A stretch of 64,000 nt of DNA from Halomicrobium urmianum (GTDB lineage: Archaea > Halobacteriota > Halobacteria > Halobacteriales > Haloarculaceae), in the NCBI RefSeq assembly GCF_020217425.1, contig NZ_CP084090.1:2356001-2420000 (forward strand). Direction: 5' to 3'. Position numbers and translations under genes: made by a program. The notes beneath the pieces were generated by a model, which searched no databases, had not been told where the DNA came from, and was given only the letters and a program-made list of their open reading frames with translations. This document shows, one piece after another, positions 1 to 64,000 of the stretch; positions within the stretch are counted from its first letter, which is position 1, and every line of letters starts with the position of its first letter.

Positions 1-811
1 CGTTCGCGATCGTCTCGTTGGTCGCCTCGATCACGAGAATGCCCGGAGGTGTCTCGTCGTCATCGGCATCGCCGTCCACAAGTTCCGGGAGAAATTCCTT
101 CGCGATCTCCGCCCACTCGTGGCTGTGGTCCCTGACGCCGGTGATGAGCCCGTGATACGACTTCGATTCGACCATCTGGTCGTTCACCTCGAAGAACGTC
201 CGCATCACCGTTTCCGGGTCGTGTTCCTCCCTAAGGAAGTACACCGGTTCTGGCATACCGCCGGCGGAATCCGTCGCCGCCTTCCCGGCCCGGACCACGA
301 ACTTCCACATCCCGTGCTGGCGGTCGCTCACGCTCGACCCCTGTGGCATCTCGGAACTCGGGGTGGGGCCGTGCTCTCTCAGGTGCCGAACGTTCTCCGT
401 CGCTCCGCGGTGTTCTGGCGGGTCAACTTCGGCGAAGTTGTACTGGTTCGTACTCGGCTCGATCCCCGCTTCCTCCAACGCCAGTAAGTACGAGCCGAAG
501 ACGGACTCGTACGTCTCGAAGCTATAGGTGCTGAACTCGGTGATCTGCTCACCAGTCGGGGACTGTCCGAGTTCGGACGCGACGCGCTCGAGTTCCGCGA
601 CAAGTTCTTCGGGACTGGCGTCCGGGGGATCACGATCGCCAGTGACACCGGCGGCTTCGAGCGCATTATACCACGTACCGAACTCGGCAATATAGTCCCG
701 GATACCGCCGTCACACTCCGCCGCCACGGTCGATATATTGGGCGGTGTGTCGCTGTCAGCAGACACCGCTCGCAGATCCTCGAGAAGTTGTCCCCTGTCG
801 ATTGCCTCCAT
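1..811 (-). CDS. Homing-endonuclease-associated repeat protein, partial (C-terminus beyond window)
   Basis: An open frame runs without a stop from an ATG at 811 leftwards through the window edge (270 codons seen). Residues about 8-54 and 68-115 form two copies of a short repeat. Each copy has a conserved patch in the pattern F-G-(T/S)-(W/Y)-x2-A-L-E-x-A-G-(V/I), typical of the homing endonuclease associated repeat (HNH_repeat) found in haloarchaeal DNA-binding and HNH proteins. The rest (about 120-270) is acidic and not recognised. No nuclease motif is visible in the part present; one could lie beyond the edge. It is divergent from the helicase gene starting at 951, with about 140 bp between them. 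Repeat family assignment is by pattern recognition; function is inferred to be DNA binding. Confidence 0.6.
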   Translation of the reverse strand, partial: MEAIDRGQLLEDLRAVSADSDTPPNISTVAAECDGGIRDYIAEFGTWYNALEAAGVTGDRDPPDASPEELVAELERVASELGQSPTGEQITEFSTYSFETYESVFGSYLLALEEAGIEPSTNQYNFAEVDPPEHRGATENVRHLREHGPTPSSEMPQGSSVSDRQHGMWKFVVRAGKAATDSAGGMPEPVYFLREEHDPETVMRTFFEVNDQMVESKSYHGLITGVRDHSHEWAEIAKEFLPELVDGDADDDETPPGILVIEATNETIAN

Positions 812-950
812 GTAGGGGCTATCTGGGTAGAGTACTGTATCGGTTTTGCTACTGATACTGGCCGGGAAGGCTTTTGCACTCCACTCGTACTTTCATCGTA
901 TCGACGACGCGAGCGCTCGTCTATGACAGTGCTCCGGTCTCCAGCCACCA

Positions 951-3900
951 ATGCCAGGCAACGACCCTCTCCAGTCGCGTGACGACAAGACGACCCCCGC
1001 AGAACAGTTCGAGAGCGATCGTCTCGACCGAGAGTCGATCGACGCGACGAAGTACCCCGCTCAGGTCGATCGCGCTGCCGTCGACGTACTACGCGGGATC
1101 GCCGTCGGCGAGACCGACGACATGACCGATTTCGGCGGAACGATCGACCAGTGGAACTTCGACGAGGCGACTGGTCCGTTCTACGTCGAGGGCCTCACCG
1201 AGATCGCGGGTTCTGACTCCCCGCTAGCCGCGAACCTCCGAGAGTACGACGAGGAGACGATCGGCGAGCTCGCCTTCCAGCTCAACTCCCTTCGGCACAC
1301 GCTCGATACGACCGGCGAGCCGATGGACATCGATCGCGCACTCGAGGCACTCCTGGAGAAAAATGCCACGAGTGCGATCGACCGCAGCATCAAGTCTGGT
1401 GGTAACCAGGGCGCCGGACTGCGGTCGCTCAGAGACACTGACTCAGTGAGTGACCTTGCAGCTCGGCTGTTCTCGGACCCCCGCGTCGGCGCATACGCAC
1501 AGGCACTGATCGATCTGCTCCCTGAGTCTGACGTCGGCCGAGCGGAGTTGATCACTCAGCTTGACGAAGCACAAATGACGACGCCGCTGTGGCCCCACCA
1601 GCGCGAGGCCCTCCAGCGCTGGCACGCCAATGGCCAGCGGGGGCACGTCGACATGGCGACCGCGACCGGGAAAACCGTCCTTGGACTGGCCGCCGTCGCC
1701 CTCCGATACGGTTCGCTCCACCCGACGGATACAAACGAAGCTGAATCACTCGAGCGATCGTCGAACGTCCCGCCAGTTCCGGAGCAGCCGCGTGTCTTGA
1801 TCGTCGCCGGATCGGACCTCCTGCTCGACCAGTGGCGGTCCGAACTTGACGAGCACCTGGACATCCCTGAAGACCGTACGACGCCGGTTAGCGAGGATGA
1901 TCACCGGACGATCGAACTTGAGTGGGGAGACATCGAGTTCCGGACCGCACAGGGCCTCCTCAGGACGCCCGAGTTCAGCCGATACGATCTTGTCATCCTC
2001 GACGAGGCACACCGGTACTCGAAGGGAAGTGCCGACGGCCGGGGTTGGGGCGACCTCTTCGAGGACTTGACCGACGGCGCAAACACCGTGCTGGCGATGT
2101 CGGGCTCCGCCGACAGCGGGTGGACCGGCGACACCGCAGCGAAAGACGCCCTCGAAGGACATCTCGATCGGTGTTACAAGTACGACGTGGCCAAAGCCCG
2201 ACGCGAGGGGGTCATCGCCGGCTTCTCCTGGCAAGTCCGATACCTTCCAGCAACCGGTGACCGTGTCGACCGACTGGCGGCCCAGATCGGATTACGACCG
2301 CGAACTACGATTCCGCCTCGGGGACGCTCGACGCGGATCACCTCGACGTCCCACCGTCGACTCTCCCCGACGACGTCGTCGACTACGATGACTTGCGGTC
2401 GTTTGTCCAGTCGAACGACGGGGCCGATCTACGTTCGGAATCCGCGGCGTTCGACGCATTCGCGTCGGCGCTTCTCGCCCGGAAGCCGCTCCGCTGGAAC
2501 ACGATGCCGGATCTCGATGCAATCGCCTCGCTCGTCGCCGAGCATGCACCGGCCCAGAAAACGGTCGTTCTCGTCCGGTCGTACGATGCAGCCGCGGAAC
2601 TCGCGGAGATCCTGACCGATCAATACGACGTCGACACTGATGACCTCGCGGCGTTCACTGACTCGGGCGACGACCGGATAGAGACGGTCGAACAGTTCAA
2701 TCAGGGCCAACGCGGCGTCATCGTCGGTCCCGGCGATCTCCTCGGGACTGGTGTCGACATGCCCGATGCCGAAGTCGCAGTCAACGTCTCCCGCGGTGGG
2801 GTCAATGCCTCGCTCGTCCAGCGGATCGGTCGCGTCCTTCGGAATCCGACCGGCGACAAGGAAGCGCTGTTCTATCACCTCGTTGCGCAGCCGCTTGAAG
2901 ACGACGCAATCGATGCTGTTGAGGACGGTGCTAAAATTCTGGAACACGCCGCGGCGTTCCGTGCACTCGGTGAGACGTTCCGTGAACCGCCGATGTACAG
3001 GGCACACGGCAATGTTACCCCGGTACTTGTCGAACTCGAAAACAGTGGCATCGAACTGCTCGAACGAATCGATGACGAGAGCCAGCTCGTGGATGACGAC
3101 AGGGCCCATGAGTTTGTCAGGGCGCTCCAGGCGAGGGTGTACGACGCAAACGAAGCGCTTGACGATCCGCTGCCCGAGACGAGCCGGTCCTCGAAGAGTG
3201 GACGAGCACCTCTTCTGCGGAAGATATTGCTGACGGGGAGCAAGTCTTCCCAGAACGCAACACGGCCTACGAGCGCTATCGTCTCTCCCTTGGGCCGTAT
3301 CGGGCTGCCAAAGCCGTCGCGACGAACCTCTACGGTGCGTCGGTCGACGACGAGGAGACCGACGACGGATACCATGTTACGTTCGACGACGAGCGGCTGA
3401 CGGGGACGGCCTTCCACAAGGAGCTCGAGCAGTGGCTTAACAGCTACCGCAGCTGGCGAGAGCGCTGTGACAACCGGACGGGAGCGGGGAACCCGGTTCG
3501 CTCCCCCAGTACAAGTCCGAGTGGCCGGAACCCCCCGAGGACAAGGGCGTGATGATTTCTCGAGAAGTCGTCGACGAGATCGGCGTCTCGTACGCCGATG
3601 CCGATCCGATCTTCTTTCCGTACGTCGACGGCGAGCTGTATAGCCTGCCGCTCCCCGACGGCCGCTATCTGACGGCAACGGGTATCGTCGACGATCTAAA
3701 TACTACTGACGAAGATGTCGACGAGGACGAAGTCCATAGTGAGGAGGACACGGACGGTGAGATGGATGACGGTGAGTCCGTAAGTGACGAACCCATCGAA
3801 CAGGAGTCAGACGAGTACACCGTCGATGCAATGCTCCTGGCGGCGGCGCAAACCCGAGATGCACCGCTTTCCGAGCTCGTTTCGGAGGGTGTATCTTCGG

Positions 3901-4223
3901 TGCTGAAGGATGCGATCGAAAACGATCTATCCGTCTCGACGGACGATGTCGACGGCCCCCGACGGGCGCTCGACGCTGAGATTTCTGACCGACACGAGCG
4001 GCTGTTGGACGCGATCGTCGACGATTCGGACGAGATAGAGAGCGTTGACCCACTGCTCGACCTGGCACTTCAGCGGGAGCTCACCGGTGGAATATCAGAC
4101 CGGACTGTCGAGCTTGACGGCGTTCTCGCTGACGTCGTCCAGTCGATTAGCGACGACGTTTCGCTCGACGAGTACGTGGCGGACGCAGTTCGTGCAAAGA
4201 TTACTGAAGAGCTGGATCTGTAA
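951..4223 (+). pseudogene. SF2 DEAH-box helicase, broken by three frameshifts
   Basis: The reading frame passes through three frames: 951 to about 2290, about 2290 to 3178, and about 3178 to 3500, returning to the first frame until TAA at 4223. Each shift is equivalent to one missing base. Restored, the protein would be about 1,091 residues. Visible motifs are Walker A (ATATGKT, about residue 233), DEAH (VILDEAH, about 351), a motif III-like LAMSGSAD, and in the second frame the helicase C-terminal domain ending in motif VI (QRIGRVLR). The third segment (EEWTST onward) and the acidic tail (from 3549) are not recognised. The family covers DNA translocases common in restriction and defence loci. 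Either the gene is dead or the assembly has indels: one shift lies close to a run of five C (3503-3507). Confidence 0.8.
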
Positions 4224-4320
4224 TGCCATAGTATTGATCCGCAGCTACTGTAAAAGAGTGCAACTGAAAGTGGATTATGGAGAACTATGATTGGAATAGT
4301 ACCTACCGGTCCTCACCAGG

Positions 4321-5025
4321 ATGCCTGAAGCAATGACGGGACAATTCAGGATTCACATCCGGAAGGTCGACCACGACGAGTTCACTGCGTACAAGTGGGG
4401 GACAATCGATCCAGACGGGACGATCTCGATCAGTGACGAAGGCGATAGATTTGGAGACCTCGAAGAGTACGTCCGACAGACCCTGCCCGAAACATACCAC
4501 TCTGAGCCACTTTCTCCTGAAATCGTGCAGTTCTGGTTAGAGCGTGGCCGCTCATACGGCTCCCAGGCGCACCGTATCAAAGCGACTGTAGAGCATCCGC
4601 TCGTCGACCGCCATCTTGCCTTCCCAGAACTCGATCTGGTTTCAGTCCTTCACGGACTCGATCAGCCGGCCTCAAGTTGCGAGGCTGTTCACCAGCTGAT
4701 CCAGGATTCACCATTTGTGACTCGTTCAGACGCTTCCGAGGATGATCGTGTCGCGAGCGTGGTTTTCAACCTCCCGAAGCAAGTCGACATAGAGACGGCT
4801 GTCACTGCCACTATGAAGCAGGTGTTCGATCAGCTCTCTCCTCAGGAAATACTCGATCGGGGCTATGTTCGACGGCTTCCGTCTCGGTATCTGTTTCGAG
4901 TAGTCCAGTATGCCCGACCGGTCGCGGAGATCGGGGTCAGCCGTGAGTCCCTGTCGTCAGCAGATTCCCAGGCGGATGTAAATCCGTCAGAGCTCGCCAA
5001 CAAGTGGGAGATTGTGACTCCCTGA
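4321..5025 (+). CDS. Hypothetical haloarchaeal protein
   Basis: A 234-residue protein, ATG at 4321, TGA at 5025. I do not recognise the family. The composition is soluble and acidic, with no signal peptide, membrane segment or metal motif. It lies on the same strand about 100 bp after the broken helicase and converges on mcrC, so it is probably part of the same accessory locus. A function in defence is possible by location only. Confidence 0.6.
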   Translation: MPEAMTGQFRIHIRKVDHDEFTAYKWGTIDPDGTISISDEGDRFGDLEEYVRQTLPETYHSEPLSPEIVQFWLERGRSYGSQAHRIKATVEHPLVDRHLAFPELDLVSVLHGLDQPASSCEAVHQLIQDSPFVTRSDASEDDRVASVVFNLPKQVDIETAVTATMKQVFDQLSPQEILDRGYVRRLPSRYLFRVVQYARPVAEIGVSRESLSSADSQADVNPSELANKWEIVTP

Positions 5026-5202
5026 GACGCTCTTCGACGAAGCACCCTGTTGTCATGACCCTAACGGACGGGGCTGTCGATGGATTCTTGGCTGGGGACA
5101 CCGGGGGCGTCGGACATCACGTTGGGGGCGGTGACTGGGATGCTGCCATCCGTGGCTATGCGGACTTGGTCGGTGAGGGACGACTTTAGCCATGCGAGCG
5201 CG

Positions 5203-6495
5203 TCACTGTGCTCCGTTGCTATCCCGTGACCACACTGTTGTGGGTAATGACTCCCTGAGTGACCGCATGACGGTTTCCGGATACCGCTCTCCCACCGTGG
5301 ATGTCGTCGGTATCTCTACGAGGTAGAGCTGATGGTCCAGTGAAGATGAATACGTTGAGCCGATATCAGCTTCCTGGCTTGGATAGAACAGCGCGCCAGG
5401 CACATCGTGAGCCACTTGATAGGAGATGAGCTGATAGATATCGTCGTTGGACGGTTCCCGGTCGTTGGATTCATCTTCCTTCCATTTCGCGTCTCCGACA
5501 AAGACGACGTCAGTTCCATCCTTGACGACAATATCTGGGCGAATGCGAATCGGCCGGTATCCCTCCTCCACAAGGTCGGTGCTCGAGTACTGTCCCTGAA
5601 CACGCATCGAAGATCCCGCAAACAGATCCTCGAAGACGCGTTCAATGACCCCTTCGAAGATGTCGTTCATATTCACCAGCAGGGAGAATGATGGGCTCTC
5701 ACCTGTCTGGAGGTTCTCTACGTAGACTCCTTGGAGGATGAGTTTCATCAGTCGGAAGATATCCTCGTAGTGATTGGCAAGTCGGGAGAGCTCGATATAT
5801 TCTAACTCAGCCGTTCTTACTGGACGAAACGTTACCTGTCGCTGAAGGATCTGTTGATGCCGCTGGAGTGCAGCGCTCACCCGACCGTCCTCGAGCAACC
5901 GAAGTAACACTGTCGTCGCATAGAGCAATGATTGATTGAGAACCGTATCAGTGGTTAACTCATCATAGGTACATTCGAACTGTGTCGGTTGTGGACCCTG
6001 TCGCTGGAGTTGTCGATGGACATCGAGTCGACCACGGATGTGTTCCTCCGTGTCTGATCGTTCTCGATATTCCTTCACGAGTCCACGCTGCAGGACGTCA
6101 CTTAGTTCCGTCTCGAAAAGTGTGGCAAGCGCACGAATGAACTCTCGTCCTGCAGTAATACTGGTTTCCTCAGCAATCGTATCCGCTTGGATGCCCTGAG
6201 AATACTGCAACATTTCCAGCAGACTTGTCTCGGGCACTTTCGGTTTGACCTCAATGGTCAACCCACTCGGGAGCGTGAGAATTCCGACATACTGCGTTGC
6301 CCGGAGTTTAACACGTCCGTCCGGCAGCCAGACCATGCTAATCCGGTCACTGTCGTCGTTGATTTCGTTCGCAATGACGTTGCGATCACGCGGCGTCAAC
6401 TCGTCCTCAGTCAGCGGGTCGGTCTCTTGGTACTCACGCAGAACCCAGTCTGCTGATGATTCGGCGGACTGCACGGTATCGTGCGTGACGGTCAT
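5203..6495 (-). CDS. mcrC: McrC-type restriction endonuclease subunit
   Basis: McrC is the nuclease partner of the McrB AAA+ motor in modification-dependent restriction (cleaving DNA with modified cytosines). The 430-residue protein has the family layout: an N-terminal beta-rich domain (phrases such as GRVKLRATQYVG and LEVK-like IEVKPKVPE), a helical middle, and a PD-(D/E)XK nuclease core near residues 310-345 (RIRPDIVV followed by FVGDAKWK). It is read from the same strand as mcrB, 75 bp downstream of it, as in classical mcrBC operons. The nuclease motif appears intact, but the motor gene upstream is split by an insertion sequence, so the pair is probably inactive in this strain. Confidence 0.9.
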   Translation of the reverse strand: MTVTHDTVQSAESSADWVLREYQETDPLTEDELTPRDRNVIANEINDDSDRISMVWLPDGRVKLRATQYVGILTLPSGLTIEVKPKVPETSLLEMLQYSQGIQADTIAEETSITAGREFIRALATLFETELSDVLQRGLVKEYRERSDTEEHIRGRLDVHRQLQRQGPQPTQFECTYDELTTDTVLNQSLLYATTVLLRLLEDGRVSAALQRHQQILQRQVTFRPVRTAELEYIELSRLANHYEDIFRLMKLILQGVYVENLQTGESPSFSLLVNMNDIFEGVIERVFEDLFAGSSMRVQGQYSSTDLVEEGYRPIRIRPDIVVKDGTDVVFVGDAKWKEDESNDREPSNDDIYQLISYQVAHDVPGALFYPSQEADIGSTYSSSLDHQLYLVEIPTTSTVGERYPETVMRSLRESLPTTVWSRDSNGAQ

Positions 6496-6570
6496 GGCAG
6501 ACGTGCCTGTAGGTGACGACTCGTTGGCTGCGCCCGTCCGTGATGGATGTGTTGCGCCATACGTCGGCTG

Positions 6571-8090
6571 TTACTGGATACCCACCCACTCGGCGCCGAC
6601 CTCGTCATGGAGATTCGAGAGCGTCTCGAAGAGTGCCTGGGGGCCGAAATCATGGATCTCCTGCGTTGCAGGATCGAACAACTGCTCGCTCGATCCATCG
6701 AAGAGCTCCTCGTTGATACGACTAAATTGCCCGAAATAGTACTCCTCCAGAAGGGGCATGATCTCGTATTGCCACCGTTCGACGATAGATTCAACTTGTC
6801 TGCGAGGAGCAGCATTCTGGTCGATACCGAGGAGATTTGTGTAGCCGATCTGCTTCCCACGACCGAGATCGGGACTCCCTCGGATTCGTTCGTTGAGTTG
6901 CTCGAGCGCTAAGATTGATACCGCGAGAAGACAGCGGGCGGGCTCAGTCGGGGTATTCGCAGCCTGGACGAGATGGGACCGTCCGTTGAACTCGTATTCG
7001 TCGTAGAAGACACCCGTTTCCGGCGGGAAATGGACGAACCGGAACCGACGACGCAATGCAGCATCGACGAGCGCAATCGACCGGTCGGCGGTGTTCATAG
7101 TACCGATGAGATACAGGTTCGGCGGGATGGCAAACTCTGCCTTCGAGTGCGGAAGCTGGACGGTAGTCGGATTGCTCGCTCCGAGTCGCTTATCGGCCTC
7201 CAGAAGCGTGATGATCTCACCGAAAATCTGAGCGAGATTGCCCCGATTGATTTCATCGATGATTAGCACGTAGGGCGGAGCATCGCCCGCATCCGTGTTC
7301 TCGTAGGCGTCCGTTGCCCGTTCGACGAATCGTTTGAACACGCCATCTTCAACGGTGTATTCTACGCTGCCGTCGCGTTCAGTCGCAGTAAGGCCCTCGA
7401 TGAAATCCTCGTAGGTGAACGACGGATGAAACGTAACCGTCTCAAGCTGTTCAGCGGCGGGTTCCCCGTCTGCGGTTTCGTGCAGCCACCAACTGGCGAG
7501 TTGCTGGGCCGTGTAGGTCTTGCCAGTCCCAGGTGGCCCGTGGAACACGACCTGATTTTTTTCCTGAAGTTGCCGAACGAGCGTTTCCGCATTGTTGGGG
7601 GACTCGGCGACTGGGGTAATGGAGTCGGACGACTTGTACGCTCCACTGCTGATCTTCGTAAACCTGTCAGGGTTGAAATTGACCTCCTGGCCGCTATAGC
7701 CCGCTCTTCGTTGCAGTTCCCTGACCAGGACGATAAACAAGACCTGACCTGGCGAACAGTTGTTCAGCGAGCCGATACCGAGATCGCTGGCTTCCGCCTC
7801 GAGTTGTGCTTCGTGCTCGGTGTAGACGTCTCTGATCTGATCGAGGACTGCGATGTCCTGAGAGTGGATGTCCGCCTCGATTAGATCGCTTCGCCGGAGG
7901 GCCTCCGTCCACTTGCGGATCGTTTCAGTGGCTAATTCGGCTGAGAGCCAATTCCCGTTCTCGATAGCACCGTCCAATCGCTCAAGTACATCGGCTTCTG
8001 CCTCGTTGATCCCGTCATATTCATCGATCCGGCCTTCTCCCTCCCGCAAGAGATAATCACCGGCTTCCTCGCTGAGATTGAATAGATACT
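6571..8090 (-). pseudogene. mcrB: McrB-type AAA+ motor, 3' part separated by IS insertion
   Basis: This is the C-terminal two thirds of an McrB-like protein. In the rejoined numbering (796 residues from ATG 9906) it carries Walker A GPPGTGKT at about 475-482, the Walker B/sensor region LIIDEINRGN, and IGTMNTADRS, which is the McrB-specific signature after Walker B. The frame is open from 8090, exactly at the insertion junction, to the stop at 6571. The first in-frame start inside the fragment is a TTG at 8049, so truncated expression is conceivable but would lack the DNA-reading domain. Removing the IS and one 8-bp duplicate restores the frame perfectly to the 5' part at 9036-9906. Confidence 0.9.
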
Positions 8091-8130
8091 GCTGATTTGG
8101 CCGTGGTGAATCGCCAGACGTAGCTTGATT

Positions 8131-8964
8131 TCACGGTGTCACGGCTCGCTTGATGTTGTGAACGACACATTTCAGGACGATTTCGCGGAACTCCCGAAAC
8201 CACGCTCGCGCACGCACGGCGTCGCCGAGCGTGCGCTTGATCGTCGAGAAGACGGTTTCACACGTCGATCGTTGGCGGTAGCGAGGCCCATCGATCCGCG
8301 CGTTGTGCGCGTGATCGATGGGCCGGAACTCGCGGTGTTTGATCAGTGGTCTCACGCCCTCATCGCGGAGTTTCTCGCGTAATTCCATCCAGTCGTAGCC
8401 TTTGTCTGCAGCGAGGCTGGCCAGGTCGCCCGCGTTGCGGCGGGCGACCTGCCAGCCGAGCTGTGTGTCGTGGCGTTTCTCGGTCGTACAGTGAACGTCC
8501 AGAATCGCGTGGCTTTCTGTGTCGACGAGCGCAGTCGTTTTGAGCGTCTGGACGCGGTAATTCGTCCGGCGGCAGTAGTGTTTGCTGGCGGTTTCGCGGT
8601 CGAAGAACGTCGCGTCGATGGCGGCGTGACCGCTTGGCTCGTGCAGCTGCGCCGAGAGGCGCAGCAGTACTCGCCAGAGCGCTGTCTTGATTCTGTCAAA
8701 CCACTTGACTAGCGTGGAGTGGTCGGGAAGATCGGCCGCGTTGAGGCCGATCTCCCCGAGTATTTGTGGCATCTCACTCAGCAAATCGAGTGCTTCTCGG
8801 TAGGATTTTTCCAGGTAAACCCGCAGACAGTGCAGCGACACTACCGCATACTCGGCGAAGCCGCCACCCCCTTCGGGGGCGGCGACTTCGCCTCGCCCAC
8901 CAACAGCATTTTTAGCTAACTGAACGACTTTGCTCGTGAAGCGGGAAATTTTCGACATAGGCAT
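8131..8964 (-). CDS. IS5-family DDE transposase
   Basis: A 277-residue transposase on the minus strand with start ATG at 8964. Family signs are the helix-turn-helix-like N-terminal region (EKSYREALDLLSEMP), the first acidic residue in AAIDATFFDRE, the second in SLAADKGYDWMELR, and a C-terminal RSTCETVFSTIKR region carrying the third acidic residue. These match the DDE transposases of haloarchaeal IS5 elements (ISH1-like group). The frame is uninterrupted and the terminal repeats are present, so the element is probably still mobile. The start codon lies inside a perfect inverted repeat described separately. Confidence 0.93.
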   Translation of the reverse strand: MPMSKISRFTSKVVQLAKNAVGGRGEVAAPEGGGGFAEYAVVSLHCLRVYLEKSYREALDLLSEMPQILGEIGLNAADLPDHSTLVKWFDRIKTALWRVLLRLSAQLHEPSGHAAIDATFFDRETASKHYCRRTNYRVQTLKTTALVDTESHAILDVHCTTEKRHDTQLGWQVARRNAGDLASLAADKGYDWMELREKLRDEGVRPLIKHREFRPIDHAHNARIDGPRYRQRSTCETVFSTIKRTLGDAVRARAWFREFREIVLKCVVHNIKRAVTP

Positions 8965-8983
8965 CGACGGTTTCCCGCTTCAC
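8936..8983. repeat. Perfect 13-bp inverted repeat around the transposase start
   Basis: GTGAAGCGGGAAA at 8936-8948 is the exact reverse complement of TTTCCCGCTTCAC at 8971-8983, with a 22-nt loop that contains the transposase start codon (8964-8962). A transcript initiated upstream would fold into a hairpin that presents or hides the start. This could be translational control of transposase synthesis or a transposase binding site; the choice is inference. Confidence 0.7.
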
Positions 8984-9035
8984 TTTCCTCGTTCTGACGG
9001 TCGAAGCCGACGCCGTCTAGCGATTCACCAGAGCC

Positions 9036-9906
9036 GCTGATTTATTCCACCGGGATTGACCGGGTAGTACTGTTCAAGTCGGACCTCTTCTTCCCACAGT
9101 TTCGCAAAGACATTGGCGAACTCGAGGGGTTCATCGAATGACGTGAACGACGTCTCGACGATATAGCGTTCAACGAACTCCGTATCGCCGGCCCTGGATG
9201 AAGCTTCTTCGGCGGGAATTTCCCTGACCTCGGCCGGTTCCGTCACTTCGTGATAGCCCTGTACCTGGCCGTCAGAATAGCTGAAGACAACGTCGCCGGG
9301 TTCGAGTTTCGGTAAGTCGTACTGGAAGTAGTCGTCCGTTGGGGCCTGGAGGTACTCGTCTTCGATCTCGTCCATGCTCTGATTCACCCAGTAGTAGGGT
9401 GCCGTCGGCGAGATGCTCTCCAGCCGAGGGTCCTGTAGTATCTCGCTCGCATCCTCTTCGAGAGTCGTCCCAGTGAGATACTCAAAGAGCGCGTTCCAGT
9501 TGTCAACGTATCCGCTAAAAGGCTCCTTGTAGTTGCCGGGCTCCGAGGTGTCGATATGGACATCACCTCTCTCACTTGTCTCCTGTCGGAGGACCTCCTC
9601 AGTCACTAAGATGAAGTGGTCCTGATCGAGGTCGAACTCGTCTTTTGATCGAACATCAAGTTGTACCGCAAAGACCCGTTCGTTCCCGTCTTCAGCCATC
9701 TGGTCTACTTCTCTGTCGAACCGCTGCCAGATGTGGTCTTCTGCGCGACCATCGTATTCAGAAGCCCGAACTTTGCCTATCGCAGGCTGGTCACCGTCCA
9801 CCCGTATGTGGAAAATGTCGGTTTCTCGAATTTCGATATCCGCACCGACTTCGTCCGCAATCTCATCGAAATACGAGAGCCAATCTTTGACTGCCTGTCG
9901 TGGCAT
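9036..9906 (-). pseudogene. mcrB: McrB-type protein, 5' part (EVE-like DNA-reading domain)
   Basis: This is the N-terminal 290 codons of the split McrB. The natural frame runs into the IS and stops within its terminal repeat (at 9025). An EVE-like module is visible at about residues 165-260: YYWVNQS, then a patch LEPGDVVFSYS, then GYHEVTE. EVE and related PUA-like domains read modified bases, and in McrB they select methylated DNA. I place the start at ATG 9906 rather than the GTG at 9915, because a TATA-like CATAAA at 9929-9934 (TTTATG on the coding strand) lies 23-28 nt upstream, suiting a leaderless transcript. Confidence 0.85.
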
Positions 9907-9926
9907 TGGATCCACGTTTGGTGATA

Positions 9927-9942
9927 AGCATAAATGCGTTCT
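9927..9942 (-). promoter_or_regulatory. TATA-like promoter element of mcrB
   Basis: On the minus strand the stretch reads CGCATTTATGCTTATC, an AT-rich haloarchaeal TATA-like element ending about 20 nt before the ATG at 9906. The spacing suits transcription beginning at or close to the start codon. Evidence is position and composition only. Confidence 0.4.
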
Positions 9943-10019
9943 GTACCAATATTACTTATCAGATACCTACCACTCGTTTGTTCGGCGAGGACGAACAGCG
10001 ATCCGCCTGTACTCACCAC

Positions 10020-10295
10020 TCATTCGTCGTCATCAGCGAGGTCCGGATGCTCCTCGATCACCTCGTCTAAGAGTTCATCGATCGTTGCCCCGTCAGCGCT
10101 TGCGCCGTCGGAACTACCTGTTTCCGACCGGTGAGAAAAGTACTGCCGGTCGGTTTCGAAGGCATGGAGTGGACACGGACAGTGGATATGGAGAACCACA
10201 GGGCACCGTTCCTGATCCGGGTGGTCTCCGAGACAAACACTCCTATCCTCGGGCCATTGAATCGGTCGGTCACAGAACTGACAGCGCTGGGCCAT
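10020..10295 (-). CDS. Small cysteine-rich (zinc-binding) hypothetical protein
   Basis: A 91-residue protein with a metal-binding pattern in the first half: C5-x2-C8 (QFCDRP), C21, C31, then H-C-P-C at about 38-41, followed by a histidine. The second half is acidic and probably helical. It is the third of a run of minus-strand genes that lead towards mcrB, with a gap of about 110 bp before it. The family is not recognised; a small zinc-finger accessory protein is the limit of what can be said. Confidence 0.6.
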   Translation of the reverse strand: MAQRCQFCDRPIQWPEDRSVCLGDHPDQERCPVVLHIHCPCPLHAFETDRQYFSHRSETGSSDGASADGATIDELLDEVIEEHPDLADDDE

Positions 10296-10337
10296 TACAC
10301 CGGTACTGGAGTTGCGGACCGCAAATAGTCACCCGAC

Positions 10338-10652
10338 TCACGCATCGGTATCCGAGGAGACGATCCGCACGTCGAGATCGAGTGGGTCGAGTCTGGCTTT
10401 TACCGCCTCGAAGAGGTCCTCGCCGGTCACCCGCTCCGCTTTGGTCACCGATTCGAACGGGGAGTCCACTTCCTCGTGATGCGTTATGAAGTATCCTCCC
10501 TCGTACCGGTCCAATACGCCGGCAACGTAGCTGTTCTCACCGGTGTACTCTGCGTCTCCAGACGCGGTGAGATATCCGGTCCGGTCTCCGTTTTCGTACA
10601 CTTCCAACCGTGGTTCCTCAGTCATCTGTCCGTCTAGTCCGGAATCACTCAT
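10338..10652 (-). CDS. Hypothetical protein, 104 residues
   Basis: A short acidic protein with no recognised domain; it contains a beta-rich middle (RTGYLTASGDAEYTG, GGYFITHHEE). Its start overlaps the end of the preceding gene (10645-11037) by 8 nt, so the two are translated from one transcript. An alternative start is the internal ATG giving MTEEPRLEVYE. Located between that gene and the small zinc protein, upstream of mcrB. Confidence 0.55.
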   Translation of the reverse strand: MSDSGLDGQMTEEPRLEVYENGDRTGYLTASGDAEYTGENSYVAGVLDRYEGGYFITHHEEVDSPFESVTKAERVTGEDLFEAVKARLDPLDLDVRIVSSDTDA

Positions 10653-11037
10653 AGGCTTCGTCGGCCGCTGCGTTCACGGCGTCCTGAAGGACGACGTCGT
10701 GCTGCGGCGCCACATCGGCGAGCGCGGTGAGGGCAAGTCGAGCAATCAGCGTCTCCGCGTCTGGGATATCGAACGCTTCGTTTCTACGCTCGCACAGTCG
10801 GCGAGACAGGTCTTCGAGAACGGCAGGGTGTTCGTTGAGAACCCGAATGAGCGCAGCCACGGTTTGATCCTCGATGGTCACTGAAGGCGAAGCAGAGCCT
10901 TCCGAAACTGCTGTGAGCTCTTGCTGGAGGTCATCCTCGAGGGCGTGGGCGACGTTGTTCGTTGAGCCGAAGCCGACACGGCTGTCTCGAGTACTTTGTT
11001 CGGCTTCTGAAGGATCCTCCTCACCGTTTTCTGCCAT
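10645..11037 (-). CDS. Hypothetical acidic protein, 130 residues
   Basis: First gene of a minus-strand run leading towards mcrB. The N-terminal 50 residues are low-complexity and acidic; the remainder is predicted helical (leucine-rich VAALIRVLNEHPAVLEDLSRRL). No recognised family. Coupled to the next gene by an 8-nt overlap. Intergenic sequence 11038-11108 separates it from divergent degraded genes. Confidence 0.55.
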   Translation of the reverse strand: MAENGEEDPSEAEQSTRDSRVGFGSTNNVAHALEDDLQQELTAVSEGSASPSVTIEDQTVAALIRVLNEHPAVLEDLSRRLCERRNEAFDIPDAETLIARLALTALADVAPQHDVVLQDAVNAAADEAYE

Positions 11038-11108
11038 GATACGCGAGGGTATGCGAGGACTGCGGGATAATGGTACTGACCGATCACCGATGTTAGAACA
11101 GTGACCGC

Positions 11109-11444
11109 GTGAGCCGCCCCTTATCGCACAGCAACGATGTCCTGAACGTCCGCTTTGTCGACCTCTGGGTGGCGAATCGCGGCCGCGTAATAGGTGTCAC
11201 GACTGGACTGTGCGAACCCGAAACGTTCCTCCCGCTTGCCGAACGGTTCGTTGAGTTACTCACACACGATCGCGAACAAGCCGTTCGCGTCGCAGGCAAG
11301 GCCCTGACTAATCTCTGTCATCGTCGGCCGGAGCAGATGACTGCGCACATCTACTAGATCGAGGAGCTAGCAAAATCGGGTGACGACGTCACCCAAGACG
11401 TCGCCGAGACGGCGCTCGACCTGTGGGAGCACCGGAAGGACTGA
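11109..11444 (+). pseudogene. Degraded helical-repeat gene fragment (in-frame stop)
   Basis: The frame from about 11109 stops at TAG 11355-11357 but continues in the same frame as protein-like sequence (IEELAKSGDDVTQDVAETAL) to TGA at 11444. The part after residue 37 resembles HEAT-like helical repeats (ERFVELLTHDREQAVRVAGK). A single base change would explain the internal stop. The first 35 residues do not look like the rest and may be unrelated DNA, so the true start is probably lost. It sits directly before another degraded gene. Confidence 0.45.
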
Positions 11445-11449
11445 CCGCG

Positions 11450-11943
11450 ATGCCCGAGATCACCGAACCCATGATACCGGAGTCGCTGTGGACCTGGCTG
11501 GAGCTTCGCGGCTACCGTGTCGCCGGGGAGATCTCACTTCCAGAGCAAGGGATCATCGACCTCGTTGCGCACGATCCCGTCGCGGACGCGTACCTCGGGA
11601 TCGAAGTCAAGGACGCTAACGAGATTGACGGGGACCGCCTCCACCACGAATCTGCCGTCTTGGTCACGATGTGGCCAAGGAGACCACTGAACTCGTCGCG
11701 GGTGCCCCGTGGGAACAGCTGGCCAGATATCACCACGCCGGCTGCTTTGACCGACTCTATCTCGCATCACAAGAAGCTGGTAGAGCCATTGAGAGTTATC
11801 CGAAGACAATTACGAATCGGTATTCGATATGAAAGGCAACTGAATATCCGACCATCCAGCTCACCGCATATCAGCTCGCGGACGACGTCCTTGGCCGACT
11901 GATGCAGCCGCTCTCGATTTCGAGGGTGTCGTCACTACGTTAG
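11450..11943 (+). pseudogene. Degraded nuclease-like gene (frameshift and stop)
   Basis: ATG at 11450 opens a protein with a PD-(D/E)XK-like pattern: GIIDLVAHD followed by YLGIEVKD, the spacing expected for the D...ExK core of restriction-type nucleases. At about 11640 the frame is lost. Protein-like sequence resumes in another frame (HDVAKETTELVAGAPWEQLA) to TGA 11830-11832, and after that stop continues in the same frame (TEYPTIQLTAYQLADD) to TAG 11943. At least one indel and one stop are needed, so this is a dead gene. The nuclease assignment rests on the short motif only. Confidence 0.5.
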
Positions 11944-12029
11944 AGCGAGCAATGTACCGTCACACAACGGATCTTCTCTGACTGACTTACACGCCAACCT
12001 TTATCCAGATAGTTACGCATTCATTGTGC

Positions 12030-14615
12030 GTGCCTATTCAGCGCGCGAAATCGATCGATACACTCTACGACGAGGTCGCAGACTACGATCTCGTCGTAAC
12101 CCCCGACGCGCCGCTGGCGAGTGCGATCAACCGTCGCGTGGACGTCCCTCAGTTCGGGACGTTCGCGACGACACCCCGTCGACTTGCAGCAGGCCGGCGA
12201 GAGCAGGCCGAAGACCGGACGGCCTTTCTCGAGGTCGTCAACCGGACCGACCACGACTGGAAGTCGATCAGCTACGCCGTTGGGAACGTCCTCCAGTGCT
12301 GGGAGCACCAGGGCGCACACGATGCGATCCACGAGTACGAGCCCTATGTCGACGACGCGACCGAGGCCGTGGTCGACATCATCGGTGACCTGCGAACGAC
12401 GTCGAAACGACTCGGCGACTACACTATCAATGAGGGATCCGTCGCGGTCGTCGCCGAAGATCAACTCACCGAGCTCGAACGCTCTATCCTCCCCGATTCC
12501 TACGACCGGGTTGAGCTGTTTACCGACCAGCGCTTCGACTGTCCCTCGTTCGACGTCTTCGAGTCGTCTGCCGACATCGTCGACGCGATCCTCCACACGG
12601 TCGACGGCGAGAACGCTGAGAACGTCGCCGTCGTCCTCGACAGCAACAGTCGGTACTCGTCGCTCGTCGAGTCCGCCCTCGAGGCCAAGGACGTCCCCTA
12701 CTACGGTGGCCCAGGGTTCGTCGATCGGCCACATCACCGGTGCTTCCTCACGCTCTGTCGCTCGGCGTTCCGGGGCTCCGAGACGACCGTCGCGGACATC
12801 AAGCCCGTCCTCACGCAGATGGGCGTCGACGTCGGCGTCGACCACGACAAAAAGCGCCTGCACACGGTCGATCATCCCGACGTCGAGTGGATTCAGACGT
12901 TCTGCGAGTCGCTCACGTCATGGACGTTCGCCGAGGCTGTGGCGACCTACGAATCTCGGACCGGAGCCTCGATGACGGCCTTCAGCGACGAACTCGGGGC
13001 ACTCGGGCTCTCTGAGCGGCGCATCGACGCGCAAGGGGTCGACCAACTGGCCTACTACCTCCAGACCTACGAAGTCCCCGTCGATCGGGAGAACGAGGGC
13101 GTCCTCCTGGCCGACGCCAAGTCCGCCAGTTACGTCGATCGACCCGTCGTCTTCCATGTCGGCCTCGACGAGGGGTGGACACACTCACCGCCTAGGCGAC
13201 CCTGGATCGACGTCGACGAACAGTTCCAGCAGTATATCCAGCAGTTTCAGTTGCTCCTCCAGAGCGGCATCGAGCAGTACTATCTGGTTCAGGACACGGC
13301 CGGCGGCCAGCCCGTCACGCCCTGTCTGTACTTCGAGGAACTCCTCGACGTTGACTACGATCGCTTCAGCGATCTCGAGCACGAGTCCCACACGCGGACC
13401 TTCGACGACGTCGGCGAGGGGTTCGAGAAAGAACCGGTCGACGTTGAGCCGAAGTCCATCACAAACATCAGCAACTCGAGTCTCAAGCGCTACGTCAACT
13501 CGCCACGGGACTACTTCTTCGACCGCCTGCTCGACGGCCCCGACGAGGACTATCTAACTGAGGGGTCGCTCTTCCACGACTTCGCGGAGTTCTACGTCAG
13601 CAATCCCGGGTTCGTCGACGAGGCGACGATCGACGAGGTTGCGGACGTGCTGGTCGATGAAGTAACGCCATTCTTCCCCGAGACCCACGAACCCCTTCGA
13701 CGTCGGGAGTATCGGATCGGACTCGAGACCATCGTCGAGTACCTCGATAGCCAGCGACCCTTCAGGGAGGACTTCCTCACGCCGGCGTCGGGCTGGGGCG
13801 AGAACACGTTCGCCCAGTACTTCGATCGGCCAGTGGACTCGCCGCTCACGGAGCGATGGTTCGAGGACGCCAGTCTCGGCATCAAGGGTCAGATCGACTT
13901 TGTCGTCGCGCCCGATCATCTGCTCGACTTCAAGAGCGGCACGAAGAACTCGCAGCGGGACATGATCAAACAGGCCGCGATCGACCCGCCAGCTGACACC
14001 CCGGACTTCCAGGCGGCACTGTATCTCTGCTACTACCGGACACAGCGCCCCGACGAGCCACTCGAGTTCACGTTCTTCCACTTCCTCGAGACGCTCGACG
14101 ACGTCGTCACGGGCGACCACGACATCGAGGAGACGCTGACGACCGTTTCGTACTATCCCTGGACGTTCGACGAACACGTCGCCTCGCGGGAGGCCTTCGA
14201 GACGCTACTGGACGGCTGGAACGACTGCGAGGCGACCGTCGACGACCTCGGCTACGACGCCTACAGCGAGATCATGGACCGACTCTCGTTCCCAATAGCG
14301 ACGGAGAAAGACGTGCTTCGAGCGTCGACGTTCGCCGAGGAGTTCACCGAGGCCGTCGATGAGCGCACGTCGGACGCCGTCGACGCCGAGAAGGGCTGCG
14401 ATCAGGCGATCCGGATCCTGAACGACGTCCGGAAGAAGACGTTCTTCCGCGAGGACCTGGACGCCATCGAGGGCTTCGTCCAGGAACGCATCGAGGAACT
14501 CAACCGATATCGCGCCGGAGACGAACGCTTCCCCGTCGACGGACCGAGAGGCGAACCGAACTATCGTCGTGTCGATCACCGCGACCTCCTGCTTCAGGGT
14601 GAATCCAATGAGTGA
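12030..14615 (+). CDS. AddB-like nuclease subunit (PD-(D/E)XK)
   Basis: About 861 residues. The C-terminal third holds a RecB/AddB-type nuclease: SSLKRYVNSPRDYFFDRLL with GSLFHDFAEFY, then GQIDFVV and LLDFKSGTK, the D...D-x-K core. In most AddB proteins the first element carries an Fe-S cysteine (x-C-P); here it is N-S-P, so the iron-sulfur cluster appears to be absent. The N-terminal half resembles the helicase-like part of AddB but shows no Walker A GKT. The start is a GTG at 12030, with an in-frame TTG at 12024 as alternative; a TATA-like TTTATCC lies about 30 nt upstream. Its last 8 nt overlap the helicase gene, so both are one operon. Together they should form a RecBCD/AddAB-like end-processing complex. 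Confidence 0.75.
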   Translation: MPIQRAKSIDTLYDEVADYDLVVTPDAPLASAINRRVDVPQFGTFATTPRRLAAGRREQAEDRTAFLEVVNRTDHDWKSISYAVGNVLQCWEHQGAHDAIHEYEPYVDDATEAVVDIIGDLRTTSKRLGDYTINEGSVAVVAEDQLTELERSILPDSYDRVELFTDQRFDCPSFDVFESSADIVDAILHTVDGENAENVAVVLDSNSRYSSLVESALEAKDVPYYGGPGFVDRPHHRCFLTLCRSAFRGSETTVADIKPVLTQMGVDVGVDHDKKRLHTVDHPDVEWIQTFCESLTSWTFAEAVATYESRTGASMTAFSDELGALGLSERRIDAQGVDQLAYYLQTYEVPVDRENEGVLLADAKSASYVDRPVVFHVGLDEGWTHSPPRRPWIDVDEQFQQYIQQFQLLLQSGIEQYYLVQDTAGGQPVTPCLYFEELLDVDYDRFSDLEHESHTRTFDDVGEGFEKEPVDVEPKSITNISNSSLKRYVNSPRDYFFDRLLDGPDEDYLTEGSLFHDFAEFYVSNPGFVDEATIDEVADVLVDEVTPFFPETHEPLRRREYRIGLETIVEYLDSQRPFREDFLTPASGWGENTFAQYFDRPVDSPLTERWFEDASLGIKGQIDFVVAPDHLLDFKSGTKNSQRDMIKQAAIDPPADTPDFQAALYLCYYRTQRPDEPLEFTFFHFLETLDDVVTGDHDIEETLTTVSYYPWTFDEHVASREAFETLLDGWNDCEATVDDLGYDAYSEIMDRLSFPIATEKDVLRASTFAEEFTEAVDERTSDAVDAEKGCDQAIRILNDVRKKTFFREDLDAIEGFVQERIEELNRYRAGDERFPVDGPRGEPNYRRVDHRDLLLQGESNE

Positions 14616-17481
14616 CCCAACGCCGAACCAGCAGCAACGCGAACTCATCCAGAGTACCGAGGGGATCTACGTCGTCGACGCCGGCGCCGGAACGGGCAAG
14701 ACCTTCGCGATCACCCGGCGCTACGCGGAGATCGTCGACCAACCTGCCGTCGAGCCGGAGGACGTCCTTCTCGTGACGTTCACGCGGAGCGCCGCGACGG
14801 AGATGAAAGAGCGGATCGTCGACCATTCGTCGTACTCGCTGCAGGAACTGGCCGACGCATCGATCCAGACGTTCCACTCGCACTGCTTCGACATCCTGAA
14901 AGAACACGGCTATCGGGCGCCGACGCATCTAGGCATCGACGACCGTATCACTGGATCGATGCGCGTCGTCGAGGACGAACTCGTCGAGAACGAACTGTTC
15001 CGGGAGTTCCTCGATGGGTTCCAGGAGAACAACCCTGAGTACGCCGACTTCTTCCGGACGCTCTCCGATCGGACGGACCTACTTGACGTCATCGGGGAGT
15101 TCGCTTCCAAGGGGGTCTTCCCGACGGCCGACGGATGGTATCGCGACGGCGACTCGGCTGTCGAGGGCGATTACGAGGCGTTCGAGGACCTCTTCGACGA
15201 GGTGAACCAGCCCCGAAACGGCGGGAGCAAGCAGTCCAAGCTTCGGAAGAAGCTCAACGGCTATGGTCGCAACAAGACCTACACGCCGGACGCCCCGGCC
15301 AAGAGCGAACTCCGCGGCAGTGGGACGAAGCAGGTTCCCGAAGAGACGGCAGAACGAGCGTTCCACGAGGACCGGGAGGCGCTCACGGAGTTCGTCCACG
15401 ACGTCTACTTCTCGTACCTCGAGTTCGCCCTTTCGCGGAATTACCTGACCTTCGGGTTCCTCCAGTTGTTCGCGTTCGTCCTCCTGTGTGAGAACCCGCA
15501 GCTCCGCGAGCGGATCCGCTTCGAGTACGTGATGGTCGACGAGTTTCAGGACACCAGCGAGATACAGTTCAAGCTGGCGCTGCTGCTGGCCGACACTGAT
15601 AACATCTGCGTCGTCGGCGACTGGAAGCAGAGCATCTACTCGTTCCAGTACGCCGACGTCGACAACATCCTCGAATTCAGCCAGCGTCTCGATGGATTCA
15701 CCGACGAGCTCAACGACGACCAGCAGCGGGTGACGTTCGATACGTCGGGTGTCGAGCGGATCGAGTTGACGGAGAACTACCGGTCGACGCAGACGATCCT
15801 CGACTTCTCGACGGAGGCTCTCACGACGCCGGCGTCCAGCTACGAAGACGTCGATGATGGTGTCCTCGACGATGTCGTCGAACTGTCCTCGAACGCCGAG
15901 TTCGACAACACGCGTATCGAGGGCGTCCACCATGCGGACGAACACGAGGCCGTGCTCTCACGTATCCAGACAATCGTCGGGAACGAGGACTACGCAGTCG
16001 AGGACGAGGACGGCGACCCGCGCCCACCGAAGTACGGAGACATCGCGGTCCTCACGCGAACGCGAGACTTCGGACGGGAGCTTCTCTCAGTCGCCGACGA
16101 GTACGACTTCCCGATGGCCTACGACGGGGGCGTCGAGTTGTTCCGGACCGACCAGGCCAAGCTACTGCTCGCCTGGCTCCGGATCCTCGACTCGGACGCC
16201 GACCGCGGGTGGGCCGTCGTGCTTGAAGAAGCGGGATACACCCTCGACAAGATCGACCACATCCTCGAGACAGCCGAGTACCCGTCGAACATGCTGGAGT
16301 TCCGTGAGCGACTCGACGGGATCGCAGGGATCGGGGCGGTCGCGAGGCGAGTGTTCGACAGGTACGGCTTTACTGGCGAGTACGCCGACGTCATCCTCCA
16401 CACGATCCAGTCTGTCCACGAGACCTCGACGCTCACTAGAGGTGAGCTGATCAGGTTCATCGAACGCGGGATCGAGAACGGCAGCACCCACGACGTCGTT
16501 ACCAGCGCCGGCGTCGATTCGGTCACCGTCCAGACGATCCACTCCGCGAAGGGGCTGGAGTATCCTATCGTCGTCCTCGCGAACATGAACGATGGCAAGT
16601 TCCCGCCGAACGTCGGCGGATCAAGCGTGATCCGATACGAGGCACCGATCGGGCTTCGCCAGCGAAAGGAGTACGGGGACTACGAGGCGCACGAGCATCC
16701 CCACGTCTACGACAACTGGACGCACGACGTCCTTCGACATTGCCTCCCGCAGGAGTACGACGAGGAGCGACGGCTGCTCTACGTGGCGATAACGCGAGCG
16801 GAGAGCCACGTCGTCTTCGCCGGTGGCGAGGAGCCCAACACGTTCTTCAAGGAACTCCCGTTCGAGCCAGACGTCGTCGAGCCCGATGTTGAACAGGTCG
16901 ACGTCGGGGAAGCGACACAGACACAGCTCCCGTTCTCAGTGGTGCCGCCGGACGGCCCGACGGGGTACACGCCGCACTCGCTGATGGACGACGGTGTCTT
17001 CGAGGGCGAGGACGTCGAGCAGGAATCGATCGAGTTCCGCGGTCGTGACTTCGGGTCGCGCGTCCACGACTTCGCGGAGGCGTACGCTCTCGGTGAGGAC
17101 GTCTCCCCGACGACCGACCACTACGAGGACGAGCGACACGTCCAGGAGTTCATCGACGGTCTTGCCGGCGACCTCCACGTCGAGGAACGGGCCGTTCTCC
17201 CGCTGGAGGTCGACGGAACTAGAACGACAATCACCGGTATCGTCGACCTCGTCCACGAGACGGACGATCGGATTGAGATCATCGACTACAAGACGGACCA
17301 GAGTCGACGCGCCGAACCGGAGTACCGGAAACAGCTCAGCGTCTACTACCACGTCGTCCGGGAGTGCTTCCCTGAGAAGGACGTGACGACGAGTATCTTC
17401 TACACTGTATCAAGAGAGAGACAGGATGTAGAGCCGCTCTCTATGGATGAATTGCGGCGCTTGGTGGAACACGCCGAGTGA
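14608..17481 (+). CDS. AddA/UvrD-like SF1 helicase with C-terminal nuclease
   Basis: 957 residues from ATG 14608, chosen because it overlaps the upstream stop (ATGAGTGA) and begins the conserved Q-motif region (PNQQQRELI). Motifs: Walker A AGAGTGKTFA, motif II VMVDEFQDTS, motif III GDWKQSIYSFQ, motif IV-type ENYRST, motif V TVQTIHSAKGLEYP, motif VI RRLLYVAITRA. The C-terminal 150 residues contain a RecB-type nuclease (GSRVHDFAEAY, GIVDLVHE, IEIIDYKTDQ). This is the domain order of AddA: ATP-driven unwinding plus DNA degradation at double-strand ends. Paired with the AddB-like protein, it is probably a repair or anti-invader DNA-degrading machine, in an island that also holds McrBC. Confidence 0.88.
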   Translation: MSDPTPNQQQRELIQSTEGIYVVDAGAGTGKTFAITRRYAEIVDQPAVEPEDVLLVTFTRSAATEMKERIVDHSSYSLQELADASIQTFHSHCFDILKEHGYRAPTHLGIDDRITGSMRVVEDELVENELFREFLDGFQENNPEYADFFRTLSDRTDLLDVIGEFASKGVFPTADGWYRDGDSAVEGDYEAFEDLFDEVNQPRNGGSKQSKLRKKLNGYGRNKTYTPDAPAKSELRGSGTKQVPEETAERAFHEDREALTEFVHDVYFSYLEFALSRNYLTFGFLQLFAFVLLCENPQLRERIRFEYVMVDEFQDTSEIQFKLALLLADTDNICVVGDWKQSIYSFQYADVDNILEFSQRLDGFTDELNDDQQRVTFDTSGVERIELTENYRSTQTILDFSTEALTTPASSYEDVDDGVLDDVVELSSNAEFDNTRIEGVHHADEHEAVLSRIQTIVGNEDYAVEDEDGDPRPPKYGDIAVLTRTRDFGRELLSVADEYDFPMAYDGGVELFRTDQAKLLLAWLRILDSDADRGWAVVLEEAGYTLDKIDHILETAEYPSNMLEFRERLDGIAGIGAVARRVFDRYGFTGEYADVILHTIQSVHETSTLTRGELIRFIERGIENGSTHDVVTSAGVDSVTVQTIHSAKGLEYPIVVLANMNDGKFPPNVGGSSVIRYEAPIGLRQRKEYGDYEAHEHPHVYDNWTHDVLRHCLPQEYDEERRLLYVAITRAESHVVFAGGEEPNTFFKELPFEPDVVEPDVEQVDVGEATQTQLPFSVVPPDGPTGYTPHSLMDDGVFEGEDVEQESIEFRGRDFGSRVHDFAEAYALGEDVSPTTDHYEDERHVQEFIDGLAGDLHVEERAVLPLEVDGTRTTITGIVDLVHETDDRIEIIDYKTDQSRRAEPEYRKQLSVYYHVVRECFPEKDVTTSIFYTVSRERQDVEPLSMDELRRLVEHAE

Positions 17482-17530
17482 ACTTACCTCGCTGGTAGTC
17501 TACCCACGGCAACTATACTGATTCTCTGCG

Positions 17531-17974
17531 TCAGAGTCGGTCGTTGTACCATGACAGGGTCTCACCGATTCGCATTCCTTCGGTGGGAATGATGACGTCA
17601 CCGACGTCCGAGTCTGTGAGCAGCGGGAGCAGCTCCCCGTAGTAGGTCTTGCCAGCGTGGAGAACCAGACGGGCGTCCGGGGCGAGCAGGCCGGTTTCCT
17701 GCAGATCCGCAGCGACAGCGTCAGCCCAGTCACGACGTTCCGATTTAGGAGCTGTCGTGAGCGTCTTGTCGTAGGGCTCGATCGGATTGTCCGATGGATC
17801 GAGGAGTCCGTGTTTCGCGGAGAGGATCCACCACTCGTCGTGCTCCTGCTCGGCGTAGGTACGCATCTTCTGGAAGTAGTCAGAGACGTAGAGGTCCTTC
17901 GGCAGGGCAGCCTCGTCTCGCTTCGCCTTGGCGCAGCAGACGAGGCCTATTTCCCGGTAGCCGTCTGCAGTCAT
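17531..17974 (-). CDS. DUF6884-family protein
   Basis: 147 residues. The family pattern is clear: LVCCAKAKRD at the N-terminus, DLYVSDYFQKMRTYAE, then WWILSAKHGLLDP followed by PYDKTL. DUF6884 proteins occur often in phages, plasmids and defence islands; their biochemical activity is not established to my knowledge. The gene converges on the helicase-nuclease operon and its start lies close to the replication origin region, so it may be one of the replicon's accessory genes. Confidence 0.75.
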   Translation of the reverse strand: MTADGYREIGLVCCAKAKRDEAALPKDLYVSDYFQKMRTYAEQEHDEWWILSAKHGLLDPSDNPIEPYDKTLTTAPKSERRDWADAVAADLQETGLLAPDARLVLHAGKTYYGELLPLLTDSDVGDVIIPTEGMRIGETLSWYNDRL

Positions 17975-18107
17975 ACGTCAGCAATCTCGAGACAACGGTT
18001 AGCTCTGCCGCTAGTGCTTTATCGTACTCCCGTTCATTGCCTTAACTCAGATAACACCGACGTTTCCACTAATATGATGACATATATCAGAGGCTGACTT
18101 ACGACAC

Positions 18108-18134
18108 TCTCCCCCCCCACCGTTTCCAGTAAAG
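18108..18134 (-). other. Origin recognition box 1 (G-string to the left)
   Basis: On the minus strand it reads TTTACTGGAAACGGTGGGGG, a core followed by a run of eight G. It points opposite to the other boxes and marks the left side of the AT-rich element. Confidence 0.8.
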
Positions 18135-18154
18135 CTCAACAGAGTATGGGGTAC

Positions 18155-18183
18155 ACTGACGTCAGTCTGGATAAGCGGTTATC
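18155..18183. repeat. Palindromes inside the origin
   Basis: ACTGACGTCAGT (18155-18166) is a perfect 12-bp palindrome, and GATAA-GCGG-TTATC (18170-18183) is a short inverted repeat next to it. Both lie between the inverted recognition boxes. They could be binding sites for an accessory factor or contribute to duplex melting; there is no direct evidence for either. Confidence 0.45.
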
Positions 18184-18194
18184 GATTCAGAATG

Positions 18195-18262
18195 GCCGAA
18201 AGTGTATTTCGAAGTCATATTATATAAATTTTACCAACTGAATCGAATATCTCTTGCACCGA
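18195..18262. other. AT-rich putative unwinding element
   Basis: Between box 1 and box 2 the sequence becomes strongly AT-rich for a haloarchaeon (for example CATATTATATAAATTTTACC at 18217-18236). This is where duplex opening would be expected in an origin of this layout. Confidence 0.6.
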
Positions 18263-18279
18263 ATCTACCACTATTGCCA

Positions 18280-18306
18280 TTTACTGGAAACGATGGGGTG
18301 GGGGTG
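18280..18306 (+). other. Origin recognition box 2
   Basis: TTTACTGGAAACGATGGGGT followed by GGGGGT: the same core as box 1 in the opposite orientation, with a strong G-string. It marks the right side of the AT-rich element. Confidence 0.82.
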
Positions 18307-18492
18307 CCCCGTGAAGCTCCTCTACTGCATTTGCATAGGACCTGACTCTAGAATAGGAACATACTGGATGCCATGACATATCTCCTAGAGCGGCTCCCAG
18401 AAAGTGTAGGCATTACTAGTTCAGTCTCGTAAGCATCGCTTATAGTGATATTCGAGCTCGAACCGACAAAGCGGCGGTTCACTTTGATTCAC

Positions 18493-18519
18493 TTTCCTGG
18501 AAATGATGGGGTGGGTGGC
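18493..18519 (+). other. Origin recognition box 3
   Basis: TTTCCTGGAAATGATGGGGT followed by GGGTGG; one or two changes in the core relative to box 2, same orientation. Confidence 0.7.
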
Positions 18520-18571
18520 TTCGGCTCGTCACACGGATTGGACTATGGGTACTCACACGTCACTGACCCCT

Positions 18572-18597
18572 ATTACTGGAAACACTGGGGGGTGATG
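18572..18597 (+). other. Origin recognition box 4
   Basis: ATTACTGGAAACACTGGGGG followed by GTG; the core matches box 2 closely. It lies about 70 bp before the orc1/cdc6 start and may also autoregulate that gene. Confidence 0.75.
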
Positions 18598-18667
18598 GAT
18601 ATACTGGAAATAGAAGAAACATCGGTCGGAACTATTATGGCAGTAGAATCAGTCAGTCGGCGATAGA

Positions 18668-19909
18668 ATGGCCCCGCGGTTTCAGCCAGACGATACCCTC
18701 TACAAGCGTCGTGACACGCTCAAAGTCGAGTACGTTCCTGACGAGATCGTCGGCCGGGACGACGAAATCGAGGAATACGAAGCCGCCCTCCAGCCGATCA
18801 TCAACGACGAATACCCCGACAACATCTTCATCTACGGGAAGACCGGCGTCGGGAAGACTGCGGTGACCAATTTCCTCCTGAACGAACTCGGAGAGTCGGC
18901 AGACCACTTCGACATCGATCTCTCGATCATCCAGCTGAACTGCGACGGTCTGAGCACGAGTTACCAGGCCGCAATCAGTCTCGTGAACCGCCTCCGGGAG
19001 CCGGAGCAACGCATCGCTGAAACCGGTCATCCTCAATCCAAGGTCTATCGATTACTCTGGGACGAACTCAACAAACTCTCCGGGACCGTGATCGTCGTTC
19101 TGGACGAAATCGACCACATCACAGACGACACGTTCCTCTATCAGATTACGCGTGCCGACAACAACGGCTACATCGACAACATCCAGCTCGGCCTGATCGG
19201 TATCAGCAATGACTCGACGTTCCGTGAACAGCTTGATGCGAAGGTTCAGTCGTCACTATGTGAAACTGAGATTTCATTCCCACCGTATGGAATGGACGAG
19301 CTACAAAAAGTACTGGAACAGCGTGCAGCCATTGCGTTCCACGAGGGTGCACTGGACGAAGGTGTCATCCCCCTGTGTGCTGCACTCGGCCGTCAGGATG
19401 GTGGGGATGCACGCCGGGCGATCACGTTATTGCGCAAGGCTGGCGACCTCGCTCGAACGGAGAACGCAGCGACAGTCACCACGGACCACGTCGAACGTGC
19501 ACAGGAGAAACTCGAGGCCCAGCAGAGCATGGACATCATGCGCGATCTCACCGAGCACGAGCAACTCACCCTGTATGCACTGACGACACTTGCTGCTGAA
19601 GACGCCACTCCTGCTCGATCACGAGTCGTCTATCAACGCTACAAGGACCTCTGTGAGTTCCAGGGTCGGGATCCTCGTACCGCTCGCCGGATGCGGGGCT
19701 TTCTCTCCGACTTCGAGATCCTCAATCTCACAGTCTCCCACAAGCAACATCGCGGCCAGAACGGCGGCACGTACCGCGAACACGAACTCAGTCGTGACAT
19801 CGCGACCGTCGTCGATGCGCTGCAGACGACGATCAGTGATTACGGCGCCCATCGCAGTATCATCGAGTATCTCCCTGATTCGGGGGAGGAATTCCCGACC
19901 CTGAGATAA
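18668..19909 (+). CDS. Orc1/Cdc6 replication initiator
   Basis: 413 residues. N-terminal AAA+ ATPase: Walker A GKTGVGKTAV at about residues 58-65, Walker B VVLDEIDH at about 142-149, sensor-1-type GISNDSTF. The C-terminal winged helix (about 300-400; TPARSRVVYQRYKDL, TYREHELSRD) binds origin DNA. Orc1/Cdc6 recognises ORBs and loads the MCM helicase; four ORBs lie immediately upstream. The gene is oriented away from the origin. Haloarchaea carry many orc1/cdc6 paralogues, each tied to its own origin, on chromosomes and plasmids; number and name cannot be assigned here. Confidence 0.93.
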   Translation: MAPRFQPDDTLYKRRDTLKVEYVPDEIVGRDDEIEEYEAALQPIINDEYPDNIFIYGKTGVGKTAVTNFLLNELGESADHFDIDLSIIQLNCDGLSTSYQAAISLVNRLREPEQRIAETGHPQSKVYRLLWDELNKLSGTVIVVLDEIDHITDDTFLYQITRADNNGYIDNIQLGLIGISNDSTFREQLDAKVQSSLCETEISFPPYGMDELQKVLEQRAAIAFHEGALDEGVIPLCAALGRQDGGDARRAITLLRKAGDLARTENAATVTTDHVERAQEKLEAQQSMDIMRDLTEHEQLTLYALTTLAAEDATPARSRVVYQRYKDLCEFQGRDPRTARRMRGFLSDFEILNLTVSHKQHRGQNGGTYREHELSRDIATVVDALQTTISDYGAHRSIIEYLPDSGEEFPTLR

Positions 19910-20293
19910 ATTCCTATTTCACCAGTCTTCGGGCCTCTACCAGACAAGAATCTTCTCGTGATACAGCGGTAACTCAGTAGTATAGGCACGGACACTACTG
20001 CCGGGGACCATTGGATGACGACGATTACCATCCAGGTGCTGGAATCCATGCTACAGTGGATCCAAAAATGAGAGTGTCGCAGGTACGCTAGCAAGCCCGA
20101 AACTATTCGCAACGCATGCGTGACTTGAGAATCCATCGGCTAAGCTCTCCAAGGATATGGTCGACGATCTGGAGGCAAGCTACAAGCAGCGAGAACAGAG
20201 CAAGATGGTCCTTCGATGAAGCCGCGGAGAATAGTGTTGATATCTATGAATGACTACGCATGACCGACGTCGAGATCAGTCCGAAGCGTCGTA
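19910..20293. other. Gene-free stretch after orc1/cdc6
   Basis: About 380 bp without a convincing gene. A 20-codon open stretch starting ATG 20158 (MVDDLEASYKQREQSK) reads as protein-like and may be a remnant of a larger gene, but nothing around it supports a product. No repeat or RNA gene was seen. Confidence 0.4.
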
Positions 20294-20656
20294 CTATTCA
20301 ACGAGCGGATAGTTATCGACTAACTCTGATGGGTAGTCGTCGGCGGTCTGAAGGAGTCCTCTCATGACACTGCCAATCTCCTCGAAATTCGGTCCTCGAC
20401 GAACGGCGAACGGCTGTTTCCTCCAGTCGACGTAGTCAGGTTCCGAGAGCGCCGGCAGATGGCAGTGGACCAGTTTTGTATCGACCACGTGCTTCTGGTC
20501 CCAGTATTTGGACGACATTGCTGTCTCGGGTAATGAGAGCCAGTCATCCTCATCGGCGTCAGTCAACGAAATCACTAGCTGTCGCCGTGGCTCAGCCGCT
20601 AGCAGTTGCAAGATCCGGTCCCATCGATCAACAGGGTCCAGTGTCGAGTCACTCAT
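20294..20656 (-). CDS. Winged-helix (DUF7344/ArsR-like) regulator
   Basis: 120 residues. The N-terminal pattern (ILQLLAAEPRRQLVISL) and later KLVHCHLPALSEPDYVDW match the small haloarchaeal winged-helix DUF7344 family: a recognition helix followed by a beta wing. The start overlaps the stop of the upstream DNA glycosylase gene by 4 nt (ATGA), so the two proteins are co-translated. It may regulate the operon or partner the glycosylase; both are inference. Confidence 0.65.
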   Translation of the reverse strand: MSDSTLDPVDRWDRILQLLAAEPRRQLVISLTDADEDDWLSLPETAMSSKYWDQKHVVDTKLVHCHLPALSEPDYVDWRKQPFAVRRGPNFEEIGSVMRGLLQTADDYPSELVDNYPLVE

Positions 20657-21501
20657 CGTTCGACGGTCAACTCCGCAGCGAGCGAATCAGCCTGTTCACG
20701 CTCGATACCGAGTTCTTTGAAGTGGTCGACCAGCTTTCGTCGAGCGCTCGCCTGGTCCGATTCACCAATTATCTGGCCAGCCTGCCAGACGATGCTGTCG
20801 ATGCGTAACAGGGACACGGGCGTCTCGAGTTCCTCGTTCACGGCGTCGGCGACCGCTGCCCACGCGTCTATGACCACGTCTGAATCGTCCGTCTCGACGA
20901 GGCCAGCAGTCCCAGCCACGCGTTCTACCTGCAGGTCACACGGGATCGGAATATCCGTGGGAAATGACGCGTATTCACCGGTTTCGACGAGAGAGAGGAT
21001 GTCGTATACCTTCATCGCGAAGACGATTGTCTTCTTGTGCATCTGGTTGTCGAGTGCCGTTGCGAGTTCCTCCCAGATCCGAACTGGCGGGACCGTTGTG
21101 TGGTTCTCGACGAACCACTCGGCGAACGACCCCTCGAACAACTTACTGAGTCGGAGCCGCTTTTGCTGGTTCAACCGCTGGTTGACAGACGCGTCCATGA
21201 AGGCACCGAGAATGGCCTGCACGTCGTCGATCGAATCGACCTGGTCGTGTTCGAGCGTCACTTCCTCGAGTGCGGCCCAGAATCGCTGCGCGTCGCCGAG
21301 CAACTGATAGTCGACAATACCCGCACAGACGCCCAGCAGATAGACGTGATCGTTCGCATCGTAGGACTCCCGAATCGTCATGAGTACGCGATACTCTGGC
21401 TCGACGCGGTCGAACCGGGTGATCCCGTCGTATCCAAGGTCGACCATTGCGTCGGCGACGGCGTCGATGCGTTTCTGGTTCAACGTTCTTGAGTCTGTCA
21501 T
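20653..21501 (-). CDS. AGOG-type N-glycosylase/DNA lyase
   Basis: 282 residues. Similar by eye to archaeal 8-oxoguanine DNA glycosylase AGOG: KKTIVFAMKVYDIL, then FPTDIPIPCDLQVERVAGTA and LLRIDSIVWQAGQIIG. The lysine in QMHKKTIVF and the aspartate of LRIDSIVW stand where AGOG has its catalytic pair. AGOG removes 8-oxoguanine and nicks the strand. It is longer than the thermophile protein by about 25 residues, mostly at the ends. Finding it inside an accessory island, coupled to a winged-helix gene and divergent from a CARF-like regulator, is unusual for a housekeeping repair enzyme; a role in attacking modified or damaged foreign DNA is possible but speculative. Confidence 0.75.
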   Translation of the reverse strand: MTDSRTLNQKRIDAVADAMVDLGYDGITRFDRVEPEYRVLMTIRESYDANDHVYLLGVCAGIVDYQLLGDAQRFWAALEEVTLEHDQVDSIDDVQAILGAFMDASVNQRLNQQKRLRLSKLFEGSFAEWFVENHTTVPPVRIWEELATALDNQMHKKTIVFAMKVYDILSLVETGEYASFPTDIPIPCDLQVERVAGTAGLVETDDSDVVIDAWAAVADAVNEELETPVSLLRIDSIVWQAGQIIGESDQASARRKLVDHFKELGIEREQADSLAAELTVER

Positions 21502-21582
21502 CGGTGAAGGGTTGAGGGTGTGCTTGCTTTGCTCACGAGGGCTTCACCTCGATACACTGGTGATCGAGGGATGTAGCTTATC

Positions 21583-21617
21583 GCGTTACGACCATTAGTA
21601 ACGTTACTAGCGTTACT
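21583..21617. promoter_or_regulatory. Palindromic operator candidate between divergent genes
   Basis: AGTAACGTTACT at 21597-21608 is a perfect 12-bp palindrome; directly after it comes AGCGTTACT, and just before it GCGTTACG (21584-21591). The repeated half-site is (G/A)CGTTAC. It lies 30-65 bp before the HFX_2341-family regulator start and between it and the divergent glycosylase operon, the classic place for an autoregulatory site controlling both. Confidence 0.55.
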
Positions 21618-21647
21618 TCTATGGCCCCACTGTGGCTGGTACGTTCT

Positions 21648-22400
21648 ATGCAGACCGCAGAACGGATCCACGTCGCCCCACTGGGTTTCGAGTTCGACCG
21701 GATCCTGCTTCCCGCGCTCGAGTACAGCGCCGATCGCGTCGTCCTGCTCGAGTATATTGCATCAGACATCGAACGACCTCCCTATCACGACGAACTAGCA
21801 GTGGCTCTGGAGGAGGAAGGGATCGACTGCGAGCGACGGGAGTGCAACATTTTCGACCTCTACGAATCTGTGGCCATCATCGCCGAGATTGCGTCCGAAC
21901 ACCGGGACCACAACGTCTACGTGAACCTCTCGTCGGGTAGCAAAATCACCGCAATTGCCGGGATGATCGCCTGTATGGCGACGCGAGCAGCAGAACCGTA
22001 CTACATCCGCGCAGACACTTACACGTCAGATCCGCACGAGCCATTGACCCACGGGATGGAGAAGGCGATCGACATCCCGACGTACAGGATGGATCGCCCA
22101 GAACGCCAGGAAATCGAGATTCTAGAGTACATCCGGTCGGTCAAAGAAGATCACGAGACGCGATCGGTCGTCTCGAAGAAGGACCTCCTCGAGTTCAGCG
22201 AGGACAAACAGCTCCCCTTTATCGAGAACTATCAGGGCGACACGACGAAGGGGAAGTATCGGCTTCTCAAGACCCACATCGTCGAACCCCTGACGGAGAA
22301 AGGATACATCACAGTCACGGATGCCGGCGTCCGTAACGACGTGTCGCTAACCGAAGCAGGGCGGAACACACTCCGGGCGTTCCGATACCTGCTAGAGTAG
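21648..22400 (+). CDS. HFX_2341-family (DUF6293) CARF-like transcriptional regulator
   Basis: 250 residues from ATG 21648; the upstream in-frame ATG at 21621 adds residues not usual for the family, which starts MQTAERIHV. The N-terminal half is Rossmann/CARF-like: RIHVAPLGFEFDRIL, then NVYVNLSSGSKITA, the S-S-G-S-K element typical of CARF/DUF6293 ligand sites. The C-terminal half is a winged helix (about 155-250; EILEYIRSV, KGYITVTDAGVRN). Such proteins are thought to bind a nucleotide ligand and control transcription; the ligand is unknown. Divergent from the AGOG operon across a palindromic site. Confidence 0.75.
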   Translation: MQTAERIHVAPLGFEFDRILLPALEYSADRVVLLEYIASDIERPPYHDELAVALEEEGIDCERRECNIFDLYESVAIIAEIASEHRDHNVYVNLSSGSKITAIAGMIACMATRAAEPYYIRADTYTSDPHEPLTHGMEKAIDIPTYRMDRPERQEIEILEYIRSVKEDHETRSVVSKKDLLEFSEDKQLPFIENYQGDTTKGKYRLLKTHIVEPLTEKGYITVTDAGVRNDVSLTEAGRNTLRAFRYLLE

Positions 22401-22532
22401 TTGCGGTCACGGTAGATCATTCGGCTACACAGTGACTAATGACGTATCCGGTTCTAGTTGCCATCTGATAGGCACGGGTGATTTGTTTGCCCCTGTCGGG
22501 TGCGGGGCGCATCCCGTCCTGCAGTGATCTCG

Positions 22533-23174
22533 ATGGGACACAGAGCACTCGTTGCGTACGAACGGCCGGATAGCCTGTACAACGTCCACTACAGCCACTG
22601 GGGGGCATCGAACCTCAGACTCAAGCATGCGATCACGCTCGAGACGCCCTTCGGTGGGGAGTATGCACAGGAGTCACGACAGAACCTCTTCACCGATCTT
22701 CGAACGGCTGACGACCAGTCCGAAGCAGTGGCACTCGTCGAATCCGACGATCAGCCCGGTGGGCAGGTCGACGTCGACCCGTGGGCCGTCGGCGTGACCC
22801 TCGACGAGTTACTCACCAGTCAACTCGACTACCTCAACCACGAAGCCTGCTACGTCGTCGACGAGTCGCTAAACGTCACGGCGTTCCGGACTCACTGGTT
22901 CGGCCTGCAGTACGAGTGCCGGACTATCGAATCGAGTCCGACCCGCGGCAATGGGGCAATCAGGACGGTGCGGTGGTACGACGGCAATCCTGTCGGCGAC
23001 GGCTTCGCCCAGGGCCAGTTCGACGGCCTGAAAACTGTCGTCGGGGACATGCTCGACCGCGGCGTGTTCACGCTCTCGAGTGCTCGCGACTACATCGAAC
23101 GCCAGATTCGTTCCTGGATGCGGCCGAACGACACCGTGTTCGTACGGATTCCAGACTCAACGACAGTCGAATGA
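22533..23174 (+). CDS. DUF6735-family protein
   Basis: 213 residues from ATG 22533 (MGHRALVAYERPD), the usual family start; the longer frame upstream is not conserved in character. YNVHYSHWGA and the beta-rich N-terminus match DUF6735, widespread in haloarchaeal plasmids and islands with unknown function. Ends shortly before a toxin-antitoxin pair. No membrane segment or catalytic motif is visible. Confidence 0.7.
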   Translation: MGHRALVAYERPDSLYNVHYSHWGASNLRLKHAITLETPFGGEYAQESRQNLFTDLRTADDQSEAVALVESDDQPGGQVDVDPWAVGVTLDELLTSQLDYLNHEACYVVDESLNVTAFRTHWFGLQYECRTIESSPTRGNGAIRTVRWYDGNPVGDGFAQGQFDGLKTVVGDMLDRGVFTLSSARDYIERQIRSWMRPNDTVFVRIPDSTTVE

Positions 23175-23220
23175 CAATCCATACAGTAGATACAAATACA
23201 GATACTCCTTACAATCACGT

Positions 23221-23586
23221 ATGCCCGTGAACTTCGACGAGTACAAGGCTCACAGTGACGAGTCAGAGGCCCTGCCGTTCGATCCGAACTCGAACGCGTT
23301 CGCGGTTCTGTCGTTTCTTGCCGAACATCCCGAACTCGGCTTCAAACCCGCCGAGATTCACGAGCACGTCGACGTCGCAAAGGGCAGTCTCAACCCGACG
23401 CTATCACGGCTCGAAGAGCGGGGGCTGGTCGAGCACGAACCACCGTACTGGTCTGCGGCGGCCGACGATCGGTTGGCCGCCATCACGGGTACGATGCACA
23501 GTATGGAAGCCTTCGAGGATCACCACGGTGACGACGACTTCAGCGGGTGGCACGCGAGCGACGTCGACCCACGCGATCATCGATGA
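23221..23586 (+). CDS. Winged-helix protein, probable antitoxin
   Basis: 121 residues from ATG 23221. A MarR-type winged helix is visible at residues 20-75 (AFAVLSFLAEHPELGF, then GSLNPTLSRLEERGLVEH). The stop overlaps the start of the PemK/MazF-like gene by 4 nt (ATGA). Placement immediately before a PemK-type toxin suggests that it is the cognate antitoxin and autorepressor, as in other haloarchaeal pairs of this layout. The C-terminal 45 acidic residues would be the toxin-binding tail; that part is inference. Confidence 0.7.
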   Translation: MPVNFDEYKAHSDESEALPFDPNSNAFAVLSFLAEHPELGFKPAEIHEHVDVAKGSLNPTLSRLEERGLVEHEPPYWSAAADDRLAAITGTMHSMEAFEDHHGDDDFSGWHASDVDPRDHR

Positions 23587-23936
23587 CTCACGAGCCATTC
23601 CACCGAGGCAACGTCGTGTGGCACCCAGCACCGTTCAAGGCACCGCCGAAGGAACGTCCCTTTCTCGTTCTCAGCGATTCCAAGCACCCATTCCACGGGT
23701 CCGAATACGCGGTTGTCGGCCTCACGCGGACGAACCGGCCGCCAGCGATCGAGCTTGGACCGTCGGACTGGCGTCTCGGTGATCCAGGAACAGATAGCTA
23801 CGCGTCGCCGTGGTACGTCTTCACGATTAAACATGCAGACATTAAACGACCGAAGGGGGCACTCACGTCGGCTGCGATCGACCGAGTTGCAACAGCTGTC
23901 AGTTCGATGCTCGGCGTTCCAGAAGCTTCCGAGTAG
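23583..23936 (+). CDS. PemK/MazF-family toxin
   Basis: 117 residues from ATG 23583. Family pattern: RGNVVWHPAPF near the N-terminus (the RG-x2-(V/I)-W strand), RPFLVLSD, EYAVVGLTRTNRP, and a C-terminal helix (AIDRVATAVSSML). PemK/MazF toxins are ribonucleases that cut mRNA. The gene is translationally coupled to the winged-helix protein, making a toxin-antitoxin pair that would help to stabilise the island. Confidence 0.8.
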   Translation: MTHEPFHRGNVVWHPAPFKAPPKERPFLVLSDSKHPFHGSEYAVVGLTRTNRPPAIELGPSDWRLGDPGTDSYASPWYVFTIKHADIKRPKGALTSAAIDRVATAVSSMLGVPEASE

Positions 23937-23996
23937 CAGTCCCTGCAACGGGATCGATACCTCGTACCCAGCTGACCTCGTCGGCTTTCTGTTCGT

Positions 23997-24106
23997 CTAA
24001 CCAGCCGAGTCTGACTCGTCATCCACGGACGGTGGCCGCTGGGACAGCTCGTCGAAGCGCCGCTGTGCCCGTTCAGAGCGATCAGTCGTCTCCTGCTCCT
24101 CATACG
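23997..24106 (-). pseudogene. C-terminal remnant of an unknown gene
   Basis: A minus-strand frame reads YEEQETTDRSERAQRRFDEL and continues to TAG at 23997. It has no start and directly abuts the truncated tnpB in a different frame, so it looks like the tail of a gene whose 5' part was lost when the tnpB fragment was joined here. The family is not recognised. Confidence 0.3.
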
Positions 24107-24486
24107 TAAGGCTTCGCGCTGATACGGAACGCTACCTTCCCGTCGTCAGTGATCGACAGATCGTACCCTTCCTCGTAGTTCGCTCGAAGCGGGTACGTGC
24201 CGTCTTTGGTGTGACTCGGCTGACCGAAGTCGTCGTATTCGTAGTGGTTTTCCATCGCGCCGAGTGCTTTAGAGACGACACGCTGTGTCGTGTTCTTCAC
24301 GAGGTCGGCATCATCGGCTACGCGGCTGGTGATCGCATCCCAGTCTACGCCCTGCTTGGCGAGCTGGATGGTCTCGTTGTACGCGCCGCGGGCTTCAAGA
24401 CAGGCGTCGTGGAGTAGACTCTCGTTGTTACTCTGGACGTCGAGCTGGAAATCCAGCGTCTTGACGAGAGTCTGTTCGCGGGTCAT
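24100..24486 (-). pseudogene. tnpB: Truncated TnpB (IS200/IS605) N-terminal fragment
   Basis: 128 residues that match the first 128 residues of the intact TnpB at 51529-52806 closely (shared DFQLDIQSNNESL-like opening, KQGVDWDAI, LRANYEEGY, FRISAKPY). The match ends at 24105 and a TGA follows; the RuvC catalytic residues and zinc finger are missing, so it cannot be a nuclease. No tnpA and no end hairpins were seen nearby. It is a deletion relic of a related but distinct element. Confidence 0.85.
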
Positions 24487-24819
24487 ACCTCGTTTTTTAG
24501 AATTTCTTTTCCGACCTACTCCACTGCATCATCTCGCACACCCACGAGTGGACACATCGTGAACTGCTTGTAGATCTCGTCCTACGTGTAACTAGCCTCT
24601 CGGTTCTCTGGTGGCGTCGGAGCTGTGACCGTTGCTGTATTCTTCGGACGTTCACGCTGCTGCCTGGCCCCGTCTTGTGATTTAAAATCTAGTCCCCCAC
24701 ACAGGATCAGATGAGCGAATCATCAGTCCGTTCAGCGCGTCCAGCAGGCTGGCGCTGACGTCGGCCCGCTCGACCCGCCGTCCGTCAGTGTAAAGTCGAT
24801 ATAGCGCACGGTGACGCGC
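24487..24819. other. Gene-free stretch at island/chromosome boundary
   Basis: About 330 bp without a convincing gene. Base composition changes here from the lower-GC, decayed sequence on the left to the very GC-rich sequence on the right. I looked for a tRNA or obvious direct repeat that could mark an integration site and saw none. Confidence 0.4.
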
Positions 24820-25281
24820 ATGCAACCGACGGCGGACGAGCTGGCCGGCGTGGTGGACCTGTTCGGCGCGCTCACGCGCGCGGAGCTCCGGCGGGCGCTC
24901 TCGGAACTCGCGTTCAAGCGCGGCGCGGAGCCCGACGACCCCGACGGCGTCATCGACGACGCCGTGGCGTCGTACCGCCTCGTGGCCGTCGACGGCGACG
25001 ACGGGACCCTGCTGGTGGTCGGCCCGGCGGCGTTCCCGGAGCTACCCGAGGGGGCGGAGGACCTCCCGCACATCATGGACGCGCCTGAGCGGACGATCGA
25101 CCGCGATCGAGCGGGTCGGGCCGCAGCGGAGCGGTTCCGCGAGGAGGCCACGCTGGCCGTCCGCGAGGGCGACGCCGACGCCGTCGAGCGGCTGCTGGAC
25201 GTGAGCTACGACCTGGACGCGTGGGCGCCCGTCGACGTGGCCGGGGCCCGCGAGCAGCTGCGGGCCGAAGGCGATAACTGA
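24820..25281 (+). CDS. DUF7109-like conserved haloarchaeal protein
   Basis: 153 residues from ATG 24820 (a GTG nine bases upstream is an alternative). It begins MQPTADELAGVVDLFGALTRAEL, a winged-helix-like start, and has long acidic helices. It resembles the DUF7109 family by its opening pattern, with moderate certainty. It lies 54 bp before the Nudix gene on the same strand. Function unknown. Confidence 0.65.
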   Translation: MQPTADELAGVVDLFGALTRAELRRALSELAFKRGAEPDDPDGVIDDAVASYRLVAVDGDDGTLLVVGPAAFPELPEGAEDLPHIMDAPERTIDRDRAGRAAAERFREEATLAVREGDADAVERLLDVSYDLDAWAPVDVAGAREQLRAEGDN

Positions 25282-25335
25282 GCCGGCGGCCGCGGTGCCG
25301 AGCAAATTAAGGCCCGGCCGTGCTACCCTCCGCGT

Positions 25336-25953
25336 ATGGAGTTCGACCGCGTGGCCGACCACGAGGCGCTCGCCGTCGACGACGAGCCCCGGGAGGCCGC
25401 GGTGGTCGTGCCCGCTATCGAGCGGCCCGACGGGTACTACGTGCTGTTCACGGAGCGCGCCGACCACCTGCCCAACCACGCGGGCCAGATGAGCTTCCCC
25501 GGCGGCGGCCGCGAGCCCGAAGACGACGGGCTGGTCGACACCGCCCTCCGGGAGGCCAACGAGGAGGTGGGGTTAGAGCCCCCCGAGGTCGACGTCGTGG
25601 GTCGACTGGACGACATCCGGACCATCTCCCGCTACTCCGTGCGCCCGTTCGTCGCGCGAGTGCCGGACCGCGAGTACCTGCCCAACGACGGCGAGGTGGC
25701 CGAGGTGGTCCCGCTGTCGGTCGCGGGACTGGTCGACCTCGACAACTACGAGTCCGAGCGCCGCGACCACCCCCACTACGGGGAGATTCGCCTGCACTTC
25801 TTCCACGTGGACGGCGTCACCGTCTGGGGCGCCACGGCCCGGATGCTCGCGCAGTTCCTCGAGCTGGCCACCGACTGGGAGATCCCCCCGGAACCCGACC
25901 GCGTGACCGGCCCCGACGACGACCTGCCGGAGAGCGTCCGCGACCAGGTCTGA
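25336..25953 (+). CDS. Nudix hydrolase, CoA pyrophosphatase type
   Basis: 205 residues. The Nudix box is complete (GGGREPEDD, then REANEEVGL), preceded by the UPF0035 element L-x2-H-x-G-Q-M-S-F-P that distinguishes coenzyme A pyrophosphatases. The enzyme should cleave CoA or its oxidised forms into 3',5'-ADP and phosphopantetheine products. ATG at 25336 lies just after an AT-rich AAATTAAGG element that could be its promoter. Confidence 0.88.
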   Translation: MEFDRVADHEALAVDDEPREAAVVVPAIERPDGYYVLFTERADHLPNHAGQMSFPGGGREPEDDGLVDTALREANEEVGLEPPEVDVVGRLDDIRTISRYSVRPFVARVPDREYLPNDGEVAEVVPLSVAGLVDLDNYESERRDHPHYGEIRLHFFHVDGVTVWGATARMLAQFLELATDWEIPPEPDRVTGPDDDLPESVRDQV

Positions 25954-26032
25954 CCGCGGTACTCGAAGCGACAGGACTTTGCGCTCCCGACCGGTAGCGG
26001 GCCCAAGAACGGGTCCTCGTGCCCGCTGTACC

Positions 26033-26809
26033 ATGCTCTCAGGAGTCACGCTGACGGAGGCCGGCATCGACGTGGTCGCGCTGAAACCGACGGAGGTCGA
26101 CGTCCGCAGAGCGGCGGAACTGGACGTCGACGCGGCGACCGTCGACTACGAGGGGCGGGACGCCGTCCCCGACCGAGCGGCGCTCGCCGACCTGGCGAGC
26201 GGGGTCGACCTCCGCACGACGACGCCGGTCCGGGCCGACGGGTTCGACCCGCTGGGCGACGACGGACTGACCGAGGCGCTCCCGCCGGGCGTCGGGCGCG
26301 TCCTCGTCGCGGGCCACCAGGCCTACCTCACCGATCAGGAGGCCGAGCGGGCGGTCGCGCCGCGGCTCCGGGCCGCCGCCGCGGACGCCGACGACCCGTG
26401 GATCGGGACCGAGGGCATCGAGCGGGTGGCGATGGCCGTCGGCGGCACGCAGTTCGAGGTGCTCTCGCCGACGACCGCGCGGGACCTCCGGGCGCTGCGG
26501 GCAGCCGGGTTCGACGGCGACGTGGCCGTCTACGCGCCGGCCGTGCTGACCGAGGACGAGGACGACGTCCTCGACGCCGTGGGCGAGTACGCCGCTCGCC
26601 GCCGGCCGGTCCGGAAGGCGCTCCCCGAGGGCGCAGCCACGGACGCGACGGCGACGGGCCGGGCGCGGGACGTCCTCTCGCAGGCGGTCCGCGACTACGC
26701 GCTGGTCGGTGAGCCCGATGCGGTGGCCGACCGCGTCGCGGGGCTGAAAGACGCCGGCGCGACGACCGTCGTCGCCTACCCCGCCCGGGGGCTCGATCCC
26801 TTCCTGTAG
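26033..26809 (+). CDS. Luciferase-like (DUF7388-type) protein
   Basis: 258 residues from ATG 26033. The C-terminal part (YALVGEPDAVADRVAGLKDA, then GATTVVAYP) resembles the end of F420/flavin luciferase-like monooxygenases, and the first part is a reduced barrel. I associate it with the haloarchaeal family DUF7388, moderate confidence. It is followed directly by the FAD oxidoreductase (stop 26809, start 26810), so the two are co-expressed. The substrate is unknown. Confidence 0.6.
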   Translation: MLSGVTLTEAGIDVVALKPTEVDVRRAAELDVDAATVDYEGRDAVPDRAALADLASGVDLRTTTPVRADGFDPLGDDGLTEALPPGVGRVLVAGHQAYLTDQEAERAVAPRLRAAAADADDPWIGTEGIERVAMAVGGTQFEVLSPTTARDLRALRAAGFDGDVAVYAPAVLTEDEDDVLDAVGEYAARRRPVRKALPEGAATDATATGRARDVLSQAVRDYALVGEPDAVADRVAGLKDAGATTVVAYPARGLDPFL

Positions 26810-27898
26810 ATGCGCGTGGCCGTCGTCGGCGGCGGCGCCGTCGGGGTGACCGCCGCCACCGAGGCCGCCGAGGCGGGCGCCGACGTCGTCCTCTACGAGC
26901 GCTCGGACCTGGCCGGTGGCTCGACCGGTCGGGCCGCCGGCATCTGCTACGACGCCTACGCCGAGGACGTCGACGCCGCCGTCGCCGCCGAGGCCCTCTC
27001 GCGGTTCCGGGAGCTGGGCGTGCTCACCGAGTGCCCCTACGTCTGGTACGCCCGGGAGGGCGACGACTCGAAAGCCGCGGCCGTCCGCGAGCAGGTGCCC
27101 CGAATGGAAGCGCACGGCCGGGACGTGTCACTGGTCGACCCCGACGAGCTCGGCGAACGCTACCCGCAGTTGCGGACCGACGACCTCGCCGTAGCCGCGA
27201 TCGCCCACCGGGCCGGCCACGTCGACCCGACGGAGTACGTTCAGGCGATGGCCGAGCGGGCGCTGGCCGCTGGCGTCGGCGTCCGGACCGAGCGGGAGGT
27301 GTCGCTGGCCGGGCCGACCACCGTCGACGCGTCCGACGAGACGGTCGAGTTCGACGTCGTGCTGGTCGCGGCCGGCCCCGCGACGAAGGGCCTCGTGGGC
27401 GAGGTCGGCGTCGAGATCCCGCTGAAGGCCTACCGCGCGCAGGCGCTCGTCACGGAGCCGGTCCGGGCGACGCTGCCGATGGCCTACGACGCCAGCAGGG
27501 AGTGCTACTGGCGGCCCCGCGACGGCGGCCTGCTCGTCGGCGACGGGACCCGCGAGGCCGACCCAGACGACTGGGACCCCGAGGCCGACGCCGCGTTCGA
27601 GGCGAGCGCGCTGGAGCGCCTCCGCGACGCGACGACGCTCGATCCCGACGTCGACCGGTCATGGGCCGGCCTCTGCACTGCCACGCCCGACCGGGACCCC
27701 CTCCTGGGCGAGGTGGCCGACGGGCTGCACGTCGCGACGGGCTGGCACGGCCACGGCCTGATGCGCGCCCCGGCGCTGGGGGCGCGGGCCGCGGAGCTAC
27801 TGCTGGGCGGCGAGGGGATCGACGCGTTCGACCCCGACCGGTTCGACGGCGACGAGGAGTTCGACGTGGTCGAGGGGATGACGTTCGACGAGGAGTGA
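26810..27898 (+). CDS. FAD-dependent oxidoreductase (DAO family)
   Basis: 362 residues starting with a dinucleotide-binding fold (VAVVGGGAVGVTAATEAAEA) at the N-terminus, then STGRAAGI for FAD binding, and C-terminal GLHVATGWHGHGLMRAPALG, typical of D-amino-acid oxidase/GlpO-like enzymes. The substrate is probably an amino or hydroxy acid but cannot be set. Immediately downstream of the luciferase-like gene without spacing. Confidence 0.85.
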   Translation: MRVAVVGGGAVGVTAATEAAEAGADVVLYERSDLAGGSTGRAAGICYDAYAEDVDAAVAAEALSRFRELGVLTECPYVWYAREGDDSKAAAVREQVPRMEAHGRDVSLVDPDELGERYPQLRTDDLAVAAIAHRAGHVDPTEYVQAMAERALAAGVGVRTEREVSLAGPTTVDASDETVEFDVVLVAAGPATKGLVGEVGVEIPLKAYRAQALVTEPVRATLPMAYDASRECYWRPRDGGLLVGDGTREADPDDWDPEADAAFEASALERLRDATTLDPDVDRSWAGLCTATPDRDPLLGEVADGLHVATGWHGHGLMRAPALGARAAELLLGGEGIDAFDPDRFDGDEEFDVVEGMTFDEE

Positions 27899-27923
27899 CG
27901 GGAACGCGGCGGCGCGTCGGAAA

Positions 27924-28082
27924 CTAGACTTCGATCCGCTCGAGGCAGTCCGTCCCGCCGCAGAGGGGACACCGAAGGTCTGAGACGCCGAGGTCGTCGT
28001 CCACGTCGTACGTATAATGATTCTCGAACATGTCGAGTTCGCAGTCCTCGCTCGTGCATCGGAGCTCCTCAGTCGCGGGCAT
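27924..28082 (-). CDS. Small zinc-ribbon protein (DUF7559-like)
   Basis: 52 residues from ATG 28082, chosen over the longer frame because the conserved part begins MPATEELRCTSEDC. Two cysteine pairs, C-x4-C near the start and C-P-L-C-G-G-T-D-C near the end, form a rubredoxin-like zinc ribbon. Convergent with the oxidoreductase gene. Function unknown; such proteins often act as small regulatory or scaffold factors. Confidence 0.65.
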   Translation of the reverse strand: MPATEELRCTSEDCELDMFENHYTYDVDDDLGVSDLRCPLCGGTDCLERIEV

Positions 28083-28222
28083 GTCCCGGAGTTGGACTGG
28101 CGCAGTAATCAAGATTGGGCTGTGCGATCGCCGGATCGCAGCGGGTCAGAGAGCGGGAAACGAGGCGATACCGACCGTAACGGCCCCCTACTCATTGGGC
28201 CGGGACGCCTACGGGTGAGGAC

Positions 28223-28879
28223 ATGGCTGACGACGAGCCGCCCGACGGCGACCACGTGGTGCAGATCGACGACGTCATCGCCGAGTACGACGGACTGACG
28301 GGCGAGTTCTACCGCGGCGAGATCGACCGGACGTCCACCTGGCGGGCCCGGCTGGACCAGACGACCAACTGGGCCGTGGTGGTCGTCGCCGCCATCCTGA
28401 CGTGGGCGTTCACGAGCGCGAACAACCCTCACTTCGTGATCCTCATCGGCATGTTCGGGGTGTCCGCCTTCCTCGTCATGGAGGCGACGCGGTACAGGGA
28501 GTACGACGTCTGGCGCAACCGGGTACGGCTCCTCCAGGCCGGGCTGTACGCCGAACTGTTCGCCGGGAAGACCGACACGCCGGACTGGCGGGATCGAATC
28601 GGCGAGCAGCTGCTCCAGCCCGAGTTCAACATCACCTTCCAGGAGGCGCTGACACACCGGCTGCGCCGCTCGTACCTCGCCCTGCTCTTGCTCCTGCTGG
28701 CCGCGTGGTTCGCGCGGATAACGGTCTTCCTGCCCGACCAGGACTGGCGCCAGACCGCGTCGATCTTCATCGTCCCCGGGGAACTCGTCGTGGTCGTCGT
28801 CGCGGCGTTTTACGCCGTCGTGATCGCGCTCGCGGCGTACTCCGCCCGGGGAGAGCGGGTCCGGGAGTTCCAGGAGTAA
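28223..28879 (+). CDS. DUF2270 membrane protein
   Basis: 218 residues. A soluble N-terminus (to about 45) with EYDGLTGEFYRGEIDRTS, the DUF2270 hallmark, is followed by four hydrophobic helices in two pairs (about 50-90 and 150-212). The region between carries conserved WRNRVRLLQAGLYAE. Function unknown; common in bacteria and haloarchaea. Confidence 0.85.
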   Translation: MADDEPPDGDHVVQIDDVIAEYDGLTGEFYRGEIDRTSTWRARLDQTTNWAVVVVAAILTWAFTSANNPHFVILIGMFGVSAFLVMEATRYREYDVWRNRVRLLQAGLYAELFAGKTDTPDWRDRIGEQLLQPEFNITFQEALTHRLRRSYLALLLLLLAAWFARITVFLPDQDWRQTASIFIVPGELVVVVVAAFYAVVIALAAYSARGERVREFQE

Positions 28880-28928
28880 GGACGGCCGCCAGCCACGGAT
28901 ATTTCCGTCCGTGGCCGCTGGTTCCTCC

Positions 28929-30824
<1,896 letters not shown>

Positions 30825-30825
30825 C

Positions 30826-31287
30826 CTACTCCTCGTCGCCGGCCTCGTCGACTGCTTCGCCGGCCTCTTCGCGTTCGTCGACCTCCTCGACCGTCTCGTC
30901 GACCGGTTCGGTCGCGTCCCGCCTGGGAACGCGGACCTCCAGCGTGCCGTTGTCCCGGAGCGTGGCCGACGCCGCGTCGGGGGCGACTCGGGCGTCCTCC
31001 GGCAGGTCGACGCTGCCCTCCAGCGAGAGGCCGCGTCCGGGATACCGCAGGTCGAAGTCGTCGCGGAACGACCGGAAGCGGTCGAGGCGGACGTCGATCC
31101 GGCCGTCCTCGTACTGGACGCGGACGTCGCCGGCCGACGCGCCCGGAGCGTCGAACACGGCCAGGTAGGCCTCGTCGCTCTCCAGCAGGTCGACCGGTAG
31201 CGGCGTCTGCTCCTGGACGCGCCCCGCGGCACGGCCCAGGTTCTCGAAGACGGCGTCGCCGATCGACTTGCCGAGGTCCTTGAACAT
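30826..31287 (-). CDS. Hsp20/alpha-crystallin family small chaperone
   Basis: 153 residues. The middle (about 30-125) is an alpha-crystallin-type beta sandwich (DVRVQYEDGRIDVRL, then NGTLEVRVPR); the closing G-T-L-E-V-x-V-P is the family signature. The C-terminal tail of about 30 residues is almost entirely acidic, which is longer than usual and may help solubility in high salt. Convergent with the ABC exporter with almost no spacer. Confidence 0.82.
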   Translation of the reverse strand: MFKDLGKSIGDAVFENLGRAAGRVQEQTPLPVDLLESDEAYLAVFDAPGASAGDVRVQYEDGRIDVRLDRFRSFRDDFDLRYPGRGLSLEGSVDLPEDARVAPDAASATLRDNGTLEVRVPRRDATEPVDETVEEVDEREEAGEAVDEAGDEE

Positions 31288-31523
31288 CGTCAGACCCCCC
31301 GAGTCGGCCCGGTTCGGTGTCCCTGCGGTACCGCTGTGCTGTGGATGGCGCCGTCGACAGTCATCGTTCGAACGGTTGGTCGCCCATCCATTTATAGGCC
31401 GGGACGGGCAGGCCTGGAGACCGCCCGCGAGCCGGCGTCTGCGGCCGGGCCGTCCGGGCGAACGGAACCGGCATTCGTGTCGGCAGAGCTATCACTTTTC
31501 CGCGGCGACGCCCTACAGAGGCC

Positions 31524-32882
31524 ATGCGCCTCATCCAGATCGCCGTCCCCGAGGACCAGCGGGCGGCGCTGGTCGAGGTCCTCGAGGACCGGGATCTCGG
31601 GTACACCGTCACGAACGGGCTGGTCGACGGCGGCGACCGGGCGATCATCTCCTTCGTGTTGCCCGCCGACGCCGTCGAGTACGTGCTCGACGACATGGAA
31701 CAACGGGGATTCGACACGGAGACGTTCACCGTCTCCGTCGAGACGGAGTACGCGACCTTCGAGGGCGTCGACGACGTCCAGGACGAGTGGGCCAAGACGC
31801 CCAACCGGATCGCGCCGGAGACGCTCCGCTCGAAGGCCAAGGACCTCCGGCTGAACACCCGCTCGTACCTGTGGATGATGGTCCTGTCCACCGTCATCGC
31901 GACCGCCGGCCTGCTCCTGGGGTCGCCCGCTATCGTCGTCGGGTCGATGGTGCTCGCGCCGATCGTCAGCCCGATGCTGACTGCCAGCGTCGGCGCCGTC
32001 CGCGACGACCGCGACATGGTGCTCGACAGCCTCCACATGCAGGGGCTCGGCCTCGGACTCGCCGTGATCGGGGCGTTCCTGTTCAGCCTCCTCGCCAAGC
32101 ACTTCTTCGCGGTCCCGATGGCGCTGGACATCGCCACCATCGAGGTTATCTCCGGCCGTTTCTCGCCGGGGATGCTGGCCGTCGTCGTCGGCCTCGCCTC
32201 CGGCGCGGCCGGCGCCTTCGGCCTCGCGACGAAGGGACAGGTCAGCATCGTCGGCGTGATGATCGCCGCGGCGCTGATCCCGACGGCAGCAGCGTCCGGC
32301 ATCGGGTTCGCCTGGGACGTGCCCATCGTCGGCCTGGGTTCGCTCGTCCTGCTGCTCGTGACCATCGTCGCGGTCAACGTTGGCGGTGTCACCATGCTGA
32401 GCTACCTCGGCTACCGCCCCGACGAGGTCGACGAGGGCTTCTTCGACCTGTCGTCGGCGCGCGAGGTCGCCGTCCTCGTCGCGACGGCCGTGGCCGCCGT
32501 CCTCGTCGTCACCGCCGTCGGCTACGGCTCCTACCAGCAGTTCGCCTTCGAGCGGTCGGTCAACAGCGCCGTGACCGATGTCCTCGAGAGCGGCGAGTAC
32601 GACGAACTGGAGGTGACCTCGATCGCCACGGAGTACGCCGCCGCCGGTCCGGTCTCCGATCCCACCACCGTGACCGTCACGCTCAGTCGGACCAGCGACC
32701 GGTCCTACGGCGGCCTCCCCAACGCCTTCTACCGGTCGATAGCGAACGAGACGGACGAGGACGTCCAGGTGCGGGTGCAGTACCAGGACTTCGACCGGTC
32801 GAACGTGTCGGCTACGGACAGCGGGAGCGCAGCGCTAGAGGCGGGCGGGCCGCGCGGCGTCGCGACTACCGGGATCCGCTGA
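31524..32882 (+). CDS. DUF389 / TIGR00341 membrane protein
   Basis: 452 residues. The first 80 residues form a ferredoxin-like domain (MRLIQIAVPEDQRAALVEVL), followed by six or more membrane helices from about 115 (the segment GSMVLAPIVSPMLTAS is characteristic of DUF389), and an extracellular-type soluble C-terminus from about 350. The family is widespread in haloarchaea with unknown function. A TATA-like TTTATAGG lies at 31391-31398. Confidence 0.85.
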   Translation: MRLIQIAVPEDQRAALVEVLEDRDLGYTVTNGLVDGGDRAIISFVLPADAVEYVLDDMEQRGFDTETFTVSVETEYATFEGVDDVQDEWAKTPNRIAPETLRSKAKDLRLNTRSYLWMMVLSTVIATAGLLLGSPAIVVGSMVLAPIVSPMLTASVGAVRDDRDMVLDSLHMQGLGLGLAVIGAFLFSLLAKHFFAVPMALDIATIEVISGRFSPGMLAVVVGLASGAAGAFGLATKGQVSIVGVMIAAALIPTAAASGIGFAWDVPIVGLGSLVLLLVTIVAVNVGGVTMLSYLGYRPDEVDEGFFDLSSAREVAVLVATAVAAVLVVTAVGYGSYQQFAFERSVNSAVTDVLESGEYDELEVTSIATEYAAAGPVSDPTTVTVTLSRTSDRSYGGLPNAFYRSIANETDEDVQVRVQYQDFDRSNVSATDSGSAALEAGGPRGVATTGIR

Positions 32883-32907
32883 CGCGACCCCTCGCCGACG
32901 TGTCGGC

Positions 32908-33567
32908 TCAGGCCGTGCAGATGTCGTGGAGGTCGTCCAGCGAGTCGATGTCCCAGGTCGGCCAGCAGTTCAGGTCCCAGTCCGTGCGGTGGGGCCGGCG
33001 GATGAACGCGGAGTCGATGCCCGCGTTCTCCGCGGCCCAGATGTCGGACTCGTTGTCGCCGACGAACAGCGCCGAGTCGGCGTCCAGATCCGACAGGGCC
33101 CGCTCCAGGTAGTGCGGGTCGGGTTTGCGGCGGTCGAGGCTCTCGATGATGGGCTCGCGGCCGTAGTACGTGTCGAACAGGTGGGTGACCTCGTGGTGGT
33201 CGACGAGGAACTCCACGGTCTCGTGCTGGTTCGAACTGACGATGCCCCGCGCGACGTCGAGGTCGGCCAGCGCATGGACGTCGTCGTACAGCGCCTTCCG
33301 GCCGGCGCGGGCCTCCTCCTGCTGAGCGCGCGACATCGTGGCGTCGCGCTTCCGCCAGAACGTCTCGGGGTCGAGGTCGTACGTGTTACAGATGCGGTCT
33401 ACCTGCTCGGGGGTCGCCCCGACGGTCATGTCGTCGACGTGGTCGGCGTCCGGGTCGGTCACGTCGAACTGCTCGAACGTCTCCCGGGTCGCCTCCCGGA
33501 GCACGTCGAAGTCCGTCCGACCGACGAGGACACCGTCGTTGTCGAACACGACGGTATCGTAAGTCAT
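32908..33567 (-). CDS. HAD-superfamily hydrolase (phosphatase)
   Basis: 219 residues. HAD motif I is VVFDNDGVLV (nucleophile D9), motif II GIVSSNQ, motif III lysine in RRKPDPHYL, motif IV FVGDNESDIWAAENAG. The layout is that of phosphoglycolate phosphatase-like enzymes with an alpha-helical cap. Motif I has asparagine at the position between the two aspartates (D-N-D), which is common in haloarchaeal members. Substrate unknown. Confidence 0.87.
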   Translation of the reverse strand: MTYDTVVFDNDGVLVGRTDFDVLREATRETFEQFDVTDPDADHVDDMTVGATPEQVDRICNTYDLDPETFWRKRDATMSRAQQEEARAGRKALYDDVHALADLDVARGIVSSNQHETVEFLVDHHEVTHLFDTYYGREPIIESLDRRKPDPHYLERALSDLDADSALFVGDNESDIWAAENAGIDSAFIRRPHRTDWDLNCWPTWDIDSLDDLHDICTA

Positions 33568-33701
33568 ACTCCCGATACATCGCTCGGCCGTATAAGCGTT
33601 TCACCCGGCCGGTGCCCTCAGGGCCAGTCCCGACCGGGCGAACGGCGACGGCGCTGGGCCAACCAGACACGGTTTTACGCGTCCGGCGACTACCCGCGCC
33701 C

Positions 33702-35420
33702 ATGACCGCAGACCCCGCCGAACTCGACGTGACCGTCGTCGACGGCTACGTCGACGAGCCGGCCCACTTCGGGGTCCCGCCGTACGTCTCGACGTACCCG
33801 CGCTACACGGCCGGGGCGCTCGTCGACGCCGGCGTCCCGCGCGAGCGGATCACCTACCACACCATCGACGCGCTCCGCGACGACCCCGACCGCTGGCGAG
33901 ACGTCGAGGAGGCCGACCTGCTGATCTACGTCGGCGGGATGACCGTCCCCGGCAGCTACGTCGGCGGGACGCCCGCCGAGCCCGACGAGGTCCGGCGGCT
34001 GGCCTGGACCGCCGACGGCGTCTCGATGATGGGCGGCCCCGTCCGCTTCGGGGTCAGCGAGGCCAACGAGGGCGCCAGCGAGACCGAACGGGACGACCTG
34101 GACTTCGACTTCCTCGCGATGGCCGACGTCGAGGCCGCCGCCTACGACCTCGTCGACAGCGGCCTGGAGGGCTTCGAGGACCGCTACCGCGGCGTCCCCG
34201 AGGAGACCCGCTGGGCGCGGCAGGGCGCCTTCGTCGTCGAACAGCATCCTAACCACCCCGACTACCTCATCGCCGAACTGGAGACGTCGCGGGGCTGTCC
34301 GTACCGGTGTTCGTTCTGTACGGAACCGATGTACGGCGACCCCGACTTCCGACCGCCCGAGAGCGTCGTCGACGAGGTCGACGCCCTGTCTGATCACGGC
34401 GTGGCGAACTTCCGGCTCGGCCGGCAGGCCGACATCCTCGCCTACGGCGGCGACGGCGAGGCGCCCAACCCCGACGCGCTCCGGGAACTGTACGGCGGCA
34501 TCCGCGAGGTGGCGCCCGACCTGGAGACGCTGCACCTCGACAACATGAACCCCATCACCGTCGTGAAGTGGCCGGAGTTGGCCCGCGAGGGGATCCGGAT
34601 CATCGCCGAGCACAACACGCCCGGCGACACCGCCGCCTTCGGCCTCGAATCGGCCGATCCGGTGGTCCAGGAGGAGAACAACCTTAACGTCACCGCCGAG
34701 GAGTGCTTCGAGGCCGTGAAGATCGTCAACGAGGAGGGCGGCTGGCGGCCGGGCGAGGAGCCCGGCAGCGGGCCGAGCTGGGGCGACGCCGCCGCCGACC
34801 GCCTCCCCAAGCTGCTCCCGGGCATCAACCTCGTCCACGGACTCAAGGGCGAGCGCCGGGAGACCTTCGAGCACAACCGGGAGTTCCTCCAGCGCGTCTA
34901 CGACGAGGGGTACGTGCTCCGCCGGGTGAACATCCGCCAGGTGATGGCCTTCGAGGGAACCGACATGGCCGACACCGGCGCCGAGATCGCCCACGACCAC
35001 AAGAAGCTGTTCAAGCAGTACAAGCGCGAGGTCCGCGAAGAGATCGACAACCCGATGCTCCAGCGGCTGGCGCCGCCGGGCACCGTCCTCCCCGACGTCA
35101 CGCTGGAGTACCACCAGGACGGCAAGACCTTCGGCCGCCAGCTGGGCACCTACCCGCTGCTGGTCGCGATTCCGGGCGAGCGGGAGCTCGGACGCACGAT
35201 CGACGTCGCGGTCACCGACCACGGCTACCGCTCCGTGACTGGCGTCCCCTATCCGCTCGACCTCAACGACGCCTCGATGGACGAGCTAACGGCGATTCCG
35301 GGGGTCGGGAAGAGCACCGCCGGCGACATCGTCGTCGACCGCCCGCACGACTCCGTCGCCGAGGTCGGCACCGACCTCGAACGGTTCGCCGTCGTCCGCT
35401 CCTCCGAGCGCGCGGACTGA
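33702..35420 (+). CDS. Radical SAM protein with C-terminal helix-hairpin-helix
   Basis: 572 residues from ATG 33702. An N-terminal Rossmann-like part (LIYVGGMTVPGS) precedes the radical SAM core with C-x3-C-x2-C (RGCPYRCSFCTEP) at about 208-220. The last 70 residues include a helix-hairpin-helix (MDELTAIPGVGKSTAGDIV), a DNA or RNA binding motif. The organisation resembles archaeal radical SAM proteins of the UPF0313/MiaB-like neighbourhood but without a TRAM domain; the combination suggests chemistry on a nucleic acid. The reaction is unknown. Confidence 0.85.
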   Translation: MTADPAELDVTVVDGYVDEPAHFGVPPYVSTYPRYTAGALVDAGVPRERITYHTIDALRDDPDRWRDVEEADLLIYVGGMTVPGSYVGGTPAEPDEVRRLAWTADGVSMMGGPVRFGVSEANEGASETERDDLDFDFLAMADVEAAAYDLVDSGLEGFEDRYRGVPEETRWARQGAFVVEQHPNHPDYLIAELETSRGCPYRCSFCTEPMYGDPDFRPPESVVDEVDALSDHGVANFRLGRQADILAYGGDGEAPNPDALRELYGGIREVAPDLETLHLDNMNPITVVKWPELAREGIRIIAEHNTPGDTAAFGLESADPVVQEENNLNVTAEECFEAVKIVNEEGGWRPGEEPGSGPSWGDAAADRLPKLLPGINLVHGLKGERRETFEHNREFLQRVYDEGYVLRRVNIRQVMAFEGTDMADTGAEIAHDHKKLFKQYKREVREEIDNPMLQRLAPPGTVLPDVTLEYHQDGKTFGRQLGTYPLLVAIPGERELGRTIDVAVTDHGYRSVTGVPYPLDLNDASMDELTAIPGVGKSTAGDIVVDRPHDSVAEVGTDLERFAVVRSSERAD

Positions 35421-35527
35421 CGACGCTACGGTTCTCCGCGGGCGTCGGGTACACGCTCTGTGGACGCGCCGCTATCAGAGTCGACGCGGACGGCGGCGTG
35501 CGAAAGGGGCCGCCGGAGAACGAAGCG

Positions 35528-35546
35528 GGCGGGCGTCGAGCCCGCC
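35528..35546. repeat. Hairpin between convergent genes
   Basis: GGCGGGC-GTCGA-GCCCGCC forms a perfect 7-bp stem with a 5-nt loop in the 183-bp space between the stops of the radical SAM gene and the GH5 gene. There is no following T-run, so it is not a standard archaeal terminator. It may still mark the 3' ends. Confidence 0.35.
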
Positions 35547-35603
35547 GCGTGTGTCGGCTTCAGGCGGTACCTCGATCGTCAGCGGGTGAACGGTGAGGGC
35601 CGA

Positions 35604-37226
35604 TCAGATCTCGTTGAACAGTTCGACGAGGTCGGCGTAGTCGACGTTGCCGTTGCCGTTGTAGTCGTAGTACTCGACGTTATTCTGCATCCCCTCGCTG
35701 TCCATGTTCTCGAAGTACTCGACGACGTCGGAGTAGTCGGCCTCGCCGTTGCCGTTGAGGTCCTCGTAAGCCCCGTCGCCGTCCGGGTCCGTCGCGCCAT
35801 CGGGCCAGTTCGGACCGTCGTCGGTGGGCGTGTCCTCGGTCGGCGTATCGCCGCCGTCGCCGCTTGGGATCCCGTCCTCGCGCGTCTCGACGAGCGTCTC
35901 CTTGATCAGGACGCCCATGTCGGGGTCGCCGCGCAGCTCCCACTCGCAGGGCAGGTCCTCGCAGTGGGTCGGAATCTCCCCCTCGTAGGGGTTCCCGACT
36001 GCGTCGGTCTCGCCGCTGGTCTCGAAGGCGTGCTCGAACATCGCCGGCAGCCACACCGGATCGGCGCACCACGCCGTCCAGTGCAGCGACGGCTCGGACT
36101 CAAGCCAGTCGATAAAGGGCCGTCCGAACCCCTCGGTGGTGCCCCTGATGTGCCGGTGCGGCTGGTGGTCCGAGAAGTTGTCCTGCCAGCCGAACTCGGT
36201 GACGAACAGCGGCACTTCCTCGAAGGCGCCCTCGACGCCGCTGTAGTCGTGGCCGCCCTGTTCGGCCCAGGTGTTCTCGTTGTTGGCCGCGTGGCCGGGA
36301 TAGGTGTGGTAGGCGTACGAGAGGTTCGCGCCCTCGAACTCGCCGTAGATGGTCGCCCCCTCGGGCGTCTGGCTCCAGCCCGGGGACCCGACGATGATCA
36401 GGTTCTCCGAGTGCTCACGGATCGCGTCGACCCACGGCTGGGCCATCTCGCGCCACATGTCCCACTTGTCCTGCATCCAGGGGGCGGGCTCGCCGTCCTT
36501 GTACCGCGAACTGTAGAAGCCCGGCTCGGTCGGCTCGTTGTAGATCTCGAAGAACACGTGGCTGCTATCGGCGTACCGGGGCGCGACCGTCTGCCAGAAG
36601 CTGAGCACTTCCTCCTGCAGCGGCTCGTTGATCGGGCCCTTCTGGCTCTCCGCCCACTGGACGCCCTTCCAGTGGCGGTGGTAGTCGACGATGCAGTAGA
36701 CGCCACGCTGCTCGCAGAGCTCGACGACCGGGTCCAGGTACGTTTCGAGGTACGCCTCGAGCTGGTCTTGGTCGAACGCCGGCACCGGCGGCGCCGGATC
36801 GTCCCCGTTCTCTTCCGCGATCGGCCCCGGCGGATGCTCGCCGATGTCGGTCGGCTGGACGGGCACCCGGATCACCCGCGGGTACCACCCCTCGTCGGCG
36901 CTCGTCAGGAGCCGGATCAGCTGCTCGGCGGTCTTGCCGCGCGCGGGCGCGGTCACGTTCATCCGCTTGGGGTCGGCGATGTTCAGCCCGCGTAGTTTCA
37001 CCGGCTCGCCCTGTGGGTCCGTGATCAGGTTACCATCGACGGTCAGCCGAGGGGTCGGAATCCCCGCGGCCGACGTGCCGACGACGCCGCTCCCCACGCT
37101 GACTGCGAGCGCACCGGCGCCCGCCGTCGCCTTGAGGAAGTCCCGCCGGGACGAGCCCGACGCGACTCGGCCGGTGTTCGATTCGTTCGCGCGCGCGTCC
37201 GTGGTTCTGTTCGTGTCTCTGGTCAT
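35604..37226 (-). CDS. Tat-secreted GH5 glycoside hydrolase with dockerin
   Basis: 540 residues. Twin-arginine signal at 25-55 (SSRRDFLKATAGAG), so it is exported folded. GH5 barrel at about 57-440: acid/base glutamate in FEIYNEPTE (E231) and nucleophile in LFVTEFGW (E344), plus the VDYHRHW strand. A short acid/threonine linker follows (about 451-475). The last 60 residues are a dockerin: two EF-hand-like loops, DPDGDGAYEDLNGNG and YDYNGNGNVD, each followed by a helix ending near (V/L)-x-x-(F/Y)-F. GH5 enzymes of this type cleave beta-1,4-glucans such as cellulose or related polymers. Last gene of the four-gene minus-strand cluster. It carries no cohesin module, so it is probably a cargo enzyme. 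Confidence 0.88.
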   Translation of the reverse strand: MTRDTNRTTDARANESNTGRVASGSSRRDFLKATAGAGALAVSVGSGVVGTSAAGIPTPRLTVDGNLITDPQGEPVKLRGLNIADPKRMNVTAPARGKTAEQLIRLLTSADEGWYPRVIRVPVQPTDIGEHPPGPIAEENGDDPAPPVPAFDQDQLEAYLETYLDPVVELCEQRGVYCIVDYHRHWKGVQWAESQKGPINEPLQEEVLSFWQTVAPRYADSSHVFFEIYNEPTEPGFYSSRYKDGEPAPWMQDKWDMWREMAQPWVDAIREHSENLIIVGSPGWSQTPEGATIYGEFEGANLSYAYHTYPGHAANNENTWAEQGGHDYSGVEGAFEEVPLFVTEFGWQDNFSDHQPHRHIRGTTEGFGRPFIDWLESEPSLHWTAWCADPVWLPAMFEHAFETSGETDAVGNPYEGEIPTHCEDLPCEWELRGDPDMGVLIKETLVETREDGIPSGDGGDTPTEDTPTDDGPNWPDGATDPDGDGAYEDLNGNGEADYSDVVEYFENMDSEGMQNNVEYYDYNGNGNVDYADLVELFNEI

Positions 37227-37390
37227 TGGTGTCGTACTCGAAAGGGCGACGGCTCGACGAGAGAAGCGACGGCACTGCGCTGCGTGCGTTCGGTCGGCGA
37301 TGCGGTCGGGCGACGGCGTCTGCGGTCGCCGCGCTCTACCCCCGAGAGCGGGCGGACCGGGCGCGGCCGGTCGCCGCGGTCACGCGCTCG

Positions 37391-39925
37391 TCAGTTGACT
37401 TCGCCGAACAGCTGGACGACGTCGTCGAAGTCGATGTCGCCGTTGTCGTTGAAGTCGTAGTAGTCGACGTAGTCGGTCAGCTCCGGCTCCTCCATGTGGT
37501 TGAAGTAGATGACGATGTCGTCGTAGTCGACCTCGCCGTTGCCGTTGAGGTCCTCGTAGCTGCCGTCGCCGTCCGGGTCCGTCGGCTCGTTGCCGTTGAT
37601 GTCACCGGGACCGCCGCCCGTGCCGATCTCCAGGGTCGTGCCCGCGGTCGACACCGGGATGTCGTCGCCGGCGTTGTTGTCGATGTTCTGGACGGCGACC
37701 ACGACGTCGGTCGAACCGGAGTCGGTCTCCGCCTGGAAGGTGACCGAGCCGAGCTGGACGTCCTCGGCGCCGTCGGTGACGTTCTCCGAGAGGTCGGCAC
37801 CGGCGATAGTCACCGTGGAGCCGTCGTCGGAGTACTGGGGGTAGTCGCCCAGCGTCTGCATCGGACTGTTCTCCAGCATGGCGTTCGCGATCGTCGCGAC
37901 TGAGGTGTCTGCGACGCTGACGGCGACGCGGTAGCCCGACAGGCCCGAGGGGGCCTGCGAGAGCATGATGTTCGCCTTGGCCATGCCGCTGTCCGTGGTC
38001 GATGCCATCTCGAGGTAGACCTCGGCTTCGGGGCTGGGCGTCGTACCGCCACCGTTGCTGGTGTCCGTCGAAGCCGTGACCGTGGCCGCGCCGGACGTGT
38101 TACCACCGGTGTCGACGGCCGTGACGGAGACGTCGTAGTCCGTGCCGGAGTCGAGGCCCTCGAAGGTGGCCATCGTGTCCGAGACCTGCTTGCTGATGCC
38201 GGCGGCCTCGACGCTGTAGTAGTCGATGCCCGCGCCCGTCTCGCTGGGCTCGTCCCACGTGACCGTGATCGAGGAGTTCGTGGCGTCGTACTGCGAGAGG
38301 TTCGACGGCGCCGACGGACCGGTGGGTTCGGGCGTGGTCGTACAGTCGGAGCTGTCGGGGTCCTGGGGCAGGTCCGCGTCCGCGTGGCTCTGGACGTACT
38401 CCTGCCACCACTGGGCGTGGCCGCGGTTGTACTCGACCAGTTCGTCGAATGCCTCGCCCTGGAAGAACGGCGGGTCCCAGGTATGGTCGAAGTTCCAGGC
38501 GATCGGATGGACCGGGTACTCGTCGAAGAACGTCTGGTAGTCCTCGGCCTGGTTGGCCTTCGCGCTGGTCTCCACCCAGTCCGAGCCGCGGTCGGCGTCG
38601 CTGGGGTACTCCTCGGTGGCACCGTCGATGAACACGAAGTCGTTGTTGCCGCCACCGACGAACCAGCCCCACTCGTTGAAGAACACCGGGACTTCCTCGG
38701 CGGCCGCCCCGTAGTACTCGCTCATGGGCTGGAGGCTCTCGTGCGTGTAGCGGTGGCCCGTGTAGCACATGTTGGTGATGTCGCTATACGTGGAGCCGAC
38801 GTCCTGGACCTCGTGGTCCTTCGCCCAGTAGGTGTACTGGCTCCACCGCGGCGACCCGACCGTCTTGACGCTGCCGGGCGCGTTCTCCTCGACGACCTTG
38901 ATCCACGGCGCGACGCGCTCCAGGAACAGCTCCCAGAACGGCTCGGCGTTCTCGTGCTGGACGTCGGTGTTGAGACCGACTTCGCCGCCCTCACCGGGCT
39001 CGCGGTCAGGTGCGCCCCAGTCGCCGGCGTAGGGGCCGGTCGGCTCGTTGAAGATGTCGAAGATGACGTGGGGCATGTCGGCGTAACGGTCCGCCACCGT
39101 GCTCCAGAACATCGTCATCTCCTCGTCGAACGCCTCGGCGACGTTCGCTCCACCGTCGTTGTTGACCTCCGAGGACTGGGTCTCGAAGTAGGCGTCGTCC
39201 GGCGCACCGTCGAGACTCTGGATCTCGTCGACCTGGTCGGCACCGTGCCAGAGCACACCGCGCTCGCCGCACATGCCGTAGTCGTACTCGAAGGTCTCGT
39301 TGCCACACCGCTGCCACTCGCTGACCTCGTCCTCGTACTGGGCCTGGTGGAAGATCGGGTAGTGGCGGTGGTAGTCGAGCTGGATGTAGAAGCCGCGCTC
39401 CGCGGCCATGTCGACCAGCGGGTCCACGAACCGCTCGAGGTACGTGTCGAGCTCCTCCTGGGTGAACGCGACCGGCAGGGCCGGACCCCAGTTGTCGCCG
39501 TGGATGTGGTGGGACTCGTTGTTGCCGCTGCGGTCGGGCGCGGCGCTGATGTCCTGGGGCTGCATCGGCAGCCGGATGACCGTGTTCGGCCAGTCGGTGT
39601 TGGCCGTGGCCATCTCGATCATCTCGTCAGCCGTGGCGCCGCGCCATCCCCGGTTCGCGCGGGCGGGGTCGACGATGTTGACCCCGCGGAGGATGACCTC
39701 GTTGCCGCACTCGTCGACCAGCTTGTTACCCTCGCGCTCGAGCTTCGGCGTCGGGATGCCCTGGCCGGCCTGGGCCATCGAGTTCCCGACCATCGACGAT
39801 CCGAGCGTGAGCCCGGCCGCCGTCGCCGTCGCGCCCTTCAGGACGGTCCGGCGCGTCGTGCCCGAACCGTCGGACGCGACCTGCTTGTCGCTCTGTGCAT
39901 CCGCGTTGAAGTCGTCGTTCGTCAT
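37391..39925 (-). CDS. Tat-secreted GH5 hydrolase with FN3, cohesin-like and dockerin modules
   Basis: 844 residues from ATG 39925; this start gives the Tat signal near the N-terminus (GTTRRTVLKGATATAAG). Modules: GH5 barrel about 58-510 with acid/base E294 (FDIFNEPTG) and nucleophile E418 (VFFNEWGW); FN3 about 537-620 (APSNLSQYDATNSS); a cohesin-like module about 634-768 (GLSGYRVAVSVADTSVATI, DDIPVSTAGTTL); dockerin about 781-844 (DPDGDGSYEDLNGNG, YDFNDNGDID). One polypeptide with both a cohesin-like module and a dockerin can act as enzyme and as adaptor linking further parts, if the modules bind as in bacteria. It lies between the scaffold gene and the other GH5. Confidence 0.85.
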   Translation of the reverse strand: MTNDDFNADAQSDKQVASDGSGTTRRTVLKGATATAAGLTLGSSMVGNSMAQAGQGIPTPKLEREGNKLVDECGNEVILRGVNIVDPARANRGWRGATADEMIEMATANTDWPNTVIRLPMQPQDISAAPDRSGNNESHHIHGDNWGPALPVAFTQEELDTYLERFVDPLVDMAAERGFYIQLDYHRHYPIFHQAQYEDEVSEWQRCGNETFEYDYGMCGERGVLWHGADQVDEIQSLDGAPDDAYFETQSSEVNNDGGANVAEAFDEEMTMFWSTVADRYADMPHVIFDIFNEPTGPYAGDWGAPDREPGEGGEVGLNTDVQHENAEPFWELFLERVAPWIKVVEENAPGSVKTVGSPRWSQYTYWAKDHEVQDVGSTYSDITNMCYTGHRYTHESLQPMSEYYGAAAEEVPVFFNEWGWFVGGGNNDFVFIDGATEEYPSDADRGSDWVETSAKANQAEDYQTFFDEYPVHPIAWNFDHTWDPPFFQGEAFDELVEYNRGHAQWWQEYVQSHADADLPQDPDSSDCTTTPEPTGPSAPSNLSQYDATNSSITVTWDEPSETGAGIDYYSVEAAGISKQVSDTMATFEGLDSGTDYDVSVTAVDTGGNTSGAATVTASTDTSNGGGTTPSPEAEVYLEMASTTDSGMAKANIMLSQAPSGLSGYRVAVSVADTSVATIANAMLENSPMQTLGDYPQYSDDGSTVTIAGADLSENVTDGAEDVQLGSVTFQAETDSGSTDVVVAVQNIDNNAGDDIPVSTAGTTLEIGTGGGPGDINGNEPTDPDGDGSYEDLNGNGEVDYDDIVIYFNHMEEPELTDYVDYYDFNDNGDIDFDDVVQLFGEVN

Positions 39926-40100
39926 TAGTGTCGCCTGTGTGCTGGACTGACCCGACTCTATCTCTGCTTCGTCCGTCCCCCCATCGCGCGTGCGTCCTCG
40001 CACGCTTTGATCTGTGAGCGATACCCCCCACCGAGTCGCGGCAACGGGGCAGACCGCCCCGAACCGCTCTCAGCCCCCCGGACGGGCTCCGTTACCGTTC

Positions 40101-43100
40101 TCAGCTGCCGTTCTCGGCCATCTCTCTGAACAGCGAGACCACGTCGTCAAGGTCCAGCCGACCGTTCTCGTTGAAGTCGTAGGCGTCGCTGTTGTTCTGG
40201 ATCGCCGGGTCGTTGCGCTGGTAGTCGAACTTGATGACGTCGGTGAACTCGACCTGACCGTTGCCGTTCAGGTCCTCGTAGAGACCGTCGCCGTCGTTGT
40301 CCTGCGGCACGACGCCGTTGACGGGTTCGACGCCGCCGCTGCCGCGGTTGTCTTCGCCGACGCTCAGCGTCGCCCGACCGGCCCCGATGTCCATCGCGCC
40401 GCCGTCGTCGTCGTCCATCGCCTCGACGGAGGCGTCGACGATCGTCTCGCCCGTCGCGTGCGTCGCCAGCGTCACCGTCCCCAGCCGCACGTCGGTGGCG
40501 CCGTCCTGGACGGATTCGCTGAGGTCGGCGCCCGAGATGGTCGCCGACGAACCGTCCGAGGACACGCTCGTCGAGTCGCCGGGCGAGGTGAACCCGGAGC
40601 CGGAGGCGACCGATTCGATGGTCGCGACGCCGGTGTCGGAGACCGCGATCGACAGCTCGAACCCGGAGACGCCGTCGGGTGCCTCGTCGAGCGTGATGGC
40701 GGCCTCGGCGGTGCCGTCCGGAGCGACCGACTCCATCGAGAAGTCGACGCCGATCGGGTAGTCGCCACCGGGGCCAGATCCGACCGACAGCGTCGCACTC
40801 TCGGTCGAGGCCGAGACGGCCTGCCCGTTGTCGTCGTCCATCTCATCGACCGACACGGAGACCTCGACGTCGCCCTGTCCCTGGGCGTCCAGGGTGAGCG
40901 CGCCGAGCGTCACGTCGCTGGCGCCGGCCTCGACGCTCTCGCTGAGGTCAGCCGCCGACAGCGTCGCCGACGAACCGTCGTCGGTCACGCTCGTCGAGTC
41001 GCCGGGCGAGGTGAACCCGGACCCGGTGGCGATCTCCTCGATGGTCGCGACGCCGGTGTCGGAGACCGCGACCGACAGGTCGTACCCGGAGACGCCGTCG
41101 GGCGCCTCCGCCAGCGTGAGGGCGGCCTCCGTCGAGCCGTCCGAGGGGATCGACTGGCTGGACAGGTCGACCGAGACGGTCGGCCCGTCGCCGCCGGTGC
41201 CCGGTCTGACCGACAGCATCGCGCTCTCGGTCGAGACCGAGACGTCGTTACCCTCGTCGTCGTCCAGGCGATCGACGTCGACGGAAACGTCGGCGCTGCC
41301 CTCGGCCTCACCGGCCAGCGTGACCGTCGCCAGCGCCACGTCCGAGGCGCCGCCCTGAACGGCCTCGCTGAGGTCGGCGGCCTCGACGGTCGCCGACGAG
41401 CCGTCGTCCGAGACGGTCGCCGAGTCGCCCACCGTCGAGAACTCCGTGCCCTCGACGCCGATCGAGTCGATGGTCGCGACCGACGTGTCAGAGACCGCCA
41501 CCGACAGGTCGTACCCGGAGACGCCGTCGGGCGCCGAGTCGAGGACGGCCACGGCCTGAGTCGATCCGTCGGCCGCGATCGACGAGTCCTCCAGTTCGAC
41601 GGCCACGGTCGAGCCCGCGGGCGGTTCGCCGGAGCCGACCGTCAGCGTGGCGCCTTCGGTGTCGACCGAGATGTCGTTGCCGTCGTCGTCGTCGTCGAGG
41701 CGGTCGACGTCGACCGAGACGTCGACGGAGACCTCGACCTCGCCCGGATTCTCGCCGGACAGCGAGAGCGTCGTCAGGGTGACGTCCGAGGCCCCCTCCC
41801 CGATGGCCTCGCTGAGGTCGGCGGCCTCGACGGTCGCAGTCGAGCCGTCGTCGGAGACGGTCGCAGTCGAGCCGTCGTCGGAGACGGTCGCCGACTCGCC
41901 CACCGTCGAGAACTCCGTGTCCTCGACGCTGACCGAGTCGGTCGTGGCGACGTCGGTGTCCGAGACCGCAACCGAGAGGTCGAACCCGAAGACGCCGTTG
42001 GGCGCTTCTGACAGTACGACGTCGGCGGCGGTGGATCCGTCGGCCTCGATCGACGAGTCGTCCAGTTCGATCGACACCGTCTGGTCGGCGGTCGGCGTCT
42101 CGCCGGGTTCGACGGTCAGCGACGACCCCTGCGTGGAGACGGGGATGTCGTTGCCGTCGTTGTCGTCGAGGCGGTCGACGTTCACGGAGACGTCGACGGA
42201 GACCTCGGCTTCGCCCGGGTTCTCGCCGGACAGCGTGACCGTCGCCAGCGCCACGTCCGAGGTGCCGTCGGGGACGGACTCGCTGAGGTCGGCGGCCTCG
42301 ACGGTCGCCGACGAGCCGTCAGAGGACACGCTCGACGACTCGCCGACCGTCGAGAACTCCGTGCCCTCGACGCTGACCGACTCGATGGTCGCAACCGACG
42401 TGTCCGAGACCTCGACCGAGAGGTCGAATCCGGAGACGCCACCCGGGGCCTCGCCGAGCACGACGTCGGCCTCGGTCGATCCGCCGGACGCGATGGAGTC
42501 GTCGGACAGCTCGACCGACACCGTCTGGTCGCCGGGCTCCGGGGTCGGCTCCGTGGTCGTCTCCGTCGGCTCCGTGGTCGTCTCCGTCGGCGGGGGCGTC
42601 GAGGTCGAACCCGACGCGAACCGGATCGTGTCGATCTCGATCGCACCGGAGTTCTGCTGCCAGAAGTTGAGCCGGACGGCACTGACAGATCCGCTCACTC
42701 CGAGGTCGTCGAGATCGACCGCGACCGTCGAGAACTCCGTCCCGATCGAGTCGTCGGTCAGGTCGGCCAGCAGCGTCTGGGTGCCGCCGACGTTGAGTGT
42801 GAAGTGGCTCTCCTCGCCGCCCGAGTCGCCGCGGACGACGAATTCGAGCCGCGAGTAGTCGCCGACGTCCTGGTTGACGTTGGTGCCGAACCAGCCGGCG
42901 TTGTCGTACTCGAGTCGCAGTACGCCGTCACTGACCTCGCCGGTTCCGCCACCGTTGGCGAACGATCCGGCCCCCGTCCAGTTCTCGAGGTCGTTCTGGT
43001 CGGGATACGACGGATCTCCCTCGAAGTCGTTGACGACGAGCGTACTCTCCTGTGCGGTGGCCGCTCCGACGGCGCCGGTTGCGACGGCACCGGCGCCCGC

Positions 43101-43199
43101 GGTCACCTTCAGGAAGTCCCGACGAGACGTTCGTCCCCCGCCAGGCTGGTTGTTGCCCGATGCACTCCCATCTGCGCGATCGTAATTACCTTCCTTCAT
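40101..43199 (-). CDS. Tat-secreted scaffoldin-like protein: five cohesin-like modules and a dockerin
   Basis: 1,032 residues. Twin-arginine signal (TSRRDFLKVTAGAG, 24-37). Residues about 52-196 form a beta-sandwich resembling a carbohydrate-binding module (LVVNDFEGDP, VRLNFWQQNSGAIEIDTI). After a TTTEPTE linker come five repeats at about 225-365, 373-523, 530-665, 673-808 and 814-948. Each has a type I cohesin-like pattern: a (V/A)-x-L-x-x-A-P-x-G-V-x-G-(F/Y)-(D/E)-L-S strand, SDT-x-VAT(I/T), and a closing E-x-A-x-L-(S/T)-V strand. A dockerin ends the protein (962-1032; DNDGDGLYEDLNGNG, YDFNENGRLD). No catalytic motif is visible. This is the architecture of a scaffoldin: binding module, several cohesins, and a dockerin for attachment to a surface anchor. 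Calling the modules cohesins is by pattern; binding is untested. Confidence 0.82.
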   Translation of the reverse strand: MKEGNYDRADGSASGNNQPGGGRTSRRDFLKVTAGAGAVATGAVGAATAQESTLVVNDFEGDPSYPDQNDLENWTGAGSFANGGGTGEVSDGVLRLEYDNAGWFGTNVNQDVGDYSRLEFVVRGDSGGEESHFTLNVGGTQTLLADLTDDSIGTEFSTVAVDLDDLGVSGSVSAVRLNFWQQNSGAIEIDTIRFASGSTSTPPPTETTTEPTETTTEPTPEPGDQTVSVELSDDSIASGGSTEADVVLGEAPGGVSGFDLSVEVSDTSVATIESVSVEGTEFSTVGESSSVSSDGSSATVEAADLSESVPDGTSDVALATVTLSGENPGEAEVSVDVSVNVDRLDDNDGNDIPVSTQGSSLTVEPGETPTADQTVSIELDDSSIEADGSTAADVVLSEAPNGVFGFDLSVAVSDTDVATTDSVSVEDTEFSTVGESATVSDDGSTATVSDDGSTATVEAADLSEAIGEGASDVTLTTLSLSGENPGEVEVSVDVSVDVDRLDDDDDGNDISVDTEGATLTVGSGEPPAGSTVAVELEDSSIAADGSTQAVAVLDSAPDGVSGYDLSVAVSDTSVATIDSIGVEGTEFSTVGDSATVSDDGSSATVEAADLSEAVQGGASDVALATVTLAGEAEGSADVSVDVDRLDDDEGNDVSVSTESAMLSVRPGTGGDGPTVSVDLSSQSIPSDGSTEAALTLAEAPDGVSGYDLSVAVSDTGVATIEEIATGSGFTSPGDSTSVTDDGSSATLSAADLSESVEAGASDVTLGALTLDAQGQGDVEVSVSVDEMDDDNGQAVSASTESATLSVGSGPGGDYPIGVDFSMESVAPDGTAEAAITLDEAPDGVSGFELSIAVSDTGVATIESVASGSGFTSPGDSTSVSSDGSSATISGADLSESVQDGATDVRLGTVTLATHATGETIVDASVEAMDDDDGGAMDIGAGRATLSVGEDNRGSGGVEPVNGVVPQDNDGDGLYEDLNGNGQVEFTDVIKFDYQRNDPAIQNNSDAYDFNENGRLDLDDVVSLFREMAENGS
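41831..41884. repeat. Perfect 27-bp tandem duplication in the second cohesin-like module
   Basis: The unit starting CGGTCGCAGTCGAGCCGTCG occurs twice in direct succession (41831-41857 and 41858-41884), giving VSDDGSTAT twice in the protein. The other modules have it once. It looks like recent replication slippage and lengthens one loop by nine residues. Confidence 0.85.
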
Positions 43200-43330
43200 T
43201 CTTCCCCCCCCCAGCGTGTTGCCCTACACTGAGGTACCCACTGTGTCAATTGACTTCATTGCATAAAAAATGTTGCTAATAGTATCTTGTATAAAAAGAG
43301 GCCAGTATAAATTGAGCAAGGTAACTCGCA
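43200..43330 (-). promoter_or_regulatory. Promoter region of the scaffoldin gene with G9 tract
   Basis: The 130 bp before the scaffoldin start are unusually AT-rich for this genome and contain several TATA-like elements read leftwards (TTTTTTATGC at 43263-43272, TTTTTATAC near 43292, TTTATAC near 43312). Immediately before the ATG the coding strand reads a run of nine G then AAGA. The G-run lies in the expected Shine-Dalgarno area but is not a standard site. Multiple promoters or length variation of the tract could tune expression. Confidence 0.45.
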
Positions 43331-43399
43331 AGTACAAACGCACCGCGCGTGCGTCGAGTACGGTCCGGTGATCCGGGACGAGGTTGCCCGGGCCGTCGA

Positions 43400-43999
43400 T
43401 CAGCGGACGATCTGCAGGAAGCCGTATCCGGCGAGCAGCAAGAGACCGAACACGACGACCGAGATAGCGGTCGTCATCGCGGTCTGCTGCAGCGAGCTCG
43501 CGGGGCCCACGCTGACGGTCCCGGTCTCGACGCCGGGCTCGATCTGCTCCCCCTCGTCACTGGGGAAAGAGCCCGTGGTGAGGCCGATCTCGATCTCACC
43601 GCGGCTCTGGCCCCTGACGGTCACGGACGCGAGCTGGACCTCGTCGGCGCCGGCCTCGAACGCGTCGTTGAGGTCGACGGCGGCGAACGTGGCGCTGCGT
43701 CCGCCGTCGGTCACGTTGGTCCCCGAGAGTTGCAACCGCTCGTCGACGCTGGCGCCCGTTATCGTCGCGGCCTCCCCCTCGACAGTCAGGCCGAACTCGA
43801 AGCCGGCGAGCCCGTTCGGCAGCGACGAGAAGTTCACCGCGACCGCCGACTTCTCGCCGGTCCCGACCTGCCCGTCCTCGATCACCAGCGTCGGTCCGTC
43901 GGCCGTCTGTGCCCCCACACCCTGAACTGCGCAGACACCGAGCGACGCGACGACGAGCGTCGCCACCGCTACGGTGCTGACGCGCACTGTGTCCCCCAT
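43400..43999 (-). CDS. Membrane-anchored single cohesin-like protein (anchoring scaffoldin candidate)
   Basis: 199 residues from ATG 43999, chosen because it gives a signal peptide (VRVSTVAVATLVVASLGV) ending near GVGAQ at residue 30. Residues about 36-165 form a cohesin-like module similar in layout to the scaffold repeats (LVIEDGQVGTGEKSAVAVNF, NGLAGFEFGLTVEGEAATI). A single C-terminal membrane helix follows (about 174-196; VVVFGLLLLAGYGFLQIV). The module would face outward while the helix holds it in the membrane. It is the first gene of the minus-strand cluster and is the natural surface anchor for the dockerin of the scaffold or enzymes. Confidence 0.75.
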   Translation of the reverse strand: MGDTVRVSTVAVATLVVASLGVCAVQGVGAQTADGPTLVIEDGQVGTGEKSAVAVNFSSLPNGLAGFEFGLTVEGEAATITGASVDERLQLSGTNVTDGGRSATFAAVDLNDAFEAGADEVQLASVTVRGQSRGEIEIGLTTGSFPSDEGEQIEPGVETGTVSVGPASSLQQTAMTTAISVVVFGLLLLAGYGFLQIVR

Positions 44000-44120
44000 T
44001 GATATCCCGAATGCAATGGGTAATAATAAACCTTCACGCCGATCGTTGTGGCTAGTTTCGGACGCAACCAAAGATTGAGTATGCTCAAGCAATAATACAG
44101 CCGCCAGTGGTGGGGTAGCA

Positions 44121-44984
44121 ATGAATTACGTACAGACGACACTGGATCGACTGCGGCGACCGGAGTACACTGGGAAGAACAGGTGCCTGCCGTGCACGGC
44201 GTTCAACACGCTCATCGGCCTCGCGGCGGCCGTCGGCGTCGGCCCGGCCGCGGGAGCCGGCGCGGCAGCGGTCGTGCTGCTCGTGTCGGCGGCGTCCATC
44301 TACCTGCGAGGGTATCTGGTCCCCGGGACGCCGACGTTCACGAAGAAGTACTTCCCGCCGTGGCTGCTGAAGCTGTTCGGCAAGTCGGCAGCGCGGGTGC
44401 GGGACGCCACGCGGGACGACGAGGACGACGGGCTCCCCGTCGAGAACACCGAGCAGGTCCTGATGCGGGCCGGTGCCCTCGAGGAGTGCCGGGGCGGTGC
44501 CGACTTCTGCCTGACCGACGAGTTCGGGGCCGCCTGGGACGAGCAGATCGCCGAAGTCCGCGATAGCGACGCCGGGCGCGAGCGCCTGCTCGACGTCCTC
44601 GACGTCGACGAGGACGTCGACGTGGAGTACGAGGAACACGACAGCGCCTTCGAGGTCCACGCCGAGGGCTACCACGTCGGGACCTGGGAGTCCGACGCGG
44701 CGTACATAGCAGACGTCGCCGCCGGGCTGTTGCTGGCCGAGCGACTGGACAACTGGGAGCGCTACTCGACGATGCGCCGGGGCCAGATGCTCCAGGGACT
44801 CCGGCTGTTCCTGGAGACGTGTCCCAGTTGCGGGTCGCCGGTGACCTTCGGCACGGATACCGCCGAGTCCTGCTGTAGCGCCCAGGAGGTCGCCGTGGTC
44901 ACCTGTGAGGGCTGCGGGAAGCGCATCTTCGAGGCGGCCGTCTCCGAGGAGCAGCCCCCGGGCGCCTCGACGACGATGATGTGA
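44121..44984 (+). CDS. Hypothetical membrane protein with zinc ribbon
   Basis: 287 residues. Two closely spaced hydrophobic helices at about 28-62, preceded by KNRCLPCTAFN, followed by a soluble acidic domain. A C-terminal zinc ribbon has ETCPSCGSPV and VTCEGCGKRI with C-C pairs about 30 residues apart, and a C-C pair (SCCS) between. Common type of haloarchaeal membrane-linked protein with unknown role. Divergent from the anchored cohesin-like gene (121 bp between starts). Confidence 0.65.
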   Translation: MNYVQTTLDRLRRPEYTGKNRCLPCTAFNTLIGLAAAVGVGPAAGAGAAAVVLLVSAASIYLRGYLVPGTPTFTKKYFPPWLLKLFGKSAARVRDATRDDEDDGLPVENTEQVLMRAGALEECRGGADFCLTDEFGAAWDEQIAEVRDSDAGRERLLDVLDVDEDVDVEYEEHDSAFEVHAEGYHVGTWESDAAYIADVAAGLLLAERLDNWERYSTMRRGQMLQGLRLFLETCPSCGSPVTFGTDTAESCCSAQEVAVVTCEGCGKRIFEAAVSEEQPPGASTTMM

Positions 44985-45146
44985 GGGCCGGAGCGGTACC
45001 GGAGCGCAGCGCTCTCCGAGCCCCCGTCGCAGGCTCCCGAGGACGCCGATGAGCGGCGGTCGTCGAGCCCTGCCTCGCTGCGCTCGGCGGGACGCCCACG
45101 TGGGCGAACGGAAGGTACTTTTTTATCGCACCCGGAGGACGACGGG

Positions 45147-47003
45147 ATGACAGACGTCGAGGTGAGCGTCGTTCTCCCGGCGTACAACGAGGAGGGGACG
45201 CTGGAGGAGACCGTCGAGGTGACGCTGTCGACGCTCGCCTCCTTCCTCCCGAGCGAGAGCTTCGAGGTCATCGTCGCCGAGGACGGGTGCGACGACCGGA
45301 CGCCCGAGATCGCCGATCGGCTCGCCGACGAGGACGAGCGCGTCCGCCACATCCACAGCGACGAGCGCCTCGGCCGCGGGGGCGCCCTGGAGTACGCCTT
45401 CCGCCGGGCCGAGGGGTCGACGCTGGTCTACTTCGACACGGACCTGGCGACGGACATGAAGCACCTCGAAGCGCTCGTCGAGTCCGTCCGGTCCGGCGAG
45501 TACGACGTCGCCACGGGCTCGCGCTGGATGCCGGAGAACCAGGCCGACCGCCCCGCCAAGCGCGGCATCCCGAGCCTGGGGTACAACACGCTGGTCCGAC
45601 TCTTTCTCCGGTCGGACCTCCGCGACCACCAGTGCGGCTTCAAGTCGTTCTCGCGGGCCGCGTTCGAGTCGCTTTCCGACGACGTCGAGGACGAGCACTG
45701 GTTCTGGGACACCGAGATGCTCGTCCGCGCCCAGCGGGCGGGCTACCGCGTCAGGGAGTTCCCCGTCGACTGGGAGCCCAAGGGCGACACGAAAGTCGAC
45801 CTCGTCCGGGACGTGTTCGGCATGGGCAGCCAGATCGTCCGGACGTGGTGGCAGCTGTCGGTCGACCCGCGGATCGACCGCAGGGTGAGCATGACCGCCG
45901 GGTCGCTGCTCGTGATCGCCGCGCTGGTGCTGGCGGTCACGGTCGTGTTCGACGTCTCCGCGGTCTTCGAGTCGATAGCGGCGGCCGACCGCCAGCTAGT
46001 CGCGCTCTCGGGGGTCGTCTACCTCCTCTCGTGGCCGCTGCGCGGCCTGCGCTATCGGGACATCCTCGATCGGCTCGGCCACGACAGCGACACGTGGTTC
46101 CTGACGGGGGCCATCTTCATCAGCCAGACCGGGAACCTCGTCTTCCCCGCCCGGCTGGGCGACGGGGTCCGCGCGTACGTCGTCAAGGCCAGGCGCTCGA
46201 TCCCGTACCCGACGGGCTTCGCGTCGCTGGCCATCGAGCGCGTGTTCGACCTGCTCGCGATCACGGTGCTGGCCGGCAGCGTCCTGGTCGGTCTGGTGGC
46301 GACCGGCGGGACCGAACAGATCGCCGAGGCCATCGCGGCCGACGTGCCGCCCGTCGACGTCGGCGGCGAGACGCTCCGCCCGAAAGCGGCCGCGATGACC
46401 GCCATGCGGGTGGCCGCCGCCGTCGGCGCGGTGGCGGTCCTGGCCGTCGGCGTCATCGTCGTCAACGCGCGCCGCGACGGGAACCTCGTCCGGCAGGCGG
46501 TCACGGCGCTGAGCAGCGACTCCTACGCCGACTACGTCGCCGGGGTGATCGAGCAGTTCGTCGGCGACGTCGAGCGGGTCGTCAGCGACCGCGGGGCCTT
46601 CCTCCGGGTCGGCGTCGGCAGCCTCGTCATCTGGGTCGTCGACGTCCTGACGGCGCTGGTCGTCTTCGCGGCCTTCCCCGGATCGGAGACGGCGATGACG
46701 GCGTCGCTGGTCGCGGCCGCCTTCTTCGCCGTCAGTGTCGGCAACCTCGCGAAGGTCCTCCCGCTCTCGCCGGGCGGGATCGGCCTCTACGAGGGCGCGT
46801 TCACGCTCATCGTCGTCGGGCTCACCCCGATCTCCGCGCCGGTCGCGATCGCCATCTCGATCGTCGACCACGCCGTCAAGAACGCCGTGACGATCCTGGG
46901 CGGCGTGGCCTCGATGGCCTGGCTCAACGTCTCGCTGACGACGGCCGTCGAGGAGAGCCGCGAGGCGGGCGACGTCGAGGCGGCGACGGCTGCCGAGGAC
47001 TGA
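45147..47003 (+). CDS. aglD: AglD-type dolichol-linked glycosyltransferase
   Basis: 618 residues. N-terminal GT2 domain (about 1-235): VVLPAYNEEGTLEE, AEDGCDD, and the catalytic pair in YFDTDLATDMKHL. The C-terminal half has about eight membrane helices of the UPF0104/LPG synthase TM type. This fusion is AglD, which in Haloferax adds the last sugar to a dolichol carrier for N-glycosylation of surface proteins. Nearby tfb and zim genes support the assignment, since aglD and zim also lie close together in Haloferax. It acts at the cytoplasmic membrane. Confidence 0.78.
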   Translation: MTDVEVSVVLPAYNEEGTLEETVEVTLSTLASFLPSESFEVIVAEDGCDDRTPEIADRLADEDERVRHIHSDERLGRGGALEYAFRRAEGSTLVYFDTDLATDMKHLEALVESVRSGEYDVATGSRWMPENQADRPAKRGIPSLGYNTLVRLFLRSDLRDHQCGFKSFSRAAFESLSDDVEDEHWFWDTEMLVRAQRAGYRVREFPVDWEPKGDTKVDLVRDVFGMGSQIVRTWWQLSVDPRIDRRVSMTAGSLLVIAALVLAVTVVFDVSAVFESIAAADRQLVALSGVVYLLSWPLRGLRYRDILDRLGHDSDTWFLTGAIFISQTGNLVFPARLGDGVRAYVVKARRSIPYPTGFASLAIERVFDLLAITVLAGSVLVGLVATGGTEQIAEAIAADVPPVDVGGETLRPKAAAMTAMRVAAAVGAVAVLAVGVIVVNARRDGNLVRQAVTALSSDSYADYVAGVIEQFVGDVERVVSDRGAFLRVGVGSLVIWVVDVLTALVVFAAFPGSETAMTASLVAAAFFAVSVGNLAKVLPLSPGGIGLYEGAFTLIVVGLTPISAPVAIAISIVDHAVKNAVTILGGVASMAWLNVSLTTAVEESREAGDVEAATAAED

Positions 47004-47028
47004 CGGCGGCACCGCAGACGGACTCTTC

Positions 47029-47553
47029 TCACCCCTCGTAGTGGTCGGTCACGAACGGACCGAACGCGCCGGCGACGGCGTGGACCAGCGACGACTCGCG
47101 GTCGACGGCGCCGCCGGTCAGCACGCCCGCCGCGCCGACCCCTTCGCCGACGTCGCTCGTCCCCGCCTGGTCGTCGAGCACCGGCCCGAGTTCCCCGCCG
47201 TCGCGGACGCGCTGCGCGACGTCGTCTGGCAACCTGATCGACGGCCCGCCGCCGCGGGCGAGGCGGTCGCCGTCGGTGACGGCCGCCCACATGACCAGCC
47301 ACGTGCCCGGCGGGCCGTCAGTCTCGGCCACGCCGCCCTCGACGCCGACGCCGTAGTCCGCGTCGCCGGCCGCCAGCGCGCGCCGGGCGCGGTTCTCCGC
47401 GCCCGCGACCGTCTCCGCTCGTCTGCGGGGCTGTTCGGAGACGCCCGAGTCGACGGTGACGCCTTCGACGGTCGCGTCGAGGACGCCCGCGACGACGCGC
47501 TCGGTCGCGGCGACCTTCACCGGGTTCGTGCTGCCGACGAGAATCCGCGTCAC
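47029..47553 (-). CDS. Inosine/xanthosine triphosphatase (DUF84 family)
   Basis: 174 residues from GTG 47553; this start gives the family opening V-T-R-I-L-V-G-S-T-N-P-V-K. Other marks are ETVAGAENRARRAL, YGVGVEGGV and GVLTGGAVDRE. The family hydrolyses ITP and XTP to keep the nucleotide pool clean. The longer open frame upstream to 47721 covers the intergenic region and is not conserved in character. Convergent with aglD. Confidence 0.85.
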   Translation of the reverse strand: MTRILVGSTNPVKVAATERVVAGVLDATVEGVTVDSGVSEQPRRRAETVAGAENRARRALAAGDADYGVGVEGGVAETDGPPGTWLVMWAAVTDGDRLARGGGPSIRLPDDVAQRVRDGGELGPVLDDQAGTSDVGEGVGAAGVLTGGAVDRESSLVHAVAGAFGPFVTDHYEG

Positions 47554-47797
47554 GGTCCGATACAGGGTCGGCGTCGGCTTGGCCTTTCCGCACTCCGCGG
47601 CGCCGCCCCCGTTCGACGGGGAACCACCGCGGGCAGCGACGGGGACGCTCGTGCGCAAGCCACACACGACCCGTGCCGGTTCCGGCAGATACAAATAGTA
47701 TTTGACGCACGTTACTGGCACTGATCAGGCGGTCGGGTCCGGCGAACCGCGCCGGCTTCTGGACGCGATCCGACCCGGCAGCCCCGGTACTCGCACC

Positions 47798-48772
47798 ATG
47801 AACTCCAACTCCAGGACACGCGCGCGAGCGGACACGCGCACGGACGAGAACGAAGAAGAGGAACAGAACGAGACGACCGTGTGCCCGGAGTGTAACGGCG
47901 ACCTGGTCGTCGACGACGAGCACGGCGAGACGGTCTGCGAATCCTGCGGGCTGGTCGTCGAGGAAGACGACATCGACCGCGGACCCGAGTGGCGTGCATT
48001 CGACGCCAACGAGAAGGACGAGAAGTCCCGCGTCGGCGCGCCGACGACGAACATGATGCACGACAAGGGCCTGTCGACCAACATCGACTGGCGCGACCAG
48101 GACGCCTACGGCAACTCCCTGTCGGGCAAGCAGCGCCAGAAGATGCAGCGGCTCCGGAAGTGGAACGAGCGGTTCCGGACCCGCGACTCCAAGGAGCGCA
48201 ACCTCAAGCAGGCGCTGGGCGAGATCGACCGCATGGCCTCCGCGCTGGGCCTGCCCGACAACGTCCGCGAGACCGCGTCGGTCATCTACCGCCGCGCGCT
48301 GGACGAGAACCTCCTGCCGGGCCGCTCCATCGAGGGCGTCTCGACGGCGTCGGTGTACGCCGCCGCCCGCCAGGCCGGCGTCCCGCGCTCGCTGGACGAG
48401 ATCGCCGACGTCTCCCGGGTCGACAAGGACGAGATCGCCCGCACCTACCGCTACGTCGCGCGCGAGCTCGGCCTCGAGATCGAACCGGCCGACCCCGAGA
48501 GCTACGTCCCGCGCTTCGCCTCCTCGCTGGAGCTGTCCGAGGAGTCCGAGCACCGCGCCCGCGAACTCCTCCAGAACGCCAAGGAGGAGGGCGTCCACTC
48601 CGGCAAGTCGCCCGTCGGTCTCGCCGCGGCCGCCGTCTACGCCGCCGCGCTGCTGACCAACGAGAAGACCACGCAGGCGGAGGTCTCGGAGGTCGCCGAC
48701 ATCTCCGAGGTCACCATCCGCAACCGCTACCACGAGCTGCTGGAGGCCGAGCAGGGCCTCCCGATGGCCTGA
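47798..48772 (+). CDS. tfb: Transcription initiation factor TFB
   Basis: 324 residues from ATG 47798. After an acidic N-terminal stretch, the zinc ribbon has VCPECNGDL and VCESCGLV. The B-reader/linker contains WRAFDANEKDEKSRVGAP; two cyclin-like repeats follow (about 125-215 and 220-310; GVSTASVYAAARQAG, GLAAAAVYAAALLT). TFB recruits RNA polymerase to TBP-TATA. Haloarchaea have several TFBs; which one this is cannot be told. An AT-rich AAATAGTATTTGAC stretch at 47693-47706 is likely its promoter. Confidence 0.95.
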   Translation: MNSNSRTRARADTRTDENEEEEQNETTVCPECNGDLVVDDEHGETVCESCGLVVEEDDIDRGPEWRAFDANEKDEKSRVGAPTTNMMHDKGLSTNIDWRDQDAYGNSLSGKQRQKMQRLRKWNERFRTRDSKERNLKQALGEIDRMASALGLPDNVRETASVIYRRALDENLLPGRSIEGVSTASVYAAARQAGVPRSLDEIADVSRVDKDEIARTYRYVARELGLEIEPADPESYVPRFASSLELSEESEHRARELLQNAKEEGVHSGKSPVGLAAAAVYAAALLTNEKTTQAEVSEVADISEVTIRNRYHELLEAEQGLPMA

Positions 48773-48894
48773 CGGCGGCGCGAATCGGCGACGCCTCACA
48801 GCCCCATCGTAGCACCTCCGCGGACCGGTCGACCGCGCGGTACGTTTTGTCCGGAACCACAAGACTAGAGGGGAGCGACCACGACCCGGACCCC

Positions 48895-49935
48895 ATGGAG
48901 ACGGAGCATCGCGTCGTCCCGGGCGACGCTCGCGACATCGCCCTCCCGGACGACAGCGTCGAACTGGTCGTCACGTCGCCGCCCTACCCGATGATCGAGA
49001 TGTGGGACGACGCCTTCGCCGACCTGGACCCCGCCGTCGGCGAGGCCCTGGAGGCCGGCGACGGCGACCGGGCCTACCGGCTGATGCACGACGTCCTCGA
49101 CGCGGTGTGGGCCGAGCTCGCCCGCGTGCTCCGTCCGGGCGGCATCGCCTGTATCAACGTCGGCGACGCGACCCGCTCGATCGGCGACGGCTTCCGCTCG
49201 TTCCCCAACCACGCCGAGATCACCCGCCGGCTGGCCGACCGCGGCCTGCGCTCGCTGCCCGACCTCGTCTGGCGCAAGCCCGCCAACAGCGCAGCGAAGT
49301 TCATGGGCTCCGGTATGGTCCCGCCCAACGCCTACCCGACGCTGGAGCACGAGCACGTCCTCGTCTTCCGCAACGGCCAGCGCCGCGAGTTCCCGCCGGG
49401 CGACGACGACCGCTACGAGAGCGCCTACTTCTGGGAGGAGCGCAACGAGTGGTTCTCCGACCTCTGGGACCTCCACGGCGAGCCCCAGGACCTCGACGCC
49501 GGCGTCCGCGACCGGTCGGGGGCCTTCCCGCTGGAACTGCCGTATCGGCTGATCTCGATGTTCTCGGTCTACGGCGACACCGTCCTCGATCCCTTCCTGG
49601 GGACCGGGACGACGACGCTGGCGGCGATGGCCGCCGGCCGCTCCTCCGTCGGCTACGAGCGCGACGAGGGCCTGCTGGAGGCGCTGGCCGACCGGGTCGA
49701 CGGCGTCGCCGACCGCTCCCGCGCCATCGCTCGCCGGCGGCTGTCCGACCACCGCGAGTGGGTCCGGCAGCGACGGGCGGACGGGAAGGAGCCGGGCTAC
49801 GAGGCCGAGCACTACGACGTCGCCGTCAACACCAGGCAGGAGCGGCGGATCCGCCTCTACGCCGTCGAGGACGTCGCCGAGACGGACGACGGCTACCGCG
49901 CGACCCACGCCCCGGTCGAGGAGATCCCCGAGTGA
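48895..49935 (+). CDS. zim: Orphan DNA methyltransferase (Zim-like, CTAG)
   Basis: 346 residues from ATG 48895, the first ATG before the conserved part (RVVPGDARDIALPDDSVELV). Catalytic motif TSPPYPM occurs early, and the S-adenosylmethionine motif DPFLGTGTT later, the order of beta-class N4-cytosine/N6-adenine methyltransferases. No restriction nuclease is next to it. In Haloferax volcanii an orphan methyltransferase of this kind (Zim, modifying CTAG) lies close to aglD, and the same linkage is seen here. CTAG specificity is inferred from this synteny, not from the sequence. Confidence 0.78.
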   Translation: METEHRVVPGDARDIALPDDSVELVVTSPPYPMIEMWDDAFADLDPAVGEALEAGDGDRAYRLMHDVLDAVWAELARVLRPGGIACINVGDATRSIGDGFRSFPNHAEITRRLADRGLRSLPDLVWRKPANSAAKFMGSGMVPPNAYPTLEHEHVLVFRNGQRREFPPGDDDRYESAYFWEERNEWFSDLWDLHGEPQDLDAGVRDRSGAFPLELPYRLISMFSVYGDTVLDPFLGTGTTTLAAMAAGRSSVGYERDEGLLEALADRVDGVADRSRAIARRRLSDHREWVRQRRADGKEPGYEAEHYDVAVNTRQERRIRLYAVEDVAETDDGYRATHAPVEEIPE

Positions 49936-49981
49936 GGCGCGGGTGCCGATCGGGCGGGCACCGGTGGGACGCGGCCGCCGA

Positions 49982-50530
49982 TCAGAGGTACTGGACCTCG
50001 GAGTGGCCCACGCCGACCGGGAACGTCCGCGTGTACTCCCGGTCCTCGCCGCCGCCGTCGAGCGCGACGGTGACGGTCAGGCTCCGCGGCGCGGCCTCGA
50101 TCAGCCGGTCGACCGGTACGTTCGGTTCGCTGATCACCTCGCCGTCCCGGTTCCGCAGGACGTTGTGGTCGACGGTCAGGACGAAGCCGAAGACGAGGCT
50201 CCGGAGTCCCGAGCCGACGCTCTCGAGGTCCCGACCGATGCGGTCCGCCACGACCCCGACGACGGCGTCCGTCGCGACGTCGCCGCACTCCAGTCGCGCC
50301 CAGTCCTCGAAGGACTGCGTGCGACCGTTCTCGACCACCTCGCCGGTCGACGCCCGGTACCCGACCGCGTCGTGGTCGACGGTCCGCTCGATCGTCTCGG
50401 GGTCGCCGCGCGCACGGTTCAGTTCCGGGTCGAGGAGCACGTCCGCCCTCGTCTCCCTCGCGAGCGCGGTCCCGCCCGGGGCGGCCACGGCGCCGCCCCC
50501 CGCCCAGCGCAGGAACCGTCGACGGTCCAT
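49982..50530 (-). CDS. Hypothetical Tat-signal protein
   Basis: 182 residues from ATG 50530. Begins MDRRRFLRWAGGGAVAAPGG, a twin-arginine signal with a cleavable-looking hydrophobic segment, so it is probably exported. The mature part is beta-rich and acidic, with no recognised family (VDHDAVGYRASTG, LTVDHNVLRNRDGE). Convergent with the methyltransferase gene. Confidence 0.65.
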   Translation of the reverse strand: MDRRRFLRWAGGGAVAAPGGTALARETRADVLLDPELNRARGDPETIERTVDHDAVGYRASTGEVVENGRTQSFEDWARLECGDVATDAVVGVVADRIGRDLESVGSGLRSLVFGFVLTVDHNVLRNRDGEVISEPNVPVDRLIEAAPRSLTVTVALDGGGEDREYTRTFPVGVGHSEVQYL

Positions 50531-50604
50531 GCCCGTCGGATCGCCGCGGGCCCGCATACGCTTTGCGCAGGGTCGACGGCGACCGGAGCCACCGCAAACG
50601 CTAT

Positions 50605-50876
50605 GTGAGCGCCGGCGGGAGAACCGGGGAGATATCGCCCTCCGTCCCGTTCATCGATCCCCGCGACGGTACCGTCGACCTGGTTCAGGTCATCGAAGAG
50701 GCGCTCCCGCTCGCCAAGCTGATCGGGCTGTTCGCGCTCGTCGCGTTCGTCCCGTTCGCGATCGGTTTCCTGCTGGCCCCCTCCGGGCTGGCCCTCCCGT
50801 TTACCGTCCTCGGCCAGTTCGTCGTCGCCGTGGGGGCCGGCGTCGTGCTGATCTACCAGGCGGAGCAGGCCGAGTG
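50605..50876 (+). pseudogene. Small two-helix membrane protein, interrupted near its end by an IS
   Basis: From GTG 50605 the frame encodes two hydrophobic helices (about residues 34-56 and 60-82: LIGLFALVAFVPFAIGFLL, VLGQFVVAVGAGVVLIY). The natural C-terminus is broken at 50876 by the left end of the IS200/IS605 element; the frame ends within it at 50889. Sequence after the element (GTTCACTGCGTCGCTCGCGG, reading VHCVARG-x-T-I-V-E-E then TGA at 52881) would restore a plausible end. Only a few residues are lost or changed, so partial function is possible. Family unknown. Confidence 0.55.
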
Positions 50877-51293
50877 CCTCGGGGCTTGACCCCGAGGGTG
50901 AAGGCCGTAAGCCCCGTTAAACTGCTCAATCGTGTCGGTCGAAACATCGCCTGCCGTCCCAACGTAGTACGATTCCTCCCAAAATCCGCCACCCCACAGA
51001 TACTCCTCCAAGAACGGTTCGTGCTGTTCCCACATCTCCCGCGCCGTGATGCTCTTGACCGTTCGCACGATCTCGCTCGGTGCGTGCTTCGGGTGGGCTG
51101 ACAGGAACAGGTGTACGTGGTCGGGTGAGATGTGGAGCGACAGTATCTCGTAGCCGTACTCGTTGCACACGTCGCGGAAACTCGCTTCCAGAGAATCCTC
51201 GATTGGTTCGAGTATCGCGTGGCGGTACTTCGGACACCACACGAAGTGGTAGTTGACGTTGTATACCGTGTGGTTCGACCGCTTCTCGCCCAT
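50853..51293 (-). CDS. tnpA: IS200/IS605 TnpA (HUH Y1 transposase)
   Basis: 146 residues from ATG 51293; the conserved part begins MGEKRSNHTVYNVNYHFVW. HUH metal motif is SPDHVHLFLS and the catalytic tyrosine lies in EESYYVGTAG. TnpA excises and integrates the single-stranded element. The frame runs through the left-end hairpin and takes its stop codon from flanking host DNA (last residues RHSACSAW). Typical size is about 130 residues, so about 15 residues are chimeric. Divergent from the ribbon-helix-helix/tnpB unit. Confidence 0.9.
   Translation of the reverse strand: MGEKRSNHTVYNVNYHFVWCPKYRHAILEPIEDSLEASFRDVCNEYGYEILSLHISPDHVHLFLSAHPKHAPSEIVRTVKSITAREMWEQHEPFLEEYLWGGGFWEESYYVGTAGDVSTDTIEQFNGAYGLHPRGQAPRHSACSAW
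50877..50897. repeat. Left-end hairpin of IS200/IS605 element
   Basis: Perfect 8-bp stem, loop CTTGA. It is identical to the right-end copy and is the likely TnpA recognition structure. Confidence 0.85.
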
Positions 51294-51356
51294 ACCTACC
51301 AATACAACTACAATCAGAAGTATTCTTTGAGGTGACTCACAAACTACCACCAGTAA

Positions 51357-51369
51357 ACCCTTAAAGGGT
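51357..51369. promoter_or_regulatory. Operator-like palindrome before the RHH gene
   Basis: ACCCTT-A-AAGGGT is an inverted repeat with a single central base, 20 nt before the GTG at 51389 and about 65 nt before tnpA. It would suit binding by the ribbon-helix-helix protein and autoregulation of the element. Confidence 0.5.
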
Positions 51370-51388
51370 GGAAGAACAAGGGGTAGAC

Positions 51389-51532
51389 GTGACGAAGCAA
51401 CTCAAGGTATCCGACGCCGTGTACGACGACCTTGACGAACTCAAGGACGAGGAGGGCCACACGAGTTTCGACAGCGTACTCCGCACGCTCCTCCTCCACT
51501 ACCGTCACATCCAACCCAACGACCAAGAATGA
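51389..51532 (+). CDS. Ribbon-helix-helix (DUF7557-like) small protein
   Basis: 47 residues from GTG 51389 (another in-frame GTG at 51368 would add seven residues but lies within the palindrome). The strand-helix-helix outline is clear: TKQLKVSDAVYDDLDELK, then SFDSVLRTLLLHYR. Its stop overlaps the tnpB start by 4 nt (ATGA), so it is translated just before TnpB. Such genes accompany many haloarchaeal tnpB genes. A role in repressing the transposition genes is inferred. Confidence 0.75.
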   Translation: MTKQLKVSDAVYDDLDELKDEEGHTSFDSVLRTLLLHYRHIQPNDQE

Positions 51533-52806
51533 CCGACGCACAGGCTCTCGTCAAGACGCTGGACTTCCAACTCGACATCCAGAGTAACAACGAGAGCCTG
51601 CTGTACGACGCCACCCTCGAAGCACGGTCGGCGTACAACGAAACCATCCGCCTCGCCAAGCAGGGCGTTGATTGGGACGCGATTCCCGACCACGTGGCCG
51701 ACGACGCCAACCTCGTGAAAAACACGACACAGCGCGTCGTTGCCAAAGCACTCGGAGCGATGGAGAATTACTACGAGTACGACGACTTCGACCAACCGAA
51801 CCACACCAAGGACGGCGCGTACCCGCTCCGAGCAAACTACGAGGAAGGGTACAACCTGTCGCTCACCGATGACGGTGACGTGGTGTTCCGCATCAGCGCG
51901 AAGCCGTACAACCACGTCACGGGCGTTCTCGAAGGCGACGACGCCCACCTCGATATTCTCAAGACCGCTCTCACGAGTGACGAGTGGAAGATAGGGACGG
52001 GGGAAGCCCTGTTCCACAACGACAACCCCGAGTTACACGTCAATGTCACCAACACCGAACAGACTGTTCGAGACAAGCAGGACTCACGAACGGTCGTCGG
52101 CGTGGACGTGAACGAGGAGAATGTGGCTCTCACCGCACTCTCCGAAGAGGGCGTCGAGGACACGTTGGTCATCGACTTCCCCGAAATCAAGTTCGAGCGC
52201 CACCGCTATTTCACGATGCGAAAGCGCGTCCAGAACGCGGGGAAAGAGAGCATCCATGACACGTTGGAAGGGCGTGAGGAACGGGTCGTCCGCGACCGAC
52301 TCCACAAGGTGTCTCGGCATATCGTGGAGTGGAGCCGTCAGTTCGAGACGCCGTGCATCGTCTTTGAAGACCTCAAAGAGATGCGCGACAGCATCGACTA
52401 CGGCACGCGGATGAACCGACGCTTGCACCACCTCCCGTTCCGCGCCCTCCAATACTACACGTCGTACAAGGCGTCGTTCAGGTGCATCCCGACTGGTTGG
52501 ATTGACCCGTACAAGACGAGTCAACGGTGTCCGATGTGCGGGCACGCCGAGCGAGCGAACCGCAACAAGAAGCGGTTCACATGTCGGTCGTGCGGGCATC
52601 AAGACCACAGCGACCGTGGTGCAAGCGTCAACATCGCCGTGAAAGGTATCAAGAAGTATCAGGACTGGAATGTGCCTGCTCTCAACAGCCTTCCCCAAGT
52701 GCGGAAGGTGCGACGGCAGGCATCGGGGGCCGTGGACGCCCCGACCGTGACCCACGACGCCGTTCGAGGCTATCAGACCGATGGTATCGTGGGAGTGTCC
52801 GATTAA
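51529..52806 (+). CDS. tnpB: TnpB RNA-guided nuclease
   Basis: 425 residues. RuvC residues are all visible: D in VVGVDVNEENVALTA, E in CIVFEDLKEMRD, D in QDHSDRGASVNIA. The zinc finger has CPMCGH and CRSCGH. Full-length for the family. TnpB proteins cut DNA guided by an RNA from the right end of the element, which favours retention of the element after excision. Start overlaps the RHH gene. The relic at 24100-24486 is a distinct relative. Confidence 0.93.
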   Translation: MTDAQALVKTLDFQLDIQSNNESLLYDATLEARSAYNETIRLAKQGVDWDAIPDHVADDANLVKNTTQRVVAKALGAMENYYEYDDFDQPNHTKDGAYPLRANYEEGYNLSLTDDGDVVFRISAKPYNHVTGVLEGDDAHLDILKTALTSDEWKIGTGEALFHNDNPELHVNVTNTEQTVRDKQDSRTVVGVDVNEENVALTALSEEGVEDTLVIDFPEIKFERHRYFTMRKRVQNAGKESIHDTLEGREERVVRDRLHKVSRHIVEWSRQFETPCIVFEDLKEMRDSIDYGTRMNRRLHHLPFRALQYYTSYKASFRCIPTGWIDPYKTSQRCPMCGHAERANRNKKRFTCRSCGHQDHSDRGASVNIAVKGIKKYQDWNVPALNSLPQVRKVRRQASGAVDAPTVTHDAVRGYQTDGIVGVSD

Positions 52807-52858
52807 ACCACGGGAAGCCTCGGGGCTTGACCCCGAGGCGGTTCACTGCGTCGCTCGC
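52690..52858 (+). ncRNA. Predicted omega (re)RNA overlapping the tnpB 3' end
   Basis: In haloarchaea, sense transcripts overlapping the 3' end of tnpB are known, and they form the guide RNA of TnpB. Here the candidate scaffold ends with the right-end hairpin 52818-52838, and the next 20 bases (CGGTTCACTGCGTCGCTCGC) would be the guide if the RNA ends as in studied systems. The 5' end is a guess. Not derived from expression data. Confidence 0.35.
52818..52838. repeat. Right-end hairpin of IS200/IS605 element
   Basis: Identical to the 21 nt at 50877-50897. It lies 12 nt after the tnpB stop. Confidence 0.85.
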
Positions 52859-52932
52859 GGGACGACTATCGTCGAGGAGTGAGCCGCCGGACGAAGGCCA
52901 ACGGCTTTGTGCGGCGCGGTCGAAGCGGGCCC

Positions 52933-53646
52933 ATGGAGTTCACGTCGTTCAGGTTGCTGGCCGCTACGACGGATCTGAGCGAGGAACCGGCGGCGCGCGA
53001 GCACGCCGACGGGATGGAACTGCGGATGGATCTCGCCGAGGACCCGCTGGACGCGCTCGACGCCTACGACGGGGAGCTACCCCTGCTGGCGACCAACCGG
53101 GTCCACTGGGAGGGCGGCGAGGCGCCGGACGACACCACTCGGCTCGACGCGCTGGAGACGGCCGTCGGCCACGACGCCGTCGAGGCCGTCGACGTCGAAC
53201 TGGCGGCGCTGACGGGCGGGGGCGACTACGACGCGACGCGCGTGGTCGAGGAGGCCCGCGCGAACGACGTCGCCGTCGTCGTCTCCACCCACGATTTCGA
53301 GGCGACGCCGGACCGCGATGACCTGGTCGAGCGGCTCGGGACGGCCTGCGAACACGGCGACGTGGGAAAGATAGCGACGACGGCCCAGTCGTCCGCGGAC
53401 GTGCTCGACCTGCTCTCCGCGACGCAGACGCTGACGAGCGAGGGCGAGCGAGTCGCCACGATGGCGATGGGCGAGCCGGGTCGTCACTCGCGGGCGGTGG
53501 CGCCGCTGTACGGCTCGAAGATCGGCTACGCGCCGGTCAATCCGACCGACGCGACGGCGCCCGGGCAGTACGACCTCGCGACGCTCCGGGAACTGGTCGA
53601 CGACCTGCGGAGCGAGGAGTCGGAGCCCGAGACGGTCGCCCGCTGA
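52933..53646 (+). CDS. aroD: Type I 3-dehydroquinate dehydratase
   Basis: 237 residues from ATG 52933. Marks of class I dehydroquinases: MELRMDLAED near the start, catalytic histidine in VVVSTHDFEATP, Schiff-base lysine in VGKIATTAQSS, and C-terminal MAMGEPGRHSRAVAP. It converts 3-dehydroquinate to dehydroshikimate. The preceding step (aroB') is encoded 1.1 kb downstream on the other strand. The IS200/IS605 element ends about 95 bp upstream, so its promoter may have been changed by the insertion. Confidence 0.92.
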   Translation: MEFTSFRLLAATTDLSEEPAAREHADGMELRMDLAEDPLDALDAYDGELPLLATNRVHWEGGEAPDDTTRLDALETAVGHDAVEAVDVELAALTGGGDYDATRVVEEARANDVAVVVSTHDFEATPDRDDLVERLGTACEHGDVGKIATTAQSSADVLDLLSATQTLTSEGERVATMAMGEPGRHSRAVAPLYGSKIGYAPVNPTDATAPGQYDLATLRELVDDLRSEESEPETVAR

Positions 53647-53786
53647 CGCGGCCCGACGTCCAGCCGAACTGCGTGTGGCCGGGCTCGCTGGAGCCGTGCT
53701 CCAGCGGCGGCCGGGAACCGGTTCGCCAGCGGCCGTGGACCGGATGCCGGTAGCTTAACAACTGTCCGCGCGTATGGCGGGGTAGA

Positions 53787-54242
53787 GTGTCTCGAACCGA
53801 TCGCAAGCGGCCGTGGCTGGCCGCGATCCTCGCCGTGGCTTCCCCGGGGCTCGGCCACGTCTACCTCCGGGAGTGGCTCCGGGCCGCCCTGTGGTTCGGC
53901 CTCGTTCTGGGGTCGACGCTCATGCTCGTTCCGGAGTCCGTACTGACAGTCGACACCGTCTCTCTGGAGGCGATCATGGCCGCGTCCCGCGACATCAGTA
54001 TGCGCAACCAGCTCGCGATGACGGCCGTCGTCCTCCTCAGCGGGGCCGACGCCTACTGGATGGCCACACAGGGCAACCGACGTGCGGCCGCCGCAGAGGG
54101 CGCGCGCTGCCCGCACTGCGGCAAGGAACTGGACGAGGATCTGGCGTTCTGCCACTGGTGTACGACCAGGCTGGCCCCGCCGGCCGAGTCGAACGCCGCC
54201 ACTCGCGACCCGGTCGCCGCCGAGGACGGCTCCGACGCCTAG
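53787..54242 (+). CDS. Small membrane protein with C-terminal zinc ribbon
   Basis: 151 residues, GTG start at 53787. Two hydrophobic helices (about 10-48 and a second at 73-92; AAILAVASPGLGHVYLREW, LAMTAVVLLSGADAYW), then a zinc ribbon (RCPHCGKELDEDLAFCHWC). The first helix pattern (SPGLGHVYLREW) resembles TM2-type and related archaeal membrane proteins. Function unknown. Confidence 0.65.
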   Translation: MSRTDRKRPWLAAILAVASPGLGHVYLREWLRAALWFGLVLGSTLMLVPESVLTVDTVSLEAIMAASRDISMRNQLAMTAVVLLSGADAYWMATQGNRRAAAAEGARCPHCGKELDEDLAFCHWCTTRLAPPAESNAATRDPVAAEDGSDA

Positions 54243-54407
54243 AACAGGTCGTCGAAGGCGCGCTTGCCGTGTGGACGTCGGACGGGTCCTGCTGCCACAG
54301 TTCGCACGTACAGGTGCCGACCAGCGACCGGTCAGTCTCGACCGACGCGTCGGAGCGGGCCGGACGTCGATTCGGTCGCTCGACGCGTCGCGACGACGGC
54401 CCAGTCC

Positions 54408-54686
54408 TCAGCGCCGCGGTCCGTCGGTGGCCCGGAGCCGCGCTCCGTCCCGCGGACAGTACTCGTAGTCGGGATCCGCGGTTCGGAAGCCGCACTGCGG
54501 ACACTCCCGGTACGTGACGGTCGATCCGCCGGCTCGTCCACCCCCGCCCGCCCGCCGGAACAGGAAGGGGACGAACGGGAGAAAGAGGAAGACCGCGAGC
54601 GCGTCGAAGTACCACCAGAGGACGGCGGAGAGGAGCAGACTCCCCACGAGCCCGATCGCAGCGGTGAGCGTTCGCGATCCGAACAT
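54408..54686 (-). CDS. Small membrane protein with zinc ribbon
   Basis: 92 residues. Two membrane helices at about 7-45 (GLVGSLLLSAVLWWYFDAL, AVFLFLPFVPFLF), a glycine-rich hinge and a C-terminal ribbon with ECPQCGF and YCPRDG. A smaller relative in style of the neighbour at 53787. Upstream of and on the same strand as nothing obvious; 70 bp after the end of the aroB' gene. Function unknown. Confidence 0.6.
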   Translation of the reverse strand: MFGSRTLTAAIGLVGSLLLSAVLWWYFDALAVFLFLPFVPFLFRRAGGGGRAGGSTVTYRECPQCGFRTADPDYEYCPRDGARLRATDGPRR

Positions 54687-54756
54687 ACCCGTCGTTCGCG
54701 CTTCGGCCTGAAAAGCCGCCCGTCGCGCGGCGGTGTGGACGCTCTCGGTACGGTCG

Positions 54757-55923
54757 TTACTTCTCGATGATAGACTCCTCGACCTTCTCGCCGAAGTGCC
54801 GCGCGGCGTCCTCGGTGTAGACCAGCAGTTCGTCGCCTTCGTCGACGTCCGTGATGGCGGTGCGGCCCTCTTTCGTGTGCATCTTGATCGTCTCTGCGTT
54901 CTGGATCAGCGTCTCGATGCGGTCGCCCTCCTCCGTCTCGGCCTGGACGCGGAACATCGGGCGCTTCTCGATCTTGGCGCGGCCGACGATGGCCTCGCGC
55001 GTGTTGCCGTTCTCGTCGACGATCTGGACCTCGTCGCCGCTGCCGACCTCGGAGAGGTACTTCGTACCGCCGTCGGGCGTGCGGACGTAGGCGTGGACGG
55101 CGCCGGCGTTGACCCGGAACGGGCGGGAGGCGACGTAGGGCGACTCGGCGGTCTCCGCGTGGACGAAGAAGAGGCCGCGGGACATCGAGCCGACGAGCAT
55201 GCCCTCGTCGTGTTCCATCAGGTTGCCCGTGTCGATGCAGACGCGGTCGGCGGAGCCGGTCTGCTCGATGTCCGTCACCTCGGCCCACGAGAGGTCGAGC
55301 TGCTCGCGGCCGGCCTCGTCGCGGACCTCGACGGTGCGGCGGATCTCGTCGGGGTCGTCGGTGTCCAGCAGGACGCCGTCGGCCCCCAGTTCTAGCGTCT
55401 CGTAGGCGGTGCGGGCGTCCTCGGCGGACTGGACGCCGGTGATCAGGTCGGTCTCGTCGCCGACGCGGGCGATGAGGTTCTCCAGCGGGATGATCTGCCA
55501 GTCGTCGCCGATGACGATGGTGTGGTCGGCCTCGGCGGCGACCTGCTCGGCGAAGGCCTCGTAGTCCTCGTCGAAGATGCGGACGTAGCCGCCGTTCGGA
55601 GCGTCGCCGTCCTGCCGGAGCGCCGAGAGGTCCGCCGACCCCGAGAAGTCCGAGGGGAGGTCGACCGTGCCGTCGCCCTCGCCCTCCTTGCCCACGACGG
55701 TCGCGTCGGGTTCGATCTCGTCGCCCTCGGCGTCCATCACGTGGACGTCGCCGCCGGCGAAGGCGGCGACGTTGACCTCGCCCAGTTCGCGGACCCGCGC
55801 GACGTCGTGCTGATCGACCAGCACCCAGTCGACCCCCGCCTCGAGTCCGGCCGTGATGCGACGCTTTCTGGCCTCCCAGTCGCCGACCTCGTCGTCGGCC
55901 TTCAGCCACACGCTGCGTGTCAT
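54757..55923 (-). CDS. aroB': 3-dehydroquinate synthase II
   Basis: 388 residues. The archaeal DHQ synthase II is recognised from the opening (RSVWLKADDEVGDWEARKRR), VLLDTDDPDEI and RVCIDTGNLM, plus the tail with GSMSRGLFFVHAET. It oxidises and cyclises the product of aroA' to 3-dehydroquinate, replacing bacterial AroB. aroA' is 2.5 kb away on the same strand, and aroD lies just beyond the neighbouring zinc-ribbon genes; the three make the early archaeal shikimate route. Confidence 0.93.
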   Translation of the reverse strand: MTRSVWLKADDEVGDWEARKRRITAGLEAGVDWVLVDQHDVARVRELGEVNVAAFAGGDVHVMDAEGDEIEPDATVVGKEGEGDGTVDLPSDFSGSADLSALRQDGDAPNGGYVRIFDEDYEAFAEQVAAEADHTIVIGDDWQIIPLENLIARVGDETDLITGVQSAEDARTAYETLELGADGVLLDTDDPDEIRRTVEVRDEAGREQLDLSWAEVTDIEQTGSADRVCIDTGNLMEHDEGMLVGSMSRGLFFVHAETAESPYVASRPFRVNAGAVHAYVRTPDGGTKYLSEVGSGDEVQIVDENGNTREAIVGRAKIEKRPMFRVQAETEEGDRIETLIQNAETIKMHTKEGRTAITDVDEGDELLVYTEDAARHFGEKVEESIIEK

Positions 55924-56076
55924 TATCCACCCGTGTGCGGGCGCGGGGCTTCAACGTGGCGGAAGGCGGGGACGACGCCGTCGGCGACGGACTCTCGCCC
56001 TCGACGGCCGGCCGCGAGCCCGGCCGTCCGGCCGCGGCCGTGTGTTTTTTCACCCGCTCACGCTTCCACCCGGTAG

Positions 56077-56952
56077 ATGACTGCGCGAACGCTGGCGATG
56101 CTGTGCGTCGTCGGACTCGTCCTCCTGGCGGGCTGTGGAGGGCTGTCCGGCGGCTCCGCCGAGACGCCCGTGTCGAACGAGACGGACGGAGGGACCGCGA
56201 CGCCGACCGGAACGCCGACCGAGAGCGCCGGCTCCGTCGACGAGTTCGCATTCCCGGCGGGGACGAGCGCCGACGGGTTCGGGAACGTGAGCGACCTGAC
56301 GTCGGCCCACGGCGACACGCTGGAGGGTCAGGACGTCGAGTCGCGCTACCGGAGCGAATCATGGGAGCGGGACGCGTCGGGCAACCAGAGCAGCCTGCGC
56401 TCCGTGTTCACCGCCGACGTCCGCAGCGACGTCGAGGCCGAGCGGGCGCTCCTGACGACGAACGTCTCCTACGTCGGTCAGGGCCGCGTCCAGACCGTCT
56501 CGCTGACCACGTCGCTGACGACCGCCAACGAGACGTACACGCGCTCGGTCGACCGGGCGGGCAACGCCTCCTACTCCGTCGACACGCCCTCGACCGGCTT
56601 CGCGACGCGTCACGCCAGCATCAGCGCCACGGGGATCCGACCGGTCCTCGAGAGCGCGAGCTGGAACGCGACGGAGGTGACTCGGCGTAACGGGACGAAG
56701 GTGGTTCGGTACGAACCGACCGCCGTCACCACCGACGATCAGGCGACCAACGAGAACGCGGCGAACCTGACCGGCCAGGTGCTCGTCGACGAGGACGGCG
56801 TCGTCCACGGGGCCGAACTCGGCTTCGTCGTCAGCGGAAACGAGAGCCAGGGGTCGCAGGTCGTCCGGTACGACTACGACCTGATGCGACCTGACGACGT
56901 CGCGGTCGAGGACCCGGACTGGCTCGACGAGGCCCGCTCCGGCGGCGAGTAG
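56077..56952 (+). CDS. Lipoprotein (DUF7537-type)
   Basis: 291 residues. Signal peptide with lipobox LLAGCGG at about 17-23, so the mature protein is lipid-anchored outside the cell. After a Thr-rich linker, a beta-rich domain follows that contains many N-glycosylation sequons (N-x-S/T). Family likeness to haloarchaeal DUF7537 lipoproteins is by layout. Function unknown. Confidence 0.7.
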   Translation: MTARTLAMLCVVGLVLLAGCGGLSGGSAETPVSNETDGGTATPTGTPTESAGSVDEFAFPAGTSADGFGNVSDLTSAHGDTLEGQDVESRYRSESWERDASGNQSSLRSVFTADVRSDVEAERALLTTNVSYVGQGRVQTVSLTTSLTTANETYTRSVDRAGNASYSVDTPSTGFATRHASISATGIRPVLESASWNATEVTRRNGTKVVRYEPTAVTTDDQATNENAANLTGQVLVDEDGVVHGAELGFVVSGNESQGSQVVRYDYDLMRPDDVAVEDPDWLDEARSGGE

Positions 56953-57112
56953 TCGACCGGGACTGACCACCGTCGCTGTTTTCAGCGGACGACCCCTTTC
57001 GCGGCGCTCAGCGCCGGTACAGACTGCGATCGACGACCGTCTGACGTGCGTCTGGTATTCGAATTGATATCAGTCGTAATAATTAGGGGTGTGGACGACG
57101 AGTAGTACGTAG

Positions 57113-58459
57113 ATGCACTCGAGTCCGGTCGTAACGGTCGCTGGCGCCAAGGGCGGCGTGGGCAAGACTACCACCAGTATCAATCTTGGAGTCGCCCTGG
57201 CCGACCGCGGTCTCGACGTCGTCGTTCTGGAGCTGGATCTGGCGATGGCGAACGTCGTCGACTTCCTCTCCCTGCCCGGTGCGGACGACGCGCCGACCGT
57301 TCACGACGTGCTCGCGGGCGAGGCGGCCGTCACGGACGCGCTGGCGCTGGCTCCGGGCGGCGTCACCGTCGCTCCCAGCTCCACGGACCTCGACGCGCTG
57401 GACGACGTGGACGTCTCCCGCGTTCCGGAAGTCGTCGAGGAACTCGCGGACCTGTTCGACGCCGTCCTGATCGACACGGCCGCGGGGGTCAACAGCGCAA
57501 CCACGACGGCCATCGACCTCGCGGACTACGCCGTGCTCGTCTCGACGCCGCGGGTCGCGTCGCTGCGTGACGCCGACAAGACCCAGACCCTCGCCGACCG
57601 GTCGGACGGGGACGTGGCCGGACTGGTGCTGACGATGACCGGCACCGGCACTGCGCCGCCCTCGGGCGACCTCGCCGACTTCCTCGACGTCGACCTGCTG
57701 GCGTCCGTCCCGGACGATCCCTCGGTCCCCGGCTCGCAGGACGCCGGGGTGCCCGTCGTCGAGCGCAAGCCCGACGGCCCCGTTGCGAGCGCCTACCGCC
57801 AGGCGGCCGAGCGGATCCACCGGCAGCTCGCGGCACGCGAACCGTCGGACGAGGACGGGACTACCGACGACGGGGCGACGGGCGATCCGGACCAGTCCGA
57901 CGAGGTCCCTGCCGACTCCGGGTCCGTCGACACGACCCAGTCCGCAGGGCCCGCGGACGACGCACGGGACCGTACGGGCGGCGGTGCCCGGACCGACCGG
58001 AACGGCGGCGAGCGACCGGTTCCAGGGACGCCCCCCGCGCCTGCCCGGAACGCGCCCGGCGACACACCGACCGAGACCGAGGCATCCATCGACATGACCA
58101 CGGACGACACCACAGACGACGCAGCGAGCGACGAACCGGACGCAGAGCGCGAGACGCCCTCCAAGGAGGACCTCGAGGCCCAGGGCTGGACGTTCCCGGG
58201 CGCGAGCGACGACGAGTCCGGGACGGAGCCGGCCGGCGAGGAATCGCCGGATTCTGAGCCCGAACCGGACTCGGCCGGCGAAGTAGAAGTGCGCCAGGCG
58301 ACCGACGGCGGCGTGGCCGGGGGCTACGTCGAGCAGACGATACTGTCGCCCGACGTGGACGGCGAGTCCGCCGTCCCGTCGCTCGACCCGGAGGCGACCG
58401 ACGACGACGATGACGACGAGTCGCTGTCCGGTCGGATCTCGTCGCTGTTCGGACTGTAG
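57113..58459 (+). CDS. MinD/ParA-type ATPase with long acidic C-terminal tail
   Basis: 448 residues. The N-terminal 245 residues are a deviant-Walker MinD/ParA ATPase: GAKGGVGKTTTSIN (catalytic lysine), AVLIDTAAGVNS, LVLTMTGTG. From about 250 to 440 the chain is low-complexity, rich in D, E, T, G and P, with a final short conserved-looking part (ESLSGRISSLFGL). Haloarchaea carry several MinD homologues that position machinery at membranes. The tail is long for the family and may reach a partner. A TATA-like AATAATTA lies about 30 nt before the ATG. Confidence 0.85.
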   Translation: MHSSPVVTVAGAKGGVGKTTTSINLGVALADRGLDVVVLELDLAMANVVDFLSLPGADDAPTVHDVLAGEAAVTDALALAPGGVTVAPSSTDLDALDDVDVSRVPEVVEELADLFDAVLIDTAAGVNSATTTAIDLADYAVLVSTPRVASLRDADKTQTLADRSDGDVAGLVLTMTGTGTAPPSGDLADFLDVDLLASVPDDPSVPGSQDAGVPVVERKPDGPVASAYRQAAERIHRQLAAREPSDEDGTTDDGATGDPDQSDEVPADSGSVDTTQSAGPADDARDRTGGGARTDRNGGERPVPGTPPAPARNAPGDTPTETEASIDMTTDDTTDDAASDEPDAERETPSKEDLEAQGWTFPGASDDESGTEPAGEESPDSEPEPDSAGEVEVRQATDGGVAGGYVEQTILSPDVDGESAVPSLDPEATDDDDDDESLSGRISSLFGL

Positions 58460-58472
58460 AAGGGGAGAACCG

Positions 58473-59279
58473 TCAGGCCTCGACGGCCAGGCCGGCCTCG
58501 CGGAGCGCGGCCTCGGCCTCGGCGTCCTCGTGGACGACGGCGGCGACGGCGCGCGTGATCTTCTCCGGTTCCTCGTGCTGGAAGATGGAGCGGCCCATGG
58601 AGATGCCGGCGGCGCCGGCGTCGACGGCCCCGCGGACCATGGAAAGCGTCTCCTCGTCGGTGCCCTTCGACCCGCCGGCGATGACCACGGGCAGCGAGGT
58701 GGACTCGACGACGCGTCCGAAGGTCTCCGCGGTGCCGCTGTAGGCGGTCTTGACGACGTCGGCGCCCAGCTCCTCGCCCAGTCGGACGGCGTGACCCAGG
58801 TCCTCCGCGAAGGCCTCGGGGTCGTCGTCGCGGACGTCGTGGCCGCGCGCGTAGGTCATCGCCAGCACGGGCAGGCCGTAGCGCTCGGCCTCGCTGGTGA
58901 CCTCCGCGAGCTGGCTGATCTGGTCAGGCTCGTGCTCGCTGCCGACGTTGATGTGGAAGGAGACGGCGTCGGCGCCCGCGCGGATGGCGTCCTCGACGGT
59001 TCCGGTCGGCCGCTTGTCGCTCTCGTCCGGGCCGATGGAGGTCGAGCCGTTGAGGTGGACGACGTACCCGGCGCCGTTGAGGTTGCCGTGGACGCGGCCC
59101 GCGATGCCCTTCTGCGTGAGGACCGCGTCCGCGCCGCCGGCCGTCACCGCGTCGATGGTCGATTCGATGTCGACGAGGCCGTCGACCGCGCCCAGTGTGA
59201 TGCCGTGGTCCATGGGGACGATGACGTGCCGCCCCCCTGTCCCGATCCGATCCAGTCGCGCCGATTTCCCTGCAGTCAT
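58473..59279 (-). CDS. aroA': 2-amino-3,7-dideoxy-D-threo-hept-6-ulosonate synthase
   Basis: 268 residues. Archaeal class I aldolase-like ADH synthase: IVPMDHGITLGAV at the start, GTSIGPDES-like loop, catalytic lysine region ADVVKTAYSG, and GGSKGTDEET. It makes the precursor used by DHQ synthase II in the archaeal shikimate route. Located immediately upstream of the region convergent with the MinD-type gene and about 25 nt after the end of trpA, on the same strand, so it may share the trp transcript. Confidence 0.92.
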   Translation of the reverse strand: MTAGKSARLDRIGTGGRHVIVPMDHGITLGAVDGLVDIESTIDAVTAGGADAVLTQKGIAGRVHGNLNGAGYVVHLNGSTSIGPDESDKRPTGTVEDAIRAGADAVSFHINVGSEHEPDQISQLAEVTSEAERYGLPVLAMTYARGHDVRDDDPEAFAEDLGHAVRLGEELGADVVKTAYSGTAETFGRVVESTSLPVVIAGGSKGTDEETLSMVRGAVDAGAAGISMGRSIFQHEEPEKITRAVAAVVHEDAEAEAALREAGLAVEA

Positions 59280-59305
59280 GTTGTGGTAGACTGTGGCAAG
59301 TACGA

Positions 59306-60178
59306 TTATTTGCCTTCCGGTTGCGGTCGGTCCTGTGCCCCGCGGACTGCCCCCTCCTTCAGTTCGCGGGCCTTCGCTTCGAGGCGGTCCGCGACGTCCG
59401 CGGCGGGGTCGTCGTTCTCGTGGCCCCCGGCGACGATATCGACGAGCGCGGACCCGACGATGATCCCGTCGGCGCCCGCCGAGACGATGCGCTCGGCGTG
59501 GTCGCCGGTCTTGATGCCGAAGCCGACCGCCTTCGGGACCGACCAGTCCGACAGGCGCGCGAGGCTCTCCTCGGTCTGGTCGGAGACGTCGTCGCGCGCG
59601 CCAGTCACGCCCAGGCGCGCCTGGACGTACACGTAGCCCGACGTGTGCTGCTGCATGGCGTCGAGTCGCTCGCCCCGCGTCGTCGGGGCGACAATGAAGA
59701 TCAGGTCGAGGCCGTACTCGTCGCAGGCCTCGCGCATCGGCCCGGCCTCCTCGGCGGGGAGGTCCGGGACGACGAAGCCCTCGATGCCGGCGTCGGCGGC
59801 GGCCTCGACGAAGGCGCGCGGGCCCCTGCTCGCGGTTTCACCGCTCGCATCCGAGGCGCGTTGCGCCTCGCCCTCCCCGTACTGATAGATCAGGTTGTAG
59901 TACGTCATACAGACCAGCGGCACGTCGACGTCGAGGTCGCGGACGAACTGGAGGAAGCGGTCGGGCGTCATGCCCGCCTCCAGCGAGCGGACGACGGCCT
60001 CCTGGATGGTCGGGCCCTCGGCCATCGGTTCGGAGAACGGCAGGCCGAGCTCGATCACGTCGGCGCCGCCGCGGGCCAGCGCCTCGACGTACCGCAGCGA
60101 GGACTCGTAGTCCGGGTCGCCCGCGGCGAGGTACGGGACGAAGGCGGGGCCGTCGGCGAAAGCGCGTTCGAGTCCCAT
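59306..60178 (-). CDS. trpA: Tryptophan synthase alpha subunit
   Basis: 290 residues. Signature [19 protein letters not shown] (with catalytic glutamate), the loop [10 protein letters not shown], and a C-terminal [14 protein letters not shown]. It cleaves indole-3-glycerol phosphate to indole, which passes to TrpB. The start overlaps the trpB stop by 1 nt, so both are translationally coupled. Confidence 0.95.
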
Positions 60179-61425
60179 CAGAGCCCACCTCCGACCTCGC
60201 GGAAGACGGAGAGGTCCGGCGCGGCCTCCAGGTCGCGCTGGCCCGTCTCCTCGATGACCGTCTCCAGGTCCTTGTCGCCGCGGCCGGAGACGTTGACGAC
60301 GACGGTGTCGCCGAGTTCGTCGTGATGCTCGTGGAGATAGGCGAGGGCGTGGGCGCTCTCCAGCGCGGGGATGATCCCCTCCTCCTGCGAGAGGCGGTGG
60401 AACGCCTCCAGCGCGGCGTCGTCGCCCACGTTGACCGCCTCGACGCGGCCCTCGTCGACCATGTGGGCCAGCTCCGGCCCGACGCCGGCGTAGTCCAGCC
60501 CCGCCGAGACGCTGTGTGACTCCATTATCTGGCCGTCCGAGTCCTGCAGGAGCTTCGTCCGCGCGCCGTGGAGGACCCCCTCCTCCCCGGTCGACAGCGA
60601 CGCGGAGTTGGGCGCGACGCCCGCCTCCTCGTCGACGGCCAGCGAGTCGCCGCCGGCCTCGACGGCGTAGAGGTCGACGTCATCGTCGTCGCGGAAGTGA
60701 TGGAAGGTGCCCATCGTGTTCGAGCCGCCGCCGGCGCAGGCCAGGACGGCGTCGGGTAGGTCGCCGGTCTTCTCCCGGACCTGCTCGCGAGCTTCCTCGC
60801 TGATGACGGCCTGGAAGTCCCGGACCATCGCCGGGAAGGGGTGCGGGCCGACCACGGACCCGACGACGTAGTGGGTCGTCTCGACCGTCGTCGCCCAGTC
60901 GCGGAACGTCTCGGTGATGGCCTCTTTCAGCGTGCCGCGACCCGTCGAGACGGGGTTCACCTCGGCCCCGTTGAGCCGCATCCGGAAGACGTTGGGGCGC
61001 TGGCGCGCGATGTCGGTCTCGCCCATGTAGATCTCGCAGGGCATGTCCAGGTGCGCAGCGGCCATCGCCGTCGCCGTACCGTGCTGGCCCGCGCCGGTCT
61101 CCGCGACGATCCGCTCCTTGCCCATGTACTTCGCCAGCAGCACCTGCCCCAGCGCGTTGTTCAGCTTGTGGGCCCCGCCGTGGACGAGGTCCTCGCGCTT
61201 GAGGTAGACGTCCGCGTCGTAGCGCTCCGAGAGCTGTTCCGCGTACTGCAGCGGCGTCGGCCGCCCGCCGAAGTCGGCCATCCGCTCGCGGAACTCCTCG
61301 ACGAAGTCGCCCTCGTTGTCGATCACGTACCGCTCGTAGGCGTCCGCCAGCTCCTCGATGGCCGGCATCAGCGCCTCCGGCACGTACTGTCCCCCGTAGT
61401 CGCCGAACGTGGATTCGCTGCTCAT
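60178..61425 (-). CDS. trpB: Tryptophan synthase beta subunit
   Basis: 415 residues from ATG 61425, which overlaps the trpC stop (ATGA). PLP lysine is in [13 protein letters not shown], phosphate-binding loop in [10 protein letters not shown], and the family opening is [11 protein letters not shown]. TrpB joins indole and serine to make tryptophan. In the middle of the trpCBA operon. Confidence 0.96.
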
Positions 61426-62195
61426 GTGTTCGTCTCCGTCAGTTCGCACGTCCGCTCGGTCACGTCCCCGGCCATGATGGCCGACCCCACCAGCAGGGCG
61501 TCGGCGCCCGCCGCCCGCATCCGAGAGACGTCGCCCGTCGATCCTATGCCGCTTTCCGCAATGAGCGTGACGCCATCGGGCGCGGCCGGCGCCACCTCCT
61601 CGAAGGTAGCGAGGTCGACCGCCAGTCGCGCCAGGTCGCGGTTGTTCACGCCGAGTATCTCCGCGCCCGCCGCGACCGCCCGCTCGACCTCCTCGCGGGT
61701 GTGAGTCTCGACGAGCACCTGGAACCCGCGCTCGCGTGCCGCGGCGATCAATTCTTCCAGATCGCCCGTCCCCTCCTCCTCGAGGAACCGCGCGATCAGC
61801 AGGACGACGTCCGCCTCGACGGCGTCGAGTTGCTCCTCGTGGAGCAGGAAGTCCTTGCGCAGCACGGGCACGTCGACGGCCTCGCGGACGCGTTCTAGCG
61901 TCGCCGTCGACCCCCCGAAGTGCTCCGGTTCGGTGAGCACGGACAGCGCGGCCGCGCCCCCCTCGACCATCCCGCGGGCGAGGTCGACCGGGTCGCCCTC
62001 GCGCTCGCCGTCGGTCGTCGGGCTCGTCGGCTTCACCTCGGCGATCAGCGGCACGCGCCCGTCCGCCTCCGCCGCGGCGAACGCCTCGGGCAGCGACCGC
62101 GCGTCCACGTCCACGCGCCCGTCGCCGCCCCCGCGTTCCCGCGCCGTCTCCAGGATGGAGCGGACGGCCGGTGCCATCTCCTCACTGTCGTCCAT
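61422..62195 (-). CDS. trpC: Indole-3-glycerol-phosphate synthase
   Basis: 257 residues. TIM barrel with [11 protein letters not shown] (catalytic lysine), [25 protein letters not shown] and LIAESGIGS. First gene of trpCBA. In haloarchaea, the other trp genes (trpDFEG) normally lie elsewhere. An AT-containing CTTATGTCC element about 25 nt upstream of the start is a possible promoter. No leader or attenuator was seen. Confidence 0.95.
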
Positions 62196-62302
62196 CTATG
62201 TACATTGACGGACAGACATGGACATAAGAGTTGCCCTTGGCCGGCGGCGGCGGTCGCCTTCCTGCCACAAAATAGAAACGTCGCCGAGACGCACCCGCGG
62301 GC

Positions 62303-62674
62303 ATGGGCTACCACGTCGTCGACCCGGCCGCGCTGGACCCCGATCCGGACCGACCCTCCGAGATGCAGTATATAAGCGAAGCGGCGGACATGGACCAGAT
62401 GGGCCTGCGCGTGTACTCGGTCGACCCCGGCGAGGAGGTTCCCCTCTCCGGCCTCCACTACCACGAGACCCAGGAGGAGGTCTTCTACGTCATCGAGGGC
62501 GTCCTGAGCGTGGAGACGCCCGAAGCGGTCTACCGCGTCGAACCCGACCAGTTCTTCGTCGCCGAACCCGAGAGCCCGCACCGCGCGCACGTGGCCGAGA
62601 GCGCCGACGAGTCGGCACGGGTGATCGGAGTGGGCGCGCCGCCGGTGAGCGACGGGCACGGCGTCGAGGAGTAA
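62303..62674 (+). CDS. Cupin-domain protein
   Basis: 123 residues. A single cupin barrel with metal motif 1 in LHYHETQEEVFYVIEG (two His and a Glu) and motif 2 SPHRAHVAE. Such small cupins bind a metal and act as enzymes or sensors; the substrate is unknown. Divergent from trpC with about 107 bp between starts. Confidence 0.85.
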   Translation: MGYHVVDPAALDPDPDRPSEMQYISEAADMDQMGLRVYSVDPGEEVPLSGLHYHETQEEVFYVIEGVLSVETPEAVYRVEPDQFFVAEPESPHRAHVAESADESARVIGVGAPPVSDGHGVEE

Positions 62675-62749
62675 CGCAACACCCGTCTGGCGACCGGTGC
62701 CGCCCCGATAGTGCGAATCTTCAAGGCCTGCACGGGCGGAGTAGCGAGC

Positions 62750-63217
62750 ATGAACGGAGTCGCCGACGCCGGCATCTACGCGCGCGAGTCGGACTACCTT
62801 GACCGGTATGTCCAGGTGGGAGCGGCCGGAGAGAAGGTCATCAGCCTGTCATTCCCGACGACGCCGGACGAGGACGCCAGCGAGGACCACCTGCTGCTCG
62901 ATCGGATCGACGAATACCTCCACAGCGAGGAAGACGACTTCCGCGACGTCGACGTCGGCCTGACCGTCCCGACCGACCGGCGGGCCGTCCTAGAGGCGAC
63001 CCGGGAGGTCCCCTACGGACAGCAGGCCAGCGTCGAGCAGGTGGCCAACATGGCGGCCGGACTGGACGCCGACGACGAGGACGACGTCGCGACCGTCCGC
63101 GAGGCGCTGGCCGACAACCCCGTCCCGCTGGTGATCCCGGATCACCGCGTCCGAGACGGCCCCAGCGGGGCACCGCCCGAGGTGGAGCAGAAGCTACGCA
63201 GCCTCGAAGGGCTCTAG
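62750..63217 (+). CDS. MGMT-like protein without active-site cysteine (alkyltransferase-like)
   Basis: 155 residues from ATG 62750. The C-terminal half is the DNA-binding domain of O6-alkylguanine-DNA alkyltransferase: VPYGQQASVEQVANMAAG, then NPVPLVIPDHRVRDG. The usual P-C-H-R-V is P-D-H-R-V here, so the methyl-accepting cysteine is aspartate and repair by alkyl transfer is impossible. Alkyltransferase-like (ATL) proteins with such changes bind damaged DNA and flag it for nucleotide excision repair. That role is the best guess. Follows the cupin gene on the same strand. Confidence 0.78.
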   Translation: MNGVADAGIYARESDYLDRYVQVGAAGEKVISLSFPTTPDEDASEDHLLLDRIDEYLHSEEDDFRDVDVGLTVPTDRRAVLEATREVPYGQQASVEQVANMAAGLDADDEDDVATVREALADNPVPLVIPDHRVRDGPSGAPPEVEQKLRSLEGL

Positions 63218-63235
63218 GTCCCGACAGCGGGGCGG

Positions 63236-63793
63236 TTACAGATCGTCGTTGGGCCGGTCGGGTTCGATCCCCGGTGCCGACGCCAGCCCGGCGATCCAGT
63301 CGGTCGGGATCAGTTTCGCGTCCGTCCCGGTGTCGATCTCCACCGCGCCCTCGATGGGCTCCTTGTGCTGCTTTCGGATCGGCGGCGTGTCTGTCACGAC
63401 TGCCTCCGTCGTGTACCCGTACACGCCGCTGTCGGGCCCGTCGACGTGGTAGACGATCCGGTCCCCCTCCGACACCGGATCGTGGCGGGGCGACCCGCCC
63501 GACAGGTCTGGCCTGGTGCCGCCGCCTTCGGCCGCCCCCCGGTACTGGGGCTCGACGCGCCGAACGCTGAACCCCTCGATGGTGTCGACGTCGTCGCGCT
63601 CACGCCGCCAGTCCGCCAGCGCCGACCTGATGCGGTTGGGCCCGAGTTCCTCGGCGTCGTCGACGTCGATCGGACAGTTTCGGCGCCTGGGATTGCCCTC
63701 CGGATCGGTGTAAGCCACCAGCAGATCGTACCATTCCCCCCCGTCGACGTCCTCGACGTCGAACGTCGGCTCGTCGGTCGCTATCTCACCCAT
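63236..63793 (-). CDS. Hypothetical protein, 185 residues
   Basis: An acidic soluble protein with two parts: a beta-rich N-terminal region (EWYDLLVAYTDPEGNPRRRN) and a C-terminal region (EGAVEIDTGTDAKLIPTDWI). I do not recognise the family. The start is preceded by a 14-bp palindrome and a TATA-like TATATTTAAG, so it probably has its own promoter and a leaderless transcript. Convergent with the ATL gene. Confidence 0.6.
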   Translation of the reverse strand: MGEIATDEPTFDVEDVDGGEWYDLLVAYTDPEGNPRRRNCPIDVDDAEELGPNRIRSALADWRRERDDVDTIEGFSVRRVEPQYRGAAEGGGTRPDLSGGSPRHDPVSEGDRIVYHVDGPDSGVYGYTTEAVVTDTPPIRKQHKEPIEGAVEIDTGTDAKLIPTDWIAGLASAPGIEPDRPNDDL

Positions 63794-63833
63794 ATATAAT
63801 ATTATATCCCAGAACTACTTAAATATAACAGAA
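63794..63833 (-). promoter_or_regulatory. Promoter with perfect AT palindrome
   Basis: ATATAATATTATAT (63794-63807) is a perfect palindrome directly before the start codon at 63793; a TATA-like element (TTATATTTAAG on the minus strand) follows at about 63820-63830. A regulator binding there would cover the transcription start. Confidence 0.5.
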
Positions 63834-64000
63834 CATCGGGTAGAACTCGAATGCGTTCGATCCAATTGTCATTCTCGAAGATTCAGTTTTCACTGGAAAC
63901 GTATCTGTGATAGATCGCTGCGTGGCTGCGAGGCGGAGAGCGCGGGGACGCCGTCACCCACCGGGGCGGCCGATTCCGAGTCCCTCGTGGACGGTCAGTT

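Follow-up and report, generated by a model that had tools for sequence, protein, structure and literature searches.

Whether a haloarchaeon might hold a cellulosome-like complex at its surface, and through which cohesin-dockerin contact, is the question raised by a small gene, P0001, in the 64,000-nucleotide stretch of the Halomicrobium urmianum genome analysed here (hereafter the window). The initial annotation described a 199-residue protein with a signal peptide, one cohesin module and a C-terminal membrane helix, in the layout of bacterial anchoring scaffoldins. This description was borne out, as an intact reading frame lies exactly at 43400-43999 on the minus strand, the cohesin fold is recovered by AlphaFold2 (AF2) modelling and Foldseek, and the layout is backed by that fold, by the neighbouring genes and by its reappearance among other cellulolytic haloarchaea. 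Bacterial non-SLH anchoring scaffoldins, defined by at least one cohesin and a C-terminal transmembrane (TM) helix, are a known category (PMC11557425), and both elements are found in P0001 by sequence and model.

The signal peptide (residues 1-31; 43907..43999, minus strand) is of the Sec type as read from the sequence, has low pLDDT in the AF2 model and shows by eye neither a twin arginine nor a lipobox; its hydrophobic N-terminus closes with ...VQGVGAQ, and the cleavage site was placed by reading the sequence rather than with a prediction program. The cohesin module spans about residues 35-165 (43508..43897, minus strand), as delimited by identities, profiles, the AF2 model and Foldseek. It is followed, after a linker of about 8 residues that is the shortest among 31 anchors, by a TM helix with its core at residues 177-195 (43415..43471, minus strand; sequence and AF2 model), within a modelled helix at residues 169-198. 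Lipoprotein anchoring was rejected because a lipobox was not seen by eye. Anchoring through PGF-CTERM and archaeosortase, which is recognised by a PGF motif, a helix and a basic tail, was likewise rejected, since the PGF motif is absent from the C-terminus of P0001; the archaeosortase ArtA is encoded in the same genome (TIGR04125, E 2e-108).

Pfam and NCBIfam recognised no cohesin in P0001, which does not reach the cut-off of PF00963; its paralogue L046 passes (E 5e-7). The missing match is a limit of the sequence model, which also misses the repeats of multi-cohesin scaffoldins. Sequence searches of the PDB, run with P0001 and a cohesin profile, gave chance matches only, and the fold was identified by structure comparison alone. 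The AF2 model, built on an alignment that combines the window modules with related ones, has pLDDT values mostly of 91-96 across the module, which is all-beta and forms the beta-sandwich expected of a cohesin. Against the PDB, Foldseek matched the model to 5nrm_A with E 6.3e-10 and a TM-score of 0.79 by target, and nearly all top matches were cohesins, with the archaeal cohesin 2xdh at rank 6. The P0001 module is also picked up by profiles of the window modules, although it was itself one of their seeds, and an independent search with P0001 recovers the scaffold modules (E 3e-12 to 9e-5). A chance resemblance was rejected, as both fold and adjacency argue otherwise. Assignment to the type II cohesins, the anchor class of Clostridium thermocellum, marked by an alpha helix between strands and by beta-flaps, was rejected too, because the modelled module contains no internal helix and its best matches are mostly type I.

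P0001 heads a set of genes on the minus strand, followed by the scaffoldin P0002 and by P0003 and P0004. The 1032-residue P0002 (40101..43199) comprises a TAT signal, a CBM-like module (42600..43052; AF2 pLDDT 84, best Foldseek matches CBM30, CBM8 and CBM29), five cohesins (40356..42527) and a C-terminal dockerin (40119..40307) that diverges from the enzyme dockerins of the genome. P0003 (37391..39925, with the ATG assumed at 39925) is a TAT-GH5-fn3-cohesin-dockerin enzyme with a scaffold-type cohesin (37619..38032) and a dockerin (37397..37585), and P0004 (35604..37226) is a TAT-GH5-dockerin cellulase (dockerin at 35607..35795); both enzyme dockerins were identified by Pfam and dockerin comparison. 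With five cohesins and a CBM-fold module, P0002 has the make-up by which a cellulosomal scaffoldin is recognised, and the genome also holds several dockerin-bearing plant-polysaccharide hydrolases (GH5, GH10) among the carriers of its 17 dockerin matches above threshold. The early inventory of five scaffold repeats and three dockerins stood for the repeats and fell short for the dockerins, of which the genome holds at least 17, and it lacked the sixth scaffold-type cohesin on P0003. Since a cohesin and a dockerin are combined in the GH5 protein P0003, it could link enzymes into head-to-tail chains or be a catalytic adaptor.

The anchor gene lies upstream of the scaffoldin gene with a gap of 200 nt, and the two seem to be transcribed from separate promoters. 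A TATA-like TTTATTATTA, found by eye at 44021..44030 (minus strand), 22-31 nt upstream of the P0001 ATG, fits a leaderless anchor transcript with its own promoter. Farther along the window, TnpA-like and TnpB-like frames (50853-51350, minus strand, and 51529-52806, plus strand) resemble by eye an IS200/IS605-type element. Elsewhere in the genome, L046 is a second single-cohesin protein, with a PGF-CTERM and 39% identity to the anchor. A second GH5-fn3-cohesin-dockerin gene (L013:1279-3139; G000:C1 near 919-921 kb) is broken across two reading frames, by a frameshift or an assembly error, and a divergent pair (L048:10052-14142) sets a protein with a weak single cohesin, a long Thr/Ser/Pro linker and a TM helix against a dockerin protein with TSP3-like repeats.

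Single-cohesin membrane proteins proved to be common in haloarchaea, and their gene usually lies just downstream of one for a secreted phosphatase. Cohesins occur in 62 and dockerins in 66 of 145 Halobacteria genomes, with both in 59 (Fisher 1e-28, kinship ignored), and a same-strand dockerin lies within 2.5 kb of 42 of the 47 short single-cohesin frames, the positions having been taken by hand from tables and, for a few, from loci. The usual unit consists of a PhoX phosphatase with a cohesin-dockerin tail, followed by a gene encoding a signal peptide, a cohesin, a linker and a TM helix or PGF-CTERM. This two-gene unit recurs at L035-L037, L039, L053-L071 and other loci; in the named example, Salarchaeum sp. 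JOR-1, its genes are annotated 'alkaline phosphatase PhoX' and 'hypothetical protein'. The same tail is also found on PhoD-like (L042, L044) and 5'-nucleotidase-like (L038) proteins, and has the look of a cassette for enzyme display in general, with no tie to cellulose. The cohesin-to-membrane linker measures 8-19 residues in four cellulase-cluster anchors and 27-49, with one of 94, in PhoX-unit anchors (Mann-Whitney p 0.0002), a contrast that was noticed post hoc and ignores kinship.

It had been proposed that the anchor module is more distant from the scaffold repeats than these are from each other, and that its partner accordingly differs from theirs. The first point is confirmed by identities of 25-28% to the five repeats versus 44-72% among them; to all other cohesins of the cluster the anchor module is 24-28% identical. 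In a tree of 66 cohesin rows, the deep forks of which are weakly supported, the window anchor groups with single-cohesin anchors, and the AU test rejects a clade of the anchor with its own scaffold cohesins (p 0.0009; p 0.011 with an earlier set). At the class-distinguishing columns, chosen as those that separate PhoX-unit anchors from the window scaffold cohesins, the anchor is anchor-like at 11, scaffold-like at 1 and neither at 8. Judged by these sequences, the anchor and scaffold cohesins have separate ancestry, and a recent duplication of the anchor module from the neighbouring scaffold repeats was rejected on the AU test. The proposal of a different partner is supported by the same two AU values and by the 11:1 ratio of class-specific residues.

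Cellulase clusters in other genomes, located with the cellulase P0004 as query, allow a comparison of arrangements. Natronoglomus mannanivorans encodes a GH5 scaffoldin with eight cohesins (L113:14229-20684), Halovivax sp. KZCA124 one with ten (L118:9923-17279) and Natronobiforma cellulositropha one with at least five (L116:6766-13444), and a single-cohesin TM or PGF-CTERM gene adjoins each of these scaffoldins or sits one gene away. Counting L082 as well, four other genomes show a scaffoldin paired with a single-cohesin membrane protein. No dockerin was detected on the scaffoldins of Natronoglomus, Halovivax and Natronobiforma; that of Natronobiforma runs off its contig, and neither piece shows one. 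In Natronoglomus, Halovivax and G145, all with dockerin-less scaffoldins, the anchors share 53-58% identity with scaffold cohesins of their own kind and group with these; those of Natronoglomus and Halovivax have about 57% identity to the Natronoglomus scaffold repeats and, judging from this resemblance and from the missing dockerin, more likely take enzymes. The Natronobiforma anchor belongs to the other cohesin group despite its scaffoldin showing no dockerin. A rule that an anchor is unlike its own scaffold cohesins only if the scaffoldin has a dockerin holds in the window, Natronoglomus, Halovivax and G145 and fails in Natronobiforma, and because of this exception we do not use it as proof.

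For the window, the dockerins themselves bear on which of them the anchor might hold. As originally noted, the scaffold dockerin departs from the enzyme dockerins past the first loop, where it reads DVIKFDYQRND and they mostly read DVVxYFxxM, and its second half differs too. Against the other dockerins of the genome it reaches 47% identity, while they average 63% among themselves. Its second half is 66% identical to PhoX-unit dockerins versus 49% to those of its own genome, the largest shift of this kind among 15, and the first half shows no PhoX likeness (42% versus 46%). The scaffoldin of genome G008 (CBM, three cohesins, dockerin) also has an atypical dockerin; it shares E9 of hand 1 and L10 of hand 2 with the P0002 dockerin, and its second hand lacks PhoX likeness (39%). 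The suggestion that the scaffold dockerin is the partner of the anchor is favoured indirectly, by the outlying position of this dockerin in the genome and by the resemblance of its second half to dockerins of PhoX proteins that stand beside anchors of the same group; it is weakened by the first half, by the scaffoldins beside anchors in three species on which no dockerin was detected, and by OlpA and OlpC of C. thermocellum, which have a similar layout and take enzyme dockerins. On these sequence features, we lean slightly towards the scaffold dockerin as the main partner of the anchor. The scaffold dockerin could instead be bound by L046, the paralogue of the anchor, or by a cohesin on P0003 or L047.

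Here we propose that P0001 may act as a cell-surface cohesin receptor, which would be exported via its signal peptide, held in the cytoplasmic membrane by its single C-terminal helix and display one type-I-like cohesin on the outer face of the membrane. This cohesin would most likely take, in a calcium-dependent manner, the atypical C-terminal dockerin of the neighbouring scaffoldin with its CBM and five cohesins, while the cohesins of the scaffoldin, which are of a different kind, would collect GH5, GH10 and other hydrolases equipped with dockerins; a haloarchaeon might in this way hold a two-tier cellulosome-like complex tethered to its membrane. We infer this arrangement as a whole with a probability of roughly 0.6, and we are considerably more confident that the anchor fastens some dockerin-bearing component of the cellulase system. 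Against the two-tier arrangement, the 8-residue linker would place the cohesin under the S-layer, and the separate promoters that the anchor and scaffold genes seem to have, together with the 200-nt gap, also count against it. We conjecture that the linker might keep the cohesin near the membrane and that the long acidic scaffoldin then crosses the S-layer.

A different division of labour, in which enzyme dockerins dock on the anchor itself, so that single cellulases are tethered to the membrane while the scaffoldin is held otherwise or released, would recall OlpA and OlpC of C. thermocellum, which are attached through SLH modules and take enzyme dockerins. The OlpC cohesin (4dh2) is among the best structural matches of P0001 and OlpA (3ul4) is in the list, both complexed with dockerins; the anchors of Natronoglomus and Halovivax adjoin dockerin-less scaffoldins and resemble their own scaffold cohesins, and the P0003 dockerin is partly PhoX-like in hand 2 (62% versus 56%). 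The window anchor cohesin, however, is not of the scaffold type expected to hold enzyme dockerins (AU p 0.0009), and a scaffold dockerin so unlike the enzyme dockerins would be unexpected if one partner were common to all. We regard direct enzyme binding as the main rival, though a fairly unlikely one here.

Distinctly improbable, in our view, is that P0001 is a stray copy of a PhoX-unit anchor with its true partner dockerin elsewhere in the genome and an incidental place beside the cellulases. Its nearest relatives are indeed PhoX-unit anchors and L046, no ortholog was found among 146 family genomes or is known beside another cellulase cluster, and a related-locus search with P0001 in named genomes returned nothing. 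Yet no PhoX-type dockerin protein was recognised among those dockerins of the genome that were read (catalytic parts being identified for some), the anchor stands 200 nt upstream of a dockerin-bearing scaffoldin on the same strand, and the pairing recurs in four other genomes. That the module keeps the cohesin fold and binds no dockerin, P0001 being a general surface or adhesion protein, is hardly credible: it is the most divergent module of the set, but its class-conserved positions are kept, its reading frame is unbroken, and across the class cohesin genes occur together with, and next to, dockerin genes.

Among known systems, the bacterial non-SLH anchoring scaffoldins resemble P0001 in their domain make-up and in standing beside a scaffoldin and dockerin-bearing enzymes, whereas P0001 is archaeal, has a Sec signal peptide, faces no peptidoglycan, has a linker of about 8 residues and lies beyond PF00963. 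OlpA and OlpC likewise present a single type-I-fold cohesin on a surface protein, and their structures match the model; in P0001, however, the cohesin does not belong to the class of the scaffold cohesins. In archaea, AF2375 and AF2376 of Archaeoglobus fulgidus were reportedly described by Bayer et al. in 1999 as non-cellulosomal cohesin and dockerin proteins. They provide an archaeal cohesin fold (2xdh), and as adjacent cohesin and dockerin genes they resemble the haloarchaeal PhoX unit; A. fulgidus is not known to have a multi-cohesin scaffoldin or cellulases (PMC9012536). ANME archaea encode scaffoldin-like proteins with up to 5 cohesins and a dockerin, as does the window, but their usual dockerin proteins are ABC-transporter binding proteins, and no cellulase cluster that includes a TM anchor with one cohesin is described for them (PMC9012536).

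The Natronoglomus pair differs from the window in that the scaffoldin has no dockerin and the anchor, a TAT/PGF-CTERM protein, is similar to the cohesins of its own scaffoldin. From likely start codons, the two L113 frames encode 1755 aa (GH5, eight cohesins, CBM) and 258 aa (TAT, cohesin, PGF-CTERM), sizes equal to those listed in Table 1 of PMC10963439 for MCU4972718, named 'GH5/CBM6 endoglucanase', and MCU4972719, named 'S-layer glycoprotein, 2 TMH'. That study takes the dockerin as a substrate-binding module and reports an extra external layer on mannan-grown N. mannanivorans cells, which, we speculate, might be the complex itself. A haloarchaeal comparative study mentions neither cohesin nor dockerin (PMC10267330), probably because Pfam is blind to such modules, as it missed all eight cohesins of the Natronoglomus scaffoldin. 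Cellulosomes have been described for anaerobic bacteria and fungi (PMC12484212), and our search of the open-access literature, with subscription papers outside its reach, found no report of a cellulase-linked, membrane-anchored cohesin system in haloarchaea.

The single-cohesin anchor and the PhoX-cohesin-dockerin unit together suggest a general haloarchaeal way to keep secreted enzymes at the cell. It is conceivable, although we would sooner bet against it, that aerobic haloarchaea independently built two-tier, cell-anchored cellulosomes from an older surface-display system, in which secreted phosphatases with a cohesin-dockerin tail docked on a single-cohesin membrane protein, and that the window anchor kept the old specificity, which the scaffold dockerin follows. 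If the two-tier arrangement is true, a membrane-anchored cellulosome in salt-saturated archaea would extend the cellulosome principle to a third domain, change the reading of haloarchaeal cellulose use and offer a source of cohesin-dockerin pairs adapted to 3-4 M salt.
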